Below, piece by piece: positions 1 to 64,000 of a stretch of 64,000 nt of DNA. The stretch spans positions 2,108,001 to 2,172,000 of the forward strand of contig JBCBSM010000001.1 of the NCBI GenBank assembly GCA_039819165.1. The letters run 5' to 3'. Made by a program: the position numbers and the translations under genes. Source of the stretch: Planctomycetota bacterium (GTDB lineage: Bacteria; Planctomycetota; Phycisphaerae; Phycisphaerales; UBA1924). Under the pieces are notes generated by a model. That model was not told the origin of the DNA and did no database searches. It saw only the letters and a list, made by a program, of their open reading frames with translations. Numbering within the stretch: position 1 is the first letter of the stretch; each line of letters starts with the position of its first letter.

Positions 1-28
1 AGAACCCGCGCCCCCGCCCGCCCGGCGG

Positions 29-3000
29 CTATCCGCCCAGCGCTGCCCGCAGCTCCTCGAGGGGCTGGCGGTAGCTCTCCGCGCGGCCGCCGTACCGCTC
101 CAGCAGCGTTGCCGCCTGCTCGGCGCTCCGCCGCGCCGCGTCGGCCCGCCCCGACGCCAGCTCCCACTGGCCCCGGCGAACGATCGCGAGCACCTCCTCG
201 GGTGTACCCCGCGCACCGATCAGGAGTTCGCCGATGATCGACTCGGCCTCGTCCAGCCGGTCGCAGGCGATGTAGGCGGTCGCCAGCGTGCTCCCGACGA
301 TCTGCGGCGGCATGCGGCCCGTGGCCCGGGCCCGCTCCGCCAGAGCGATCGCCTCCTCGCAGTCGTCCATCTCGGTCGCCAGCAGGTACGCCAGGTTGTT
401 GAGCGTCTGCCCGTCCTCGGGGTTCCGCTCGATGACCGTCCGCCAGGCCGCCTCCGCCTCGCTGTACCGCGCGCGGTTGTAGAGGGACGAGCCCAGCATG
501 CCGCCCGCCTGCTGCGCCAGCACGTCGTCGGAGCTGCCGGCAAGCTGCCGCAGCTCGTCGAGGCCCTGCACCTCGGTGGACTCGTCGGCCAGCATCAGCG
601 AGCACAGCCAGACCTCGCCGATGCGGTTGGGCGTCTGCGCCACGCCGACTTGACGCGCGAGCTCCAACCGCGTGGGATGGTCCCGCACTGCGCTGGCCAG
701 CGCATTGAACCACGCCACCACCAGCGACGGATCGTTCCGCACCAAGTTGAACGACTGGCGGGCCTCGGCCACCGCGCGGTCCGACGCACCCTCGTCGATC
801 GACAGCCGCGCCGCCAGCAGCGGCAGCACCCAGCTGCCCTCCACGTTGAGCAGCGGGTCGTTCAGCACCTCGCGGGCCTTGCGGCGAGCCGTCGCCGACC
901 CCTGGTTGCTCAGGTGCTCCACGAACTGGGCGGCGATCTGCGGGTTGCGACGCTTGGCCAGCGCCGCCTCGAACAGCGTCGTCGCCTCGTTGGGCCGCTC
1001 CATCTCGGCCATCAGCCGCGCGAACCCCACGATCGAATCCACGTCGCCCGGACGATCCTCGATCGACCGGTTGATCAGGCCCATCGCCTCGGCGACGCGG
1101 GCGTTCTCGACCATCGTGCCGACCAGCTGCGTACGCAGCGGCGCGAGCCGTGGGTTGAGCCGCACCGCCTCGGCCACCGCGTCGCCGGCCTCCTCGTAGC
1201 GCCGCTGATCCATGGCGATCGCGGCCCGCAGCCGGTACGCATCGGCGAGCGCCGGATTGAGCCGGACCGCCTCGGCCAGGTCCTCCTCGGCGTCGCGGCG
1301 GAACTGGGTCTTCTCGGCCTCGGTCAGCTGCTCGTCCGTGAGCACCCGGGCCCAGATCAGCTCGGCCCGCCGGGTGTAGGCCAGCGCCGACGACGGGTGG
1401 CGGGCGATGACCTCGTCCAGCCCCCGCCGCGCACCCGGCAGGTCGCCCTGCCGCCGCGCGATGCGGGCGCTCAGCAGGCCGATGACCTCCGACCGGCGAT
1501 CCTCGTCGGACAGCTGCCCGATCGCGTCGCGGGCTTCATCCAGCCGATCGCTGGTGATGAGCGCCTCGATGCGAGCGCGGCGGAAGACGCCGTCCTCGTC
1601 CGCGCCGCCGGCGATCAACCCATCGATGACATCGATGGCCTCGTCGCCGCGGCCCGATACCAGCAGCAGCTGCGCCAGATTCCGCTCCATCGTGCGGGCC
1701 TCGTCGTCGAGCGAGGAGTACTCCCGCAGCACGGCGATCGCCCGATCCCGCTGGCCGCGGCTGGACAGGAAGGCCGCGTAGGTCATCGCGTCCTGCTGCG
1801 CCAGCGTGCCGGCGTCGCGGCGACGCTGCAGGTAGCCATCGAACACCGCAACGGCGTCGCCCATCCGGCCCTGCTCGGCGTGCCACGCCGCGGCCACCGT
1901 GGCCACCTCGAGCGAGTCCTCGCCCGCGGCGAGCTCGTCGATCAGCGCCCGGCCCTTGGCCCACTCGCCCAGCTGCACGTACAGCCGCGCCAGCGCCAGG
2001 TTGTTGCGGCGGTCGCCGGCGTCGAGCGATCGCATGTCCTCGCGGCGGAGCATCGCTCGGGTCGAATCGCCGACCTCGGCCTCGAGCACCAGCCACACGT
2101 GCACCAGTTCCTCCTGGGCGCCCGCGTTGTCGATGGCCCGCCGCGCGATCTCGAGCGCCCGCACGGGGCGGCCTAGCTCGCGGATGGTCGCCACCGCCGT
2201 CCGCGCCACCGCGGCGTCGGTCGGATCGATCCGCAGCGCGTCCTCGTAGGCGGCGACCGCCTCCTCGACCTGCCCGGTGACCGCCAGCAGACGCGCGATC
2301 TCCCGCTGGATGCCCGCGCTGGTGATGCCGTCGCTCGCGACGGTCCGCAGCAGGTCGAGCGCCCGCGCGGGCTCGCCCCGCGCCGACAGCAGCCGCGCCT
2401 GGAAGATCCGCCCGCCGGCCTGGTCCAGGTCCTGCTCGACGGCCTCCCGCACGAACCGCTCGGCGGCCTGCATGTCGCCCTCGCGGACCGCCCGGTTGAA
2501 CATCCGCTCGACGACCTGCGGCGACTGCGGCTCGAGCGCGTAGGCCTTGTCCAGCTCGGCATCGGCCTCGGCGACCAAGCCCTCGTTGAGGTAGATGCGA
2601 TAGATGTTCAGGTGCTTGGACAGCTCGCCGAGCTGCTCGTTCTCGCGGATGAACGCCACGCGGCCGTCCACCGTCCGCGAGGCCTCCAGCGCCCGCTTGC
2701 GCCGCAGCAGGCTCTCGTCGCCGGGGAAGCGCGACAGGCCCTCGTCGGCGGCGGCGATCGCCGCATCCAGCCGATCGGCCACCGCGTTCACGTAGATCAG
2801 CAGCATGTACAGCCGCGGATCGGCGCCCGCCTGCTCGGCCGTCTGGCGGATCACGGCGATGGCCCGGTCGAACTTGGGCACGCCCCCGCCCCGCGGGTTC
2901 ATCAGCTGCTCGACGCGGGCGACCGCGTTGTCGATCGGATCGTCGAAGGCGCGAATGCCCATCTTCGCCTGCAGCCGCTCGCGGGTCTGCGTCACGATCT

Positions 3001-4660
3001 CGGCGTCGGGGGCCAGGCGGAAGGCCTCTTCGGCGGCCTGCAGCGCATCGGCATCCGAGTTCATCTGTTCGTGCAGCTGCGCCAGGGACAGCCACGCGCG
3101 GTAGCTGTTGGGACGCTCGTCGATGAAGGCCTCCAGCTGCTCGAGCGCGAGGCCCGGCTGGTTCTGCTCCAGATAGATCAGCGACAGCAGCCGCGACAGC
3201 TCCGGATCCGTCGAGCCCGTTGCCCGCTGGAAGCCAATCGCCAGACGCAGCGCCTCGGCCGTCCGCCCGTCGAGGAAGGCGATGCGGGCGTCCAGGAAGT
3301 CCAGCTGCGGGAGGCCCTCGCCGAACTTGGCATCGAGCGCCTCGCGCAGCTCGGTCACCCGCTGCCGCGCCGCTTGCCGCGCGGCGTCGCCCTCGGCCTG
3401 CTGGGCGAGCTGCACCGCACTCTGCGCGCTCACGATCGCCGCCTGCGTCTTCCGCTGCGAGACGAAGATGCCGTCGAGGCTGATGGGCAGCGGCGGCGTC
3501 TCGGCCACCTGCTGGAACAGCCGGATTGCGCGGTCGTGGTCGCCGGATTCCCGAGCCAGCAACCCCTCCACGAAGTTCAGTTCGGCCAGCTCGGTGGCGT
3601 CATCGGCCGCACTCGCACGGGCCGCTGCGAGCAGGCGATTGGTCAGCGGCGTCTCGTTGCGGCGGAACGCCACGGTCTCCAGACGCCACAGCAGCTGCGC
3701 CTCGTTCCCGCTCAGCTCGCCCGGATCGGCGTTCTCGAGCAACCTGGCGACCACCTGCTCGATCCGCGGCGCGTATTCGGCTGCCAGCAGCTGGTTGGCC
3801 TCCCGCTGCTGCTGCGGGTCGCGGATCTCGCGGATCGGCCGGGCTCGCATCTCCATCTCGAGACGCAGGTCCTCGAGGATCGCCCGCGCGTCGCCCGGAT
3901 GCGCCGCGAGGTAGGCGTCCAGCTCCTGCTGGGCCTGCTCGAAGAGCCGATCGGCCTCCCGACCCCGCCGACGATCGGCGTCGCGGGCCTGGCTCACGAT
4001 CCACTGCACGCGGCCGAGCAGCGCCTCGGTGTCGTCGGGGTCGACCAGTAGCGCCGCCGCCAGATCGGCCAACGCCTGGTCGCGGAAGTCGCTGTCCGCC
4101 TCGCCGCCCGTCACCACCATGTTCAGGTTCGCCAGCCCGCGGTAGCGCCGGAGGCGGTTCCAGTCGGCGGTCGGGTCGTCGGCCTCGGGCGTGGTCGCGA
4201 AGTTGCGCAGCGCCACGTCCGTCTCGTCCAGCAGGAAGCGCCAGCTGCTGCCGCCCGCGACGGCCCGGTAGAACAGCAGCCGCTGGTACTGCGTCTCGAG
4301 GTAGCTGGCCCACGCGTCGGCGTCGGTCCGCTTGGCCACCGCAAGCTGACGCAGCGCCGGCATGTATTCCTGGAAGAACACGTCGGTGTAGCGCGTCTCG
4401 GTGTCGGGCGTCAGCCGCTGGAGCGACTCGATCCACCGCTCGAGGTACACGATGTTGAAGCGGTCCTTGTTGACGGCCTTGGAGAACGCGCGTTCGGCCT
4501 CGACGAAGTCGCCCGCCGCGTAGGCGGTCTCCCCCGCGGTGTAGTGATCCTGGGCCGACTTCTGCACCACGAAGTACGCCGCCGCCGCCATGCCGACGAA
4601 GATGACGGCGATCACGCCGCACACGATCGCCACGAAGCGGACATTCACCCTGGCTGCCAT
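29..4660 (-). CDS. Very large membrane-anchored TPR-repeat protein of the exosortase locus
   Basis: A 1543-residue protein with one N-terminal membrane segment (about residues 8-30) and no other obvious membrane helix. The rest is almost entirely degenerate tetratricopeptide helices, for example the DPDDTEALLGRVQ and RNPEDGQTLNNLAYLLA units. It should sit on the periplasmic face as a long solenoid that binds other proteins. The ATG at 4660 has GGAGG 5 nt upstream. It follows the EpsI-like gene after 49 nt on the same strand, so it is probably the last gene of the exopolysaccharide/exosortase operon, which also ends close to the window edge. Large TPR proteins accompany exosortase loci in other bacteria (the PrsT type), so a role in polymer export or protein sorting is inferred from context. 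No catalytic motif was found. Confidence 0.85.
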   Translation of the reverse strand: MAARVNVRFVAIVCGVIAVIFVGMAAAAYFVVQKSAQDHYTAGETAYAAGDFVEAERAFSKAVNKDRFNIVYLERWIESLQRLTPDTETRYTDVFFQEYMPALRQLAVAKRTDADAWASYLETQYQRLLFYRAVAGGSSWRFLLDETDVALRNFATTPEADDPTADWNRLRRYRGLANLNMVVTGGEADSDFRDQALADLAAALLVDPDDTEALLGRVQWIVSQARDADRRRGREADRLFEQAQQELDAYLAAHPGDARAILEDLRLEMEMRARPIREIRDPQQQREANQLLAAEYAPRIEQVVARLLENADPGELSGNEAQLLWRLETVAFRRNETPLTNRLLAAARASAADDATELAELNFVEGLLARESGDHDRAIRLFQQVAETPPLPISLDGIFVSQRKTQAAIVSAQSAVQLAQQAEGDAARQAARQRVTELREALDAKFGEGLPQLDFLDARIAFLDGRTAEALRLAIGFQRATGSTDPELSRLLSLIYLEQNQPGLALEQLEAFIDERPNSYRAWLSLAQLHEQMNSDADALQAAEEAFRLAPDAEIVTQTRERLQAKMGIRAFDDPIDNAVARVEQLMNPRGGGVPKFDRAIAVIRQTAEQAGADPRLYMLLIYVNAVADRLDAAIAAADEGLSRFPGDESLLRRKRALEASRTVDGRVAFIRENEQLGELSKHLNIYRIYLNEGLVAEADAELDKAYALEPQSPQVVERMFNRAVREGDMQAAERFVREAVEQDLDQAGGRIFQARLLSARGEPARALDLLRTVASDGITSAGIQREIARLLAVTGQVEEAVAAYEDALRIDPTDAAVARTAVATIRELGRPVRALEIARRAIDNAGAQEELVHVWLVLEAEVGDSTRAMLRREDMRSLDAGDRRNNLALARLYVQLGEWAKGRALIDELAAGEDSLEVATVAAAWHAEQGRMGDAVAVFDGYLQRRRDAGTLAQQDAMTYAAFLSSRGQRDRAIAVLREYSSLDDEARTMERNLAQLLLVSGRGDEAIDVIDGLIAGGADEDGVFRRARIEALITSDRLDEARDAIGQLSDEDRRSEVIGLLSARIARRQGDLPGARRGLDEVIARHPSSALAYTRRAELIWARVLTDEQLTEAEKTQFRRDAEEDLAEAVRLNPALADAYRLRAAIAMDQRRYEEAGDAVAEAVRLNPRLAPLRTQLVGTMVENARVAEAMGLINRSIEDRPGDVDSIVGFARLMAEMERPNEATTLFEAALAKRRNPQIAAQFVEHLSNQGSATARRKAREVLNDPLLNVEGSWVLPLLAARLSIDEGASDRAVAEARQSFNLVRNDPSLVVAWFNALASAVRDHPTRLELARQVGVAQTPNRIGEVWLCSLMLADESTEVQGLDELRQLAGSSDDVLAQQAGGMLGSSLYNRARYSEAEAAWRTVIERNPEDGQTLNNLAYLLATEMDDCEEAIALAERARATGRMPPQIVGSTLATAYIACDRLDEAESIIGELLIGARGTPEEVLAIVRRGQWELASGRADAARRSAEQAATLLERYGGRAESYRQPLEELRAALGG

Positions 4661-4709
4661 GACTGCCTCCGCGCGGGGGCGCGCCCCGCCTGCACGCCCG
4701 CGGGCGTGG

Positions 4710-5615
4710 TCAATCGTCGCTCGCGTCTTCGGGCCAGCGGCCCTCGGTGACGTCCCGCCAATCCGGGACGCACAGCATCAGCTCGCCCAGCAGGTCATCG
4801 AGCAGGTCCGAGGCCACCTCGGCCAGCTCCGCGGGCGAGTCCACCTGCCCGCTGTTCACCTGCACCTTCAGGTAGTACGAGTAGTCGGTCTTGAGATCGA
4901 AGGCCAGCAGCCGCACGCCCTCGGCGCTATCGCGATGCTCGCCGTTGGCGATGAAGAAGTAGCCCGCGTAGAAGTCGCCCCGATCGGGGATCAGGAAGCT
5001 GGTGACCCGAAGCGTGATGTCCCGCGGATCCAGCGGCAGCAGCACCCGCTGCCCGGGGCGGTTGGAGTACGCCCCCCGCGCCAGCGGCGTGGTGAACGCG
5101 CGACCCTGCATCGACTCGGGTGCGTCGCGCATCGGCAGCCACCGCGAGTCGTCCAGCGTCAGCGTCTCGTAGTACGGCCCCGCGCCGATCTGCAGCCCGC
5201 CGCCCACGAAGCACCGCTCGGGGATGTGCGGCACCGTGTCGATCGAGCCCGTGTAGTACGCCACGTGCAGGTCGATCACGCGGGGCTCGGCCCCGTCGGC
5301 CGGGTCCTTCTCGCGGTAGGTCCGCGTCACGTAGTTCTCGGTGCCCAGGGTCTGCTCGATCTCCGAGTCCTCGAAGCGATCGGGGCCCACGCGGATCCAC
5401 CGCGGGGTCTCGGCCGGCAGGTCGACCAGTTCCAGGCCCGTCTGCGGGTAGATGGGCTTCTTCTGCAGGTACAGGCCCAGCGTGCGGATGGTCCATCCAA
5501 GGCCAGCGCCCGAAGCCACCAGCACCGAGATCGCCAGCACGCAGGAGACCAGCACGCCCCGCGGCAGGCCCGGACGGCCCCCGCCCACACCGGTGCCCGG
5601 ATTCGCCTTCGTCAT
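4710..5615 (-). CDS. Exosortase-associated EpsI-domain protein
   Basis: A 301-residue protein with one N-terminal membrane helix (about residues 21-43) and a periplasmic domain. The HIPERC segment (His130, Cys135) matches the H-x-P-x-x-C signature of the EpsI/exosortase C-terminal domain family. Its ATG overlaps the exosortase stop in an ATGA arrangement (5612-5615), which implies translational coupling. In other exosortase systems EpsI is either fused to the exosortase or encoded next to it, and here it is separate. The family's biochemical role is unsettled; a part in polysaccharide-linked sorting is inferred. The start at MTKAN is chosen because of the 4-nt overlap; the open frame extends further upstream only in antisense-like sequence. 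Confidence 0.88.
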   Translation of the reverse strand: MTKANPGTGVGGGRPGLPRGVLVSCVLAISVLVASGAGLGWTIRTLGLYLQKKPIYPQTGLELVDLPAETPRWIRVGPDRFEDSEIEQTLGTENYVTRTYREKDPADGAEPRVIDLHVAYYTGSIDTVPHIPERCFVGGGLQIGAGPYYETLTLDDSRWLPMRDAPESMQGRAFTTPLARGAYSNRPGQRVLLPLDPRDITLRVTSFLIPDRGDFYAGYFFIANGEHRDSAEGVRLLAFDLKTDYSYYLKVQVNSGQVDSPAELAEVASDLLDDLLGELMLCVPDWRDVTEGRWPEDASDD

Positions 5616-6583
5616 GATGCGGACCCTCCGCTCGCGGCGCTCGCCGCCGCCGGCTCGTCCTCGCGGACCACGCGGTTGAGGATCCACACCAGCCCCAGGA
5701 ACAGCAGCAGCCCGGGCACCAGCAGCAGCGTGCCGATGATCATGTGGGCCTCGCCCGAGGCCAGCTCCGGATCGACGTAGACCGACAGGAAGCCCAGCAC
5801 CGCCACGCGGACCATGTTGAGCGCGATCGCCACCGGCACGCTGAGCAGCACCACCGCCGTTCGCTGCCACCACTGCCGGCACTGCGAGAACGCGATGGCC
5901 GCTCCCAGCGCCACGAAGGCCACCACCATCCGCATGCCCGAGCACGCCTCGGCCACGTTGAGTGCATGCTCGGTGCCGCTGGCGTCCAGCACGCGGATGA
6001 TGTTGCCGTCCCGCACCGGGTCGAGCCCGAGCGGATAGCCGAAGACCGTCAGCAGCACGTGCCCGCCCTGCGAGGCGATCAGCTGCAGCTGGAAGGTGAT
6101 GGCCAGCATCACCCGCTCCGATACCGTCACCGCAAACAGCAGGTAGGCGATCGGCACGATCGCGACACGCATCACCTGCGGGCCCAGCACCAGAAGCACG
6201 AAGCCGAACACCGAGAGCACCAGCGCGAAGCCCTGCAGCATGTGCGTCGGCACGCCGACGATGAAGAACACGTAGCACGCGATGCCCAGCAGCAGCGGCA
6301 GCAGCCCGGGCCAGAACGGCTGCACGCGGGTCGCCAGCAGCCGCTCGCGACGCTGCCACAGCAGCAGCACCGCGATGGCCGGCACCGCGAACGCATGCCC
6401 CCAGTCATCCAGGCGGTTCAGGCTGATCTGGCCCTGCCGGGCGAACCACGTCGAGAAGAGCCACGCGAAGGCCGCCACCGACAGCCCGCCCAGCACCAGA
6501 GCCGCCCGGGAGCCGAGCACCGCGAACGCGGCCGACCGGCGATCCACGCCGGCGATTGGTTGTTCGGCCACTGCGCTGCCCAC
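5612..6583 (-). CDS. Exosortase/archaeosortase family transpeptidase
   Basis: A polytopic membrane protein of about 323 residues. It has the three family-invariant residues in order: Cys214 in ACSGMR, Arg259 in LNMVR and His280 in GEAHMIIG. Exosortases cut C-terminal PEP-CTERM-type signals and are thought to attach the protein to a surface polymer. The GTG at 6583 is preferred: it has GGGAGG 5-6 nt upstream, and the longer reading (ATG at 6739) would overlap the preceding gene by 47 bp with a composition unlike a membrane protein. Upstream is the Wza-like lipoprotein and downstream the coupled EpsI gene. Plausible substrates are the two sorting-tail proteins at 56839 and 57815. The exosortase subclass cannot be named from the sequence alone. 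Confidence 0.92.
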   Translation of the reverse strand: MGSAVAEQPIAGVDRRSAAFAVLGSRAALVLGGLSVAAFAWLFSTWFARQGQISLNRLDDWGHAFAVPAIAVLLLWQRRERLLATRVQPFWPGLLPLLLGIACYVFFIVGVPTHMLQGFALVLSVFGFVLLVLGPQVMRVAIVPIAYLLFAVTVSERVMLAITFQLQLIASQGGHVLLTVFGYPLGLDPVRDGNIIRVLDASGTEHALNVAEACSGMRMVVAFVALGAAIAFSQCRQWWQRTAVVLLSVPVAIALNMVRVAVLGFLSVYVDPELASGEAHMIIGTLLLVPGLLLFLGLVWILNRVVREDEPAAASAASGGSAS

Positions 6584-6692
6584 GCCACCCTCCCGGATGC
6601 CCCCCGACCCGCGGAAGGACGTGCTACGACCCGCCCGGGCGAGGGTTCTGGTCGAATTTTCCCGTCCCCGCGGCGATGCCGGCGGGCCCGAA

Positions 6693-8201
6693 TCAGAACG
6701 CGCTGTCGACCGGCGGCGGGCCGAACACGTCGTTACCAAAGTTGCGGTCCAGCAGGAAGCCGAAGCCGTAGGTCACCCGGAAGCCGTTGCGGAATACCGC
6801 CAGCGGGTACGCCCAGATCGACGACCCGACGTTGATGCGATCGTTGGGCTTGATGTAGATATCGGGCTCGGCCCCGTCGTTGATGGCCCGCAGGTTGAGC
6901 ATGATGGTCGCCTGGCGGTCGCCGTCGAGCATCCGCACCAGCTCCACCCGCTCGGGCACGCCCAGCCCGTTCACCCCGCCGGCGGCGTCGATGGCCCGCA
7001 TCAGCGTCAGGTTGGGGGCGATGCCGAAGCTGCCCGGCCGGTTGACGAAGCCCGCGATGTAGAACGAGCCCGAGGCCCCCGTCGGCACCCGGATGACGTC
7101 GCCCGGCTCGACCACGATGTTGTACCGCATGTCGCCGGCGATCAGCCGCTGCGCCGGGATGCGGATCACCCGCTGCGTGAGCAGCTGGCTGGGCGTCAGG
7201 CCGCCGCTGAGGGCGCCGATCGGGCCGGCGACGCCCCGGCCGGCGACGCCGCCGCCGGCGACGCGGATCCACTGCCCGTCGAGGAACATCCACGTGGAGT
7301 CCTCGTCCCGCGGCTCGCCGCCGCGCCGCGACGGCTGACCGTCGAACAGCTCGATCGCCGGCTCGCGGGGCTCGTCGGCGGCGGGCTGGCTTCCATCCTG
7401 GCGGATCGCCAGGGCCGACGGGCTCGGGTCCTCGCCCCCCAGAAGGTCGTCGATGTCGCCCAGAAGGTCGTCGCCCGTCGGGGCGTCGACCGGATCGCGA
7501 ACGCCGTCACCGGGGTCCTGGCCGAAGTCAAGCCGCAGCTCGTCGGCCAGCGCGATCTGCCGGATCACCAGGATGTCCTCGGCCGTCTCGCTCACCCAGC
7601 CCGACTCGGCCAGCGCATCCAGCATGCGGTAGTCGGCCTTGGGGATGATGTACGTGCCGGGCCCGGGCACCGCGCCGACGACCGAATAGGTCGATTGCCG
7701 CGGATTCTGGATGGACACCTGCACCAGGGGCCGGCGGACGTCGCCCTCGTCCTGGGCCGCCTCGGTCAGCCGCTGGCGGATCTCGTCGAGCGTCAGCCCC
7801 GCCACGGGCACGTAGCCCAGCTTGTCGATGTAGATCGTGCCCTGGCCGTCCACGACGACGAAGAACTGCGCCGGGGCGCCGGCCACCAGCAGGTCGGTAA
7901 TCACCACGCCCAGCGAGTCGCCCGGCCCCACGCGGTAGATCCGCGGGCGGGGGATCAGGTCGTCGGGCGTCACCTCGCTCAGTTCGACGAACTCGTCGTC
8001 GGGCCCCTCGATGGCCGCGATGCGGTCGAGGATCGGCACCACCGTCGGCGTCCGCTCCCAGCGGCCAACGACGCTCTGGTCCAGGAAGCTGTCGACGCCG
8101 CAGCCCGTCGTCGCCAGCAGCGCGGCGGCGGCCAGGGCGGCCAGCCCGCGCAGCGCCGCGCGAGAGCCTCGGGAGAGCGGGCGGGTCTGCTGGTCCGTCA
8201 T
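6693..8201 (-). CDS. Wza-like polysaccharide export lipoprotein with SLBB domains
   Basis: A 502-residue protein with a lipoprotein signal (cleavage before Cys34 in LLATTGC). A poly-export domain follows, beginning RIYRVGPGDSLGVVI and covering roughly residues 88-190. Two SLBB-like segments follow: the YSVVGAVPGPGTYIIPKADY stretch and the FYIAGFVNRPGSFGIAPN stretch. Between them lies a low-complexity acidic insert (about residues 225-320) not usual for Wza. Family knowledge: these proteins form the outer-membrane channel for capsule or exopolysaccharide. It is the first gene seen in the exosortase operon. A GAAGGGG sequence about 11 nt before the ATG may serve as ribosome binding site. The partner synthesis and chain-length genes are not in the window. 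Confidence 0.88.
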   Translation of the reverse strand: MTDQQTRPLSRGSRAALRGLAALAAAALLATTGCGVDSFLDQSVVGRWERTPTVVPILDRIAAIEGPDDEFVELSEVTPDDLIPRPRIYRVGPGDSLGVVITDLLVAGAPAQFFVVVDGQGTIYIDKLGYVPVAGLTLDEIRQRLTEAAQDEGDVRRPLVQVSIQNPRQSTYSVVGAVPGPGTYIIPKADYRMLDALAESGWVSETAEDILVIRQIALADELRLDFGQDPGDGVRDPVDAPTGDDLLGDIDDLLGGEDPSPSALAIRQDGSQPAADEPREPAIELFDGQPSRRGGEPRDEDSTWMFLDGQWIRVAGGGVAGRGVAGPIGALSGGLTPSQLLTQRVIRIPAQRLIAGDMRYNIVVEPGDVIRVPTGASGSFYIAGFVNRPGSFGIAPNLTLMRAIDAAGGVNGLGVPERVELVRMLDGDRQATIMLNLRAINDGAEPDIYIKPNDRINVGSSIWAYPLAVFRNGFRVTYGFGFLLDRNFGNDVFGPPPVDSAF

Positions 8202-8502
8202 CGCGTGGGCACCCCTTCACCTCGATCCACGCCGCCCAACTCTGCAGCGCGGCGGCTCGCTCCATCGTCCATCGGCCCGGCAACGCTAGAGCCCTGCCGG
8301 GGCCTGAGGCCGTACTCCCCCTGCCGCGCGGGGTTCGCGCCCGCTCGGGGGTCTTTCCAGCATCGACACGCCGCGGGGGCGTTCTGAGCCCGATGGCCGC
8401 CCAATGGCCAGCCGGCGGGCCGGCCCGGGCGAGCGCAGGATCTGCCCCGGGGCCATCCCCCGCGAATCCGGACCCCCAAGCAGCCGAACCTATTGTCTCC
8501 TA
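8202..8502. promoter_or_regulatory. Divergent intergenic region, export lipoprotein / lipA
   Basis: These 301 bases separate two divergent genes and hold no credible ORF. On the minus side a TAGCGT hexamer at 8283-8288 could be a -10 element, giving a leader of about 75 nt before the export lipoprotein. On the plus side TATTGT at 8491-8496 lies 6 nt before the lipA ATG. Short GC-rich inverted repeats (GGCC-TGA-GGCC at about 8301-8311 and a GCCGGC pair near 8412-8425) are visible, but nothing diagnostic of a known operator or riboswitch. Confidence 0.4.
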
Positions 8503-9615
8503 ATGGCTCCGACGACCTCCGCCAGCCCCACGCCCGACGCCCCGCCCAGCACCGCGGAGGCGCGCATCGACCGTGGGATCGCCCGCCACCCGAGACCCGC
8601 GGGCGGCAACCCGCTCCGCCGGGTCGATAAGCCCGTGCTGAGCCTCACCGACCGCGTCCTGAACAACGAGGGGCCCCAGCAGCTCCAGAACAAGCGCAAG
8701 CCCAGCTGGCTCAAGGCCAAGCTCCCCGGCGGCCCGGGCTACGAGCGGGTCAAGGCCATCATGGACGAGCACGGGCTGTTCACCGTGTGCCAGGAGGCCG
8801 GCTGCCCCAACATGGGCGAGTGCTGGGCCCGCGGCGTGGCCACCATCATGATCCTGGGCGATACCTGCACCCGGGCCTGCGGCTTCTGCAACGTCAAGAC
8901 CGGCCGCCCGCCCACGCTCGACAAGGACGAGCCCCGCCGCGTGGCCGAGAGCCTCCGCCTGATGCACCAGGAGGCCAAGCTCAAGCACGTGGTCATCACC
9001 AGCGTCAACCGCGACGAGCTCCGCGATGGCGGCGCCGGCATCTGGGCCGAGACCATCCTCCGGGGGCGCGAGGCCTGCCCCGGCATGAGCCTCGAGGTGC
9101 TCATCCCCGACTTCATGGGCGACTGGGCCGCCCTCCAGATGGTCATCGACGCCAGGCCCCACATCATCAACCACAACCTCGAGTGCGTCCGCCGGATGTA
9201 CCCCGCCGTCCGCCCGAGCGCCAAGTTCGATCGCTCGCTGGAATTACTCCGCCGCGTGAAGGAGCAGGGCGGCGTCGCCAAGACCGGCATCATGGTCGGC
9301 ATCGGCGAGAAGGACGAGGAAGTGATCGCCCTCTTCGACGACGTGCTCGAAGGCACCCGGGCCAAGGGCCCCGATGGCACCGAGGACGCCTGCGACATCC
9401 TGACGATCGGCCAGTACCTGCAGCCGACCCGCAACCACCTACCCATCGACCGCTGGGTGCACCCCGACACCTTTGCTATGTACAAGGAAGAGGGGCTGAA
9501 GCGCGGCTTCAAGGTCGTCGAGAGCGGCCCGCTGGTCCGCTCCAGCTACCACGCCGACCACCAGGCCGACGTGCTCAGCACGATCGAGGTGGAGCGGGGC
9601 CGGCGGGCGACTTGA
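8503..9615 (+). CDS. lipA: Lipoyl synthase
   Basis: A 370-residue radical SAM enzyme that inserts two sulfurs into protein-bound octanoyl groups. Both iron-sulfur cluster sites are complete: the auxiliary cluster cysteines Cys96, Cys101 and Cys107 ([12 protein letters not shown]), and the radical SAM triad Cys122, Cys126 and Cys129 (CTRACGFC). The C-terminal RSSYHAD motif, whose Ser ligates the auxiliary cluster, is present. An N-terminal extension of about 60 residues precedes the conserved core, longer than in E. coli. The ATG at 8503 has no Shine-Dalgarno sequence, but TATTGT ends 6 nt upstream, so the message may be leaderless. No lipB is nearby. Confidence 0.96.
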
Positions 9616-9633
9616 TAACATCCAACTAGCGAC

Positions 9634-9654
9634 CACGCTCGTTGCCGGAGCGTG
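9634..9654. terminator. Hairpin between convergent lipA and methyltransferase genes
   Basis: CACGCTC (9634-9640) and GAGCGTG (9648-9654) form a perfect 7-bp stem with a 7-nt loop. It fills the 39-nt gap between two converging genes and abuts the methyltransferase stop codon. There is no T-tract on either strand, so an intrinsic terminator role is only tentative. Confidence 0.35.
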
Positions 9655-10431
9655 CTACGTGCTCGCGCTGCCAAACGGCCGATTGGGACGATCGGCGCCC
9701 CACCCCGCATCCACCTCCCCCGGCAACGCCATGCCCTCCGCACCGAACGCCTCGAACCCATCCCACGCGAGGGTTGGCTCCGACGCCGGCCGACGCAGCG
9801 CGATGAAGCGGCGCTCGGCGGCGTGGTCATCGAGGGTGACGAGGGGCACGCCCAGGTTCCGCGCCGCGTAGTCGGCGGCGGCGCGCACGGACGGCATCCA
9901 GCGATCGTCGAGGATCACCAGCCCGCCGGGCCGCACGAGCCGCAGCGCGAAGCACAGGTCGAGGAACACGCCCTCGAAGCGGTGGTTGCCGTCGATGAAG
10001 CCGGCGTCGAAGCTGGCGCCCCTGGTGACCAACTCGGGCAGCGCCAACGCCGAGTCCCGCTCGATCAGCGTCAGCCGATGCCCGAGCTGCGCCTCGCGGA
10101 CGGCGCGGACGCCGGCGCCGAGGTAGTCGCTGGTCTGGCATAGATCGACCGCGGTGTGCGGCCCGCTCGTCGCCGACAGGATCCAGAGGGCGCTCAGGCC
10201 GAAGGCGAAGCCCGTCTCGAGGGTCGCGTGCGCCCCCTCGCCTCGGAGCAGCTCGGCCAGGGCCCGCCCGGGGCCCTCGGTCAGGCCGACCGGGAACAGA
10301 TCGAACTCCTTGGGCCCCTCGAGGGCGGGCACGCGGCCGCGGCGGTACATCTCGCCGAGCACCGCCTCGGCCCGGGCTCGGTCGGTGGTCGCGTGTTCGC
10401 CGTGGGACACGGCGGGCGGCGGCGCGGGCAT
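9655..10431 (-). CDS. Class I SAM-dependent methyltransferase
   Basis: A protein of about 258 residues with a Rossmann-type methyltransferase core. Motif I reads TLETGFAFGLSALWI, an acidic AVDLCQTSD follows, then FDAGFIDGNHRFEGVFLDL and a GGLVILDD strand. This order matches the Methyltransferase_24 group often found with sugar or polyketide tailoring. The ATG at 10431 (MPAPPP) is preferred over an upstream ATG at 10500 because the latter overlaps the divergent phosphatase gene. The substrate cannot be told from sequence or neighbours. Confidence 0.8.
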   Translation of the reverse strand: MPAPPPAVSHGEHATTDRARAEAVLGEMYRRGRVPALEGPKEFDLFPVGLTEGPGRALAELLRGEGAHATLETGFAFGLSALWILSATSGPHTAVDLCQTSDYLGAGVRAVREAQLGHRLTLIERDSALALPELVTRGASFDAGFIDGNHRFEGVFLDLCFALRLVRPGGLVILDDRWMPSVRAAADYAARNLGVPLVTLDDHAAERRFIALRRPASEPTLAWDGFEAFGAEGMALPGEVDAGWGADRPNRPFGSAST

Positions 10432-10490
10432 GGCAAGCAGATCGACCAGCGGGTGGCGGCGGCCCCGAAATTGGCCGCGAATGATGCCCA

Positions 10491-11651
10491 GTGCCCCCAC
10501 CGACCTTCCTCCGCCAGACGCCGGGCCCGGGCCGCAACGCCTTCTTCGCCCGCCTCACCGCCGGCGGCTGGCTGCGGATCGTGCTGGGCGTGCTCTTCCT
10601 CTTCGCGCCGCTGTGGGCGATCCTGACCGCCCGCATGGTCGCCGACGCGCGGTACCTGGGCTTCTTCGTGTGGTGCCTCTTCGGCGGGCTGATCGGCGTG
10701 GCGTACTTCTTGGCCGCCGCCCGGGCGCGCACCTGGCTGCTCGTCGCCATCCCCTGCACCGTCGCCATCGGCGTGGGCGGCTGGTTCGCCGAGACCAACC
10801 GCTGGCTGATCGCCCCGGGCATCGGCCCGCCGACGCCCACGGTCGAGGGCGTCTTCGCCGTGCTGTGCCTCGTCGTGGCGTATGCGCTGTTCTCGCGCTT
10901 CATCGGCAGCGCGGGGCTCGAGCACGTCCGCCTCCGCACCGAACTCGACGTCGCCAAGCGGATCCACGACGACCTCGTCCCGCCCCTCGCGCGCACCGTC
11001 GGCCGCTTCGAGGTGTACGGCCTGGCGACGCCCAGCAACGAGGTCGGCGGCGACATCGTCGACGCGATCGAGGGCGACGGCTTCCTCGATGTGATCGTCG
11101 GCGACGTCACGGGCCACGGCGTCCGCAGCGGCGTGATCATGGCCATGGTCAAGGGCGCCATCCACGCCGCCCACGCCGGCAGCGACACCCTCGGCGATCT
11201 GCTCGCGGGATCCAACGGCGTGGTGCACCGCCTGACCGACCCCGGGCTCTTCGTCACGATGGCCGCCGCGCGGCTGCACGCCCACGGCGGCGTCGACGCG
11301 GCGCTCGGCGGCCACCTGCCCATCCTGCACTGGCGGGCCGCCACCGGCACCGTGGAGACCCTGGACAACGAGGCGCTCCCGCTAGGCATCGAACCCGCGA
11401 TCGATGTGCCCACGCGGTCCATCGCCTGCCAGCCGGGCGACCTGCTGGCGATCCTCACCGACGGCCTCGTCGAGGTTGCGACGGAGGGCGGCGAGCAGTT
11501 GGGCATCCGCGGGTTCGCCGATCTGCTGGCCGGGCGGGCCGCCCTGCCGATCGCCCGGGCCCACCGCGAGTTGATGGCCGCCGTCGAGGCCATCGGGCCC
11601 ATCCGCGACGACCGCACGCTGGTGCTGATACGCGTTGGGGACAACCGATAG
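10491..11651 (+). CDS. Membrane-bound PP2C/SpoIIE-family serine phosphatase
   Basis: A 386-residue protein. Four to five membrane helices occupy residues about 28-140. A short helical linker (VRLRTELDVAKRIHDDLVPP) leads into a PP2C-type SpoIIE/RsbU domain. Metal-binding motifs are visible: GGDIVDAI (186-193), DVTGHG (205-210), a TDGLVE segment near residue 327 and DDRT near the C-terminus. Family knowledge: such phosphatases dephosphorylate anti-sigma-factor antagonists of the STAS type. A STAS protein is encoded at 23989-24363, but a partnership is only inference. The start is GTG 10491; the nearby ATGs at 10481 and 10484 are out of frame. Confidence 0.88.
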   Translation: MPPPTFLRQTPGPGRNAFFARLTAGGWLRIVLGVLFLFAPLWAILTARMVADARYLGFFVWCLFGGLIGVAYFLAAARARTWLLVAIPCTVAIGVGGWFAETNRWLIAPGIGPPTPTVEGVFAVLCLVVAYALFSRFIGSAGLEHVRLRTELDVAKRIHDDLVPPLARTVGRFEVYGLATPSNEVGGDIVDAIEGDGFLDVIVGDVTGHGVRSGVIMAMVKGAIHAAHAGSDTLGDLLAGSNGVVHRLTDPGLFVTMAAARLHAHGGVDAALGGHLPILHWRAATGTVETLDNEALPLGIEPAIDVPTRSIACQPGDLLAILTDGLVEVATEGGEQLGIRGFADLLAGRAALPIARAHRELMAAVEAIGPIRDDRTLVLIRVGDNR

Positions 11652-11702
11652 CCGCGGTCCGCGTGCGGCGGGCCGCAGACCCGGCCTCCCCTACCCTCGG
11701 GC

Positions 11703-12242
11703 ATGGGCAAAGCCGTCGCGATCCTGGTCGGGTACGCCATCGCCGTCGTCGCCATGGGCGTGATCGCCTTCGCGCTGGCTCCGGCGCAGGCCAACGCCAA
11801 GACCGCGCTCATCGTGCCCGCCGCCATCGCCGTGCTCAGCCTGCTGTGTGCGGGCATGGCCGCCCTGCTGTCGGTCGCGAAGCCCATCGGCATGATCGGC
11901 ATCCACCTGGGCATCCTGCTGCCCCTGGTTGTTGGCATCGGCGTGGGCCAGCGGGCGTGGGTGTCGCACCAGGCATCGGCCGACTACCGCGAGACCGAGC
12001 AAGCCTGGACCGACGCCGTCGCAACCGGCGACCAACCCGACGACGCGGACGCCCGGCTGGCCTACTTCGAGGCTGCTGACGCCACGCCGTACGACAAGGC
12101 CTATCTCCGCAACGCCCTCGCCGTGATCGCGCTCGTGAGCCTGGCGGCCTTCGTTGCGATGCTCGCCGCACGGCCCAGGCCCGCCGACCGCGGTCCCACG
12201 CCCGACGCGGTCGCCGCAGAAGGCGGCGACGGTGGCACCTGA
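11703..12242 (+). CDS. Four-helix membrane protein of unknown function
   Basis: A 179-residue protein with hydrophobic segments at about residues 5-26, 37-58, 64-82 and 137-157. A charged loop rich in Asp and Ala (SADYRETEQAWTDAVATGDQ) separates helices 3 and 4, and the tail is soluble. No family is recognised. TACCCT (11692-11697) ends 5 nt before the ATG and no ribosome binding site is visible, so the transcript is probably leaderless. Its stop codon lies inside the first codons of the following permease gene, so the two are likely co-transcribed. Confidence 0.75.
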   Translation: MGKAVAILVGYAIAVVAMGVIAFALAPAQANAKTALIVPAAIAVLSLLCAGMAALLSVAKPIGMIGIHLGILLPLVVGIGVGQRAWVSHQASADYRETEQAWTDAVATGDQPDDADARLAYFEAADATPYDKAYLRNALAVIALVSLAAFVAMLAARPRPADRGPTPDAVAAEGGDGGT

Positions 12243-13332
12243 CGGAGCCGGCGCGGACCCATCCCGCACCCAGGCAACCGGCATCGGCCTGGTGCTGATG
12301 ACCCTGGTCGGCTGGAGCAGCGTGCCGCTGTTCCTCCGCTACTTCGCCGAGGACATCGACGGCTGGACCAGCAACGGCTGGCGCTACGGCGCCGCCGCCG
12401 TCATGTGGCTGCCCGTGCTGCTCATCGGCGGCTTCCGCCGCTCGCTGCCCGCCGGGCTGTTCAAGGCCGCCATCATCCCCTCGGTCGTCAACGCCATCGG
12501 CCAGGTCTGCTTCACGTGGGCCCACTACTTCATCGATCCCGGGCTGGTGACCTTCTCGCTGCGGGTCCACATCGTGTGCGTGACCATCGGTGCGGCGATG
12601 CTCTTCCCCGCGGAACGGGCGATCATCCGCCGGCCGTTGTTCCTGGCGGGCATGGCGCTGGTCATCGGCGGCACCATCGCGACCATGCTGCTCGCGCCGC
12701 AGAAGCAGGAGACCGCCGCCACCGCGAGCGGCTATCTGGCCGACAGCCCCCGGCTGGCGTTGCTCGCCGGCGTGGGCCTCGCCGTCGCCGCCGGCGTGCT
12801 GTTCGCCTGCTATGCGCTCAGCGTGCGGAAGCTGATGCAGGGCGTCAACTCGATCGTCGCCTTCGCCGCCATCAGCCAGTACACCGCCGCCGCGATGATC
12901 GCCCTCATGCTGCTGCTGGGCACCAGCGCGGGCCTGTCCGCCCTGCCCACGAATTGGTCCGACGCCGGCGCCCTCACGCTCACGCAGTTCGCGCTGGTGC
13001 TCTTCAGCGCCGTCATCGGCATCGCCCTGGGGCACGTGGGCTACTACATGTCGATCAACCGCCTGGGCGTCGCCGTCGCATCGGGCGTCATCCAGCTCCA
13101 GCCCTTCTGCGTCGCGATCGCGAGCCTCGCGATCTTCGGCGAGGTGCTCACCGGCCTGCAGTGGACCACCGGCAGCCTCGCCGTCGTCGGCGCGGGCGCC
13201 ATGCTCTACACCCAGCACCGCGCCGCGAAGGCCGCCCGGGCCAAACGCCTCGACGAGTTCGACAATCTGCCGCCCGACCACGTCGCCGCGGCTGCGTCGG
13301 GCCAGCGGGTGTTTTCTAGGGCCGAGAGCTAG
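12232..13332 (+). CDS. EamA/DMT-superfamily permease
   Basis: A protein of about 366 residues with roughly ten hydrophobic helices arranged as two EamA-like repeats. The second ends with the IQLQPFCVAIASLAIFGEVLTGLQW segment, typical of the drug/metabolite transporter superfamily. It is expected to move a small metabolite across the inner membrane; the substrate is unknown. The GTG at 12232 is chosen because AGAAGG lies 8 nt upstream and it overlaps the preceding stop by 11 nt. The stop codon sits in the loop of an imperfect hairpin (about 13319-13343) without a T-tract. Confidence 0.85.
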   Translation: MAPDGAGADPSRTQATGIGLVLMTLVGWSSVPLFLRYFAEDIDGWTSNGWRYGAAAVMWLPVLLIGGFRRSLPAGLFKAAIIPSVVNAIGQVCFTWAHYFIDPGLVTFSLRVHIVCVTIGAAMLFPAERAIIRRPLFLAGMALVIGGTIATMLLAPQKQETAATASGYLADSPRLALLAGVGLAVAAGVLFACYALSVRKLMQGVNSIVAFAAISQYTAAAMIALMLLLGTSAGLSALPTNWSDAGALTLTQFALVLFSAVIGIALGHVGYYMSINRLGVAVASGVIQLQPFCVAIASLAIFGEVLTGLQWTTGSLAVVGAGAMLYTQHRAAKAARAKRLDEFDNLPPDHVAAAASGQRVFSRAES

Positions 13333-13420
13333 ACTCTTCGGCCACTCTTGCGAAGGCTTGCAACCAGGTCGAGTCGAAGATCGAATACCTCATCTTAGAA
13401 TCGAGGTCTGGGTCCACATC

Positions 13421-13963
13421 ATGGCCAACCCTAAGAGTGCCTTCCAACCCCGCAAGACGACAAGACGAACCAAGAAGGCCTCCCCGCGATCTGGCCCTGC
13501 GACTGAGTCTCAACAATCTACCGAAGCCCGACGAAAGCTACCAGACCAGGCACCGGGCTCCAACGGTCAGTCATCCTCGGATAAGGAAAACCGGCCGAGC
13601 GCACTTGCGTTATTCCGTGAGCAAGATCCGGCGGTCTTGGACGATTGCCCCTGGTTCGTGCGGCGAGCGGTGGCCCTGTACGAGGATGGCCTTGCCTCGA
13701 CGGCGCGGGAGCTGGTGTTCGAGGAGCTCGACGAGCTGCTCGGCGCCGAACGATTCACGCACGTCGAAGCCATCATGCACCAGCTCCCCGTCTCGCGCAT
13801 CGTGCCGCTTGACCTGCTGCTCGCGTTCGTCATGAAGACGAACTCGGTCAAGGAGAAGATGCGGGTCCGCCCCAGGTTCGTCGAGGCCATCCGCCTCCAC
13901 CTGCACCAGGACCTGTCCTACCCACCGGAGCGCATATCCGCTATCCTCGACCGCTATGCCTAG
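13421..13963 (+). CDS. Unrecognised protein, first gene of an accessory-looking pair
   Basis: A protein of about 180 residues. The first 65 residues are basic, low-complexity and probably disordered (rich in Lys, Arg, Ser and Gln). The rest is a compact helical domain: FREQDPAVLDDCPWFVRRAV, ARELVFEELDELLGAERF and VRPRFVEAIRLHLHQDL. No family was recognised. Codon use is less GC-biased than in flanking genes (many AAG/AAA Lys, CAA Gln and ACC/ACG Thr codons in the N-terminal part). A possible promoter is TTGCAA-17-TCGAAT about 45 nt upstream, with TTAGAAT as an alternative -10. Its stop overlaps the start of the next gene by 8 nt, so the two proteins are probably made together. Confidence 0.6.
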   Translation: MANPKSAFQPRKTTRRTKKASPRSGPATESQQSTEARRKLPDQAPGSNGQSSSDKENRPSALALFREQDPAVLDDCPWFVRRAVALYEDGLASTARELVFEELDELLGAERFTHVEAIMHQLPVSRIVPLDLLLAFVMKTNSVKEKMRVRPRFVEAIRLHLHQDLSYPPERISAILDRYA

Positions 13964-14630
13964 ACGACGGTCGAATGCCTCCCCGCTAAAACTGCCGCTC
14001 TCTCCCTCGCAGGTGACGCGTCCGATGCTGGGCGTCGCAATGCCCATCAAGGACCATTGCGGCCTCGCGTGTGCAGACGCCGAGGAGGAACTCCCCCCGT
14101 TCTGGGTGCACATGGTCGGGTCCGACGGGGTTCGCATCGCCGACATTCCCGATCGCGGCCGGTATGTGCACATCCAGGTCGATCCGCACATCGCGGTGCT
14201 CGCGATCACGCAAGCCCGCATGATCGGCAAGCGTAATCCCGAACTGGCCTTCGGCTATGACCATCCCGAGGGCGTTTTCACCGAGGACGGCGAGCTCGCG
14301 AATGCGGAGGAGTTCGCCGGCCTGACCTGCTCCACCTTCGTGCTGGCCGTGCTGGACTCGGTGGCCATTCGACTCATGGACTATGCGACGGTGGCGGAGA
14401 AGACCGACCCGCAGGAGCGTGCAGAGGACTCGGCAATGCTCGAGAAGCTGGCCGTCAACGCACCGACGCCTGAAAAAGCCGAAGCCCTGCGACGGCGATC
14501 GCGTGTGAGGCCCATCCGCGTCCGGCCCATCGAGGTGATGGCGGCCGCGGCGAGCCACGAGGGCGAGGAGGCCTGCGATTATCAAACGGCCACCGAGATC
14601 GGTCGGGACCTTGAGTCCCACTTTGAATAG
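13956..14630 (+). CDS. Unknown protein with a possible permuted papain-fold (NlpC/P60-like) core
   Basis: A 224-residue protein overlapping the preceding gene by 8 nt. The central part reads in the order expected of permuted NlpC/P60 or YiiX-type papain folds. First a His in a beta strand (KDHCGLACAD, His34), then WVHMVGSDGVR (50-60) and GRYVHIQVD (68-76), and later a Cys at the start of a helix in LTCSTFVLAVL (Cys125). If correct it would be a cysteine amidase, peptidase or acyltransferase. The resemblance is by eye and the third polar residue is not identified. The C-terminal 80 residues are charged with a repeated RVRPIRVRPIEV stretch. No signal peptide is seen, so it should be cytosolic. 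Confidence 0.6.
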   Translation: MPRRRSNASPLKLPLSPSQVTRPMLGVAMPIKDHCGLACADAEEELPPFWVHMVGSDGVRIADIPDRGRYVHIQVDPHIAVLAITQARMIGKRNPELAFGYDHPEGVFTEDGELANAEEFAGLTCSTFVLAVLDSVAIRLMDYATVAEKTDPQERAEDSAMLEKLAVNAPTPEKAEALRRRSRVRPIRVRPIEVMAAAASHEGEEACDYQTATEIGRDLESHFE

Positions 14631-14660
14631 GTCGTCGGCACGAGACCTCGGTTACGCCAG

Positions 14661-15305
14661 CTACGCCCGCGTCCCGCACTCCGGGCACACCTTCTCGGGC
14701 AGGCCTCGGAGCGAGTAGCCGCAGGCCGGGCATGCGGCGAACTCGGGCACGATCTGCCAGGTCCGCAGCGCGGTCGCGACGAAGAGCGTCCACGCAAAGC
14801 CCAGGTGCAGCACGAGCGCGCCGCCGCCGACCTCGTGGAAGCCCAGCCAGCGCGGCACGCCCACGACGGGCATCAGCGCCGCCACGCACACGGCGGCTGC
14901 GAGCGCCACCGCCACCCAGGCGCGCCATGCGCCCGCGGTGATCGCGGCGCCCAGTACGACACCGGTCACGCCCAGCAGCGCAGCGCGCTTTCCCGACCCC
15001 GCTGCGGGCATGAGCCCCGCCGCCGACAGCGCCGCGCTCGCGCCGGCGAGCCACAGGAGGTACGTCAGCCCGAGTCCAAAGACCACCGGCGACCAAAGCA
15101 ACGCCCGCGTTGGCCGCGCGCACGCCACGAGTAGCGCGCCGTACACGCCGATCGCCGGCCCGTGCAGCATCTGGAACGCGTCGGCATCCAGCGAAGGCCC
15201 GCGGATGGCGATGGCCTGCACGAACGCGCCGAGGGACACAACGATCGCCACGAAGAGGGCGAACGCCAGCCGCTCATCACGCCAGTCGTAGCCCAGGCCA
15301 CGCAT
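14661..15305 (-). CDS. Membrane protein with C-terminal double-CxxC zinc ribbon
   Basis: A 214-residue protein with about five membrane helices, ending in a zinc-ribbon motif CPACGYSLRGLPEKVCPECG in the last 30 residues. The same ribbon style occurs in two other proteins of this window (17705 and 18345) and is common in planctomycete membrane proteins. Function is unknown. TAAGCT (rc of 15311-15316) lies exactly 5 nt before the ATG and there is no ribosome binding site, so a leaderless transcript is likely. The gene lies 18 nt downstream of mqnE on the same strand. Confidence 0.75.
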   Translation of the reverse strand: MRGLGYDWRDERLAFALFVAIVVSLGAFVQAIAIRGPSLDADAFQMLHGPAIGVYGALLVACARPTRALLWSPVVFGLGLTYLLWLAGASAALSAAGLMPAAGSGKRAALLGVTGVVLGAAITAGAWRAWVAVALAAAVCVAALMPVVGVPRWLGFHEVGGGALVLHLGFAWTLFVATALRTWQIVPEFAACPACGYSLRGLPEKVCPECGTRA

Positions 15306-15323
15306 CTCGGAGCTTAGTTCGCG

Positions 15324-16643
15324 CTACTCGACGACCCGCCACGCCCGGCCATCGCGTTCCACCCGGCGGTACAGCGTGTCCCGCTCCACCGGCTCGAAGC
15401 CCGCCTCGCGGATGGCCCGCTGCAGATCGACCACGCTGGTTTCCTGGTGCGTGCTCGACCCGCCCACCTTGGTGATGTCGTACCACACCACGGTGCCGTC
15501 GATGTCGTCGGCGCCGGCCTCGAGCATGAGCTGGGCCATGCCCAGCGTCTGCATGATCCAGAAGGCCTTGGCGTGCGGGAAGTTGTCCAGCATCAGCCGG
15601 GCGACCGCCAGCGTGCGGAGGTTCTCCAGCCCGCTGGGGCCGTATAGGTGCTCCATCTCGCTGCCATCGGGGATGAACGGCAGCGGGATGATGGTCTGGA
15701 AGTAGCCCGCGGTGCGCTCGGCCATCGCCGGAGTGGGCTGGGGCACGCCCTCCCGGGTCAGCGTGATGGGCGACGCCTCGATCTCATCGGTCGCCGCCAG
15801 GCCCTCGGCCACGAAGCCAGCCGGATCCCCCTCGTAGCCCAGCCGCTGGAGCGCCTGGTCCTGGGCTCGCCGCAGGATCTCCATGTGCACCAGCCGCTCG
15901 CGACGCTGGTCGATGTGCCCGTACAGGATGGTCGCGTTGCTGTTGAGACCCAGCTCGTGCGCCACCAGGTGCACGTCGAGCCACTCGTCGCTGCGGATCT
16001 TACCGCGGTAGGCCTGGTCGTGCACGCGATCGTCGAAGACCTCGGCGCCGCCGCCGGGGATCGAGCCGAGCCCGGCCTCCTTGAGCTCCGCCAGCACCGC
16101 GCGGATGCCCGCCTTGCGGTCGGCCCGCTTGTACTTCTTGGCAATCTTGGCGAGGTGGACGATCTCCACGGCGGTGAAGGCCTTGATGTGCAGCGCGGGC
16201 GCTACCTCACGAATAGCGCGCATCATGTCGGGGTAATAGTCCCAGGGCAGATAGGGGTGCAGCCCGCCGACGATGTGCATCTCGGTGGCGCCGGTCTCGA
16301 TGGCCTTGCGCGCCTCATCCCGGATGTAGTCCAGGTCGCGGGTGTAGGCGCCGTCGTCGCCCTTCTTGCGGTAGAACTCGCAGAACTTGCACGACAGCGC
16401 GCACACGTTGCTGTAGTTCATGTGGCGGTTGATGTTGTAGTAGGCCACGTCGCCGTGCAGGCGACGGCGGACGGCGTCGGCCAGCGCCAGCACGCCCCAG
16501 AGGTCGCCCGTCGCGTAGAGCACCTCACCATCGTCGAGCGTCAGGCGGCGGCCCGCCAGCACCGCCTCGGCGATGGGCTCCAGGGCGGGATCGCTCACCC
16601 GCACCCCGCCGGCGGACATCGGTTCGGTCGCGGGAACGGTCAT
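15324..16643 (-). CDS. mqnE: Aminodeoxyfutalosine synthase (MqnE-type radical SAM enzyme)
   Basis: A 439-residue radical SAM protein. The cluster motif is CALSCKFC (Cys81, Cys85, Cys88). HIVGGLHPYLPWDYY and GSIPGGGAEVFDDRV segments are characteristic of MqnE rather than of MqnC or CofH. MqnE joins the radical SAM chemistry to 3-(1-carboxyvinyl)oxybenzoate and yields aminodeoxyfutalosine, on the futalosine path to menaquinone. No other mqn gene is in the window. The ATG at 16643 lies 5 nt after a TATACT hexamer, so the message should start at or next to the start codon. Length and motif set are complete. Confidence 0.92.
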   Translation of the reverse strand: MTVPATEPMSAGGVRVSDPALEPIAEAVLAGRRLTLDDGEVLYATGDLWGVLALADAVRRRLHGDVAYYNINRHMNYSNVCALSCKFCEFYRKKGDDGAYTRDLDYIRDEARKAIETGATEMHIVGGLHPYLPWDYYPDMMRAIREVAPALHIKAFTAVEIVHLAKIAKKYKRADRKAGIRAVLAELKEAGLGSIPGGGAEVFDDRVHDQAYRGKIRSDEWLDVHLVAHELGLNSNATILYGHIDQRRERLVHMEILRRAQDQALQRLGYEGDPAGFVAEGLAATDEIEASPITLTREGVPQPTPAMAERTAGYFQTIIPLPFIPDGSEMEHLYGPSGLENLRTLAVARLMLDNFPHAKAFWIMQTLGMAQLMLEAGADDIDGTVVWYDITKVGGSSTHQETSVVDLQRAIREAGFEPVERDTLYRRVERDGRAWRVVE

Positions 16644-16648
16644 GCCCC

Positions 16649-16676
16649 AGTATAGCTTCGGAGGCCTGATTTTCAA
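16649..16676 (-). promoter_or_regulatory. Sigma-70-type promoter of mqnE, predicted leaderless
   Basis: Reading the minus strand, TTGAAA (16676-16671) and TATACT (16654-16649) are separated by 16 nt and match the -35 and -10 consensus well. The mqnE ATG begins only 5 nt after the -10 element, so transcription should begin at about the A of the ATG. Confidence 0.7.
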
Positions 16677-16781
16677 ACATTTCTGAAAATTACGAACATG
16701 CCCGCGCCCCAGCGCGAGCCTCGCGATCGAGCGATCCAGCGGCCGAAACGAGCGGCCCGCTTCTCCGAATACACTCCTGAC

Positions 16782-17105
16782 ATGGACATCTGGGTGTGGC
16801 TCATCCTGGGATTCGCGCTCGGCATCGCCTGCGTGGCGGTGGCCGTCCCGCGCATCGCCGGCCTTGTTCGGTCGGCCCCGCCGCCCGACCTGCCCGAGTC
16901 GCTCGCGCCGGGCTGGCACGTGCGATGCCTGCGGTGCGGCTGCACGCGGACGCTCGCCAGCGTCGGCGGCATCCGCCTGGGCGGCAACCGCAACGCCACC
17001 AAGGCGACGCTCGGCATGTGCCGCGGCTGCCGCCGGCTGGCCGTCATCCAGATCGTGCATGCCGATCGCCTTCGCCCCGACGCCCCGGGAGCCGCCGCGT
17101 CCTAG
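16782..17105 (+). CDS. Small membrane-anchored protein with two CxxC-type pairs
   Basis: A 107-residue protein with one N-terminal membrane helix (about residues 4-27). A small domain follows with CLRCGC and CRGC motifs spaced about 30 residues apart, probably one zinc site. Function is unknown. The ATG at 16782 is preferred over an upstream in-frame ATG at 16698 because TACACT (16770-16775) ends 6 nt before it, matching the start-site signal seen at other genes here. It diverges from mqnE, and its stop overlaps the stop of the convergent downstream gene (shared CTAG at 17102-17105). Confidence 0.65.
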   Translation: MDIWVWLILGFALGIACVAVAVPRIAGLVRSAPPPDLPESLAPGWHVRCLRCGCTRTLASVGGIRLGGNRNATKATLGMCRGCRRLAVIQIVHADRLRPDAPGAAAS

Positions 17106-17737
17106 GTCGACCCGGGCCGCTCGGACCACGGCTCGAGCACGCCGACAACGGAGCGCGCCCGCCCGCTGCGGATGGCCTGCAGCACGCCGCCGCAGATCTC
17201 CTCGTCCGTGAGCCACCGCGAGACGCCGCCCTCGCGCACGAACCCGAGCACGACCTCGCGGTAGTCCACGCCCGCGAGTGCGCGAATCTCGGCCGCCGCC
17301 GGATTGGCCGCCGGGTCCCGCGCGGCGCTACCCAGTACGTGCACGAACGCGACGGGCCGCGCCGCCAGCCGCGCCACGATGCCGGCCGCGTCCGGCGCCG
17401 TCGAGTGGATCCAGGCGACGACCAAGTCCGCGGGCGGCACGCCCGCGATGGCCCGCTCGAGCGCGGCGGCATCGGCATAGTCGACCGAGACACCCCGGAT
17501 CGCCCCATGCCGCCGCTCGAGCGTCGCGAGCCTCGGTCGGCCACGCGCAAGGACGGCCACCGACCACCCGTCCCGCGCCAGCGCGACGGCGACGCCCGCC
17601 AGCATGCCGCTTCCGCCGACGACGATCGCCCGCCGTCCGTGTTCGCCCGTGCGCTCGATGGCCGCCTCCCGCCGGTATGCTTGGCGGGAACCCGCGGAGG
17701 CGACGTGGAACCAGGCCCCGGTGCACAGCAAACCCAC
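17102..17737 (-). CDS. Short-chain dehydrogenase-like Rossmann protein, start uncertain
   Basis: The frame encodes a Rossmann nucleotide-binding start (RRAIVVGGSGMLAGVAVALARDGWSVAVLARG), then VDYADAAALERAI, and a short C-terminal part. This resembles compact NAD(P)-binding proteins of the SDR group. The catalytic Tyr-x-x-x-Lys of classical SDRs is not seen, so enzyme activity is uncertain. The start is unclear: GTG 17737 would overlap the divergent gene at 17705 by 33 nt, and ATG 17603 would cut through the dinucleotide-binding loop. A good GGGAGG lies 5 nt before an in-frame ATC at 17659, raising the possibility of a non-standard start. The stop is certain. Confidence 0.6.
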   Translation of the reverse strand: MGLLCTGAWFHVASAGSRQAYRREAAIERTGEHGRRAIVVGGSGMLAGVAVALARDGWSVAVLARGRPRLATLERRHGAIRGVSVDYADAAALERAIAGVPPADLVVAWIHSTAPDAAGIVARLAARPVAFVHVLGSAARDPAANPAAAEIRALAGVDYREVVLGFVREGGVSRWLTDEEICGGVLQAIRSGRARSVVGVLEPWSERPGST

Positions 17738-18358
17738 GCGCCACCGACGATACCCGGCGGACCCGTCGAGGCGCGGCGGCCCGTGTGGCCCACGGTCATC
17801 GGCGTGCTGTGCTGCGTGTTCGGCGGGCTCGCCCTGCTGGGCAACCTCTGCGGCCTCATCGCGATGCCCATCGCCTCGCAGATGCCGGGCATGCCGCCGC
17901 AGGGCGGCATCGCCTGGTGGCTGCAGATGGTCGCGGCCGTGGCGAAGATCCCGGTCTCGATCCTGCACCTCGCCGCCGGCGTGCAGTTGCTGAGCCGCAA
18001 GCCCTCGGGCGTCCGGCTCGCCGTGATCTTCGCGTGGTACGCCATCGCCATGAACATCATCGGCGCCGCGGTGCAGGTGCTCTCGACGCAGGCCGCCCTC
18101 CAGCAGCAGGGCCAGCAGGTGCCGCTTGGGTTCAACGCCGGGTTCATGGTGGCGGGCACGGCGATCGCCTGCATCTGGCCCGCGTTCCTGCTGTTCTGGC
18201 TCCGGCGCGAGCGCATTCGTATCGACGTCCTCGCCTGGCGGGGCGAGCACGCCTGCCGCGCTTGCGGGTATGCGCTGCAGGACCTTGTTCCGGGCGTGTG
18301 CCCCGAATGCGGGCTGCCGTTCGACTTCCGCGGAGCCGAGCGGCATGCGATGCCCTAG
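17705..18358 (+). CDS. Membrane protein with C-terminal zinc ribbon
   Basis: A 217-residue protein with a proline-rich N-terminus and four membrane helices (about residues 30-55, 68-92, 103-128 and 145-170). The C-terminal zinc ribbon is CRACGYALQDLVPGVCPECG. The GTG at 17705 has GGAGG 5-6 nt upstream and a TATGCT hexamer a further 17 nt back, so this gene has a conventional short leader. The next gene begins inside its last codons (14-nt overlap) and also carries a zinc ribbon. Function is unknown. Confidence 0.75.
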   Translation: MEPGPGAQQTHAPPTIPGGPVEARRPVWPTVIGVLCCVFGGLALLGNLCGLIAMPIASQMPGMPPQGGIAWWLQMVAAVAKIPVSILHLAAGVQLLSRKPSGVRLAVIFAWYAIAMNIIGAAVQVLSTQAALQQQGQQVPLGFNAGFMVAGTAIACIWPAFLLFWLRRERIRIDVLAWRGEHACRACGYALQDLVPGVCPECGLPFDFRGAERHAMP

Positions 18359-19838
18359 CTGCGACTATCCGCTCTGGAACCTCAAGGCCGGCCCGTGCCC
18401 CGAGTGCGGCACGCCCTTCAAGCCCAGCGGCCTGCGCTTCACGCCCAACGCCGTGCGGTTCTGCTGCCCGCACTGCGAGACGGCCTACTACGGCACCTCC
18501 CGCAGCGGCCACCTCGTGCCCCGCACGTTCGGCTGCGTGGGCTGCGGCGCGCACCTCGACATGGACGAGATGCTCGTGCGACCGATCGAGGGCGTCGACG
18601 ATCGCAACGCCATGCAGGCCGGCAACCCGTGGCTCGCGCCCAACCTGCCGCTCCGCACGCGCTGGCAGAAGACCTTCTATAGGGGGTTGGGTGAGCCGGC
18701 CCTCCTGATCGAGGGCACGCCCGCCATCGGCCCCGCCGGTGCGGCACTCCGCTATGCGTTGCTCAACTTTGCCGCCGTCTTCGTGGTGGGCATGCTGCTC
18801 TTCGGGGGGTTCATCGCGCTCACGTCGCCCGGCGGCGGTGCAGGGCCGGCCATCCTGGCGTCGGCGGCCACGGTGGGCGTCCTTGGCGTGCTCGTGCCGG
18901 CCGTCGCCATGCTGCTCTGGATCGCCGGTGCGCACGGCCTGCTATCCCTCGTCACCCGGGACAACGAGGGCATCGGCCGCACCACCCAGGCCGTCGCGTT
19001 CACTTCGGGCGCGTGGCTGCTCACGCTCATTCCCTGCGCCGGTTACCCGGTCGCCATCCTGGTGTGGATCGTCTGCGCGAGCGTCGCGATGGCCCGCGCC
19101 CACGGGGGCCGCGGCGGCCGCGCGGCGCTCTCGGCCCTCGCGCCGCCGCTGGTGATGATCGCGATGCTCGTCGGCGGGTACGTCCTGCTCGCCGTCGGCA
19201 TCATGCCCACGCCGATCGCGCCCCCGCAGCCCCCGCCGATGACCGGGCCGGCCGCCTGGCGGGGCACGACCGGCATCCGGGGCGAGACCCAGCGCGTCGC
19301 CGACTCGCTCCGGCTCGCCATGCATCTCGGCACGACGCCGACCCACGGGGCCGAGCTCATCGGCTGGAACGGCGTGACCGCCCGGGACTTCGCCAACGCC
19401 GACGGCACAAGCCCCCGCGTCCACGGCAGCACGCGGATCGTGGACCTCCCGTCCAGCGTCTACGCGGCGCAGCATCCCGCCATCGTGCAGGCCACCGCGC
19501 AGTGGCCCGCGGGCGTCACCGCGCACCGCATCGGGCGTTTGGTGTTCACCCACCACGGCGTGGACCCGCAGCGGCACCCCGACCTGGCGATCCTCATGCA
19601 GCTCCCCGGGCCCGGCGCCGCCGAGCCGCTCGTGCTGGTCTGGACGGCCGGCCACGTGCAGACATCGGGCGATGGGCGGGCGGAGATCGACGCCGAGAAC
19701 CGCAAGCGCGCCGCCGCCGGCGTGCCGCCGCTGCCCCCGCTGGAGGCTCTGATGGCCGGCCCGGGCCCCTGGACCGCCGACACCGCGCCGGCCTCCGACG
19801 GCGACGATTCAGCCCCTCGCGCCACGGGGGATGGGTAG
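18345..19838 (+). CDS. Large zinc-ribbon membrane protein of unknown function
   Basis: A 497-residue protein. It opens with a zinc ribbon (CPSCDYPLWNLKAGPCPECG, residues 3-22). A second Cys set follows (CCPHCETAYY and CVGCGAHLD), suggesting two metal sites. Then come about five membrane helices (residues about 135-285) and a soluble C-terminal domain after a PIAPPQPPPMTGP linker. No family was recognised for the C-terminal domain. The ATG at 18345 overlaps the upstream gene by 14 nt, so the pair is translationally linked. The next small gene starts 8 nt after its stop. Confidence 0.75.
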   Translation: MRCPSCDYPLWNLKAGPCPECGTPFKPSGLRFTPNAVRFCCPHCETAYYGTSRSGHLVPRTFGCVGCGAHLDMDEMLVRPIEGVDDRNAMQAGNPWLAPNLPLRTRWQKTFYRGLGEPALLIEGTPAIGPAGAALRYALLNFAAVFVVGMLLFGGFIALTSPGGGAGPAILASAATVGVLGVLVPAVAMLLWIAGAHGLLSLVTRDNEGIGRTTQAVAFTSGAWLLTLIPCAGYPVAILVWIVCASVAMARAHGGRGGRAALSALAPPLVMIAMLVGGYVLLAVGIMPTPIAPPQPPPMTGPAAWRGTTGIRGETQRVADSLRLAMHLGTTPTHGAELIGWNGVTARDFANADGTSPRVHGSTRIVDLPSSVYAAQHPAIVQATAQWPAGVTAHRIGRLVFTHHGVDPQRHPDLAILMQLPGPGAAEPLVLVWTAGHVQTSGDGRAEIDAENRKRAAAGVPPLPPLEALMAGPGPWTADTAPASDGDDSAPRATGDG

Positions 19839-19846
19839 AGTCCCGC

Positions 19847-20074
19847 ATGGGCGCCGAGGAGCACGAACTCAAGCGGATCCGCCGCCGCGTGGAGCGCATG
19901 CAGCCGCCCAGCGTCGGATGCGGGGTCTTCGTCGGCCTGTGGCTCTTCCTGGGCAGCCTGCTGCTGCTCCGGGGCTGCCTCGGCGTTGACGTGCTGGCCC
20001 CGCTGAGGCACGGCCCGGCCGACCCTGCCACAACGGCAGAGCCAGACCCCACCGCGACTCCCGACGCCGGCTAG
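19847..20074 (+). CDS. Small single-helix membrane protein
   Basis: A 75-residue protein. It has a basic, charged N-terminus (HELKRIRRRVERM), one hydrophobic helix (about residues 25-45) and a short acidic and proline-rich tail. TAGAGT (19836-19841) ends 5 nt before the ATG and its first three bases are the stop codon of the upstream gene. Function is unknown. It is treated as real because of the start signal and the clean amphipathic layout. Confidence 0.5.
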   Translation: MGAEEHELKRIRRRVERMQPPSVGCGVFVGLWLFLGSLLLLRGCLGVDVLAPLRHGPADPATTAEPDPTATPDAG

Positions 20075-20185
20075 CAACCCCGCTGCGGGCCGCCAATGCT
20101 GGTGCCCGCCGCTGGCATCGGGCTTGCACGGCTTCCATGGCCGCGGTCGCCTTGCCACCGCGGGGCTCGAAGGGAGACCCAGCAC

Positions 20186-22111
20186 ATGTCCAAGATCATC
20201 GGCATCGACCTCGGCACGACCAACTCGGTCGTCGCCGTCATGGAGGGCAGCGAGCCCAAGGTGCTCATCAACGCCTCGGGCAACCGCACCACGCCCTCGG
20301 TCGTCGCGTTCACCGACAAGGGCGAGCGGCTGGTGGGCCAGCAGGCCAAGCACCAGCAGGTGACCAACCCCAAGAACACCGTCTACTCGATCAAGCGGTT
20401 CATGGGCCGCCGCCACAGCGAGGTCGCCGCCGAAGAGAAGAACGTGCCCTACGAGGTCGCGGGTGGCGCCGACGAGTTCGTCAGCGTCAAGGTCCGCGGC
20501 GAGACCTACACGCCCCAGCAGATCTCGGCCTTCATCCTCCAGGAACTCAAGAAGGTCGCCGAGGACTACCTGGGCGAGGCCGTCACCGAGGCGGTCATCA
20601 CCGTGCCGGCCTACTTCAACGACAGCCAGCGGCAGGCCACCAAGGACGCCGGTGAGATCGCGGGCCTGACCGTCCGCCGCATCATCAACGAGCCCACCGC
20701 CGCCGCGCTGGCCTACGGCCTGGGCAAGAAGACCGCCAACGAGAAGGTTGCCGTCTTCGATCTCGGCGGCGGCACCTTCGACATCACCATCCTCGAGATC
20801 GGCTCCGACGAGGAGACCGGCTCGGTCTTCGAGGTCCTCAGCACCAACGGCGACACCCACCTGGGCGGCGACGACTGGGACCAGCGGCTCATCGACTACC
20901 TCGCCGACGAGTTCAAGCGGCAGGAGGGCGTCGACATCCGCGGCGACGCCATGGCGCTCCAGCGGCTCAAGGAGGCCGCCGAGAAAGCCAAGATCGAGCT
21001 GTCCACCATGCAGGAGACCAGCGTCAACCTGCCCTTCATCACCGCGACGGACACCGGGCCCAAGCACCTGCAGATCTCGCTGACCCGCAGCAAGTTCGAG
21101 AGCCTCTGCGAGGACCTCAACAAGCGGCTCCGCGAGCCCTGCCTGGCGGCCCTCAAGGACGCCAAGCTCGACGCCGGCAAGATCGATGAGGTCGTCATCG
21201 TCGGCGGCTCCACCCGCATGCCCAAGGTGCAGGAGATCGTCCGCGAGATCTTCGGCAAGGAGCCCGACAAGAGCGTCAACCCCGACGAGGCCGTCGCCAT
21301 CGGCGCGGCCGTCCAGGGCGGCGTCTTCACCGACGACGTGCAGGACATCCTGCTGCTCGACGTCACGCCCCTGAGCCTGGGCGTCGAGACCATGGGCGGC
21401 GTCATGACCAAGCTCATCGAACGCAACACCACGATCCCCACCAAGAAGAGCGAGGTCTTCTCGACCGCGGCCGACAACCAGCCCAGCGTGACCATCCGCG
21501 TCTTCCAGGGCGAGCGGCCCATGGCCGCCGACAACCGCCTGCTGGGCCAGTTCGACCTCGAGGGCATTCCGCCCGCGCCCCGCGGCATGCCGCAGATCGA
21601 GGTCGAGTTCAACATCGACGCCAACGGCATCCTCCAGGTCACCGCGACCGAGAAGAAGACCGGCAAGAGCGCCGACATCAAGATCACCAACTCGGGCGGC
21701 CTGTCCGAGGACGAGATCGACACGATGAAGCGCGACGCCGAGGCCCACGCCGCCGAGGACACCCGGCGACGCGAGATGGTGGAGGCCAAGAACCGCGGCG
21801 ACCAGATGGTCCACCAGATCCGCCAGCAGCTCGAGGAGCACGGCGACAAGGTGTCCGGCGACGTGCGGAGCACCATCGAGTCGGCCATCTCCAACCTCGA
21901 GGACAAGCTCAAGGGCGACGACAAGGACGCCATCGAGGCCGCCAGCCGGGAGCTGGAGGCCGCCGCCATGGAGCTGGGCAAGGCCATCTACGAGGCCCAG
22001 GGCGCCGAGGGCGCGCAGTCCGCCAGCGAGGCCGAGCCCAAGCCCAATGCCGACGCCAGCGACGACGACGTCATCGACGCGGAGTACAAGGTCAAGGACG
22101 AGGACAAGTAG
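20186..22111 (+). CDS. dnaK: Chaperone protein DnaK (Hsp70)
   Basis: A 641-residue Hsp70. It opens with [19 protein letters not shown], the phosphate-1 loop. [17 protein letters not shown] and [17 protein letters not shown] follow, then the substrate-binding domain ([17 protein letters not shown]). The helical lid ends in an acidic tail. It refolds proteins with DnaJ and GrpE, neither of which is encoded nearby. The ATG at 20186 has AGGGAG about 10 nt upstream. No CIRCE element (TTAGCACTC...GAGTGCTAA) is visible in the 111-nt upstream gap. A strong terminator follows. The length is normal and no residues look degenerate. Confidence 0.98.
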
Positions 22112-22150
22112 CCGAACGCCGCATCCGCGACGTTGCGAAACCACGAACGA

Positions 22151-22179
22151 GCCCCGGACTTGCCTTCGGGGCTTTTCTT
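22151..22179 (+). terminator. Intrinsic terminator of dnaK
   Basis: GCCCCG (22151-22156) pairs with CGGGGC (22167-22172) around a 10-nt loop, and TTTTCTT follows at 22173-22179. It lies 40 nt after the dnaK stop and is one of the two clearest intrinsic terminators in the window. Confidence 0.85.
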
Positions 22180-22232
22180 ATGTACGAGTAGTTCTCGTGG
22201 TACGCAGCAAGGCAGCGGCCTCGTTCATAAGC

Positions 22233-23186
22233 TCAGCCGCCGCCGTCCTTCTTGGGCTCGTCCTTCTTCCCACCCGGGATCAGCCCCCGCAGCCGATCGC
22301 CCGTCTCCTTGACGGTGTCCTCGACGTCCTCGACCGCGCCCTCGACCTCATCGACCGTGTCGTCGATCGCGCGGGTCGCGTCGTCGGCCGCCTGCTGTGC
22401 CGCCTGCTGTGCCGCCTGCGTCGCATCGTCAACGATCTGCGTCGCCATTTCGACGCCCTGGGCCGACAGGTCCTCGAGCTCGCCGAGCTTGCCCTGCACG
22501 TCGCCGATGATGTCCGCCGGCAGCACCCCACCGCCGACCTCGATGGCCGACTGCAGGATGGCCTTGACCAGCACGCCGGTCAGGTCGGCGATGCTCAACG
22601 GCTCGCCCCCGCTGCCGACGTTGCTCAGCCGCACCTCGGGCACCATCAGGTCGACGGTGGTCAGCTCGCCGCCCACGGGCAGCAGGTCGGCGTGCACCGA
22701 GACGTTCTCGATGCGGATCTCGCGGATGACGAACTTCTTGCCGTCGGGCGCGGGCTCGCTGGTCTCCTTCTGCCCGCTCTCGAACCGGCCGAGGTTATCA
22801 AGTATGACCTGGTAGTTGCTCCTGCCCTCGCGTCGCTGCAGGTGCAGGTCGATGCCATCGAGCGTGAGCGCGGGCAGCTCGACCACGTCCTTGGTCAGCG
22901 AGCCCAGCGAGACTTCCACCCCCGCGTCGTCCAGCCGCAGGAAGTGCGGCGCGTCGAACCCCGTCGGGTTGCTGATGCGCAGGCCGGCCATCTCGAACCG
23001 GCCGCCGGTGATGTCGACGTCGGCCTTCTGCACCTCGGCGGGCACCGCGAGGGCATAGCTGGCCCCCCGCTCGATGCCGCTCGCGGCGATGCTGTCGATC
23101 AGCACCCACGCCACGATGAGCGCCACGATCACCAGATCGACGACCAGGAATGCCCCGATCGCCGCCAGCTTCAGCTTGCCCTTCAT
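22233..23186 (-). CDS. AsmA-like membrane-anchored protein
   Basis: A 317-residue protein with one N-terminal membrane helix (about residues 7-30) and a periplasmic beta-rich domain. The segments VDITGGRFEMAGLRISNPTGF, DAGVEVSLGSLTKDVVELPAL and the IENVSVHADLLPVGG stretch recall AsmA/DUF748-type lipid-transfer proteins. The C-terminal 80 residues are a predicted amphipathic coiled coil rich in Ala, Gln, Asp and Glu, ending in a lysine-rich tail. GGAGG lies about 8 nt before the ATG. A role in envelope lipid handling is inferred from the family resemblance only. Confidence 0.65.
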   Translation of the reverse strand: MKGKLKLAAIGAFLVVDLVIVALIVAWVLIDSIAASGIERGASYALAVPAEVQKADVDITGGRFEMAGLRISNPTGFDAPHFLRLDDAGVEVSLGSLTKDVVELPALTLDGIDLHLQRREGRSNYQVILDNLGRFESGQKETSEPAPDGKKFVIREIRIENVSVHADLLPVGGELTTVDLMVPEVRLSNVGSGGEPLSIADLTGVLVKAILQSAIEVGGGVLPADIIGDVQGKLGELEDLSAQGVEMATQIVDDATQAAQQAAQQAADDATRAIDDTVDEVEGAVEDVEDTVKETGDRLRGLIPGGKKDEPKKDGGG

Positions 23187-23226
23187 GCCTGCATCCTCCG
23201 CGTGAAGCCCGGCCGTACACCGCAGT

Positions 23227-23961
23227 CTAGATCGACTTGAGGTGCTTCTCTCCGGCGTGCCGCTCCACGAACGTCGCGTGCGGCAGCTCGGCGAGGTCCT
23301 CGACCGCCGCCTCCCGCCCGTACACCGTTAGGTGGTCCCCCTGCGACAGCGTGGTGGCGGCATCGGGCGCGCCGATGTAGGCCCCGCGGATCGGCCGGAC
23401 GCCCAGGATCAGCACCCCCATGCTGCCCAGCCGCGTCTGGGCGAGCGTCTTGCCGTGCAGCCAGTGGCCCTGCGGCACGTCGACCTCCAGCACCGCGTAG
23501 CCGTCGCCCAGCTGCATCAAAACCTCGTAGTCCAGCGGCCGATCGACACCCGCGCTGCGGAGCGACAGGCCCACGACGGCGTCCAGCGCCCGCCGGATGA
23601 CGCCCAGCTTGGCCGCCAGGATGACCGCGGCAATCGTCGCGACGGCGATCACCAGCTTCGTCGTCCAGGGCATGCCCGAGTCGCCCGAATCGCTCGCGAA
23701 GGTCACGATGATCGCCGCCAGCGCGCCGGTCAGCCCGATGTTGCCCGCGATGATCAGGTCGCGGACGATCCGCCGGCGCACCGGATGGCCCACGACCAGC
23801 TCGGCCTCGCTCGTCGTGAAGCCCACCCCAAAGAAGGCGCTGGTCGCCTGGAAGTCGGCCGTCGTGCTCGACAGCCCCGTGCGGGCGAGCGCGATCGCAC
23901 CCATGCGGACGATCAGCAGCGAGACGCTGGCGATGATGATCAGGGCGAGGATCGGGCCCAC
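23227..23961 (-). CDS. Membrane protein with C-terminal TrkA-C (RCK_C) domain
   Basis: A 244-residue protein with three hydrophobic segments (about residues 2-22, 67-90 and 100-122). The C-terminal domain (about 148-225) includes LEVDVPQGHWLHGKTLAQTRL and a GDHLTVYGRE ending, typical of the TrkA-C regulatory domain of ion channels and transporters. There is no pore signature and the membrane part is too short for a Trk transporter, so it may be a regulatory subunit. The GTG at 23961 has GGGAG 8 nt upstream and lies 27 nt after the STAS gene. Confidence 0.7.
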   Translation of the reverse strand: MGPILALIIIASVSLLIVRMGAIALARTGLSSTTADFQATSAFFGVGFTTSEAELVVGHPVRRRIVRDLIIAGNIGLTGALAAIIVTFASDSGDSGMPWTTKLVIAVATIAAVILAAKLGVIRRALDAVVGLSLRSAGVDRPLDYEVLMQLGDGYAVLEVDVPQGHWLHGKTLAQTRLGSMGVLILGVRPIRGAYIGAPDAATTLSQGDHLTVYGREAAVEDLAELPHATFVERHAGEKHLKSI

Positions 23962-23988
23962 GTCGTCCGCTCCCGCGCCGGCCGCGGA

Positions 23989-24363
23989 TCAGGCCTCGTC
24001 GTCCGCCCCCGCGGCATCGGCCCCGAGCTGCAGCATGGCCAGCGCGGTCATGGTATCGGGCGAGAACGCCAGCACGCGGTCGAGCCCGGTGGTCTGCATG
24101 ACGGCCCACACCTCGCCCCGCACCGCCGACAACCGCATCTGCCGGCCCGCGGGCTCGAGCGTCTTCCGCAGGTTGAGCAGCTGGGCGATGTTGGAGCTGT
24201 TGACGTAGCTCACCTTGTCGAAGTCCAGCACGACGTGCGGCGTGCGGTCGCCCTCCATCGCGTCGAGCTTGTCCTGGATGGTCGCCAGCTCATCGCTGAG
24301 CGCCGGCTCGTCGTCCAGCTGCGCGACCACGATGTCGTCGGACCAGTTGGTGCTCATGGCCAT
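23989..24363 (-). CDS. STAS-domain protein (anti-anti-sigma factor-like)
   Basis: A 124-residue single-domain protein. VVLDFDKVSYVNSSNIAQLLNLRKTL contains the STAS core with the conserved loop Ser pair (Ser56 and Ser57), where SpoIIAA-type antagonists are phosphorylated. Such proteins switch partners with a kinase/anti-sigma factor and are reset by PP2C phosphatases. Two SpoIIE-type phosphatases occur in this window (10491 and 60704), although neither is adjacent. The gene lies 22 nt downstream of gyrA on the same strand. Confidence 0.85.
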   Translation of the reverse strand: MAMSTNWSDDIVVAQLDDEPALSDELATIQDKLDAMEGDRTPHVVLDFDKVSYVNSSNIAQLLNLRKTLEPAGRQMRLSAVRGEVWAVMQTTGLDRVLAFSPDTMTALAMLQLGADAAGADDEA

Positions 24364-24385
24364 TCCGTACGGCTGCCGGGCCCGA

Positions 24386-27181
24386 CTAGTTCTCGCCCGA
24401 GTCGTCCCCGCCCGTGCCGGGCTCGCCCTCGCCGGCCGATGCCGCGTCGCCCTCGGTGCTGGTCTCGGCCACCGGCGCCACGGCGATGACCTCGTCGCCC
24501 GCGTTGAGCGACACCACCCGGACGCCCTTGGCCCCCCGGCCGACCTCGCGGATGTCGTCGCCCGGCGTGCGGACGAGCTGCCCGCTCCGCGAGATGACGA
24601 TGACCTCCTCGCCCCGCGCCAGGCCGATGGCGGCGACCGCCTCGCCGTTGCGCGCGTCGGTGCTGATGTCCCGCCGGCCCTTGCCGCCGCGGCTCTGGCT
24701 GCGGGGCTTGCCGCTCTCGGGCTGCACGCGGTACTCGTCCACGGGCGTCCGCTTGCCGTAGCCGTTGCGGGTCACCGTCAGCAGGCACAGGTTCTGCCCC
24801 AGCGCCTCGGGGTGTGTCATCAGGTCGCCGTCGGCGTCCTCCACCATGGGGATGCGCACCAGCCCGATGACCTTCGCGCCCGCCGCCAGATCGATGCCCT
24901 TGACGCCGGCGGCCGAGCGGCCCATGTCGCGGGCGTCGCTCTCGGGGAAGCGGATGGCCATCCCGCCGCTGGTCACCAGCAGCAGGTCGTCGCTGCCGCT
25001 GGTGAGCGCGACGTCGTACAGCTCGTCGCCCTCCTTGAGGCCCACGGCAATCAGCCCCGAGCGGTTGACGTTGCGGTAGGCCTTCAGGGGCGTCCGCTTC
25101 ACGATGCCGTTGCGCGTCGCGAAGGTCAGATACTGGCTCGACGCCTCGAAGTCCTTGATGGTCAGGAAGGCCCAGACCTGCTCGCCCTCCTTGAGCTCCA
25201 GCAGGTTGACGATCGCTCGGCCCTTGGCGGTCCGCGCCATCTCGGGCAGTTCGTACACCTTCATCTTGAACACGCGGCCCGTGTTCGTGAAGCACAGCAG
25301 GTGGTCGTGCGTGCTCGCCACGAACAGGTGCTGGATGAAGTCCTCGTCCCGCGTCGTGCCGGCACGAATGCCCTTGCCGCCCCGGCCCTGCGCCCGGTAC
25401 GTCTCGGCCGGCACCCGCTTGGCGTAGCCCGCGCGGCTGATGGTCACCACCACGTCGTGCTCGCGGATCAGGCTCTCGAGGTCGATCTCGCCCTCGGCAT
25501 CCTCGATCTGCGTCCGCCGTGCGTCGCCGTATCGAGCCTTCATCTCCTCGCAGTCGTCGCGGATGATGTCGAGCACCCGCTGGCGGTCGCCCAGGATCTG
25601 TTCGTAGTCCTCGATCTCGGCCACGAGCTTGGTGTACTCGTCGACGAGCCGCTCGATCTCCAGGCCCACCAGCTGGATCAGCCGCATCGAGCCGATCTGC
25701 TCGGCCTGCTGCCGCGTGAGCGCCACGCCGCCGGCGTCCTCGAACCGCGCGACGTAGTCGAGCAGCCGCGGCGGGATGCTCGCGGCGGCCGGATGATCCG
25801 GCGGGATTCGGTACCGCCGATCCATCAGCTTCTGGATGGCCTCTTCGCGGGTCGAGCTGCCGCGGATGAGCGCCACGATCTCGTCGATATCGACGACCGC
25901 GTAGATCTGGCCCTCGAGCAGGTGCGCCTTGCGGCGAGCCTCGCGGAGCAGGTGCTCGGTCCGCCGGCGGATGACCTCCACGCGGTGGTCGACGTAGTGC
26001 TCGATCAGCTCCTTGAGCGAGAGCGTCACCGGCCGCCGACCAACCAGGGCGATGTTGATGATGCTGAAGGTCTGCTGCAGCGGCGTGAACTGGTAGAGCT
26101 GGTTCTCGACGACCTCCGGGTCGGCGCCGCGCTTCAGCTCGATCACGATCCGCGTCTGCGCCTGGCGGCCCGACTCGTTGCGGATGTCGCTGATGTCCTT
26201 GATCCGCTCGTCCTTGACCGCCTCGACGATCTTCTCGACGAGGTTCCGCTGGCTGAGGTTGTAGGGAATCTCGTCGATGACCAACTGCTCGCGATCCTTG
26301 GTGAGATCCTCGACGTGGCAGGTGCCCCGCAGATACACCCGGCCGCGGCCGCCGGCGTAGGCCTCGCCGATGCCCCGCCGCCCGACGATCACGCCGCCGG
26401 TCGGGAAGTCGGGCCCCTTGACGCCGTGGCGGACGATCGCGCCGTCCTCGCCCGCGACGTCCTCCATGAGGTCGGCGAGCGCAATGTCGGGATCCTCTAC
26501 GACCCGCACGATCGCGTCGAGGATCTCCGTCGGATTGTGCGGCGGCATGCTCGTCGCCATGCCCACAGCAATGCCCAGCGAGCCGTTGACCAGCAGGTTG
26601 GGGAAGCGGCCCGGTAGCACCGTCGGCTCCTGCAGCCGCTCGTCGTAGTTGGGCTGCGTGTCGACGGTGCTCAGGTCCATGTCGGCCAGCATGTCGACGG
26701 TGGCCTGGTGCATCCGCGCCTCGGTGTACCGCATGGCCGCCGGCGGATCGCCGTCGATCGAGCCGAAGTTGCCCTGTGGATCGACGAGGGGCACCCGCAT
26801 CTTCCAGCTCTGGGCCATGCCCACGAGCGTCGGGTAGATCACGCTCTCGCCGTGGGGGTGGTAGTTGCCCGAGGTATCGCCGCAGATCTTGGCGCACTTG
26901 AGGTGCTTGCGGCCGGGCCTCAGGTTGTTGTCGTTCATGGCGACGAGGATCCGCCGCTGGCTGGGCTTGAGCCCATCGCGGACGTCGGGCAGCGCCCGGT
27001 CCATGATGGTGCTCATCGCGTAGGTGAGGTAGCTCTCGCGGAGCTCGCGATCGATCTCCATGTCGATCACGCGGCCGCCGGCGTCGATCACCGGGCCGTC
27101 CTGCGCTTCGCCCGCGCCCTCGTCGATGCCACCGTTCTCGTCGGCCAAGCCGAGCCCTCCGACCCGCCTGGAAGCGGGCAC
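24386..27181 (-). CDS. gyrA: DNA gyrase subunit A
   Basis: A type IIA topoisomerase breakage-reunion subunit of about 931 residues. The catalytic Tyr is Tyr152 in [10 protein letters not shown], after [20 protein letters not shown]. The C-terminal beta-pinwheel has an intact GyrA box (QGRGGKGIR), which separates it from ParC. At the position of E. coli Asp87 there is a Pro, while the Ser83 equivalent is kept. The tail is acidic and low-complexity. Start choice is open: GTG 27181 gives the longest product, whereas TTG 27148 has a much better ribosome site (GGAGGG about 7 nt upstream). gyrB is not nearby. Confidence 0.95.
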
Positions 27182-27205
27182 CGGTGGCCCTGCGGCGAGA
27201 CAGAA

Positions 27206-27211
27206 ATTCTA
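27206..27211 (-). promoter_or_regulatory. Likely -10 element of gyrA
   Basis: On the minus strand this reads TAGAAT, close to the -10 consensus, in a locally AT-rich stretch. Transcription would begin about 18 nt before the GTG or 50 nt before the TTG start. No good -35 hexamer was found at 16-18 nt. Confidence 0.45.
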
Positions 27212-27270
27212 GGCGAGAACCCCGCAAAACGCCCGTTCGCGGATGCGTCCTAGGAGCGCGCAAGAGCCCC

Positions 27271-29031
27271 CTAGCGGACGCCGTAGGCGACATCCAGCGC
27301 GTCGCAGACCGCCAGCAGCGCCAGGCTCGTGGCGGCCGAGGGCATCCGCTGGTCCCACAGCGCCGCACGCACCCCGCCGAGCGCCAGATCGGGGTCTGCG
27401 TAGAGGTGGCCCAGCGTCTCGTCGGCCGATAGCTGCCGCAGGAACCGCAGCGACCGCATCAGCCGGAAGAACTCGCCCGCCCGCGCCTCGGCGGGCACCA
27501 GCCTTGGATCGGCGAGCATGCCCGAGGCCGCCACGACCGCCCGCGCCGATTGCCACGTGGGCAGCGGCGTGCCACCCCGCGTGAACACGATGCCGCCGGC
27601 CATGTCGCGGTCCGGTCCCGCGGCGTCCAGATCGTCGAGCTGGTGCGTCCAGATGAGCGAGCGGACCACGCCGAGCGCCTCGGCCTGCTCGGGCGTCGCC
27701 TCGATGACACCCAGCAGCCACGGCAGCTGCCCGACCAGCAGCTCGGTCTCGACCGTCGCCAGGATCGACTCGCCCGCGGCTCGCCCCAGCTCCGCGTCGT
27801 TCGGCCGGCCGACGCCGGAGTCGCCGAGCGCTGCGAGCGCGCGGGCCACGAGCGCCCGCTGGTTGGCGCGGACCGACGGCTCGAAGGCGATCTCGCCCGT
27901 GAGCGTTGCGCCGACGGCCGACCGCACCCGGCCCGCGCACCGGTCCCGCAGGTCGACCAGCTCGGGATGCGCGACGATCGCGTCCTCGTCGAGCTCGCCC
28001 AGCGCCACCAGGGCCATGGCGGCCGCCCCCGTATCGGCCCAGGGTGCGGGCTCGAGGGGCGCGTCGGGCACGTCGGCCAGCAGCCCCGCGCGGACCGGCG
28101 TCACGAAGCCCAGCTGCCGCAGCACCACCTCGCCCGCGCGACGCGAGGCGGCGGCGCGATCGGGGTCGGCCCACGCCCGCGAGCCGTACCGAAGCAGCGC
28201 GTAGGCCGCCAGCGCCTGCGCGAAGGGCTCATCCACCGGCGACAGGAACGCCCCCCGCCGCGCATCGAGCGTGCCCCGAAGCCCCCATGGGTCGAGGCCG
28301 TCGTGCAGCCGGCCGCGGAGGTGGGCCGCCATCTGCGCCGCCCAGGCCTCGAGGCCCCCGGGCGTGATGGCCGACAGCGGCACCACCCGGCCGCCGCGGT
28401 GCAGCAGCGTCGGCGCCCCGCCGTCGCCGAGCGTGGCCAGCACCGTGACGGGTGCGCGGAACACGGTGGCCTCGCCCTCACGGACGACGCGGCCGGCGTA
28501 CCCGGACCACGCGTCGAAGCCCGGCTCGACCGCCGGGGGCAGCCGATCGTCGAGCGCGCGCCGCAGCGCCAGCTCGATCGCCTCGCTCGGCAGCAGGCCC
28601 CGCGCGAGCATCTCCTCGGGGAACACCACGCCCGAGCGATCGCCGACGAGCACCGCGACGGCATCGACGCCCGGCGCGATCGACAGCGCCACGCTTGAGA
28701 GCGGACCGGCGGGGATCGGCACGGGACGGCCGGCCAGCTCGACGGTCAGCGGACCGGCGTCGCCCGAGACGTGCCGTGCCAGCTCCTCGACGATGCCCAC
28801 GCGGGCGGCATCGAACTCCATGGTGCTCGCGCGGCGGGCCTCCGTCGCCCCGCGGACCGTGACGGCCGCCCCCCAGACCGCGGCCGCCGCGGCGCCCGAC
28901 TCGTCGCCGCGAACGACCGCCCGTGCGCGCTCGAACGCATCGAAGGCCGGCATCCCCGCCGGCGGGCCGTCCTGGGCGTGCGCCACGATCGAACCCAGCA
29001 GTACGCACAACGCCGCAAGCGGAGCACGCAT
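27271..29031 (-). CDS. Secreted protein of unknown function
   Basis: A 586-residue protein with a signal peptide (MRAPLAALCVLLGSIVAHAQ, cleavage after AHA). The N-terminal third has an alpha/beta character (VALSIAPGVDAVAVLVGDRSG). The remainder is alpha-helical with spaced segments resembling an alpha/alpha barrel (ASRRAGEVVLRQLGF, WADTGAAAMALVALGEL, SVRANQRALVARALAALG). This is reminiscent of glycosidase or prenyltransferase folds, but no catalytic motif is recognised. The ATG lies 2 nt after the stop of the upstream membrane-anchored gene, so they form an operon. Confidence 0.7.
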   Translation of the reverse strand: MRAPLAALCVLLGSIVAHAQDGPPAGMPAFDAFERARAVVRGDESGAAAAAVWGAAVTVRGATEARRASTMEFDAARVGIVEELARHVSGDAGPLTVELAGRPVPIPAGPLSSVALSIAPGVDAVAVLVGDRSGVVFPEEMLARGLLPSEAIELALRRALDDRLPPAVEPGFDAWSGYAGRVVREGEATVFRAPVTVLATLGDGGAPTLLHRGGRVVPLSAITPGGLEAWAAQMAAHLRGRLHDGLDPWGLRGTLDARRGAFLSPVDEPFAQALAAYALLRYGSRAWADPDRAAASRRAGEVVLRQLGFVTPVRAGLLADVPDAPLEPAPWADTGAAAMALVALGELDEDAIVAHPELVDLRDRCAGRVRSAVGATLTGEIAFEPSVRANQRALVARALAALGDSGVGRPNDAELGRAAGESILATVETELLVGQLPWLLGVIEATPEQAEALGVVRSLIWTHQLDDLDAAGPDRDMAGGIVFTRGGTPLPTWQSARAVVAASGMLADPRLVPAEARAGEFFRLMRSLRFLRQLSADETLGHLYADPDLALGGVRAALWDQRMPSAATSLALLAVCDALDVAYGVR

Positions 29032-29033
29032 GG

Positions 29034-30563
29034 TCAGCCTCCGTCCCCGTCGTCGATCGGCTCGTCGTACACGGGCGGATCAATGTGCCGCGTGATCCGC
29101 GACGCCCACCGCCACGACGAACCACCCCAGCCCTGCTGGTCCACGAAGCTCGCCGGCAGCTCGACGCGGAGCTCGTACGGCCAGCGGATCGCACCCTCGG
29201 GGATGGGCTGGCCCGCCGCGTCGGCGTCCCCGGGCCCGGGGGTGTACGACCAGGGCTCGCCGGTCACCGGGTCGTTCCGCAGCCCGGCCGGCAGCAGCCC
29301 GCCCAGGTCCCCGAGCGATGCGGGCGGCGCGCCGCCATGCTGCGCCCGGTAGCGCTCGATCGCCAGCAGCACGCGAAGCCCGTGCCGCTGCAGCCGATCC
29401 CGCAGCGGCATCTGCGCCACGGACTGGATAGGAAGAACGCCGACGATCGACGCCGACGCCGACGCCGATCGGGCCTCGTCCGCCACCTCGAGCGCCGCGA
29501 ACGCCCGGGCGGCGTTGTCACCGGTCAGCTCGCTGGCCGCCAGCATGTCCCGCCGCTGCTCCGCGAGCATCGCCTCGGCCTCGGCCCGCGACGGGAAGAA
29601 TCGCCACGCCGCGTTCGTGATCGCCGGCGGGTCGGCCCCGCCCAGCGGCCCCACGCCGAGCAGCGCAGCCGACGCCGTCGGGATGAACCGCCCCTCGCTC
29701 GTGTAGCTGCGCTGGATGGTGTCCAGCCCCATCATGCCGTCGGCCTCGAGCACGAATTCCAGCGGGGCGTAGGTCTCGCCGGACCGAACGACGAGGGCAT
29801 CGATCCGTCGCAGCCAGGCGTCGTCGTCGATGCCGTGCAACAGGATGACGCCGGCCATCCGCTCGTACGCGAGCGACCGCAGCGCGAGGGCGACGAAGTA
29901 CCGCAGCAGCCCGCCCTGCCAGGACAGCACCCGGCCGTGCTCTATGAGTTCCTCGAAGGCCGTCGCGACGCCGTCGAGATCGCCCCGCTCGGCCAGCCTA
30001 TGCATCCGCGCCGCCTGCGCGCGGGCCATCGCCCGGGAGGGACCGAGGTAGGGCGCGTCGGCGGCGACCAGTGGGCCGGAGACCGGCGGCGGGGCCGCCA
30101 CGCGGATGGCCGCGATGCGGGCGGCGTGCCCGAAGATGCCGTCGGCCTCCCAGCGGTCGAGTTCCTCCGCCGCCCGCCGCCGCGCGGCCGCGTAGTGCTC
30201 GGGCGTGCCGCCATCGGGCGGCGAGTACAGCGCATCAAAGGCGATGACCGCCCACGGATCGTCGGGGTCCCAGTCCATGGCTCGCAGCCGCTGGCCCTGC
30301 TCATCGCTGGCCGCCGCGATGGCCTCCATCGCCCGCTCGTAGGCCGGCCATTCGTCGGGGCCGCCGCCCAGCGCCGCCCGCTGCCGATCGAGCGCCAGCT
30401 CGTGCAGGCGCAGGCCGTAGTCCTCCGAGATGTCCGGCGTGGCCGTTAGCCCCAGCACGACGTCGCGGCCGACGAGGATCAGCACGACCAGGACCATCAC
30501 GCCGAGCGCAATCAACGCCTTCTTGAGCACGCCGCCGCGCCGCTGGATGTTCGCGTTCCCCAT
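29034..30563 (-). CDS. Membrane-anchored protein with a planctomycete pseudopilin-like C-terminal motif
   Basis: A 509-residue protein with one membrane helix near residues 15-38 and a mostly helical extracytoplasmic domain. The C-terminal stretch AIERYRAQHGGAPPASLGDL followed by DPVTGEPWSY resembles the Y-x-x-x-x-G-x-x-P-x-S-L...DP-x-T-G-x-P pattern of type II secretion-like proteins. Function is unknown. TACGCT (rc of 30570-30575) lies 6 nt before the ATG. A tandem paralogue lies immediately upstream and is broken. Confidence 0.7.
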   Translation of the reverse strand: MGNANIQRRGGVLKKALIALGVMVLVVLILVGRDVVLGLTATPDISEDYGLRLHELALDRQRAALGGGPDEWPAYERAMEAIAAASDEQGQRLRAMDWDPDDPWAVIAFDALYSPPDGGTPEHYAAARRRAAEELDRWEADGIFGHAARIAAIRVAAPPPVSGPLVAADAPYLGPSRAMARAQAARMHRLAERGDLDGVATAFEELIEHGRVLSWQGGLLRYFVALALRSLAYERMAGVILLHGIDDDAWLRRIDALVVRSGETYAPLEFVLEADGMMGLDTIQRSYTSEGRFIPTASAALLGVGPLGGADPPAITNAAWRFFPSRAEAEAMLAEQRRDMLAASELTGDNAARAFAALEVADEARSASASASIVGVLPIQSVAQMPLRDRLQRHGLRVLLAIERYRAQHGGAPPASLGDLGGLLPAGLRNDPVTGEPWSYTPGPGDADAAGQPIPEGAIRWPYELRVELPASFVDQQGWGGSSWRWASRITRHIDPPVYDEPIDDGDGG

Positions 30564-30624
30564 GGCCCAAGCGTACGGGGTGCAAGGCGGCGGGTTGCGG
30601 GGGGATCCCGCGAACCGGAGCCGC

Positions 30625-31757
30625 TCAGGGATCGTCGAACGTGGGCGGAGGGATGGGCCGGGTGATGAGGATGCCGGCACGCGGATCGCGCCACCTGCCC
30701 GAACCACCGCGGCCCTCGAAGCCCGGCAGCGGTGCGCTGCGGAGCTCGTACGGCCAGACGATGCCGCCCGCCGCGATCGGCTCGCCGTCCTCGTCGAGCT
30801 CGGCCGGCGTTGGCCGGTAGATCCAGGGCCCGCCGCTGATCGGATCTATGAGCTGTTCCGGCGCGACCGTGTCGCCCAGATCGGCGAGCGACGGTGGCGG
30901 CGCACCGTCGTGCCCGAGTCGGCAGCTCTCGATCGCGAGCACCAGCCGCATGCCCTCGACCCTTGCCCGCCATGCCCGCTCGAAGAGCACGACGCGCGGG
31001 GAGGCGGCGAGCACCCCAATGAGGAACCCAGGTGGATTAATCTCGTCCATCTTGGCAAGCAGGCTGTCGTACTCGTGCGACCAGGCGTGCCCCTCGATCT
31101 CGGACGCGCGCTCGATGCCGCCGTAGTACTCTTCGAACCACTGCTCGGTATCCACACGTCGCCAGAAGAGCCGCCAGTGCACATTCGAGAACACCGATTC
31201 GCCGAATGGGCCGACGCTTGTGCCACCATCGATCGGGAACACTCGCTCGAATTCGGCCGGAATGAAGCGCCCGCGTCCGGCGCCACCATCGGTGTGCGTC
31301 CGTTGCACGACGTCCATCGATTGGGCCCGCTCGCACGCCACGCCGAACGACAACGGTGCGATCTGGTGGGCAAGCGCGTCGGTCGTGACGGCAATCCGTG
31401 GGGCGATGTCATCACCGAATGGGCCGTGCAGGAGCATGCAGTCGAGCATCTCGTCAACGGCGAGTCGACCCATGTGGATGCCAACCAACCAGCCGATGAG
31501 CGAGCCGTGCCACGAGAGCGTGGCCGAGTGCCGGCACATCTCGCGATACGCCGCGACAACTTCGCCGTCGGCACCCGCCGCTGCTCGGCCAGGCCGTCTA
31601 GGTAGATCTGCTCGCCGTAGTCCGTCACGATGTTCGGCTTCGCGACCACGCCGAGCACCACGTCCCGCCCCACCAGCACGAGCACCAGCAGCACGATGCC
31701 GCCGAGTGCGAAGAGCACCTTCTTAAGAACGCCGCCGCGGAGGTGCGTGCGGTGCAT
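30625..31757 (-). pseudogene. Decayed tandem paralogue of the 29034-30563 gene
   Basis: The first 55 codons from ATG 31757 match the neighbour closely (RGGVLKKVLFALGGIVLL and LVGRDVVLG in both). The homology then jumps frame at about 31575-31590. From there a different frame continues with DGEVVAAYREMCRHSATLSW, matching DGVATAFEELIEHGRVLSW of the paralogue, and runs to 30625. Roughly 150 codons present in the intact copy between these points are missing. This is best explained by an internal deletion that also shifted the frame. Even the start signal TACGCT 6 nt before the ATG is shared. A second frame of about 305 codons remains open, so a truncated product from an internal start cannot be excluded. 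Confidence 0.75.
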
Positions 31758-31784
31758 GGACCAAGCGTACGAGGTCGGCCCGTC

Positions 31785-32990
31785 CTACACCGCCGCCCCC
31801 ATCCGGGCCCGCACGTGCTCCCGCGCTGCGACATCAGCGGCGTGCACGTCCGACAACGACGACACCGGCGTGCACGGAATCGCCCCGCAGGCCTCGCGGG
31901 TCAGCTCGCCGATGCGGCCGAACGGGATGCGGTGATCCAGGAAGGCCTCGACGGCGGCCTCGTTGGCGGCGTTGAAGATCGCCCCCGCGGTGCCGCCCGA
32001 ATCGATCACCCACCGCGCGAGCGCGAGCGCCGGGAACCGCTCCTCGTCGGGGTGCTCGAAGTCCAGCCGGCCGATGGCCGCCAGGTCGAGAGGCTCGGCG
32101 GCGTTGGGCCGGCGATCTGGATGCAGCAGCGCGTGCTGGATGGGCAGCCGCATGTCGCTCACGCCCAGCTGCGCGAGCACCGAGCCGTCCACCGCCTCGA
32201 TCAGCGAGTGCACGATCGACTGCGGATGCACCAGCACGCCGATGCGGTCGGCCGGGAAGCCGAAGAGCCAGTGCGCCTCGATGACCTCGAGGGCCTTGTT
32301 GGTGAGCGATGCGCAATCGATGGTGACCTTCGGGCCCATGTCCCACGTCGGGTGGGCGAGGGCCTGCTCTGGCGTTGCGTCGTAGACCGCCCCGGCGCTC
32401 GCCGTGCGGAACGGCCCGCCCGACGCCGTCAGCACGAGCCTCGCCACGTGCGCCGGCGGCGGCATGGGCGGCGCCGCATCCGGACCGGCGATGGCGTGCA
32501 GGCACTGCCAGAGCGCCGAGTGCTCGGAGTCCACCGGCAGCAGCCTCGCGCCGCTCCGTTTTGCCGCGGGCACGACGAGCGCCCCCGCCGCCACGAGCGT
32601 CTCCTTGTTGGCCAGCGCGACGTCGGTGCCCGCCTCGACCGCCGCCATCGTCGCCGGCAACCCCGCCGCGCCGACGATGGCCGCCATCACCACGTCGGCG
32701 TCCACTTCCCGCACGAGACGCTCCGCAGCATCGGCCCCGCGACGCACGCCCGCCGGAAGCTCGGTTGCGTCCGCGTGCTCGTCGGCAAGCGCGAGCTGCT
32801 CGACGCCGAACGCCAGCGCCTGCTCGGCGAGTTCGTCCGCGCGGCGGCCGGCGGCCAGGCCGACGACCTCCAGCGGTGGCGATTCGCCCCGCGCCCGCGC
32901 GGCGTCGCGGAGGTGTGCGACGACCTCCAGCGTCTGCCGACCGATCGAGCCGGTGCTGCCCAGGACCAGCAGCCGGCGGGACGGGACCAC
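31785..32990 (-). CDS. dxr: 1-deoxy-D-xylulose 5-phosphate reductoisomerase
   Basis: A 401-residue enzyme of the MEP isoprenoid pathway that converts DXP to MEP with NADPH. The N-terminal dinucleotide motif GSTGSIGRQTLEV is present. ANKETLVAAG, the metal-site segment with VDSEHSALWQ, and the ASGGPFR loop are all intact. The start is GTG 32990, only 3 nt after the RNase E/G stop, so it is translated from the same message. ispE of the same pathway is at 46819. The length is normal. Confidence 0.96.
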   Translation of the reverse strand: MVPSRRLLVLGSTGSIGRQTLEVVAHLRDAARARGESPPLEVVGLAAGRRADELAEQALAFGVEQLALADEHADATELPAGVRRGADAAERLVREVDADVVMAAIVGAAGLPATMAAVEAGTDVALANKETLVAAGALVVPAAKRSGARLLPVDSEHSALWQCLHAIAGPDAAPPMPPPAHVARLVLTASGGPFRTASAGAVYDATPEQALAHPTWDMGPKVTIDCASLTNKALEVIEAHWLFGFPADRIGVLVHPQSIVHSLIEAVDGSVLAQLGVSDMRLPIQHALLHPDRRPNAAEPLDLAAIGRLDFEHPDEERFPALALARWVIDSGGTAGAIFNAANEAAVEAFLDHRIPFGRIGELTREACGAIPCTPVSSLSDVHAADVAAREHVRARMGAAV

Positions 32991-32993
32991 CCG

Positions 32994-35621
32994 CTAGCCC
33001 TCGCGTTCGGGCGGCGCGGGCGGGCCGCCCTTGGTCCGGCGGTGCGCCGCGTAGAGGAATCGGGGCCGCGAGCCGCCCGACGCCCGAGCCGGACGCGGCT
33101 CGATCAGCCCGGCGGCCGACTGCACCTCGACCTCGGGCTCCTCGTCGGAATCCTCGTCATCGGAGGCCTCGGGGTCGTCCACCTCGTCGACGACGAGTTC
33201 GTCGATGGGCTCATCCTCGACCGCCTCGTCCTCGATCTGCTCGACCGACGCCTCGTCGTCGAGCGTGTCCTCGATCGAACTCTCGCCTTCGGCCTCCTGG
33301 CGGCCCCTCGAGCGCCGACGCCCGCCGCGGCGGCGCCGGCGGCGACGCGGGCGGTCCTCGTCCTCCTCGCCATCCTCGGAGACCGCGACGGGCTCGTCCC
33401 GGTCCTCGTCCTCCTCGGCATCGTCGTCGCGGAGGGCCGACGCCAGCCGACGCGCCAGGGAGCCCGCGTCCTCGTCGCGCTCCTCGTCGGCGGACGCGCG
33501 ATCGCCGTTGACCTCCGATGGGCGATCGGAGCCCCGGCGGCGACGCCTGCGCCGGCGGCGACGCGGGCGGTCCTCGTCCTCCTCGTCCTCGGACCCGCGC
33601 GCCTCGTCCGCGTCATCCACGTCGCGGGGCTCCGCATCCGCGGCCCGCTCGCGGGGCTCGGCGGCGTCCTCCCCGCCTCCACCGCGGCGGCGGCGACGAC
33701 GGCGACGGCGGCGACGCGGGCCGTCGCGCTCGTCCTCGTCCTCCTCGTCGAAGTCCACGTCCAGCTCGATGGGGTGCGCCTCGGGCTCCGGATGGCCGTC
33801 GTCGGCGTCGTCGTGCGCGTCGTCGGCGTCGGGACGCGCCTGCATCTCGGCCAGCGGCGTGTCGCTATCGGCCAGGCCCTCGACCTCCTCCAGCAGCGTC
33901 TCGGGGTCGGGCAGCTTGGGCAGCTTCTCGAGGTTGATGTCCGAGCCCGCCTCGTCGTAGGCGTGCAGCACGAAGCGCTCCACCGCCATCGCGTCGCTCA
34001 CGCGGACCTCGGCGATCACGCCCGTCTGCCGCTCGATGCGGCTGAGCTGCTTCCGCCGCCCGCTGAGCAGATGCGTCGCCACCGCGCCGCTGACGACCAT
34101 CTCGACACGAGCGACCCTCGCGTAGCCGCAGAGCACCGCCAGCTCGCGCAGCGCCTCGGCCGCCACGCTATCGGGCCGGCGGACGACCCCCCGGCCGCGG
34201 CACATCGGGCACACCGCAAAGTGCGTCTGCTCGTGGCTCGATCGCATCCGCTGGCGGGTCATCTCCAGGATGCCGAACTCGCTGATGGGCAGGATCGTGC
34301 TGCGGGCCCGGTCCCGCCGCAGCCGCTCGGCGAAGCGCTCCTGCACGGCCTTGCGGTTCGAGGCGTGCCGCATGTCGATCAGGTCGTTGATGACCAGGCC
34401 GCCCAGATCCCGCAGCCGCAGCTGCCGGCAGATCTCGTCGACCGCCTCCAGGTTGGTCTTGAAGGCGTTGGTCTCGGCGTCGCGCGCCTTGCGGCTGCGG
34501 CCGCTGTTGACGTCGATGGCCACCAGCGCCTCGGTCTCGTCGATCACCAGCCGGCCACCGCTGGGCAGCGGCACCTCGCGGGCATTGATGTTCTGCACCT
34601 GCGCCTCGATGCCGAAGGCCGAGAAGATCGGCGTGACCGCCGTGAGCCGCTTCAGGCTGGGCCTGTTGCGGGGCGAGACGATCTTCAGGAAGCGCTCCGC
34701 CCGCGCCAGCGCGCCGGCATCATCGATGAGGATCTCCTCGACGCCCGAGCCCGCCAGGTCCCGCAGCGCCCGCAGCAGCAGGTCGCTCTCGGCGTACAGC
34801 GCCACCGGCGCCCTGCCGCCCTTCTGGCGGCCCTCCATGTCGCTCCACAGCCGCTTGAGGTACGCCAGGTCCCGCTTCAGCTCGGTCTTGGTGGCCTCCA
34901 TGCCCGCGGTGCGGAGGATGAAGCCGAAGCCCTCGGGCAGGTCGAGCTGGTCGAGCACCTTCCGCATCGCGCGGCGCTGGTCCTCGTCCTCGACCTTGCG
35001 GCTCACGCCGACGTTGTCCATCCCCGGCATCATCACCAGGTAGCGACCGGGGATGGAGATGTAGCTCGTCAGCGTCGGGCCCTTGGTGCCCACGCCCTCC
35101 TTGAGCACCTGCACCATGATGCGATCGCCCGGCTTGAAGCACTTCTGGATGGGCGGCCGCTCGCGGCGGGGCGTCTTCTTGCCGACGCGCTCCGAGCCAT
35201 CCCCGTTGTCGGGGAAGAACTTGGGGTGCACGTCGGTGGTGTGCAGGAAGCCGTGCTCGTCGAGCCCGAAGTCCACGAAGGCCGCCTGCACCGCCGTGTT
35301 GACGTTGCGGACCACGCCCAGGTAGATGTTGTTGACCCGGCTGACCGACTGGGTGCTCTCGGCGTGGTATTCCTCGAGCTTGCCGTCCTCGACGAAGGCG
35401 ATGCGGCACTCGTCGCCGGGCGTGTAGTTGACGATCATCCGCGACGCGGGGGGCGCCTCGCCACCGCCGGTCTCGATCTGCGCCGTGGTGCGGGAGCCGC
35501 GGCCGCCCGAGCGGCCCCCTGAGCGGCTGCGCGTACGGCTCGCGGGCTTGCTGTCACTCTTCGTGTCGGCGGCCGCCGATGCGGCGCCGTTGTCGTCGGC
35601 CTTCGAGGGCTTGCGTGCCAT
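32994..35621 (-). CDS. rne: Ribonuclease E/G family endoribonuclease
   Basis: An 875-residue RNase. A basic disordered N-terminus leads to an S1 domain (about residues 95-190, NNIYLGVVRNVNTAVQAAF). The catalytic domain has the metal Asp residues Asp370 (LVAIDVNSG) and Asp413 (INDLIDM), and a CPMCRGRG zinc-link (471-478). The last 370 residues are low-complexity: acidic Glu/Asp blocks alternating with pure Arg runs of up to 11 residues. This is a probable RNA-binding and degradosome scaffold, analogous in position to the E. coli RNase E tail but different in sequence. AGAGGA lies 10 nt before the ATG. It degrades and processes RNA. Upstream lie 267 nt that may form a structured leader. Confidence 0.93.
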   Translation of the reverse strand: MARKPSKADDNGAASAAADTKSDSKPASRTRSRSGGRSGGRGSRTTAQIETGGGEAPPASRMIVNYTPGDECRIAFVEDGKLEEYHAESTQSVSRVNNIYLGVVRNVNTAVQAAFVDFGLDEHGFLHTTDVHPKFFPDNGDGSERVGKKTPRRERPPIQKCFKPGDRIMVQVLKEGVGTKGPTLTSYISIPGRYLVMMPGMDNVGVSRKVEDEDQRRAMRKVLDQLDLPEGFGFILRTAGMEATKTELKRDLAYLKRLWSDMEGRQKGGRAPVALYAESDLLLRALRDLAGSGVEEILIDDAGALARAERFLKIVSPRNRPSLKRLTAVTPIFSAFGIEAQVQNINAREVPLPSGGRLVIDETEALVAIDVNSGRSRKARDAETNAFKTNLEAVDEICRQLRLRDLGGLVINDLIDMRHASNRKAVQERFAERLRRDRARSTILPISEFGILEMTRQRMRSSHEQTHFAVCPMCRGRGVVRRPDSVAAEALRELAVLCGYARVARVEMVVSGAVATHLLSGRRKQLSRIERQTGVIAEVRVSDAMAVERFVLHAYDEAGSDINLEKLPKLPDPETLLEEVEGLADSDTPLAEMQARPDADDAHDDADDGHPEPEAHPIELDVDFDEEDEDERDGPRRRRRRRRRRRGGGGEDAAEPRERAADAEPRDVDDADEARGSEDEEDEDRPRRRRRRRRRRGSDRPSEVNGDRASADEERDEDAGSLARRLASALRDDDAEEDEDRDEPVAVSEDGEEDEDRPRRRRRRRGGRRRSRGRQEAEGESSIEDTLDDEASVEQIEDEAVEDEPIDELVVDEVDDPEASDDEDSDEEPEVEVQSAAGLIEPRPARASGGSRPRFLYAAHRRTKGGPPAPPEREG

Positions 35622-35888
35622 GGGCGAATGGTCCTCTCGGGAGCCCACGCCACGCCCCGGCTCCGCGGCCGGCGACGCCACACCCGGGGGCGGCGATCGG
35701 GCCTGCTGGAACGCTGCAAGGGGCCATCGTGGGGGCTCCGCTGGTGTCCGTTGGTGTCGTGCGAGGCCGCCCGCTCGGATACGCATCGGGCGAGTCGGCC
35801 ACGCGGTGTATCGGCCCGATCGACGGGCCCGCGTTGCTTGTCGGCGTCCGGCCGCAGCGGCCAACGCACCGGTCTGCCCGCCGGCGGC
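35622..35888 (-). promoter_or_regulatory. Long leader/intergenic region of the RNase E/G gene
   Basis: These 267 nt lie between ptsI and the RNase gene. They include a perfect GGCCCG-ATCGA-CGGGCC inverted repeat at 35813-35829 and several GC-rich stems. In E. coli the rne leader mediates autoregulation, so a similar role is conceivable but rests only on position. Confidence 0.3.
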
Positions 35889-37643
35889 TCAATCCTCGGT
35901 GGAATCGAACGCCTCGGGCACGCTCTCCCGCAGCCGCTCCCGCACGAAGGCGGTCACGTCGGCGGCCGACTCCAGGGACATCGCCCGGCGAGCCAGCCGC
36001 ATGCACTCTTCCGCGGACACGCTCCGCACGAGCCGCTTGAGCTGCGGGATCGAGTACGACCCGACAGAAAGCGTACGCACGCCCAGCCCGATCAGCAATG
36101 CCGCGAAGTCGATCTCGCCCGCCGATTCCCCGCAGCAGGACACCGGCACGTCCCGATAGCGGGCCCCCCGCATGACTTCCCGGACCAGCCGGAGCACCGC
36201 CGGGTGCATCGAGGTGAACAGGTCGGCCACCTGCTCGTTGGTGCGGTCCACCGCCAGGGTGTACTGCACCAGGTCGTTGGTGCCGATCGAGAAGAAGGCC
36301 GCGTCGCGGGCGAAGGTCGACGCCGTCACCGCCGCCGCGGGCACCTCCACCATGATGCCCATGGCCGCATCGGCGTCGAAGGGCTTGCCCTCCTCGGCCA
36401 GGTCCTCCATCACGTCTCGCACGATCGACTTGGCCCGCCGCAGCTCCTGCACCGTCGTCACCAGCGGGAACATGATCTTCAGCGGTCCCTCGGCGCTCGC
36501 CCGCAGCAGCGCCCGCAGCTGCGTCTTGAACATGCCCAGGTTGCTCAGGCAGTACCGGATCGACCGGTTGCCCAGGAACGGGTTGCGCTCGGGCAGCTCG
36601 ACGCGGTGCTGCGTGTACTTGTCGGCCCCCAGGTCCACCGTGCGGATGACCAGCTCCCGGCCTTCCAGCTTGCGGACGCACCGCAGGTAGGCCTCGAGGT
36701 GCTCCTCCTCGGTGGGCTCGCGGTCCCGCGTGAGATACAAGAACTCGGTGCGGTAGAGCCCGACGCCCTCGCCGCCGGCCTCGAGCACCTGGTCGATCTC
36801 GTCGGGGAACTCGATGTTGCCCAAGAGGCGGATCGCGACGCCGTCGGTGGTCGTGCCGCTCTCGGCGGCCTGCTCGCGGAGCACCGTCCGCCGCTGCTCG
36901 AAGCGTTGCTTGCGGGTCAGGTATCGCTCGAGCTGCTCCTCGGTGGGGTCGAGGATCACCGTGCCCTCGCCGCCGTCGACGATCAGCGTGACGTTCTCGT
37001 CGGCCAGCTCGGCCACGCCCCGCACGCCCACGACCGCCGGAATGCCCAGCGCCCGCGCGACGATGGCGGTGTGGCTCGTCCGCCCGCCACGATCGGTCAC
37101 GAATCCGCGCACCAGATCCCGGTCGAAGCTGGCCGCCTGCGACGGGGTCAGGTCGTCGGCGACCACGATCGCCGGGTTGCGCAGGTCGTCCAGCTGGCGG
37201 TTGTGCTCGCCCATCAGGTGGCTGAGCACGCGGTTGCGCAGGTCCTCCAGATCGTTGACCTTGGTCGTGAACGCCGAGTCGCCCATCGCCTGGAAACGCC
37301 GAGCCCAGTCGCCGAAGGTCGCGTCGACGGCGTGCTCGGCGGCCATGTGCCGCTCGCCGATCCGCTCGAAGATCGGATCCCGCAGCGAGGGGTCCTGCAG
37401 CACGCCGATGTGGAACAGGAAGATCTTGGCGGCCTCGGCACCCATCGCCCGCTCGGCCCGCTCCTTGACCTCCTCGAGCTCCACGACCGACGCGTGCAAC
37501 GCCGATTCGGCCCGCTCCGCTTCGGCGGCCGACGCCGACGAGGGCGTGTAGCGGCGGACCACGCGGCGGGCCTCGTCCTCGAGCAGGAAGGCCGGCCCGA
37601 TCACCAGGCCGGGCGATACCGCGATGCCGCGAAGGATCTCCAC
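35889..37643 (-). CDS. ptsI: Phosphoenolpyruvate-protein phosphotransferase (enzyme I)
   Basis: A 584-residue enzyme I. The phosphorylated His lies in GGRTSHTAIVARALGIPAVVG. The PEP-binding barrel has GVGLYRTEFLYL, and the active-site Cys is in SCCGESAG. It passes phosphate from PEP to HPr. No HPr, HPr kinase or EII gene is nearby, so it may serve regulation rather than sugar uptake. There is no N-terminal GAF domain, which separates it from PtsP. The GTG at 37643 is chosen because AAGGGAG lies about 5 nt upstream and it begins at the conserved ILRGIAVSPG start. The longer frame adds 90 residues without conservation. Confidence 0.93.
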   Translation of the reverse strand: MEILRGIAVSPGLVIGPAFLLEDEARRVVRRYTPSSASAAEAERAESALHASVVELEEVKERAERAMGAEAAKIFLFHIGVLQDPSLRDPIFERIGERHMAAEHAVDATFGDWARRFQAMGDSAFTTKVNDLEDLRNRVLSHLMGEHNRQLDDLRNPAIVVADDLTPSQAASFDRDLVRGFVTDRGGRTSHTAIVARALGIPAVVGVRGVAELADENVTLIVDGGEGTVILDPTEEQLERYLTRKQRFEQRRTVLREQAAESGTTTDGVAIRLLGNIEFPDEIDQVLEAGGEGVGLYRTEFLYLTRDREPTEEEHLEAYLRCVRKLEGRELVIRTVDLGADKYTQHRVELPERNPFLGNRSIRYCLSNLGMFKTQLRALLRASAEGPLKIMFPLVTTVQELRRAKSIVRDVMEDLAEEGKPFDADAAMGIMVEVPAAAVTASTFARDAAFFSIGTNDLVQYTLAVDRTNEQVADLFTSMHPAVLRLVREVMRGARYRDVPVSCCGESAGEIDFAALLIGLGVRTLSVGSYSIPQLKRLVRSVSAEECMRLARRAMSLESAADVTAFVRERLRESVPEAFDSTED

Positions 37644-37968
37644 CGGCTCCCTTCCGCCGATCGCGCGAGGCCGCAACGCCCCGCACGCCGGACACACCCC
37701 GATAACACGCCCGCACCCCGCAAACCGCGAGGATAGCCGAATCCGTGGCCACTCGCCATGCGTAGCGGCGACCGGAGAGCCCGTGGCATAAGGGAGATTC
37801 CGAGCCCGCACGCCCCGCGTTGACACGCGAACCCGGCGGGCCTCTGATTTCACGAAGGGCAGGGTGTGACCGACGCACCCCGCCGAGACCGATACAACCC
37901 CAGCCGATCCGCGCATCGGTGGCCCCGGTCGGGCCGCGGCACGCGTGGGTCCTGCGGACGAACATCAC
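37644..37968. promoter_or_regulatory. Divergent ptsI/rho intergenic region with rho promoter
   Basis: These 325 nt carry no credible gene. On the plus strand TTGACA (37820-37825) and TCTGAT (37843-37848) are 17 nt apart and would drive rho with a leader of about 110 nt. Such a leader is common for rho, which often controls its own early termination. The ptsI promoter could not be placed; its ribosome site is AAGGGAG just before the GTG. Confidence 0.55.
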
Positions 37969-39207
37969 ATGACGACCTACACCGGCCTGGTGGACGTGCC
38001 ACGGCGCGGCGAGGCCCGGCTTCGGGAAGTGGCCGGGGACACCGTGCGTTTCCGAGAGGACGACCCCGTCCTGCCCAGACGCCTCCTCGAGGCCCACGCC
38101 CTCCGCCCCGGCTCGCGGGTCGAGGCCGAGGCCGGCACGCGCCGGGTTGCGGTCCAGGGGCCCTCGAAGAACAACCGCCGCCGCGGCCGCAACGCCAGCC
38201 GCCGGCCCACGCCCACCACCGACGCCCCGCTGCTCGAGCACGTCTGCGCCATCGAGGGCGCCCCGCCCGAGGACGCCACCGACCCCACGCCCTTCGAGGA
38301 GCTCACCACCATCGACCCGCAGCCGCGGATGGTCCTGGAGCACCGGGGCTGTGCGCCCGCCTGCCGGCTGGTCGACCTGTTCTGCCCCATCGGCTTCGGC
38401 CAGCGAGCGATGATCGTCAGCCCGCCCAAGGCCGGCAAGACCACGCTGCTCAAGGACATCGCCACCGCCGTCCTGCGCAACCACCAGGACACCGAGCTGC
38501 TCGTGCTGCTCGTCGACGAGCGGCCCGAGGAGGTCACCGACTTCCGCCGCTCGCTCACCGGCCACGACGCCGGCGACCCCGATCGCCCGTGGGACAGCGG
38601 CCGCGTCACCGTCGTGGCGTCCAGCGCCGACCACGAGGCCGAGCGGCACATCCAGGTCGCCACGCTCACGATGGAGCGCTGCAAGCGGCTCGTCGAGATG
38701 GGCAAGGACGTGGTGCTCATCCTCGATTCGCTGACCCGGCTGGGCCGGGCGTTCAACCGCTCCCGCGAGCACGCCTCCAGCGGCCGCACGCTCTCGGGCG
38801 GCATCGATAGCAAGGCCCTCGAGATCCCCCGGCAGCTCTTCGGGTCGGCCCGCCAGACCGAGGAGGCCGGCTCGCTCACCATCATCGCGACGGCGCTGGT
38901 CGATACCGGCGGCCAGGGCGACCAGGTCATCTTCGAGGAGTTCAAGGGCAGCGGCAACATGGAGCTCATCCTCGACCGCAAGGTCGCCGAGCGGCGGCTG
39001 TTCCCGGCGATCAACCTCGCCGCCAGCGGCACCCGCAAGGAGGACCTGCTCATGCCCAAGCAGGAACTCGAGACCGTCAACGCCCTCCGACGCCGGCTGC
39101 TCAGCATGCCCCCGCCCATGCAGATCGAACAGTTGCTGGGCGCCATCAACCGCTTCGGCACCAACGCCGAGCTCATCGGCCTGAAGACAGAGGCCGCCTC
39201 GGCGTAG
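37969..39207 (+). CDS. rho: Transcription termination factor Rho
   Basis: A 412-residue RecA-fold hexameric helicase. Walker A is PPKAGKTTL (about 152-160) and Walker B is VVLILDSLTRLGRAFN. The Q-loop/R-loop region (SGRTLSGGIDSKALEIPRQLF) and the GTRKEDLL segment are also present. The N-terminal RNA-binding part is divergent from the usual cold-shock-like fold and followed by a basic KNNRRRGRNASRR linker. The ATG at 37969 is chosen (MTTYTGL); no strong ribosome site is visible. It terminates untranslated transcripts. A promoter with TTGACA is described upstream. Confidence 0.95.
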   Translation: MTTYTGLVDVPRRGEARLREVAGDTVRFREDDPVLPRRLLEAHALRPGSRVEAEAGTRRVAVQGPSKNNRRRGRNASRRPTPTTDAPLLEHVCAIEGAPPEDATDPTPFEELTTIDPQPRMVLEHRGCAPACRLVDLFCPIGFGQRAMIVSPPKAGKTTLLKDIATAVLRNHQDTELLVLLVDERPEEVTDFRRSLTGHDAGDPDRPWDSGRVTVVASSADHEAERHIQVATLTMERCKRLVEMGKDVVLILDSLTRLGRAFNRSREHASSGRTLSGGIDSKALEIPRQLFGSARQTEEAGSLTIIATALVDTGGQGDQVIFEEFKGSGNMELILDRKVAERRLFPAINLAASGTRKEDLLMPKQELETVNALRRRLLSMPPPMQIEQLLGAINRFGTNAELIGLKTEAASA

Positions 39208-39215
39208 GCGTAACC

Positions 39216-40037
39216 GTGACCGCGGTCCCGCACGCCGGCGGCATCGATCCACCCCCGCACGCGGCCGACGCGATGGACCTGCTCGTCGACGGCACGCACT
39301 TCGTGCTCGTCCGCCGCCACGGCGTGGTCCGCGAACGGATCATGATCGGCGGCGTGGCCGACCCCGACGACCCCGACGCGCCGCCACCCGGCCTCGCGCT
39401 CACCGCACACCGCGATCGCCGCCTCGCCCAGCAGTTCGCGGTGGGCATGCTGGCGACGGCGACGGCGCTCATGGGCATCGCGGCCGTCACGCACCTGGGC
39501 CGCTTCCACCCGCCGCTGGCGGCGCTCACCCTCGTCGCCGCCGTCTTCGCGTGCATCGCGATGGTCGCGGCGCTCCGGCCCCGCTGGGCGATGCACCTGC
39601 TCGACCCGCTGCCGGGCGCGGACGACCGCCCGCCGCTCTTGGCCATCGAGGAGCGCACGGCGCGGGCCCGCACCTTCGAGCTCTTCGACGAGGAACGCAA
39701 CCCGCTCGGGCTCGTCCGACGCCGCATGGGACGCTGGCGGCTGCTCCGCGGCGAGGGCGCGCCCGAGATCACCGCGCGCATCGCCCGCAAGCGGATGCAC
39801 GCCGGCGCGGTGGTGGCGGTGCTGCTGCCCGGGCCCATCGGCGTGATGCTCGCCCTCCGTGCGCCGTGGTCGGGCATCGAGTTCCTGGAGGGCAAGACGC
39901 CCATCGCTCACGCGACGCGCATCGACGCCGAGCACGCCATGGCGCTGCACATCGTGCCCGGCCACGTCGGCGACATCGATCGACGCCACCTGCTCGCGCT
40001 GGCCTGCCTCGTGCTCTCGATGGAGGCGAACCGATAG
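39216..40037 (+). CDS. Membrane protein of unknown function downstream of rho
   Basis: A 273-residue protein. A soluble N-terminal 70 residues are followed by two hydrophobic helices (about 72-95 and 100-120). Next comes a domain with TFELFDEERNPLGLVRRRMGRWRLLRGEG, which has a strand-turn-strand pattern reminiscent of LURP/scramblase-like repeats. A third hydrophobic stretch follows near 195-212. Family assignment is weak. The GTG start lies 8 nt after the rho stop, so it probably shares the rho message. Confidence 0.6.
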   Translation: MTAVPHAGGIDPPPHAADAMDLLVDGTHFVLVRRHGVVRERIMIGGVADPDDPDAPPPGLALTAHRDRRLAQQFAVGMLATATALMGIAAVTHLGRFHPPLAALTLVAAVFACIAMVAALRPRWAMHLLDPLPGADDRPPLLAIEERTARARTFELFDEERNPLGLVRRRMGRWRLLRGEGAPEITARIARKRMHAGAVVAVLLPGPIGVMLALRAPWSGIEFLEGKTPIAHATRIDAEHAMALHIVPGHVGDIDRRHLLALACLVLSMEANR

Positions 40038-40089
40038 TCGCGGCTTACGAATCGATGCTGGTGGGTACTGGGCACATCACAGTCTCGGG

Positions 40090-40560
40090 ATGAGCACCTC
40101 GAAGAAATGGCGACGCGTGGCTGTGCTGTTGCTCGGAGCGGCGGCGGCCATGATCTCGTTGTCGGTACTGCCGCGGCTCATAGCGCCCACCCCCGAACGC
40201 ATCGTCTACGGCGGCATTCTCCCGGAGGCGGCCGCCAGAGTGAGCCTCGCTGTGTATGACGACACCGACGCCGACGTCGAGGCGGTCCTCCGCGAAGCAC
40301 TCGACGAAATGGAGAGCAGCGGGTTCGGTGGCGCGGACTTATATCAAAAGCTCGATCTCTATTTTGAGCCAGATCCATCGCTGTGGTGGACATCCGATGC
40401 GGAGCAGACGCCGGAGTTCTTGCTTCTCAACATGGCACCCGCCAAGCGGCGAGGAGAAGTGGGCTTCGAAGCGCTAACGCCGAGTCGGGGAGTTCGCATG
40501 CTGCCAGCTACGAGAGCCGAGCAAGCACGACTGGAACTGGCCCGCCTGGACCGAGGCTAA
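40090..40560 (+). CDS. Small secreted or anchored protein, low-GC
   Basis: A 156-residue protein with an N-terminal hydrophobic helix (about residues 10-30) and a mostly helical soluble part containing LYQKLDLYFEPDPSLWWTSD. Base composition is visibly lower in GC than the neighbours and includes rare codons here (TTA, ATA, TCT). No family was recognised. The start is the only ATG ahead of the hydrophobic segment. It may be a recent arrival or a fast-evolving gene. Confidence 0.5.
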   Translation: MSTSKKWRRVAVLLLGAAAAMISLSVLPRLIAPTPERIVYGGILPEAAARVSLAVYDDTDADVEAVLREALDEMESSGFGGADLYQKLDLYFEPDPSLWWTSDAEQTPEFLLLNMAPAKRRGEVGFEALTPSRGVRMLPATRAEQARLELARLDRG

Positions 40561-40583
40561 GTACGAGAACGCTATCCTCGCCC

Positions 40584-41348
40584 ATGATCCAGCTGGGCGT
40601 CAACATCGACCACGTCGCCACCGTCCGCCAGGCCCGCCGCGGCGCCGAGCCCGACCCCGTCCGCGCCGCGCACGAGGCCGAGATCGGCGGGGCCGACGGC
40701 ATCACGGTGCACCTCCGCGAGGACCGCCGCCACGTCCAGGACCACGACGTCCGCCGGCTGCGGGACACCGTCAACGTCAAGCTCAACCTGGAGATGGCCG
40801 CCACCGACGAGATGATCGCCATCGCCCGCGAGCTGCGGCCGCATACCGCCATGCTCGTCCCCGAGGGCCGCCGGGAGATCACCACCGAGGGCGGGCTGGA
40901 CGTCGCGGGCCAGCCCGAGGCGATGCGGGCCGCCGCCGGACGCCTCCGCGACGCCGGCCTGATCGTCAGCGCCTTCATCGATCCCGATCCGCGGCAGGTC
41001 GAGGCCGCGCACGCCGCGGGCTTCGACGTGTGCGAGGTGCATACCGGGCCCTACGCCCACGCCTTCGCCGATTGCGGCGGCGACTTCCGCCGCCGGGAGC
41101 TCCGCGATGCCCTGGACGCCATCGCGGCCGCGGGTGACGCCATCCGCCAGCGCGGCATGCGCTTCAACGCGGGCCACGCGCTCAACTACCACAACGTCGC
41201 TCCCGTGGCGGCCCTGCCCGGCATCGAGGAGCTCCACATCGGCCACGCCATCGTCAGCCGCGCCATCTACGTCGGCCTGCGCGCCGCGGTGGCCGACATG
41301 AAGCGCCTGATGACCGAGGCGGCGACGCCGTCCGAGCCGCGTGCGTGA
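40584..41348 (+). CDS. pdxJ: Pyridoxine 5'-phosphate synthase
   Basis: A 254-residue TIM-barrel enzyme that condenses 3-amino-2-oxopropyl phosphate with DXP to form pyridoxine 5'-phosphate. The start LGVNIDHVATVRQARRG carries the active-site His, and GITVHLREDRRHVQDHD, NLEMAAT, VPEGRREITTEGG and GHALNYHN are all present. TATCCT (40573-40578) ends exactly 5 nt before the ATG and there is no ribosome site, so it is probably leaderless. Its last codons and stop are inside a hairpin that forms half of a 25-bp inverted repeat shared with lysS. Confidence 0.96.
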   Translation: MIQLGVNIDHVATVRQARRGAEPDPVRAAHEAEIGGADGITVHLREDRRHVQDHDVRRLRDTVNVKLNLEMAATDEMIAIARELRPHTAMLVPEGRREITTEGGLDVAGQPEAMRAAAGRLRDAGLIVSAFIDPDPRQVEAAHAAGFDVCEVHTGPYAHAFADCGGDFRRRELRDALDAIAAAGDAIRQRGMRFNAGHALNYHNVAPVAALPGIEELHIGHAIVSRAIYVGLRAAVADMKRLMTEAATPSEPRA

Positions 41349-41431
41349 GCACGCGGCCATGTCTTGGTTATTCGTCTTGCCACGCGATCAGTTTGACAGC
41401 GTTGATCCGCGTGCTCACGCACGCGGCTCGG
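41332..41431. repeat. 25-bp perfect inverted repeat spanning the ends of pdxJ and lysS
   Basis: Bases 41332-41356 are the exact reverse complement of 41407-41431, separated by 50 nt. Each arm on its own folds into a 9-bp stem (GCCGCGTGC / GCACGCGGC) capped by GTGA. In each gene this GTGA loop contains the TGA stop codon. Both proteins therefore end in Glu-Pro-Arg-Ala. After the pdxJ copy comes a pyrimidine-rich stretch (41359-41380), so each arm may work as that gene's terminator or mRNA 3' end. A small transposed hairpin element is the alternative. Confidence 0.8.
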
Positions 41432-43067
41432 TTGGACTACCTTCCGGCCGCATGAACGGGAACGGCAGCACGTCGCGGATGCTCGGGGCGCCGGTCAGCA
41501 GCATCGCCAGGCGGTCGATGCCCAGCCCCAGCCCGCCCGCGGGCGGCATGCCCACCCGCAGCGCACGCAGGAAGTCCTCGTCCAGCGTGCGGAAGGTGTC
41601 CTCCTCATCGTCGGCGCCCGCGAGCTGCTCGCGGAACTTGGCCTCCTGCACGTCGGGATCGTTCAGCTCGGTGTAGGCCGGCCCGATCTCCATCCCCGCG
41701 ATGAAAAGGTCCCAGCGGCCCGCAACGTCCGGGTTGTCGCGGTGCGGCCGGGTCAGCGGGCTGATGGCGCTCGGGTAGTCGGTCACGAACGTCGGCCGGT
41801 TGCCGTCCAGCAGCGGCTCGGCCGCGTGCTCGAACAGCGCGTTGACCGCCAGCCAGTGGTCGGTGCCGGCCTCGATGCCGTGCTTGGCGGCCGCGGCTTG
41901 GACCTTCGCCTCGTCGAACATGTCGAAGCCCAGCGCCCGCTCGAAGAGCGTCCCGAAGGCGACTCGCTCGAAGGGCGAGGCGTAGTCCACCGCGTGGCCC
42001 TCCCACGGCATGGCCGACGGCGTGATCGGTGCGCCGCCCTCCGCCGCGTGCAGATCCTGGTACAGCGGCTCGGCACAGGCGGTCTCGGCCAGCTGCCGCA
42101 CGAGCGCCTCGGTTAGCTCGAGCATGCTCTCGCTGTCGCCGAAGGCCTCGTAGGCCTCCATCGAGGTGAACTCGGGGTTGTGCCGGCGGCTGAGCCCCTC
42201 GTTGCGGAAGTTGCGGGACATCTCGAACACCCGCGGCATGCCCGCCACCAGCAGCCGCTTGAGGTACAGCTCGGGCGCGATCCGCAGGTACAGGTCCATG
42301 TCCAGGGCGTTCATGTGCGTGACGAAGGGCCGCGCCGCGGCGCCGCCGGCCTGGGGCTGGAGCACCGGCGTCTCGACCTCGACGAAGCCCCGCTCCTCCA
42401 TGAACGCCCGCACTGCCCGCACCAGCCGCGTGCGCAGCCGAAGCTGCGCCATCGCCTCGGGGTTGGACCACAGGTCGACGTACCGACGGCGGTACCGCGC
42501 CTCGACGTCGGTGAGCCCCTCGTGCTTCGCCGGCGGCGGCTCGACCGACTTCGACGCCGGCCGAACGTCGCTCGCCCAGATGGTGACCTCGCCCGCCCGC
42601 GTCCGCATCAGCGGACCCTCGACGACCACGATGTCGGCCAGGTCGGTGAGCTTGGCGACCTCGAAGCCCGCCTGGGTGCAGTCCCGCTTGCTGACGGCGA
42701 TCTGCAGGTCGCCGCTGGAGTCCCGCAGGTTCATCCACACAAGCTTGCCGCCGTCGCGGTGCAGCACGACCCGGCCCGCGACGGTGACCCGCGGCCGCTG
42801 GTCGACGACCGCCGGCAGCGCATCGCCGGTCGCCTGCGGGTCGGCCTTGCGGGCCTCCTTGCGGGCGGCCTCGGACGCCTGGTGCGCCGCGTCGGCGGCC
42901 TCGTCGTAGAGCGCAGCAGCATCCACCAGCGGCCGCACGCCGGCCTCGCGCTGTCCGTAGGGATCCAGCCCCAGTTCGGCCACGCGGTCGCGATTGGCGC
43001 GACGCTGCGCCGCGTACTCGCCGTCGGCCTGGGTCTCGTTCGGGGCGTCGCTCGATGCTGCGGTCAT
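41415..43067 (-). CDS. lysS: Lysine-tRNA ligase, class II
   Basis: A 550-residue class II synthetase. An N-terminal OB-fold anticodon-binding domain (RVTVAGRVVLHRDGGKLVWMNLRD) leads to the catalytic core with motif 2 FRNEGLSRRHNPEFTSMEAY and motif 3 GGLGLGIDRLAMLL. It charges tRNA-Lys. An extended N-terminus of about 90 residues rich in Ala and Asp/Glu precedes the OB fold. TAGCAT lies 9 nt before the ATG. The C-terminus lies in the inverted repeat described at 41332-41431. Confidence 0.96.
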   Translation of the reverse strand: MTAASSDAPNETQADGEYAAQRRANRDRVAELGLDPYGQREAGVRPLVDAAALYDEAADAAHQASEAARKEARKADPQATGDALPAVVDQRPRVTVAGRVVLHRDGGKLVWMNLRDSSGDLQIAVSKRDCTQAGFEVAKLTDLADIVVVEGPLMRTRAGEVTIWASDVRPASKSVEPPPAKHEGLTDVEARYRRRYVDLWSNPEAMAQLRLRTRLVRAVRAFMEERGFVEVETPVLQPQAGGAAARPFVTHMNALDMDLYLRIAPELYLKRLLVAGMPRVFEMSRNFRNEGLSRRHNPEFTSMEAYEAFGDSESMLELTEALVRQLAETACAEPLYQDLHAAEGGAPITPSAMPWEGHAVDYASPFERVAFGTLFERALGFDMFDEAKVQAAAAKHGIEAGTDHWLAVNALFEHAAEPLLDGNRPTFVTDYPSAISPLTRPHRDNPDVAGRWDLFIAGMEIGPAYTELNDPDVQEAKFREQLAGADDEEDTFRTLDEDFLRALRVGMPPAGGLGLGIDRLAMLLTGAPSIRDVLPFPFMRPEGSPTEPRA

Positions 43068-43092
43068 GGGACCGCGATGCTAGGAAGTCGCC

Positions 43093-43899
43093 CTAGGACC
43101 CCGGCGGCTCCCGGGAGCCCACCCCGCGGACGCCGTCGTCCCGCGGGCCGTCGGTGCTCGCCAGCGCGGGCGTCGCGTGCGTGCGGCACCACATCTCCAG
43201 CCGCCCGCCGACGCACCGCACCGCGACCAGCTCGACGCGGCGGCCGTCGCCCAGCGCCTGCTCCGCGGAGGTCAGCAGCGGCTCGCGGCCCTCCAGGGCC
43301 CGCAGCAGCGCCTCGGTCTCCGGCAGGTCCCGCAGCGCGGGCGGCACGTAGTCCTCGCTGTTCTGCCGCGCGTGCGCCAGCAGCACGCCCGCGGGCAGCG
43401 TGAGCCGGCCCAGGCTGACCGACCGCGCGGGCAGCCACAGCGCACCATCGTCATCGACGATGGGTTCGACCACCGCCCACACGAAGCGCTCGCCGTCGGG
43501 CATCATCAGCCGCACGCCGATGGCCAGCTCGTCGTTGACGAACTCGACCTGGATCTCGCCCAGCTCCTGCGGCCACTCCTCGAGCTCCCACCGCGACGCC
43601 ACCCATTCGCGCATCTTGGTGTTGATCCACGCGTTGGCGTCGGGCGCTCGCACCCACACGTGCCAGGGCCCGTCCTCGCCCTCGCGGGGCTTGTAGAGCG
43701 CATTCCACAGGCTGTTCTCGATCGCGACGGCCGTCTGCACCGTCCGCGGATCGTCGGCCCGCACCGTCCGCCACCACTTGGGCGCCTGGTGGGCCAGCGA
43801 GATCGACACCATCACCGCGGCGGTGAGCACCGCCACGACGACCAACGCGCCGAGGACCAGCCAGCGCCGCAGCGACGAGATCCGGATCCGTCCGGGCAT
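43093..43899 (-). CDS. Single-pass membrane protein of unknown function
   Basis: A protein of about 268 residues with one membrane helix (about residues 14-37) and an extracytoplasmic domain. The segments AIENSLWNALYKPREGEDGPW, DANAWINTKMREWVASRWE, and FVNDELAIGVRLMMPDGERFVWAVVEP suggest a conserved envelope domain, but no family is recognised. An upstream in-frame ATG at 43959 is also possible. It lies between coaD and lysS on the same strand. The last 25 residues are disordered. Confidence 0.65.
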   Translation of the reverse strand: MPGRIRISSLRRWLVLGALVVVAVLTAAVMVSISLAHQAPKWWRTVRADDPRTVQTAVAIENSLWNALYKPREGEDGPWHVWVRAPDANAWINTKMREWVASRWELEEWPQELGEIQVEFVNDELAIGVRLMMPDGERFVWAVVEPIVDDDGALWLPARSVSLGRLTLPAGVLLAHARQNSEDYVPPALRDLPETEALLRALEGREPLLTSAEQALGDGRRVELVAVRCVGGRLEMWCRTHATPALASTDGPRDDGVRGVGSREPPGS

Positions 43900-43998
43900 G
43901 CTGCTGCAATGGTGGCCCCGACGGCCGGGCCGATCAACCACCCGCTCACCCATATTCACTTGCCCGTCGCAACTCGCGGCGGCGCACGATGTTGGGGC

Positions 43999-44562
43999 TC
44001 AGCCGTCGCCGCCGGGGTCGCGATCGTCGCGGAGCTGAGCCAGCAGCGGGTGGTCCCGCTTGCGCCGCAGCGCCTCGATCACCGTGGGCGGCACCATCGT
44101 CTCGAGCACCGACGGGTCCTTGCCCATCGCCGCGATCTGGCGGATCAGGCTCGAGCTGATGTACGCGAAGCTCTCGCCGGCGACCATGAACGCCGTCTCC
44201 AGCCCCGCCAGCTGGCGATTGGTGACCGCCTGCTGCACCTCGTACTGCAGGTCCGAGAGGTTCCGCACCCCCCGCAGCAGCGCCGCGGCGCCCACCTCCA
44301 CGGCGAAGTCCACCGTCAGCCCGTCGAAGACCTCCACCCGCACGGGCGCGTGATCGGGCTCGCGGCGGCACAGCTCGTCGACCAGCGTCCGCGCCATCGA
44401 TCGCCGCTCGTCGGCCGAGAACAACTGCGGCTTGGAGGGGTTGTGGCCGATCGCGACCACCAGCTCGTCGAACAGCGTCCGCCCCCGGCGGATGACGTCG
44501 AGGTGGCCGTAGGTGATCGGATCGAACGAGCCCGGGTAGATCGCGATGTGATGCCTCGCCAC
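43999..44562 (-). CDS. coaD: Pantetheine-phosphate adenylyltransferase
   Basis: A 187-residue nucleotidyltransferase of coenzyme A synthesis. The GSFDPITYGH signature, RGVRNLSDLQYE and YISSSLIRQIA motifs are complete. It transfers AMP from ATP to 4'-phosphopantetheine. The start is GTG 44562; TAGCAT (rc of 44568-44573) lies exactly 5 nt upstream and the upstream frame is not conserved. A perfect 22-bp palindrome at 44588-44609 lies just above the promoter position. The length is slightly over the E. coli enzyme because of a charged C-terminal tail. Confidence 0.95.
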   Translation of the reverse strand: MARHHIAIYPGSFDPITYGHLDVIRRGRTLFDELVVAIGHNPSKPQLFSADERRSMARTLVDELCRREPDHAPVRVEVFDGLTVDFAVEVGAAALLRGVRNLSDLQYEVQQAVTNRQLAGLETAFMVAGESFAYISSSLIRQIAAMGKDPSVLETMVPPTVIEALRRKRDHPLLAQLRDDRDPGGDG

Positions 44563-44587
44563 GCCCGATGCTACCAGCACCCCGCGG

Positions 44588-44609
44588 CCGGCACGCCGCG
44601 GCGTGCCGG
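44588..44609. repeat. Perfect 22-bp palindrome upstream of coaD
   Basis: CCGGCACGCCG and its exact reverse complement are directly joined with no spacer. It is centred about 36 nt upstream of the coaD start codon, over the expected -35 region. Possible roles are an operator for a dimeric regulator or a cruciform/hairpin. Which one cannot be told from one site. Confidence 0.55.
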
Positions 44610-44711
44610 GGTGGCCTGTGCGGGTCGTGCGGCCTGGGGCGGGCGGGGAGGCGGCTTCGGCCGACCGAGCGACCGGCGAGATTGCCCCCCGGCCGGGCGG
44701 ATTGCACATTT

Positions 44712-44841
44712 GGGGTGTTGGCCATCGGCCTTAGGCCGTGCCCGGTCGATTCCCGGGGTCCATGTGGGCCCTGCGCCCGGGCAACCGTGGCCGCATCCCC
44801 CTGCACCGGCCCCTCGCCGCTTGGGCGGCGAGGGGCTTTTT
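44712..44841 (+). ncRNA. Candidate structured RNA with three-way junction and terminator
   Basis: This stretch contains no conserved ORF but folds compactly by hand. GGGG 44712-44715 pairs with CCCC 44797-44800, and GGCCA 44720-44724 with TGGCC 44788-44792. Hairpin 1 is CGGCC-TTA-GGCCG (44726-44738). Hairpin 2 is TGCCCGG 44739-44745 with CCGGGCA 44777-44783, extended by GGGTCC 44756-44761 with GGGCCC 44766-44771. A terminator hairpin follows directly. A weak promoter TTGCCC (44682-44687)-17-CACATT (44705-44710) sits just upstream. It does not show the conserved core of SRP RNA, RNase P, tmRNA or common riboswitches. It could be a small RNA or an attenuated leader of the gene at 44953. Confidence 0.5.
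44809..44841 (+). terminator. Strong intrinsic terminator
   Basis: GCCCCTCGCCGC (44809-44820) pairs perfectly over 12 bp with GCGGCGAGGGGC (44825-44836), with a TTGG loop and five Ts after it (44837-44841). No protein gene precedes it on this strand, so it must end either the candidate RNA described above or a leader transcript. Confidence 0.88.
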
Positions 44842-44862
44842 CGTGCCCCGGCGGCACGGCCC

Positions 44863-44891
44863 TTGTGATACACCCCGAGATTCGGTAGTCT
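44863..44891 (+). promoter_or_regulatory. Promoter of the dockerin-tailed gene at 44953
   Basis: TTGTGA (44863-44868) and TAGTCT (44886-44891) are 17 nt apart. Transcription would start about 55 nt before the ATG, just after the preceding terminator. The remaining bases of the 44563-44952 gap hold the coaD promoter side, the palindrome and the candidate RNA. Confidence 0.6.
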
Positions 44892-44952
44892 CTGTGCGAG
44901 CGGCGTGTCATCGCGGCGCGCCAGATCCAACGCAAACGCGGGGGTTAGAGAC

Positions 44953-45624
44953 ATGCGCATCGCATCCATGCTGGCGGCCGGCGCCATCGCCGGGGGCTCC
45001 GTTCTTGCCGACGAGCAGGTCTTCTACGGCGACGCCGACGGCTTCGGCTTCGGCGCGCCGGAGGTCGACGGCGCCCTGTGGCGCGACGGCCTGGGCGGGG
45101 TCTTCTTTACCGACTACCGCGACGCCGGCGATATCGCCTCGGCGCCGATGACCGACTGGTGGGACGCGTTCGGCACGCAGACGTGGACATTCGACTACGA
45201 CCCGAGCGGCATCGACTCGGCCAATCTGCACTTCTACGCCGCCGGTTATGGCGACTTCACCGGCCCGGCGGAGGTCTTCGTGGAGGGCACGCTGCTGGCG
45301 ACGCTCGACTTTGCCGGCCAGTTCCAGACGACCCACATCATCGACCTGGACGTGCCGACCGGCCTCCTCGATGGGTCCACCAGCGTGGAGTTCCGCACGC
45401 CGGACGGCGACGGCTACATCGTCGATTACGCCCGCCTCGATCTCATCGGCGACGACTGCCGCGTCGATCTCGACGGCGACGGCGAGCTCACCATCTTCGA
45501 TTTCCTCGAATTCCAGAACCTCTTCGACGCCGGCGATCCGGCCGCCGACTTCGACGGCGACGGCTCGCTGACGATCTTCGACTTCCTCGAATTCCAGAAC
45601 GAGTTCGACGTCGGCTGCGGCTGA
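44953..45624 (+). CDS. Secreted protein with C-terminal GC-type dockerin repeats
   Basis: A 223-residue protein with a signal peptide (cleavage near SVLA-DE). A beta-rich domain (WTFDYDPSGIDSANLHFYAAGYGDF) precedes a C-terminal dockerin-like module. This module has two EF-hand-type calcium loops, DLDGDGELTIFDF and DFDGDGSLTIFDF, bounded by a Cys before the first loop and a final GCG. Such C-termini are typical of planctomycete exported proteins and probably anchor or sort them. No cohesin is seen in the window. Three more genes with this module lie at 50060-52410. Confidence 0.85.
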   Translation: MRIASMLAAGAIAGGSVLADEQVFYGDADGFGFGAPEVDGALWRDGLGGVFFTDYRDAGDIASAPMTDWWDAFGTQTWTFDYDPSGIDSANLHFYAAGYGDFTGPAEVFVEGTLLATLDFAGQFQTTHIIDLDVPTGLLDGSTSVEFRTPDGDGYIVDYARLDLIGDDCRVDLDGDGELTIFDFLEFQNLFDAGDPAADFDGDGSLTIFDFLEFQNEFDVGCG

Positions 45625-45628
45625 ACTT

Positions 45629-46780
45629 CTACATCCACGCGAACGGCTTGGCGTCCGCCATCGAGACGACGAACTCGGCGGCGGGCATCGCCTCGGCCAG
45701 CCGATCCCGCAGCCGGGGCAGGTAGCCCCGCTCGGTGTTGGTGTGGCCCGCCAGCAGCACGCCGCAGCTGCGCCGCAGCAGGCCGAGGGCCTCGTGGTGG
45801 CTCATCTCGCCGGTGACGAACAGCTCGCAGCCGGCGGCGACCGCGGCCTCGCCCAGCGACGCCCCCGCGCCCGGGCACACGCCGACGACGCGGACCGCCT
45901 CGCCGGCGTCGCCGCTCGCCGCCGCCACCTTCACCGCCGGGATGCCCAGGAACGCCTTGAGCCGCTCGGCGATCTCCGCGGGCGACGCCGGCCGATCGAG
46001 CACGAGCCGCCGCCCCGCGCCCGCGTGCCGCACGGGCCCGGGCAGCAGCTCGTACAGGTCGATCGCGGGCTCTTCGTACGGATGGAACTGCCGCAGCGTC
46101 TCGATCGCGATCGCCAGCGCCTTGCGGGAGCAGACCATCTCCAGCCGCAGCTCGGGCGCCCGCTCGAAGGTGCCCGCCGCCCCGACCGCCGGCGACGTGC
46201 CCTCGCCGCCCAGGAAGGTGCCCACGCCCTCGGCCGCGAACGAGCAGGCCGAGTAGGCGCCGATGCGGCCCGCGCCGGCGCTCGCCAGCGCGTTGCGGAG
46301 CTGGTCGGCGTCCTTCGCGGGCACGAAGGTGACGATCTTGACCTCCTGCGTCGGTGGCCGCTCCAGCTGCGGCTCGAGCGCCCGCACGTCGCCGGCGATC
46401 GTCCCCTCCTCCATCGAGCCGCTGATCGCCTCGCACAGCCAGTCGGTCATCCCGCCGGCGGCCGCATCCAGGCTGCTGTGCGGGCTGACGACCGCCATGC
46501 CAGCCGCCACCGCCTCGAGCAGCATGCGGCCCATCGCCGTCTCGTCGGTCAGCCGCTGGATGGGCCGGAAGATCGGCGGGTGGTAGCACAGCAGCGCCGA
46601 GGCGCCCAGGCCCACCGCCTCGGCCAGCACCGCCTCGGACAGGTCGATGGTCAGCACCACCGGCCCCGCCAGCTCGTGCGTTCGCGCGCCCACCAGCAGC
46701 CCGACGTTGTCCCACGCGCCGGCGTAGCGCAGCGGCGCGATCGCCTCAAGCCCGCCCATCAGGTCGCCCACGCTTGCCAT
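45629..46780 (-). CDS. Nif3-like dinuclear metal protein (GTP cyclohydrolase I type 2/DUF34)
   Basis: A 383-residue member of the NIF3 family. Metal-ligand segments are CYHPPIFRP, VSPHSSLD and the C-terminal HTNTERGYLP. Between the two NIF3 halves (about residues 145-245) is a PII-like insert (VKIVTFVPAKDADQLRNALASAG), as in long-form family members. The true activity is debated; some are called GTP cyclohydrolase type 2. The ATG at 46780 lies 7 nt after a TACCAT hexamer (rc of 46788-46793) and is divergent from ispE with only 38 nt between start codons. Confidence 0.88.
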   Translation of the reverse strand: MASVGDLMGGLEAIAPLRYAGAWDNVGLLVGARTHELAGPVVLTIDLSEAVLAEAVGLGASALLCYHPPIFRPIQRLTDETAMGRMLLEAVAAGMAVVSPHSSLDAAAGGMTDWLCEAISGSMEEGTIAGDVRALEPQLERPPTQEVKIVTFVPAKDADQLRNALASAGAGRIGAYSACSFAAEGVGTFLGGEGTSPAVGAAGTFERAPELRLEMVCSRKALAIAIETLRQFHPYEEPAIDLYELLPGPVRHAGAGRRLVLDRPASPAEIAERLKAFLGIPAVKVAAASGDAGEAVRVVGVCPGAGASLGEAAVAAGCELFVTGEMSHHEALGLLRRSCGVLLAGHTNTERGYLPRLRDRLAEAMPAAEFVVSMADAKPFAWM

Positions 46781-46818
46781 TGCCGCGATGGTAGAGGCAC
46801 GCCTCGCTACCGTCGGCC
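46781..46818. promoter_or_regulatory. 38-nt divergent double promoter, Nif3-like / ispE
   Basis: The gap carries two oppositely oriented -10-like elements: TACCAT on the minus strand (46793-46788, 7 nt before the Nif3-like ATG) and TACCGT on the plus strand (46808-46813, 5 nt before the ispE GTG). Any -35 contacts would lie within or beyond the opposite gene's start. The arrangement leaves no room for 5' leaders. Confidence 0.55.
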
Positions 46819-47715
46819 GTGACGCGGACGCTCCGCCTGCGGGCCCACGCCAAGCTCAACCTCGCGCTCGCGGTAGCGCCCGCCGAGCCACCGGGCTCGC
46901 CCCGGGCCGGCTGGCACCGCATCTGCTCGTGGATGCACGCCATCGAGCTGCACGACGACGTCGAGATCTCCCTCGACCCGGCGCTCGACGCACCCGTCGT
47001 CGGCGTCCGCTGGGCCGACGACGCGCCGCGGCACGCGGGCGAGCCCGTGGCCTGGCCAACCCAGAGCGACCTGGCCGCCCGCGCGATGGCCGCGGTCGCC
47101 GACGCCGCCGGCGGCATCCCGCCCGTCCGCATCGCCGTCCGCAAGCGGATCCCCGACGGCGGCGGGCTGGGCGGGGGTTCGGCCGACGCGGCCGCCGTCC
47201 TCCGGGGCCTCGACGCGCTCCTGGAGCTCGGGCTGGGCCGCGTACGCCTCGGCGAGCTGGCCGCCGGCCTGGGCAGCGACGTGGCGTTCTTCCTCGACGA
47301 CGGCCCGACGGACGCGCCGCCGAGGCCCGCGATCGTGTCGGGCTTCGGAGACGCCATCGAGCGGCTCGGGCCCGTCGAGGCCGACGTTTCGCTCTTCTGC
47401 CCGGGCTTCGGCTGCCCGACGGCCGAGGTCTATGCCGCCTTCGACGCCGCGCACCCGCCGGCCTTCCGGGATGCCGACGTCCGCCGGCTCGCGTCGGCCA
47501 CGCCCGAAGGTGCGACGCTCTTCAACGACCTGGCGCCCGCGGCCGAACGCGTCCGCCCGCCGCTCGCGGAGGTCCGCCGACGCCTGGCCGCGGCGCACGA
47601 AGCGCCCGTGCGCCTGACCGGCAGCGGCTCGACGCTGTTCGCGCTCTCGCCGCACGCCGCCGACGCCTGGCGACACACCAGCGACGGCGTTGCGCTCCGA
47701 ACGCGGCTGGTGTAA
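46819..47715 (+). CDS. ispE: 4-diphosphocytidyl-2-C-methyl-D-erythritol kinase
   Basis: A 298-residue GHMP kinase of the MEP isoprenoid pathway. The N-terminal RAHAKLNLAL substrate motif is present. The phosphate loop is PDGGGLGGGSADAAAVL, and the third motif is RLTGSGSTLFAL. It phosphorylates CDP-methylerythritol. The GTG at 46819 has TACCGT (46808-46813) exactly 5 nt upstream and no ribosome site. dxr of the same pathway is at 31785. The length is typical. Confidence 0.94.
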   Translation: MTRTLRLRAHAKLNLALAVAPAEPPGSPRAGWHRICSWMHAIELHDDVEISLDPALDAPVVGVRWADDAPRHAGEPVAWPTQSDLAARAMAAVADAAGGIPPVRIAVRKRIPDGGGLGGGSADAAAVLRGLDALLELGLGRVRLGELAAGLGSDVAFFLDDGPTDAPPRPAIVSGFGDAIERLGPVEADVSLFCPGFGCPTAEVYAAFDAAHPPAFRDADVRRLASATPEGATLFNDLAPAAERVRPPLAEVRRRLAAAHEAPVRLTGSGSTLFALSPHAADAWRHTSDGVALRTRLV

Positions 47716-47736
47716 GTCTCGCTACGATAAGGGCGT

Positions 47737-48699
47737 ATGAGCGATGCACCCGGCCAATCCCGGCTACCCGCCTCACCAGCACTCTCGCCCAACCAGCTGC
47801 TCGTTGGCGTCGACGTCGGCGCCACGGGCTCGCGCGCGGGCGTAGTGGACGCGGCGGGCCACGTGCTCGGCCGCGCCAAGCGCGAGACCCCTCGCGACCC
47901 CGCCGACGCCGCCCGCGTCGTCGCCGAGATCGTCCGCGAGGCGTGCCAGGCCGCCGGCATCGCGGTCCCGCCCCGCCTGGGCATCGGGGTGCCGGGGCCG
48001 GTCGCCCGGAACGCCATCACCGCCGCCGTCAACCTTGGGTGGCGTGACGTGCCCTTCGCACGCCTCGCCGCCGAACAACTCGGGGTGCCCTGCACGCTGC
48101 TCAACGACGTCGACGCCGCCGCCCGCGCCGAGCACCAAGCCGGGGCGGCGGCGGGCCAGTCCGACGTGCTCGCCGTCTGGATCGGCACGGGCGTCGGCGG
48201 CGGCGCGATCCTGGGCAACACGCCCCTCGCCGGGGCCTGCGGCGTCGCCGCCGAGATCGGCCACGCCGTCATCGACGTGCACGCACCCCCGGATCGCCGG
48301 CTGGTCGAGCACCGCTGCTCCCGCCGGGCCATCCTCGGCGAGATCCGCCTGCGCGTCGACCGCGGGGGCGCCACGGCCCTCCGCGAGGTCGCCCCCGCCG
48401 CCGTCGCCGACGCCTACCGCGCGGGCGACGATCTCGTCGCGGGCGTGGTCGACGAGGCCATGGACGTGCTCGGCGCCGCCGTCGCGAGCGCCTGCGCCAT
48501 CCTCGGCACCCGCTTCGTCGTGGTGGGCGGCGCCCTCGCCGAGATGCTGGGCCCCGCCGTGTGCGACCGCGTCGGCCGCGCCGCCAACGCCGACGCCTTC
48601 CCGCCCGGCAGCGACATCGACGTGCGGCTGAGCGCCTTCGGCGACGACGCGGGGCTCATCGGGGCCGCCTTCGCCGCGGCGAATACCATCCCCGCATGA
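47737..48699 (+). CDS. ROK-family sugar kinase or regulator-like protein
   Basis: A 320-residue protein with the actin-like ATPase fold of the ROK family. Phosphate 1 is LLVGVDVGATGSRAGVVD; GIGVPGPVARN, NDVDAAARAEHQAGAAAG and GTGVGGGAILGN follow. The catalytic Asp of the N-D pair is kept. The ROK zinc motif (C-x-C-G-x-x-G-C-x-E) is missing and replaced by HAPPDRRLVEHRCSRR, so it may be a non-canonical kinase. TACGAT ends 8 nt before the ATG. It overlaps the following peptidase gene by 4 nt (ATGA). Confidence 0.8.
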   Translation: MSDAPGQSRLPASPALSPNQLLVGVDVGATGSRAGVVDAAGHVLGRAKRETPRDPADAARVVAEIVREACQAAGIAVPPRLGIGVPGPVARNAITAAVNLGWRDVPFARLAAEQLGVPCTLLNDVDAAARAEHQAGAAAGQSDVLAVWIGTGVGGGAILGNTPLAGACGVAAEIGHAVIDVHAPPDRRLVEHRCSRRAILGEIRLRVDRGGATALREVAPAAVADAYRAGDDLVAGVVDEAMDVLGAAVASACAILGTRFVVVGGALAEMLGPAVCDRVGRAANADAFPPGSDIDVRLSAFGDDAGLIGAAFAAANTIPA

Positions 48700-49958
48700 C
48701 GACCGCCCCCGCCTCGCCCGCCGCACCAGCGATCCCCGCCGATATGTCCGCCGCTCAGACCGACCTCCGCGCCGCCATCGCCGCCGACGCCGGGCGGCTA
48801 GCGGCCCTCCGCCGCGACATCCACGCCCACCCCGAGCTGGGCTTCGCCGAGCACCGCACCGCGGGCCTGATCGCGAAGGAGCTGGCCGACCTCGGCATCG
48901 AGCACAAGACGGGCATGGCACGCGGCACGGGCGTGCTGGGGTACCTGCCCGCGGCGACGCCAACGGCCACCACCATCGCCCTGCGGGCCGACATCGACGC
49001 CCTGCCCATCGAGGAACGCACCGGCAAGCCCTACGCCTCGACCAACCCCGGCGTCATGCACGCCTGCGGCCACGACGGCCACACCACCATCCTGCTGGGC
49101 GCCGCCCGCGCACTCGCCTCGTTGAGCGATCGGCCCCACAACGTCCTGTTCGTCTTCCAGCCGGCCGAGGAGGGCGGCGGCGGCGGCGAGAAGCTCTGCG
49201 ACGAGGGCGCCCTCGCCGGCGCGGCGGGCGGCGGGCTGGGCGAGCCCGCAACCATGATCTACGGGCTGCACGGCTGGCCCCGCATGCAACTGGGCCACGC
49301 CGGCAGCCGCCCCGGGCCGCTGCTGGCCTCCACCGACGAGTTCGACATCACCGTCTCGGGCGTCGGCGGCCACGCCGCCATGCCCCACCTGGCCCGCGAC
49401 CCCATCGTCGCCGCCAGCGCCGTCGTGCTCGCGCTGCAGACCATCGCCGCGCGGTCCATCAGCCCCGTCGACGCCGGCGTCTGCACCGTCGGCCAGTTCA
49501 ACGCGGGCACCGCCGACAACATCATCCCCGAGTCCGCGCGGCTCTCGGGCACCGTCCGCGCGCTCACCGACGAGACCCGCGCGCTCCTCGAGGCCCGCGT
49601 TCGCGAGATCGCCGCGAGCGTGTCCACCGCCCACGGCTGCACCGCTGCCGTCGATTGGCACACGGGCTACCCCGTCACCCGCAACCACGAGGCCGCCACC
49701 GACCGCTTCTTCGGCATCGCCCGCCGCACCATCGGCGAGGCCAGCACCGAACTCGTCCCCGAGCCCAGCATGGGCGGCGAGGACTTCAGCTACTACGGCC
49801 GGCACATCCCGGCCTGCTTCTTCCTGCTGGGCACGCTGCCCGCCGGAGCCGACCCCGACCGCGTGCCCCTGCTGCACCAGCCCGAGTTCGACTTCAACGA
49901 CGACGCCATCCCCGTCGGCGTCGAGCTCATGTGCGCCATGGCCACCGCGAACGCCTGA
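48696..49958 (+). CDS. M20-family amidohydrolase/peptidase
   Basis: A 420-residue metallohydrolase of the M20D type (IAA-amino acid or hippurate hydrolase-like). Metal-site motifs are RADIDALPIEERTG, MHACGHDGHT and PAEEGGGGGE. The lid domain contains VGGHAAMPHLARDP, and the late EPSMGGEDFSYY holds the last ligand. It cleaves N-acyl amino acids in relatives; the natural substrate is unknown. The ATG overlaps the ROK stop (ATGA at 48696-48699), and TACCAT ends 6 nt upstream as well, so either coupling or an internal promoter could start it. Confidence 0.9.
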   Translation: MTTAPASPAAPAIPADMSAAQTDLRAAIAADAGRLAALRRDIHAHPELGFAEHRTAGLIAKELADLGIEHKTGMARGTGVLGYLPAATPTATTIALRADIDALPIEERTGKPYASTNPGVMHACGHDGHTTILLGAARALASLSDRPHNVLFVFQPAEEGGGGGEKLCDEGALAGAAGGGLGEPATMIYGLHGWPRMQLGHAGSRPGPLLASTDEFDITVSGVGGHAAMPHLARDPIVAASAVVLALQTIAARSISPVDAGVCTVGQFNAGTADNIIPESARLSGTVRALTDETRALLEARVREIAASVSTAHGCTAAVDWHTGYPVTRNHEAATDRFFGIARRTIGEASTELVPEPSMGGEDFSYYGRHIPACFFLLGTLPAGADPDRVPLLHQPEFDFNDDAIPVGVELMCAMATANA

Positions 49959-50011
49959 GCGCACGCCCAAGCGGGCCCCTGCAACGCCGGTGGGCGTACG
50001 GGCATATCCCT

Positions 50012-50045
50012 AGACGGACGTGCGACCTCTTCTGCACGTCCGTCT
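50012..50045 (+). promoter_or_regulatory. Perfect 12-bp hairpin in the leader of the 50060 gene
   Basis: AGACGGACGTGC (50012-50023) and GCACGTCCGTCT (50034-50045) flank the loop GACCTCTTCT. The GGGAG ribosome site begins 3 nt after the stem. A stem this close to the ribosome site could control translation or mark the end of an upstream transcript. There is no T-tract, so a terminator is less likely. Confidence 0.5.
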
Positions 50046-50059
50046 CTTGGGAGAAAGCC

Positions 50060-50740
50060 ATGCAAAGAACGATCTGCCTGCTCGCCACGCTGGGCCTCGC
50101 CGCCGCCGCGAACGCCCAGACGCTCCGCATCACGCCGGATGAGCCCCTGACCATCCGCTTCCGGTGCCCGGCCGACGCGACGCCGACGCCCGACATGTTC
50201 AACGTGCTGTTCGGCATCACCGAGGCCGGCGGCACCGGCCTCCGCGTCGCGGAGCTGTTCGACGAGGGGACGCTGCTCGGCACCCACAGCCAGGCCCTGT
50301 TCGGCGGCGTCGTCGGGGGGCTGTCGCTCAACCCCGGCATCACTTTCCGCACGGCCAGCTCGCCCTACACCTTCTTCGATGCCGGCGTCATCGACATGAG
50401 CACGCTCATCGACGGCACCGAGGACGGCGTGGTCATCTGGACCATCGCCAGCGGCTTCCTCGAGTTCGACACCGCCAACCTGCGCTTCGACTGGGGCCAG
50501 GGCCTCAGCCCGTCCTCCTACCGCGGCGCCAACCCGGACTGCACGGTCATCGAGGTCTTCGTCGGCAACCCGTGCCGGGCCGATTTCGACGGCGACGGCG
50601 AACTCACCATCTTCGACTTCCTCGCCTTCCAGAACGCGTTCGATTCGGGCGACCTGGCGGCCGACTTCGACGGCGACGGCGACCTGACCATCTTCGACTT
50701 CCTCGAGTTCCAGAACGAGTTCGACGCCGGCTGCGACTAG
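50060..50740 (+). CDS. Secreted protein with GC-type dockerin repeats (paralogue 1 of 3)
   Basis: A 226-residue protein with a signal peptide (cleavage after ANA). A domain of about 150 residues opens RITPDEPLTIRFRCPADATPTPDMFNV. The dockerin-like tail has two canonical loops (DFDGDGELTIFDF and DFDGDGDLTIFDF) and ends GCD. GGGAG lies about 6 nt upstream of the ATG. The same RITPxxPMTIRF domain recurs in the next two genes, so this is a tandem family. The role of the domain is unknown. Confidence 0.82.
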   Translation: MQRTICLLATLGLAAAANAQTLRITPDEPLTIRFRCPADATPTPDMFNVLFGITEAGGTGLRVAELFDEGTLLGTHSQALFGGVVGGLSLNPGITFRTASSPYTFFDAGVIDMSTLIDGTEDGVVIWTIASGFLEFDTANLRFDWGQGLSPSSYRGANPDCTVIEVFVGNPCRADFDGDGELTIFDFLAFQNAFDSGDLAADFDGDGDLTIFDFLEFQNEFDAGCD

Positions 50741-50773
50741 GCATACGACGCCATACCGACGGACAACGTGCGC

Positions 50774-50809
50774 ACGGGGCCGCCATCGCTGGCGGCCCCG
50801 TTGTCGTTG
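50774..50809 (+). terminator. Intrinsic terminator after the 50060 gene
   Basis: ACGGGGCCGCC (50774-50784) pairs perfectly with GGCGGCCCCGT (50791-50801) across a 6-nt loop, followed by the T-rich TGTCGTTG. It separates this paralogue from the next two, which have their own promoter. Confidence 0.7.
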
Positions 50810-50875
50810 CGCGGCGAACGCATGTTCGTGAGAAGTACGCAATTCCGTATAGCGAACGAACACCAAAAATTTAGG

Positions 50876-50904
50876 TTGACACCACACCTAAGACCCTGTA
50901 GCTT
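50876..50904 (+). promoter_or_regulatory. Consensus sigma-70 promoter with AT-rich upstream element
   Basis: TTGACA (50876-50881) and TAGCTT (50899-50904) are 17 nt apart. The 40 bases upstream (about 50830-50875) are strikingly AT-rich for this genome and include an AAAAATTT run, as in an UP element. It should drive the 50971 and 51718 genes with a leader of about 60 nt and is the closest match to consensus seen in the window. Confidence 0.75.
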
Positions 50905-50970
50905 CGCAACATCGAGCGAGCCACGGAGTCGCTCGAAGGACCACTGGACACACGCAGGGAGATGCACACG

Positions 50971-51675
50971 ATGGCCCGCACGCACCGCTCGATCGCGGCC
51001 GCCGCCCTGCTCGGGATCACCGCCGCCGCGTGCGCCGACAACGTCCGCCGCATCACGCCGAGCGAACCAATGACCATCCGCTTCAGCGTCGAGCCCGGCG
51101 TCATGCCGCTGCCCGATACGCTCGTCGTGCACCTTGGCGCCGCGATCGCCGGCGCGCCCGGCACGGGCGCCCGCACCGCCCGGCTCGTCGCGCGCAACCT
51201 GCTGCCCGGCGGCACGCACGCCACCGACATCCAGGGCGATGTCACCGGGCCGCTCGACCTCGATCCCGGCATCACCTTCCGCACGCCGGACTCGATCTAC
51301 GCCGTACTGAACCCCGGCATCGTCGACCTCACCGGCCTGTACGACGGCACGCCGGGCGCGGAGATCCGCTTCCAGATCGAGACGGGCACGCTCGACGTCG
51401 ACCTCGACGACGTCCGCATCGAGTGGGGCAGCGCGACCGCGCCGGACGCCATCGACTCCGCGCCCATCCAGCCGGTCATCTACGAGATCTTCGTCGGCCG
51501 GTGCCCCTGCTACGCCGACTTCGATTGCAACGGCCGGCTCGACCTGCTCGACTGGCTCGCCTTCCTCAACGCCTTCGAGCGGCTCGAGTTCCGCGCCGAC
51601 TGCGACGGCTGCGGCGAGGTCACCATCTTCGATTTCCTCTGCTTCCAGGATCGGTTCCTTGCCGGATGCCCATAG
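50971..51675 (+). CDS. Secreted dockerin-tailed protein (paralogue 2 of 3, cysteine-rich tail)
   Basis: A 234-residue protein with a signal peptide (cleavage near ACA-DN). The shared domain (NVRRITPSEPMTIRFSVEPG) leads to a dockerin-like tail. In this tail both loops are altered: DFDCNGRLDLLDW and DCDGCGEVTIFDF have Cys where Asp is expected at the fifth ligand position. Extra cysteines in RCPCYADF and CFQDRFLAGCP suggest disulfide stabilisation. The second ATG (50971) is preferred over 50962 because it places GGGAG 9 nt upstream. A strong promoter precedes it. Confidence 0.8.
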   Translation: MARTHRSIAAAALLGITAAACADNVRRITPSEPMTIRFSVEPGVMPLPDTLVVHLGAAIAGAPGTGARTARLVARNLLPGGTHATDIQGDVTGPLDLDPGITFRTPDSIYAVLNPGIVDLTGLYDGTPGAEIRFQIETGTLDVDLDDVRIEWGSATAPDAIDSAPIQPVIYEIFVGRCPCYADFDCNGRLDLLDWLAFLNAFERLEFRADCDGCGEVTIFDFLCFQDRFLAGCP

Positions 51676-51717
51676 CGACGACCACCACCACGCACACGAA
51701 CACGGAGAAAGAACACC

Positions 51718-52410
51718 ATGAAGATCGCAACGACCGCCGCCCTGCTGCTGGCCACGGCAACCGCGAGCCAGGCCGACAACGTCCGCCGCATCACGCCCGA
51801 TGACCCGATGACCATCCGATTCCGCGTCGATCCGGGCGTCACGCCAACGCCCGACACGCTCGTCGTGCACCTCGGCACCACCATCGCCGGCGACCCCGGC
51901 ACCGGTACGCGATTCGCCTTCCTGCGTGAGAACGGTCGCTCGCTCGGCGATGCCCAGTCCACCGACGCGTTCGGCGACGTCGTTGGCGAGATCGAACTGA
52001 ACCCCGGCGTGACATTCCGGACCGCGAGTTCGCCCTACATGCTGCTCGATCCGGGCGAAGTCGACCTCACGGATCTGATCGCGGGCACCGAATTTGGCAG
52101 CATCCGAATCGACATCACCACCGGCTTCCTGGAGGTTGATCTCGACGACGTCCGCATCGAGTGGGGCGTCGCCACCGGCGTCAACGCGATCGACCCAGCC
52201 GCGCTGCAGCCCGAGATCACCGAGATCTTCGTCGGCTCGCCCTGCTACGCCGACTTCGACCGCAGCGGCGAGCTCGACGTGTTCGACTTCCTGGCGTACC
52301 TCACCGCATTCCAGCTCGGCGACTACCGCGCCGACTGCGATGGCTGCGGCAGCCTCGACATCTTCGACTATCTCTGCTTCCTGACGTCGTTCGACCGCGG
52401 CTGCCCGTAA
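51718..52410 (+). CDS. Secreted dockerin-tailed protein (paralogue 3 of 3, cysteine-rich tail)
   Basis: A 230-residue protein with a signal peptide (cleavage near SQA-DN). The first domain is nearly identical in plan to paralogue 2 (NVRRITPDDPMTIRFRVDPG, DTLVVHLGTTIAGDPGTG). The tail has one near-normal loop (DFDRSGELDVFDF) and one Cys-substituted loop (DCDGCGSLDIFDY), and ends in GCP. It lies 42 nt after paralogue 2 and likely shares its message. Function is unknown; it is probably exported and surface-attached. Confidence 0.8.
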   Translation: MKIATTAALLLATATASQADNVRRITPDDPMTIRFRVDPGVTPTPDTLVVHLGTTIAGDPGTGTRFAFLRENGRSLGDAQSTDAFGDVVGEIELNPGVTFRTASSPYMLLDPGEVDLTDLIAGTEFGSIRIDITTGFLEVDLDDVRIEWGVATGVNAIDPAALQPEITEIFVGSPCYADFDRSGELDVFDFLAYLTAFQLGDYRADCDGCGSLDIFDYLCFLTSFDRGCP

Positions 52411-52426
52411 CGTCGCTGTACGCGAC

Positions 52427-55400
52427 CTAGCCGCGGCGCGCCCGGCCGTTGCCGCCCGGGCGGCGGTCGCGCTGCATGTCCACCGCCACGCCGCCGAACA
52501 GCCGTACCGCCCGCGGACCCAGCACGCCCTCGGCCGCCCGCACGAACTCGGGCTCCAGGCGGATCATCCGAGGCCGCACCGAGCGGATGGTCTCGTGCCG
52601 CTCGCCGACGCACACGACGATCTCGAGCGGCGCGTGCGGCACGAGCGCGCCCTGGGCCGCGTCGTCCTTCGCGAAGGCGTGCGACCCCGCGATCTCGTGC
52701 AGCGCACCCAGCGCCCGCATGCCCGAGCCGTTCAGGAAGCTGTCCCGCACGTACGCCCGCAGCGTGCCCTGCTCCAGCGGCACGGCGTCGATCGGCGTCA
52801 GCTGCTCCACGATGATCTGCGCATCGCCCCGCGAGCGATCGACGCGGCCCAGCACGAACTTGGGGCCGTCGTCCTCCAGGAGGTGGCCGTAACTCTGGTA
52901 CGCGTCGGTAAACAGCACCGCGTCGGCCGTGCCGGTCGCATCCTCGATCGTCAGGATCGCCATCCGCTGGCCCGCGCTGCGGCCGTTGCGGGCCGTCAGC
53001 GTGCGGGCCGACTGCACCATCGCCCCCACGACTACCCGCTGCTGCGGCTGCAGGTGCTCGATCTCGGCCAGCTCGTGCGTGCCGAACGCCCGGATCCACG
53101 ACGCCCACTGCTGCAGCGGGTGGCTCGACACGTAGAAGCCCAGCGTCTCCTTCTCCTGCCGCAGCAGCTCGGCCTCGGGCCAGGGCTCGACGCCCGCGAG
53201 CGCCGGCGTCGGCGCGTCGGCCTCGTCGCCCCCGCCGAACAGCCCGCCCTGGCCCGCCGCACGATCCTGCGCCGCCCGCTGCCCCGCCGACACCGCCGCC
53301 TCGATCGACGCCACGAGCGCCGCCCGCGCGTCCCGGCCGTGCACGCCGTCGAACGCGCCCGCCTTTATGAGCGCCTCGATGGTCGCCTTGTTGACGCTCC
53401 GCAGCGGCACCCGCTCGCAGAAATCGAATAGATCCCGGTAGGGCCGCACGCCCTCCTCGTCCGTGCGTGCGCGGACGATGCCCTCGATCGCGCCCGCGCC
53501 GGCACCCTTGATCGCCTTCATGCCGAAGCGGATGTGCCCGTGCCGCGCGTCCCGCGGCTCGCCGTCGGCGAACACCACCTCGAAGTCCTCGCCCGACAGG
53601 TTGATGTCGGGCGGCGCTACGTCGATGCCCGTTCGCACCGCCTCCCCGGTGGCCGGGTCGATCGTCCGCGTCCGCTTGCAGTCCTCGAGGTAGGGCAGCC
53701 AGTCCGCGACCTTCTGCGCCTGGCTCTCGTAGCTCAGGAACGCCGCCATGTACGGCGCCGGGAAGTACGTCTTGAGGTAGGCCGTCTGGTACGCCACGAT
53801 GGCGTAGCCCGTGCTGTGGCTCTTGTTGAAGCCGTAGCCCGCGAACTTGAGGATCAGCTCGAACAGCTCCTCCGCGTCGCCCTTCGCCAGCCCCTGCTGC
53901 TGCGCACCCTCGACGAACTTGGGCCGCTCGGCGTTGATGATCTTCGCCTTCTTCTTGCTGATGGCCTTGATCAGCGAGTACGCCGCCCGGAGCGGGATGC
54001 CGCCCAGCTCGTGGACGATCTGCATCACCTGCTCCTGGTACACCATCACGCCGTAGGTCTCGGCCGTGAACCGATCGACAATCGGGTGCACCTTCGGCAC
54101 CGCCTCCTGCCCGTGCTTGCGCTTGTTGTACGCCGGGATCAGGTCCATCGGTCCGGGCCGGAACAGCGCATTGGCGGCGATGAGATCCTCAAGGCGGTCG
54201 GGCTTCATCTCCATCAGCAAGCGACGCATGCCGCCCGACTCGAACTGGAACACGCCCGTCGCATCGCCCCGCGCGAACAACGCGAACACCCGCGGATCGA
54301 CCATCTCCAGCCGCTCGAGATCCAGCGGGTGGGGCCCGCCGTCGCCCTTCTCCCGGCCCACCGCGGCGTAGATCGCCTCCTCGTCCATCGCGCCGCGGAT
54401 GAGCGCCTTGGCCCGCTCGACGACGCTCAGCGTCCGGAGGCCCAGGAAGTCCATCTTGAGCAGGCCGATCTTCTCGCAGGTCGGCCCGTCCCACTGCGTG
54501 ATGATCTCGTCCTCGCCGCCGTTGCTCTGCTTGTAGAGCGGCACCAGCTCGTGCAGCGGCCGCGTCGCGACGATCACGCCCGCCGCGTGCACGCTGGCGT
54601 GCCGCGCCTGCCCCTCGATCACCCGGGCGTTGTCGATCAGCCTCCGCACGTCGTCGGCCGACGCGTGCTGCTCGCCCGGCAGCGCATCGTTCAGCTTCGC
54701 GATCGCCTCCCGCTTGCCCGCGACGACGTCCGCGAACTCGGGCTCGGCCTTCTCGGCCTTCTCCAGCGTCATGCCGACCTGCTCGGGGATCAGCTTCGCC
54801 AGCCGATCCGCCACGGGCAGGCTGACGGCGTGCACCCGCGCCACGTCGCGGATCGCGGCCCGGGCCTTCAGCGTCCCGAAGGTGATGATCTGCGCCACGT
54901 GTCCGTACTTCTCGCGGACGTAGCGGATGACGTCGCCCCGGCCGTCCTGGCACAGGTCGATGTCGATGTCCGGATATTCGCTGCGGTCCGGGTCGGTGAA
55001 CCGCTCGAAGAGCAGCCCGTACTTCACGGGGCACGCATTGGACAGGCCCAGCACGTAGCCCGCCATCGTGCCCACGCCCGAGCCGCGGGCCAGCGCCGGG
55101 ATGCCCCGGGCACGACCCCAGTTCACGAAGTCCCACACGATCAGGAAGTACGCGCTGATCGACTTGTCGGCCAGGATGCCGAGCTCGCGATTCAGCCGCG
55201 CCCACTTGTCGAAGCCGTCCGCGTCCGCCGCGCCGCCGCGCGCCGCGTCGGCGGCCTCGTCACCCTCCGCCAGCGCGTGGCGGTGCTCCAGGATCGACGG
55301 CCCGTAGCGCCACACCATGCCGCCCTCGGCCAGCAGCCGCAGCGCCGCGTCGCAGTTGGCCTTGAGCTCCTCGGGGTCGACCGCGCCCCCGGTCGCCGGC

Positions 55401-56467
55401 TCCAGCTCGAAGCGGGCGCAGTACGCCTTGTACCACGCCGTCAAGTCGCCGCCGAACTCGGCATCGTCGTGCGGCGGCAGCTCCTCGGGCGTCCCCACCA
55501 CGACCACCGGCGCGTGGTTCTCGCCGATGGGCAGCTCGACATCGCACCGCGCCGCGATCCGCAGCGTGTTGTCGCAGGCCTCGGCGCCCACCTCGCCGTA
55601 CTCGCCCTCGAACAGCTCGCGCATCTGCTGCGAGCTCTTGACGTACAGCTCGGGCGTGTACTTCAGCCGCTCGGCGTCGTGCTTGTTCTTGCCCATCGAG
55701 ATGCAGATGAGCGTGTCGTGCGCGTCGTGGTCCTCCGCCCGCAGGAAGTGGGCGTCGTTGTCGCACACTACCGGCACGCCGTGCTCCTGCGCGAGCTCGA
55801 TGATCCGTGGATTGATCGACACCTGCTCGGCCACGTGGTGCTGCAGCTCGCAGTAGAAGCGCGGCCCCGTGCCCTCGTCGGCGAACACCCGCTTGTGCCA
55901 CGCGACGCTCTCGCGGGCGGCCTCCAGGTCGGCCTTGTCCTTCGAGCGAACGTACCGCAGCAGGTGCTCGCCCAGCTCGCTGCCCAGGTGGCCGTTGATC
56001 GCAATCAGCCCGCTGCTGTGCGCTTCGAGCAGGTCGCGATCGATCCGCGGCTTGTAGTAGAACCCAGTCAGGAACGCCTCGCTGCACAGCAGCATCAGGT
56101 TGTTCCAGCCCGTGATGTTCTCGGCCAGCAGCACCAGGTGGTACCCGCCGTCGCTGACGCCCGTATAGGTGCGGTCCTGCCGCGGACGCCCGGGCGGGCA
56201 CACGTACGCCTCGACGCCCAGGATGGGACGCACGCCCCGCGCCCGGCAGGCCTCGTAGAACGCCACCGCGCCGAACACGTTGCCGTGGTCGGTCACCGCG
56301 CACGCGGGCATGCCCAGCTCGGCCACCCGGTCCGCCAGGCGATCGATGCGGTTGCCGCCGTCCAGCAGCGAGTACTCGGTGTGCAGGTGCAGGTGGACGA
56401 ACCCGCTGCCGAGCCCCCCCAGGATCCGCTCCGCGTGCTCCCCGTCCGCCCCCGGCCGCTCCGCCAT
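52427..56467 (-). CDS. dnaE: DNA polymerase III subunit alpha (DnaE)
   Basis: A 1346-residue replicative polymerase. The PHP domain retains the full metal-ligand pattern: HLHLH (His25-His29), TDHG (Asp60, His61), GVEAY (Glu86), His110 and CDNDAH near 235-240. A working PHP exonuclease is therefore possible, unlike in E. coli. The catalytic Asps lie in PDIDIDL (Asp500 and Asp502). The C-terminal half contains the helix-hairpin-helix part, an internal clamp-binding motif QGGLF, and an OB fold (VVVGAMVQSARTLTARNGR). The ATG at 56467 has GGAGG about 6 nt upstream. The protein is longer than the E. coli enzyme by about 190 residues because of inserts and an Arg-rich tail. Confidence 0.96.
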   Translation of the reverse strand: MAERPGADGEHAERILGGLGSGFVHLHLHTEYSLLDGGNRIDRLADRVAELGMPACAVTDHGNVFGAVAFYEACRARGVRPILGVEAYVCPPGRPRQDRTYTGVSDGGYHLVLLAENITGWNNLMLLCSEAFLTGFYYKPRIDRDLLEAHSSGLIAINGHLGSELGEHLLRYVRSKDKADLEAARESVAWHKRVFADEGTGPRFYCELQHHVAEQVSINPRIIELAQEHGVPVVCDNDAHFLRAEDHDAHDTLICISMGKNKHDAERLKYTPELYVKSSQQMRELFEGEYGEVGAEACDNTLRIAARCDVELPIGENHAPVVVVGTPEELPPHDDAEFGGDLTAWYKAYCARFELEPATGGAVDPEELKANCDAALRLLAEGGMVWRYGPSILEHRHALAEGDEAADAARGGAADADGFDKWARLNRELGILADKSISAYFLIVWDFVNWGRARGIPALARGSGVGTMAGYVLGLSNACPVKYGLLFERFTDPDRSEYPDIDIDLCQDGRGDVIRYVREKYGHVAQIITFGTLKARAAIRDVARVHAVSLPVADRLAKLIPEQVGMTLEKAEKAEPEFADVVAGKREAIAKLNDALPGEQHASADDVRRLIDNARVIEGQARHASVHAAGVIVATRPLHELVPLYKQSNGGEDEIITQWDGPTCEKIGLLKMDFLGLRTLSVVERAKALIRGAMDEEAIYAAVGREKGDGGPHPLDLERLEMVDPRVFALFARGDATGVFQFESGGMRRLLMEMKPDRLEDLIAANALFRPGPMDLIPAYNKRKHGQEAVPKVHPIVDRFTAETYGVMVYQEQVMQIVHELGGIPLRAAYSLIKAISKKKAKIINAERPKFVEGAQQQGLAKGDAEELFELILKFAGYGFNKSHSTGYAIVAYQTAYLKTYFPAPYMAAFLSYESQAQKVADWLPYLEDCKRTRTIDPATGEAVRTGIDVAPPDINLSGEDFEVVFADGEPRDARHGHIRFGMKAIKGAGAGAIEGIVRARTDEEGVRPYRDLFDFCERVPLRSVNKATIEALIKAGAFDGVHGRDARAALVASIEAAVSAGQRAAQDRAAGQGGLFGGGDEADAPTPALAGVEPWPEAELLRQEKETLGFYVSSHPLQQWASWIRAFGTHELAEIEHLQPQQRVVVGAMVQSARTLTARNGRSAGQRMAILTIEDATGTADAVLFTDAYQSYGHLLEDDGPKFVLGRVDRSRGDAQIIVEQLTPIDAVPLEQGTLRAYVRDSFLNGSGMRALGALHEIAGSHAFAKDDAAQGALVPHAPLEIVVCVGERHETIRSVRPRMIRLEPEFVRAAEGVLGPRAVRLFGGVAVDMQRDRRPGGNGRARRG

Positions 56468-56838
56468 CGCACCCCTCCGAATCCGGCATCCTGCCGCCGT
56501 ACGGACCATAGCTCTCGGCGGACCCGCCACGGCCCGCGAACCGCTCGTCCGCCGACCGCGTGCGGCGCTCCGATCATGTTCCGATAACCCAACCACGACG
56601 ACCCGTAACAGCCGCACAACGCGAATTTCCTTCAAACTTGGTTGAATCCGCATGGCCGCCACGACCGGCATCGGGTAGGGTTTGTCTCGGTCAGTGCCGG
56701 ATCTGCGTGCATTCCGCCCGCAGCAAGGGACGCAGGCCGGCGCGAGTCAATGGCGGGTGGGGGCCCGCTGGCCGCGTGTCGCTACGAATCGGAGAGGCCG
56801 GAGTGCGGGGACAGGGGAGCCCCGAGGGAGAGTTGAAG
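56468..56838. promoter_or_regulatory. Divergent dnaE / sorting-signal protein intergenic region
   Basis: These 371 nt hold no credible gene. On the dnaE side a TATGGT hexamer about 40 nt upstream of the start may be the -10 element. On the other side TAGGGT (56676-56681) could start a leader of about 150 nt for the gene at 56839. An AT-rich patch at 56621-56650 contains the inverted repeat TTCAA-ACTTGG-TTGAA (56631-56646), a possible operator. Confidence 0.35.
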
Positions 56839-57546
56839 ATGCGTTCCAAGTTCCTTGCCGCCACCGCGGTGGCGTCGCTGGCCGCGACCGCGTCCGCCGA
56901 CACCGTGATGATGAAGTTCGCCGGACCCGTCTCGGGCCGCGGCATCACCGTCAACGTCAACGGCACCGCCGACACGGTCTTCGCGGGCCTGCTCTCGCAC
57001 CAGATCACCTCGGGCACGGGCGCCGGCGCATCGCTGGTCGGCTCGCTCGAGAGCTACTGCATCGACGTGCTCGAGCCGCTGTCGTTCTCGGAGTTCGAGT
57101 TCGATCTCGCCGAGCTGACCGACGCGCCGGTCACGCCGCCGCCGCCCGCGCCGCCGACGGCCACCATCAACCAGGCCCAGGCCGACGCCATCGCACGGCT
57201 GTACACCGCCGCCGCGGGCGCCCAGTTCGGGAGCAACGCAGACTTCAACGCCGCCTTCCAGATCACGCTCTGGGAGATCGTCAACGACTTCGACACCGCC
57301 AGCTCCACGCTGAGCCTCACGGCCGGCGACTTCCAGGCCGGCGGCCTGAACACCATCACCACGGGCTTCGTCGGCGATCTCTTCGCCGCCGCCACCAGCG
57401 ACTCGATCGGCCTGACCCCGGGCCTCCGCGCCCTCACGAGCCTCACCCAGCAGGACCAGATCTTCCAGATCGTCATCCCGCTGCCGACCACCGCGGGCCT
57501 GGCCGCCGTCGGCCTGGCCGCCATCGGCCTCCGCCGCCGCCGCTGA
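56839..57546 (+). CDS. Exported protein with PEP-CTERM-like sorting tail (paralogue A)
   Basis: A 235-residue protein with a signal peptide (cleavage after ASA). A domain containing YCIDVLEPLSF and FNAAFQITLWEIVNDF follows. The C-terminal sorting signal is PLPTTAGLAAVGLAA then GLRRRR: a Pro-rich cue, a hydrophobic helix and a terminal Arg cluster. It lacks the Glu of the classical Pro-Glu-Pro cue. It is a likely exosortase substrate; an exosortase is encoded at 5612. AGGGAG precedes the ATG by about 9 nt. A hairpin terminator follows. The YCID/LWEI domain resembles thioester-type surface domains, but this is not certain. Confidence 0.82.
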   Translation: MRSKFLAATAVASLAATASADTVMMKFAGPVSGRGITVNVNGTADTVFAGLLSHQITSGTGAGASLVGSLESYCIDVLEPLSFSEFEFDLAELTDAPVTPPPPAPPTATINQAQADAIARLYTAAAGAQFGSNADFNAAFQITLWEIVNDFDTASSTLSLTAGDFQAGGLNTITTGFVGDLFAAATSDSIGLTPGLRALTSLTQQDQIFQIVIPLPTTAGLAAVGLAAIGLRRRR

Positions 57547-57583
57547 ACCGAGTCCCCCGCGCGACACTTCCCGGACCCTACAC

Positions 57584-57612
57584 ACGCCCGCCACGAGCGG
57601 GCGTTCTCGTTG
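57584..57612 (+). terminator. Terminator-like hairpin after paralogue A
   Basis: ACGCCCGC (57584-57591) pairs with GCGGGCGT (57597-57604) around a CACGA loop, followed by the moderately T-rich TCTCGTTG. It lies 38 nt after the stop codon. Confidence 0.6.
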
Positions 57613-57814
57613 CGCCCCCCATCCTTCCGGCCCAGGTCGCATAACCCCGATCAACTACGCTAATCTGCTGATTTACAAACACTTATGACTGGACGACCCC
57701 AGCCCCGCGGGTAAGCTAGCAGCCAGGGGAGAGGTGGCCCGTGCCGCCGGTGGTGCACCAGTCGCCGCCGGCATGTGCGGGCCGCAGGACACGCCGCAGA
57801 GAGAGGGTTCCGAC

Positions 57815-58504
57815 ATGCGCTCGATCATGCCCGCCGCCGTTGTTGCGCTGGCCGCCGCCACGGCCTCCGCAGACACCGTCGACATGAAGTTCGTCGGCAC
57901 CGGCGCAGGCCGGGGCGTCCGCGTCTACTTCGATGGCGCCAATCACAACCTCTTTGCGGGCCAGCTGAACCATCGCATCGTGAACAGCTCGGGCCCCGAC
58001 GCCCCGGGCGTTGGCAACCTGACCACCTACTGCATCGACATCTGGGAGTCGGTCAACGGCGGCGTCCGCACCTTCGAGGTCGTCGACATCGACGAGGCCC
58101 CGATCTCGCCCTCCCGGCCCACGCTCAATGGGGCGCAGGCCGACGCCCTGGGCCGCCTGTTCACGTTCTCCAACCGCCGCCACGAGCTGAACAACCGCAG
58201 CTACAACGCCGCCTTCCAGATCGCCCTCTGGGAGATCATGATCGACCTGCAGCAGGAGGGCGACGACCTCGACGCCGAGGCCGGCCTCTTCCGCGCCAGC
58301 AACCTGACCTCCAGCACCCGCACGCACCTCGCCTCGATGCTCGATGCCGCCGGCGACGGCGATGTCGCGATCGCAACCAACCTGACGGCCCTGGCCGCCC
58401 TCGGCGTGCAGGATCAGGTCTACCAGGTCATCATCCCACTGCCGACCACCGCGGGACTCGCCGCCGTCGGCCTGGCCGCCGTCGGCCTCCGCCGCCGCCG
58501 CTAG
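57815..58504 (+). CDS. Exported protein with PEP-CTERM-like sorting tail (paralogue B)
   Basis: A 229-residue protein clearly paralogous to the preceding one: a signal peptide, then DTVDMKFVGTGAGRGVRV, YCIDIWESVNGG and YNAAFQIALWEIMIDL. The C-terminal tail is almost identical (PLPTTAGLAAVGLAA then GLRRRR). A possible promoter is TGGACG (57690-57695)-16-TAAGCT (57712-57717) in a locally AT-rich stretch, giving a leader of about 90 nt. GAGAGGG lies about 7 nt before the ATG. The two genes are separately transcribed if the terminator between them works. Confidence 0.82.
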   Translation: MRSIMPAAVVALAAATASADTVDMKFVGTGAGRGVRVYFDGANHNLFAGQLNHRIVNSSGPDAPGVGNLTTYCIDIWESVNGGVRTFEVVDIDEAPISPSRPTLNGAQADALGRLFTFSNRRHELNNRSYNAAFQIALWEIMIDLQQEGDDLDAEAGLFRASNLTSSTRTHLASMLDAAGDGDVAIATNLTALAALGVQDQVYQVIIPLPTTAGLAAVGLAAVGLRRRR

Positions 58505-58544
58505 GCCGTCCATCGACTCGATCCGCCCGGCGTAGCCTGTCTGC

Positions 58545-58880
58545 GTGCAGCCACGCAGGCAGGTCTACTACCCCGGCCTGGGAACGACCCAGTCGCTCGG
58601 CCCCTGGGCCCGCGTCAAGGCGGCGCTCGTCGCCGCGCTGGCGCTGGCCATCGCCGTCATCGTGGTCGCCGGCGGTCTCGCGCTTGCCATCGTGCTGCTG
58701 CCGATCGTCCTCGTCGCCGGCCTCGTCGGATGGCTCATCATCCGCCGCAAGATCGCCCGCCTGCAGCGCGAACTCCGGGGCGATGCGGGCGGCGACATGC
58801 CCGACGACCCAAACGACGCCTCCGCCGGCCGCGAGAACGTCCGCATCCGGCGGCCGAACGCCGCCGGCCCCCACGACTGA
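58545..58880 (+). CDS. Small two-helix membrane protein
   Basis: A 111-residue protein with two closely spaced hydrophobic helices (about residues 25-45 and 48-66), a basic stretch (IIRRKIARLQREL) and a disordered charged tail. Function is unknown. The GTG at 58545 is preceded by TAGCCT (58533-58538) with exactly 6 nt between, the recurrent start signal of this window. It ends 23 nt before the convergent aminotransferase stop. Confidence 0.6.
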   Translation: MQPRRQVYYPGLGTTQSLGPWARVKAALVAALALAIAVIVVAGGLALAIVLLPIVLVAGLVGWLIIRRKIARLQRELRGDAGGDMPDDPNDASAGRENVRIRRPNAAGPHD

Positions 58881-58903
58881 ACGAAGCCCGATCGACGTCC
58901 GAT

Positions 58904-59845
58904 CTACCCGGCTCCGTCCGCGCCGCGGAGCAACTCGCCGAGCTGCCGCGTCACCGGCCCGACGCCTCCCGAGCCGATCTCGCGGGACTCGACCCGCGTG
59001 ATCGGCAGCACGCCGAAGCTCGCATTGGTGCAGAACACCTCGTCGGCGTCCAGCACGTCGTCGATCGAGACCAGCCGCCGCTCGATCGCGAGCCCCTCCT
59101 CGGCCGCCAGCTCCAGCAGCGTCGCCCGCGTCACGCCCGGCAGCACCGGGCTGGGCAGCGCGGGCCTGGACGCCGCGGCCACCTCCTCCTCACCCCGCGC
59201 GATGGGCGTCACCAGCGCACCATCCCGCACCGCGAAGGCGTTGCTTACACAGCCTCCGCACAGGTGGTTGGTCACCGAGAACACCAGCGCCTCGGACGCG
59301 CCCCGTCCCAGCGCCGCCTGCAGCTCCCGCAGACGCCACCAGTAGTTCAGCGTCTTGTGGCCCGCCGTCGGATCGAACGGGCTGACCTTTGCGTCGGCGA
59401 GCACCGCCAACCCCCCGCGCTCGAACAGCTCCTCGGGGTACTCGGTGGCCCGCTGCGCCAGGATCGCGATGGTCGGCGTCGGCGCGGCCGCCCCCACCCG
59501 CTCGCCCACCCGACGCACCAGGTCCAGGTCGCCGCCGGTCACCGTCAGCCGGACGCGGGCCGCATCATGGTCGGCGTGCTCCAGATGCGCCCGGGCCGTG
59601 TGCTCGACGGCCTCGGCGAGCGGATCGGCCCGCAGCGACGTGCTCAGCTGCAGCTCCCGCGCCGATTCGACCAGCCGCCGCACGTGCGCATCGACGCGGA
59701 CGACCCGCACGCCGTCGGCCTCCCGCCGCGCCGTCATGGTCTCGAAGAGCCCGACGGCGTGCATGAAGCCCGCGTCGGTGAGCGCCACCCGCGCCGCGGG
59801 ATCATCGAGGCTCCGCAGTTCGCCGTTGAGGAAGACCGTCGCCAT
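58904..59845 (-). CDS. Fold-type IV PLP-dependent aminotransferase/aminodeoxychorismate lyase-like
   Basis: A 313-residue class IV aminotransferase. The PLP Lys is Lys164 in GHKTLNYWW. FLNGEL at the N-terminus and the VTNHLCGGCVSNAFAV and VLPGVTRATLLEL segments fit the family of branched-chain aminotransferases and 4-amino-4-deoxychorismate lyases. Specificity cannot be assigned. Its ATG lies 44 nt inside the end of the upstream protease gene, and TACGCT is found 8 nt before the ATG. It is the last gene of a minus-strand run with the protease and phosphatase. Confidence 0.85.
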   Translation of the reverse strand: MATVFLNGELRSLDDPAARVALTDAGFMHAVGLFETMTARREADGVRVVRVDAHVRRLVESARELQLSTSLRADPLAEAVEHTARAHLEHADHDAARVRLTVTGGDLDLVRRVGERVGAAAPTPTIAILAQRATEYPEELFERGGLAVLADAKVSPFDPTAGHKTLNYWWRLRELQAALGRGASEALVFSVTNHLCGGCVSNAFAVRDGALVTPIARGEEEVAAASRPALPSPVLPGVTRATLLELAAEEGLAIERRLVSIDDVLDADEVFCTNASFGVLPITRVESREIGSGGVGPVTRQLGELLRGADGAG

Positions 59846-60707
59846 CGAGCACCAGCGTAGCCGACGCGGCCGCCGGCTCCCCCGTGATCTCGTCCGCGGT
59901 CAGCAGCCTCGGGCCGTCGACGCCGCTCGGCAGGTCGTCGAGCGCACCGGCGGCGGCGAGGTGCGCCTGCGCGGGCAGGTCGTGCACCACGATCGCCCGC
60001 CCCCGCGCAAACAGCGTGCGATGCTCGATCCGACCCAGCACGATGCCCACCACCCGAGGCACGCCCACCCCATCGCGGACCACCACCGGCCCGCCCGACG
60101 CGCCCCCCAGCTTGGTCCACGCCGAGGCCATCCGCAGGTACCGCACGGGCCCCTCCTCGGTCCGCCACGCCCGCACGTCGGGCGCATCGGTCCGCAGCAC
60201 GAAGGGGTCCCGCGCGAAGGGCTCCTCGGCGCTCGCCGGCGTCGTCGGGAAGCCGACCAGCAGCACCTCGTCGAGCGAGACCACCCCCGACGCCAGCGAC
60301 GCCTGCCGCGCCGGCAGGTGGTCGATCGCCCCGCCGAGCCGCAGCAACGCCCAGTCGCCCTCGCGCACGGGCTCGCCGCCGCCCTGCACGATGACCTCGA
60401 TGGGCGCCACCACGCCCCGCGGCCGATCCGGATCCACCAGCACCAGCGCCTGCGCCGCGCCCTCGGGCACGACGTGCGCCGCGGTGAGCAGCCAGCGATC
60501 CGACACCAGCACGCCCGAGCCCGAGCCCCGCTCGCCCGCCCCGAACACGTCCACGCTTACCGGCGTGCAACCGAACTCCCGCTCCGCCCGCGCGGGCCAC
60601 GGCACGCGGACGGCCGTCTCCTCCAGCCCCGACACCACGCAGCCCGGCGGCGCCACCAGCACGCACAGAAGCGCGCACAGAAGCACCGGCAGCCGCACAC
60701 GCCTCAC
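59802..60707 (-). CDS. Secreted trypsin-like serine protease
   Basis: A 301-residue protein with a signal sequence ending in VLVAPPGC, possibly a lipobox. The chymotrypsin-fold triad is complete: His78 in LLTAAHVV, Asp118 in EGDWALLRL and Ser204 in GGASGGPVVV. The GTG at 60707 overlaps the phosphatase stop as GTGA, so they are coupled. It probably acts in the periplasm or at the surface. There is no PDZ domain, so it is not a DegP-type protease. Confidence 0.85.
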   Translation of the reverse strand: MRRVRLPVLLCALLCVLVAPPGCVVSGLEETAVRVPWPARAEREFGCTPVSVDVFGAGERGSGSGVLVSDRWLLTAAHVVPEGAAQALVLVDPDRPRGVVAPIEVIVQGGGEPVREGDWALLRLGGAIDHLPARQASLASGVVSLDEVLLVGFPTTPASAEEPFARDPFVLRTDAPDVRAWRTEEGPVRYLRMASAWTKLGGASGGPVVVRDGVGVPRVVGIVLGRIEHRTLFARGRAIVVHDLPAQAHLAAAGALDDLPSGVDGPRLLTADEITGEPAAASATLVLDGDGLPQRRTAEPR

Positions 60708-62431
60708 GACCGCACCCGCAGCACCACAAGCGTCTGGTCGTCGGGCATCCGCGCCCCCGCGGCGAAGCGACGCACGCCGCCCACCAGCTCGTGCACCAGG
60801 GCCGATGCGGCGATGTCGGGCCGCTCCCGAAGCGCCGCGAGCACCGCCTCGGCCACCCGCGGGCGACCGTAGCGCTCCTCGTCGCCCCGCCGCGCATCGC
60901 TCAGCCCGTCGGTGAACACCGCCAGCGAGTCGCCGGGCGACAGCGGCAGCCTGCCTTCGGAAAACACCTGCGCCGGCAGCACCCCCGCCAGCATGCCGCC
61001 GGTCCGCAATTCCTCGATGCGGTGCACCGGCCCGCCGGCATCGGTCCCTGCGCCCGTGCTGCGCACCAGCAAGGGCGGATCGTGCCCCGCGCTCGCGAAC
61101 ACCAACTCCCGCCGCTCCGGGCAGGCAACCCCGTACCACAGCGTCACGAATTCGTTGGGCATCGTGTCGCGGCACAGGTCGTCGTTGACCGCCGCCAGCA
61201 CCCGCGACGGCGCGGGGTCTTGCGATGCGTGCGCCCGCAGGCTGGCGCGGACGTGGCTCATCAGCAGCGCGGCGGCCACGCCCTTGCCCACCACGTCGCC
61301 CACCACGATGCCGATGCGGCGGGCCTCGGGCGGCCGATCGGCATCGAGCTCCACGAAGTCGTAGAAGTCGCCGCTCAGCTCGAGGCTCGGCTCCCAGCTC
61401 GCCGCCACGTCGAAGAGCGCAGACTCGGGCGGTCCCGCCGGCAGCATCCGCCGCTGCACGTCGCCGGCCAGCATTAGCTGCCGCTGCAGCTGCCGCCGCT
61501 CCCGCTGCTGGCGGAGCAGCCGCGCCTGGCCGATCGCCACCGCCGCCTGGTGCGCGATCGTCCGCAGCACGCGGATCTCATCGGGCGCAAACGCCCGCGG
61601 CTCCCGCCCGTACAGCCGGATCACGCCCAGCGGCCGGTCCTGGAAGACCATGCCCGCCTGCAGCGCACACCGCAGCCCCTCGTCGCGGACCCGATCCTTG
61701 AGCTGCACCCGCGCGTCGGCCTGCAGATCGGGCACCGCCACGACCTCGCCCGCGAGCGCCAGCCGATCGAACTCCCGGTCGAACGACAGCGGCAGCGGGC
61801 TGGCCAGCCACGCCGCCGACAGGTTGCGGCTCACGCGGTGCTCCACGTCCCGCTCGAGCGCCTCGAGCGCCCCGCCACCGGCCTGCGGCAGCAGCACGAT
61901 CGAGCCCGCCGACAACCCCAGCAGCTCGATCGCCGACTCGAGCGCGATGCCCAGCACGTCGTCCACGCTCTCGGCCCGCGCCAGCAGGGCGCTCAGCCGC
62001 TGCGTCGCCGCGAGCGCCCGCAGCCGGGCGCGCAGCTCCAGCTCCCGATCGCACACCTGGTCCGCGATGTCCACCATCAGCGCCACGGCGTGCTCGATCT
62101 CGACCGCCAGCGGGCCCTCGGTCGCCGGCGAGCGACCCACGTGCACCCAGCCGATGACGTCGCCCCTCGCGCGCACGGGCACCGCGAAGGCCCGCTCGGC
62201 CGCCAGCTCCGCGGCCGATGGCGTGCGATCCGCCACGCGCCACGCCAGCGAGCCCTCCCGCGCCGGCTCGATCTGCCGGCCCTGCGCATCGATGAGCCGC
62301 ACGCTGGAGCCCAAAAGGCCCCCCAGCGTCTCGCACAGCTGCACGAAGCCGCCGTCGCTCAGGAAGTCGGTGATGGACGGCCGCGCCGCGTCTTCGGAGC
62401 GGGCCGCCTGTTCGGTCGCCGAGTCAGCCAT
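60704..62431 (-). CDS. GAF-domain PP2C/SpoIIE-family phosphatase
   Basis: A 575-residue cytosolic signalling protein. The N-terminal region (about 20-125, FVQLCETLGGLLGSSVRLID) resembles a PocR-type ligand-binding domain. A GAF domain follows (about 145-300), then a short helix linker and a SpoIIE-type PP2C domain from about 335. The phosphatase motifs are LSGDFYDFVE, GDVVGKGVAAALLMS, FTDGLSDAR and PDDQTLVVL. It would dephosphorylate a STAS-type antagonist; the partner is unknown. It is coupled to the protease gene by a 4-nt overlap. This is the second such phosphatase in the window after 10491. Confidence 0.88.
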   Translation of the reverse strand: MADSATEQAARSEDAARPSITDFLSDGGFVQLCETLGGLLGSSVRLIDAQGRQIEPAREGSLAWRVADRTPSAAELAAERAFAVPVRARGDVIGWVHVGRSPATEGPLAVEIEHAVALMVDIADQVCDRELELRARLRALAATQRLSALLARAESVDDVLGIALESAIELLGLSAGSIVLLPQAGGGALEALERDVEHRVSRNLSAAWLASPLPLSFDREFDRLALAGEVVAVPDLQADARVQLKDRVRDEGLRCALQAGMVFQDRPLGVIRLYGREPRAFAPDEIRVLRTIAHQAAVAIGQARLLRQQRERRQLQRQLMLAGDVQRRMLPAGPPESALFDVAASWEPSLELSGDFYDFVELDADRPPEARRIGIVVGDVVGKGVAAALLMSHVRASLRAHASQDPAPSRVLAAVNDDLCRDTMPNEFVTLWYGVACPERRELVFASAGHDPPLLVRSTGAGTDAGGPVHRIEELRTGGMLAGVLPAQVFSEGRLPLSPGDSLAVFTDGLSDARRGDEERYGRPRVAEAVLAALRERPDIAASALVHELVGGVRRFAAGARMPDDQTLVVLRVRS

Positions 62432-62458
62432 GCACGCCGCCGCCCTCCCGCGGGCCCG

Positions 62459-64000
62459 CTAGCGGCCCGGTCCGCCCGCGGCCGCGGGCTGCAGCCACAC
62501 GCCCCGCAGCAGCGGCACCAGCGGATCCCGCCGACCCTCGACGCCGTCCGCGAGCCGATCGAGCCCCACGCGCACCGCGATCGCGTCGCCCGACTGGAAG
62601 CCGACGTAGGCCAGCAGCATCGCGCTCTCCCGCGGAAGCTTCCGCCGTGATTCGCCGCGGAGCTGCGCGAGCATCCGGCTCTTCGCCGCGGCGATGCGAT
62701 CGCTCCGCGGCAGCAACCCGTCTTCGTACCGCGCACCCACGAACTCGGGGTAGGCCAGCAGGAAGGATCGCAGGTTCACCGAGGCCGACAGATCGAGCCC
62801 CGCGCCCAGCTGCGCATGCACGCGGCCGACCAGCGCGATCGGATCCTCGGGCCGCGCCGCCAGCGCCATCGTGAAGCGCTGCTCGGCCTCGAAGTACCGC
62901 GCCTCGCCCATCAGCGCCTTGGCCCGCACCACGTGCAGCTCGTACTCCGAGGCCGAATCCAGCTCGGGCGACGGCGCCGTAACCACCCCCGTGCCCTGTC
63001 GGAGGGTCTCCAGCAGCGCCTCCCAGTCGGCGACCGTGCCCGCCGCCGCCTGCGCCTGCGTGGGAGGCAGCGGCGCCCGCGCCGCCTCGGCCGGATCCAG
63101 CGCCGACCGGAGCGCGGTGGGATCGTCCTCGGCTTCACCCTGGGCGGGCTCCGGCGTCGCCGGGAACCCCGGCAGCGCCGATGGATCCTCTTCGTCCCCC
63201 TGGGGCACGAATTCGCGCTGCAGCGCCCGCCGGAGCGCCTCGATGCGGTCCTCGAACGAGCCCAGCGGGCGGTCGGCCTGGCCCTCGCGATCGCCCTCGG
63301 CGCCGGCGCGAGCCTGCTCGTACGCGTCCAGCCGGACCCGGAGGTCCAGCTGCGTCTCGCTCATGTCGCGGTCGTCTTCGGAATCCTCCTCGCCGCCCAG
63401 CCGCAGGCTCGGCGCCCGCGCGGGATTGACCTCCTCCGGCTCGTCCTCGCCCGCCTCGGCATCGCCAACCAGTTGCTCGCGGGCCAGCCCGCGCAGCGGC
63501 GAGGCGACGAGCCCCAGCGTCCGGCCGTCCTCGCTCTCGGCCATCATCAACATCGCCGGCGACAGGCTCCGGCCGCTCACGAAGCTGCTGGTGGAGCGCA
63601 GCGACGTGCCCGCCAGCGGGTAGAGCAGCTCCTCGGGATCGGCCTCGCGCAGCCCGGGCTGGGCATTGCTCATGCTCACCGCCAGCTGCGTGCGCAGCTC
63701 GGGCGTGAGCCGGTCGCCCGTCCGCGAGGTCAGCAGCGAGCCGCGGAGGTTCCGCGGCGGACGGTTGCCCACCGTCAGCGCGAGCTGGAACTGCAGCGCC
63801 TCGGTCCCGCGGATGCCCGCCCCCGCCAGCCCGCTGGTAAACGCGTCGCGGCGGAAGGTGAACAGGTCGTCGGACCCCACGAACTCGCGGAACTCGAAGG
63901 TGTCCTCGAAGCCCACGTCGCCGCGGAACGACAGCCCGTTGGGCGCGTTGCCCGTCACGATGGCGTTCCGCAGCCGCAACTCGGACTGGAAGTCCCGCAC
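62459..64000 (-). CDS. TPR-containing protein of unknown function, 5' end outside window
   Basis: The visible 513 codons run off the window edge and the true start lies beyond 64000. The first half is low-complexity with repeated polar segments (RLRNAIVTGNAPNGLSFRGD, TGDRLTPELRTQLAVSMS). The middle is acidic and disordered (VPQGDEEDPSALPG). The C-terminal 170 residues contain helical TPR-like repeats (EYELHVVRAKALMGEARYFEAEQRF and TMALAARPEDPIALVGRVHAQ). Function is unknown. It stops 27 nt before the start of the phosphatase gene, so it is probably in the same operon. Confidence 0.7.
   Translation of the reverse strand: MRDFQSELRLRNAIVTGNAPNGLSFRGDVGFEDTFEFREFVGSDDLFTFRRDAFTSGLAGAGIRGTEALQFQLALTVGNRPPRNLRGSLLTSRTGDRLTPELRTQLAVSMSNAQPGLREADPEELLYPLAGTSLRSTSSFVSGRSLSPAMLMMAESEDGRTLGLVASPLRGLAREQLVGDAEAGEDEPEEVNPARAPSLRLGGEEDSEDDRDMSETQLDLRVRLDAYEQARAGAEGDREGQADRPLGSFEDRIEALRRALQREFVPQGDEEDPSALPGFPATPEPAQGEAEDDPTALRSALDPAEAARAPLPPTQAQAAAGTVADWEALLETLRQGTGVVTAPSPELDSASEYELHVVRAKALMGEARYFEAEQRFTMALAARPEDPIALVGRVHAQLGAGLDLSASVNLRSFLLAYPEFVGARYEDGLLPRSDRIAAAKSRMLAQLRGESRRKLPRESAMLLAYVGFQSGDAIAVRVGLDRLADGVEGRRDPLVPLLRGVWLQPAAAGGPGR

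Follow-up and report, generated by a model that had tools for sequence, protein, structure and literature searches.

Each of the described systems closest to the locus studied here is cited from an excerpt of its source. In the alpha-r14 RNAs, an ultraconserved CCUCCUCCC is described in the unpaired parts of hairpins whose stems vary (PMC10746234), and in Bacillus the C-rich regions of RoxS and FsrA contact mRNA targets (PMC8216469). CoaR (Ncl1460) of Synechocystis, an RNA of 124 nt, is encoded on the strand opposite to coaD, upstream of that gene, and was reported to regulate it negatively (PMC5319066). The Rhodopirellula-1 motif is a candidate RNA reported in 2010 from Proteobacteria and Planctomycetes, for which the excerpt gives no Rfam number (PMC2864571). 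Among the matches listed from the open-licence literature, no description of a Phycisphaerales small RNA was found.

We analysed a stretch of 64,000 nucleotides of Planctomycetota DNA (the window), in which an earlier note had seen a candidate for a novel structured RNA that is followed by its own terminator. Scanning the window with the 4227 families of Rfam gave no match at the gathering score, and a tRNA/tmRNA search of the window found none. At E <= 10, five Rfam matches were seen in 44560-44960, all far under their cut-offs and attributable to a trivial resemblance to the terminator stem. Folded as RNA, 44705-44845 had an energy of -86.8 kcal/mol against a mean of -67.2 for shuffled sequences (z = -4.26), and none of 200 shuffles was as good; the same was true of the fold without the terminator (z = -3.46; 0 of 200). 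Seven relatives gave z values of -2.06 to -4.24 in this test. The perfect terminator stem with its five T residues, present as claimed and listed with the other features in Table 1, was the sole terminator-like site in 44550-45000 (shuffle mean 0.1). With these results, the covariation among relatives described below and a match to the family model R3 (E 4.5e-6), the window most likely carries a free-standing gene of ~130 nt that belongs to an RNA family not listed in Rfam.

Table 1. Positions in the window of the small RNA gene, its parts and the divergent coaD gene.
Feature	Position	Strand	Remarks
Small RNA gene	44714-44841	+	5' end inferred; 3' end is the terminator T-run
Closing helix P0	GGUGU 44714-44718 / GCACC 44803-44807	+	RNAalifold consensus
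Helix P1	44720-44725/44787-44792	+	Minimum-free-energy fold; invariant in 7 genomes
Hairpin P2	44726-44730/44734-44738	+	Stem invariant in 7 genomes, loop variable
Helix P3	44739-44745/44777-44783, extended by 44747-48/44774-75	+	Two compensatory pairs
Hairpin P4	44756-44761/44766-44771	+	One-sided changes to G-U only; missing in 2/7 genomes
Unpaired C-rich stretch CAUCCCCCU	44794-44802	+	Proposed pairing seed
Intrinsic terminator	Stem 44809-44820/44825-44836, T5 44837-44841	+	Perfect 12 bp
Conserved block TTGCACATTT	44702-44711	+	Possible -10 promoter region; kept beside otherwise variable upstream DNA
coaD (phosphopantetheine adenylyltransferase)	44002-44562	-	Divergent neighbour; name read from translation; homologues found

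Most of the helices drawn in the earlier note, namely P1, P2, P4 and the main stem of P3, were found in the sequence and also form in the minimum-free-energy fold, but its outermost pairing, GGGG with CCCC (44712-15/44797-800), was not kept in six sister genomes. The consensus fold replaces this pairing with P0, so that CAUCCCCCU is left unpaired. P0 itself is weakly tested, with 94.3% of cells paired and no both-sided change in the seven-genome alignment; a helix related to it also occurs in genus g89. The three-way junction that had been described holds for the genus of the window and was seen only there. Promoters placed just upstream of the RNA and, for the next gene, at 44863-44891 were not recovered, the number of sigma-70-like promoters found in 44550-45000 being zero. 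The TTGCACATTT block reads mostly ATGGACATT in sister genomes and is a possible -10 region of the promoter of the RNA.

In a blastn search over 61 genomes, the own genome and each of the six others of the genus gave strong homologues (E 3.4e-27 to 1.8e-12), and the remaining matches were short and weak. In the alignment of these seven genomes, 99.6% of cells formed standard pairs, and five pairs had changed on both sides against a mean of 1.1 in shuffled alignments, a number that none of 500 shuffles reached; the check that the earlier note had asked for, compensatory change among relatives, was thereby passed. Two of these compensatory pairs lie in P3 and three in the terminator; the stems of P1 and P2 are invariant and therefore carry no covariation information. 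All seven rows kept the terminator and the junction base, and G003 and G005, which lack the distal arm, retained the base of P3. The longest invariant run, of 27 columns, takes in the C-rich stretch and continues into the first part of the terminator. Paired cells read on the plus strand contained 18 G-U and no A-C combinations in the genus, and 17 against two in the terminator pairs across the order, which favours the plus strand as the transcribed one. Open frames cross the stretch, which the earlier note had described as having no gene, on the same strand (e.g. 44568-44888, 106 aa), but single-base indels among the homologues, which break any reading frame, and the missing arm argue against a coding region. 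An RNA-level structure is under selection here.

To follow the RNA beyond the genus, models R1-R3 were built stepwise from the window copy; their E-values are rough, owing to a shortened calibration. R1 gave weak matches in other genera of the same family, three of which (L049, L057, L061) adjoin coaD though coaD was absent from the query. A regular-expression scan of coaD-upstream regions, which proved too strict, recovered the core in 4 of 80. These 80 and L069-L098, in total 110 such regions of the family, were then scanned for hairpins; of the 29 loci listed, L100, L114, L123, L148 and L152 were dropped by eye as unrelated hairpins, as were the second matches in L083 and L108. The shared core was found in 24 of the 110 regions, seven of them from the genus of the window, and the other 86 were negative in the hairpin scan. 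This core is made up of a C-rich sequence, AUCCCCUGC for example, and, a few nucleotides on, a strong terminator whose loop often contains GCCUC. Set A4 comprised 24 of 26 core segments (L081 and L054 left out), and R2 was built from 24 cores. R2 was thus trained largely on loci upstream of coaD, and the adjacency to coaD seen within the own family is therefore partly built in.

R2 matched 211 of 400 genomes of the order at E <= 0.1, where chance alone would give about 40. From this list 20 loci of other families were picked by hand for score and genus spread, the position of coaD not being known; L219 and L226 among them are near-identical members of one genus. Most of the 20 read CCCUGGAUCGG, stem, GCCUCCCC, stem and T-run, and none had an Rfam match above cut-off. 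Set A5, with five antisense or extra rows among its 49, was set aside as a whole, and set A6 consists of 34 sequences hand-picked from the other 44. R3 was built from 34 sequences, with 19 of the 20 hand-picked loci included.

At E <= 0.001, R3 matched 102 of 181 order genomes, about 22 of 58 in the own family and 80 of 123 elsewhere in the order when split by listing; the 79 genomes without a match indicate patchy detection. In a sample of 392 genomes from the phylum (E <= 0.05), 37 were matched, 26 of 31 from the order and 11 of 361 others, a split read from the order of listing. Since about 18 matches outside the order would be expected by chance, the family appears confined to the order at this sensitivity. 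In a pattern scan, the named genomes with a match were seven Phycisphaerae/Phycisphaerales/Phycisphaeraceae MAGs, JAHCJI010000001 among them, and one Streptomyces record; the last we take as a chance match. The family occurs widely in the order to which the window's genome belongs, Phycisphaerales according to the named matches. Two copies of the RNA core lie ~3.5 kb apart in one genome (G124:C32, 79339-79396 and 82820-82877), and at another locus the main core match is accompanied by a second, weaker one (L229:1435-1496) ~40 nt away on the other strand.

A single match was present in 100 of the 102 R3-positive genomes. Single copy would suit a divergent 6S or other housekeeping RNA missed by the Rfam models, as would the lack of a 6S match over cut-off in the own genome, judged with a model that passes in only 4 of 14 control genomes. 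We consider this identity very improbable, given a length of ~110-140 nt, a freely changing 5' domain, an intrinsic terminator and predicted folds with no long hairpin bearing a central bubble. 6S RNA (RF00013) was absent both from the gathering scan of the window and from the weak matches in 44560-44960.

The deeply conserved part of the RNA proved to be its 3' module, something the earlier note had not seen. Throughout the order this module consists of an unpaired C-rich stretch followed by a terminator with a usually C-rich loop, and in the order-wide alignment 10 of the 12 terminator pairs covary (47 both-sided cells against 11.7 in shuffled alignments). The unpaired stretch reads CCCUGGAUC in most other-family sequences, and CCCUG or UCCUG precedes the stem in 34 of 34 A6 sequences; exceptions outside A6 are L048, with CCCCCGC for CCCCUGC, and L256, which lacks CCCUG. 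Within A6, all 19 other-family sequences have CCUCC in the 3' half, as do 4 of the 15 from the own family. In the own family, the loop region has CCCC or CCUC in 13 of 15, the two without being from the genus of the window. The terminator hairpin loop of other families carries GCCUCC, which the genus of the window lacks.

The core also occurs in genus g89, at loci that gave no coaD match, together with a g89 5' motif, AGUCCCAGCGG, which G064 shares. These RNAs (L046-L060, L216) also have AGTCCCAGCGG at their start, which is not found in the genus of the window. In the closing helices and terminator of g89 and G064, six pairs show both-sided change where shuffled alignments give 2.4, and 1 of 500 shuffles reaches six; this count comes from the nine-row alignment A7, in which 9% of cells are unpaired and at least two rows that look misaligned (L048, L216) were kept. 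The AUCC part of the C-rich stretch is predicted to be paired in g89, and the stretch is kept while its pairing context varies by genus. That the best-conserved half of the element is the terminator could mean that only a terminator or a DNA-level element is maintained, with no functional RNA. We give this very little weight: no evident gene on the plus strand requires a terminator, sequence is conserved in the C-rich stretch and, beyond the own family, in the loop, compensatory changes occur in the 5' helices of two genera, and G-U far exceeds A-C.

The 16S rRNA of the own genome, recognised by sequence in L284, ends in CUGGAUCACCUCCUUU, and CCUCC is therefore the anti-Shine-Dalgarno core. 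A second likeness to this tail is CUGGAUC, found in 17 of 19 other-family and none of 15 own-family A6 sequences, the own family having a different sequence in its place. With CCUCC in all 19 of the other-family sequences, this may suggest that the 3' module mimics the 16S tail and binds a reader of that tail, such as Era, or initiating ribosomes, with global tuning of ribosome maturation or initiation as the outcome. Recognition of GAUCACCUCC by Era was reported by Tu et al. (2011), as cited in the excerpt of PMC10582724. However, the own family lacks CUGGAUC and has CCUCC in only 4 of 15 sequences, a stem separates the two motifs, and the likeness was noticed after the fact, so that we regard mimicry as quite improbable. 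A more specific version, in which an order-specific copy of the 16S end would titrate a reader of the tail (Era or the initiation machinery) and be tied by position to coenzyme A supply, is a shade more doubtful still.

We examined the genes on either side of the RNA. R3 gave 104 hits in total, 91 of them in genomes with coaD among the matches listed, and for 75 of these 91 coaD was a divergent neighbour no more than 2 kb away (115-920 nt, median 256 nt). Hand recounts among these listed matches put the figure at 62 of 73 once the own family was left out, and at 50 of 60 once the R3-training sequences were left out as well. All 20 of the hand-picked R2 loci contained coaD, one as a contig-edge fragment only. 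The arrangement was different in 16 of the 91 listed hits, which included the f4 genomes G039, G043, G051 and G055, two hits in G124, three hits that lie beyond coaD and converge with it (G194, G213, G255), one directly upstream of coaD and in its orientation (G021) and a second G006 hit that may be false; the others were mostly on different contigs. Some of these misfits could be contig breaks or false hits. No coaD match was found at g89 loci L046, L047, L048, L050, L051, L052, L055 and L060, and in L220 the orientation is reversed, with the RNA directed at coaD. In L070-L075 a conserved TGGTACnATG-like block lies a few bases ahead of the coaD start codon; going by this block, the coaD mRNA could be nearly leaderless.

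The gene past the terminator varies in identity and strand among relatives, with mutL-, dnaK-, recG- and fabZ-like genes and others read from translations. In the window this gene has two dockerin-like repeats, with nif3 further on, and nif3 is the next homologue in some sister genomes. Both the gene at 44953-45624, which had no Pfam match at E <= 0.001, and the reading frame ending at 50740 end in paired FDGDGxLTIFDFLxFQN repeats, presumably EF-hand/dockerin-like. Given the varied downstream genes and the copies elsewhere, the RNA appears to be an independent transcription unit and the leader of neither neighbour. A leader or riboswitch of the downstream gene was rejected on the differing identity and strand of that gene, and a coaD leader or attenuator because the majority of copies point in the direction away from coaD and some are found at other sites.

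The frequent divergent position raises the question of a dedicated coaD regulator, acting like CoaR through the shared divergent promoter region or the coaD mRNA. Synteny within 2 kb in 75 of 91 hits (among the matches listed) speaks for it, as do the 20 of 20 loci chosen blind to coaD (one a contig-edge fragment) and the precedent of CoaR, a reported repressor encoded upstream of coaD on the opposite strand (PMC5319066, excerpt). The resemblance to CoaR is one of size and divergent position (75 of 91, among the matches listed) and not of compared sequence, and unlike the cyanobacterial RNA ours is also found away from coaD. Set against this role are the 16 misfits among the 91 listed matches, the g89 loci without a coaD match and the reversed L220. 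In addition, no CoaR-type pairing with the coaD region was apparent in the seven genus genomes, where duplex energies of the seed with the coaD start were at background (11% to 82% of random windows were as strong). We therefore hold a dedicated coaD regulator to be possible, if rather unlikely.

The reading we prefer, to which we assign a probability of about 0.52, is that of a trans-acting small RNA, encoded by a free-standing gene and independent of Hfq, whose C-rich, anti-Shine-Dalgarno-like segments would pair with G-rich ribosome-binding sites. The RNA would have a promoter of its own, be transcribed in the direction away from coaD and end at the intrinsic terminator. Its fast-evolving 5' domain, a three-way junction in this genus, may serve as a scaffold presenting the unpaired C-rich segment, and in other families the terminator hairpin loop would present a second such segment, GCCUCC. 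Acting in trans without Hfq, these segments would base-pair with G-rich ribosome-binding regions, and initiation would be blocked. Hfq was detected above the Pfam cut-off in none of 21 genomes (one, G038, was sub-threshold), against 5 of 14 controls, which points to Hfq-independent action unless Hfq is too diverged to detect. A purely trans role leaves the frequent retention beside coaD unexplained.

We searched the own genome for the complement of a 10-nt seed, and obtained six sites, including the RNA gene itself, against two for a reversed control. Two of the other five sites lie just ahead of start codons, those of ctaA and a phosphoribosyltransferase gene; the ctaA site was absent in all six sister genomes. 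No conserved target of the seed was found in this own-genome site search, with the ctaA site checked in six sisters. The regions upstream of ctaA/COX15 (heme A synthase) in L293-L298 share palindromes like GAGACnGAGTCTC and an AT-rich block, CAGACAGAAAAA.GTACTGTTT, and together these may possibly form an operator.

Comparison with the known systems places the trans-acting reading in context. Like the alpha-r14 RNAs (NfeR1 and other rhizobial trans-acting sRNAs), the RNA has an unpaired C-rich anti-Shine-Dalgarno motif and stems that vary in sequence (PMC10746234, excerpt). However, alpha-r14 RNAs have three hairpins each with CCUCCUCCC (same excerpt), whereas the RNA described here has one unpaired C-rich stretch and, in other families, one GCCUCC terminator loop; it also comes from a different phylum, in which 21 genomes had no Hfq above cut-off. 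Membership of the alpha-r14/cuckoo type fails on the loop GCCUCC(CC), single-copy in other families and absent in the genus of the window. C-rich regions are likewise shared with RoxS, FsrA and CsfG of Bacillus, a likeness of description and not of sequence (PMC8216469, excerpt). By analogy, the RNA may work as alpha-r14 and the C-rich sRNAs of B. subtilis do. As in trans-acting C-rich sRNAs, the gene is free-standing and intergenic with its own terminator, and the unpaired C-rich segment is conserved (partly paired by prediction in g89). We file the RNA as a new family of intergenic, terminator-ended C-rich sRNAs. Rhodopirellula-1 is likewise a candidate RNA of Planctomycetes, known here by listing and not by compared sequence (PMC2864571, excerpt).

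The RNA has been retained in several families of the order, for which no regulatory RNA was described among the open-licence papers listed, and its 3' module is conserved enough for an Rfam-style family to be built immediately. It raises a testable question, whether anti-Shine-Dalgarno small RNAs operate in these Planctomycetota independently of Hfq, and a second one, why one such RNA so often stays near coaD, the gene of a coenzyme A enzyme.
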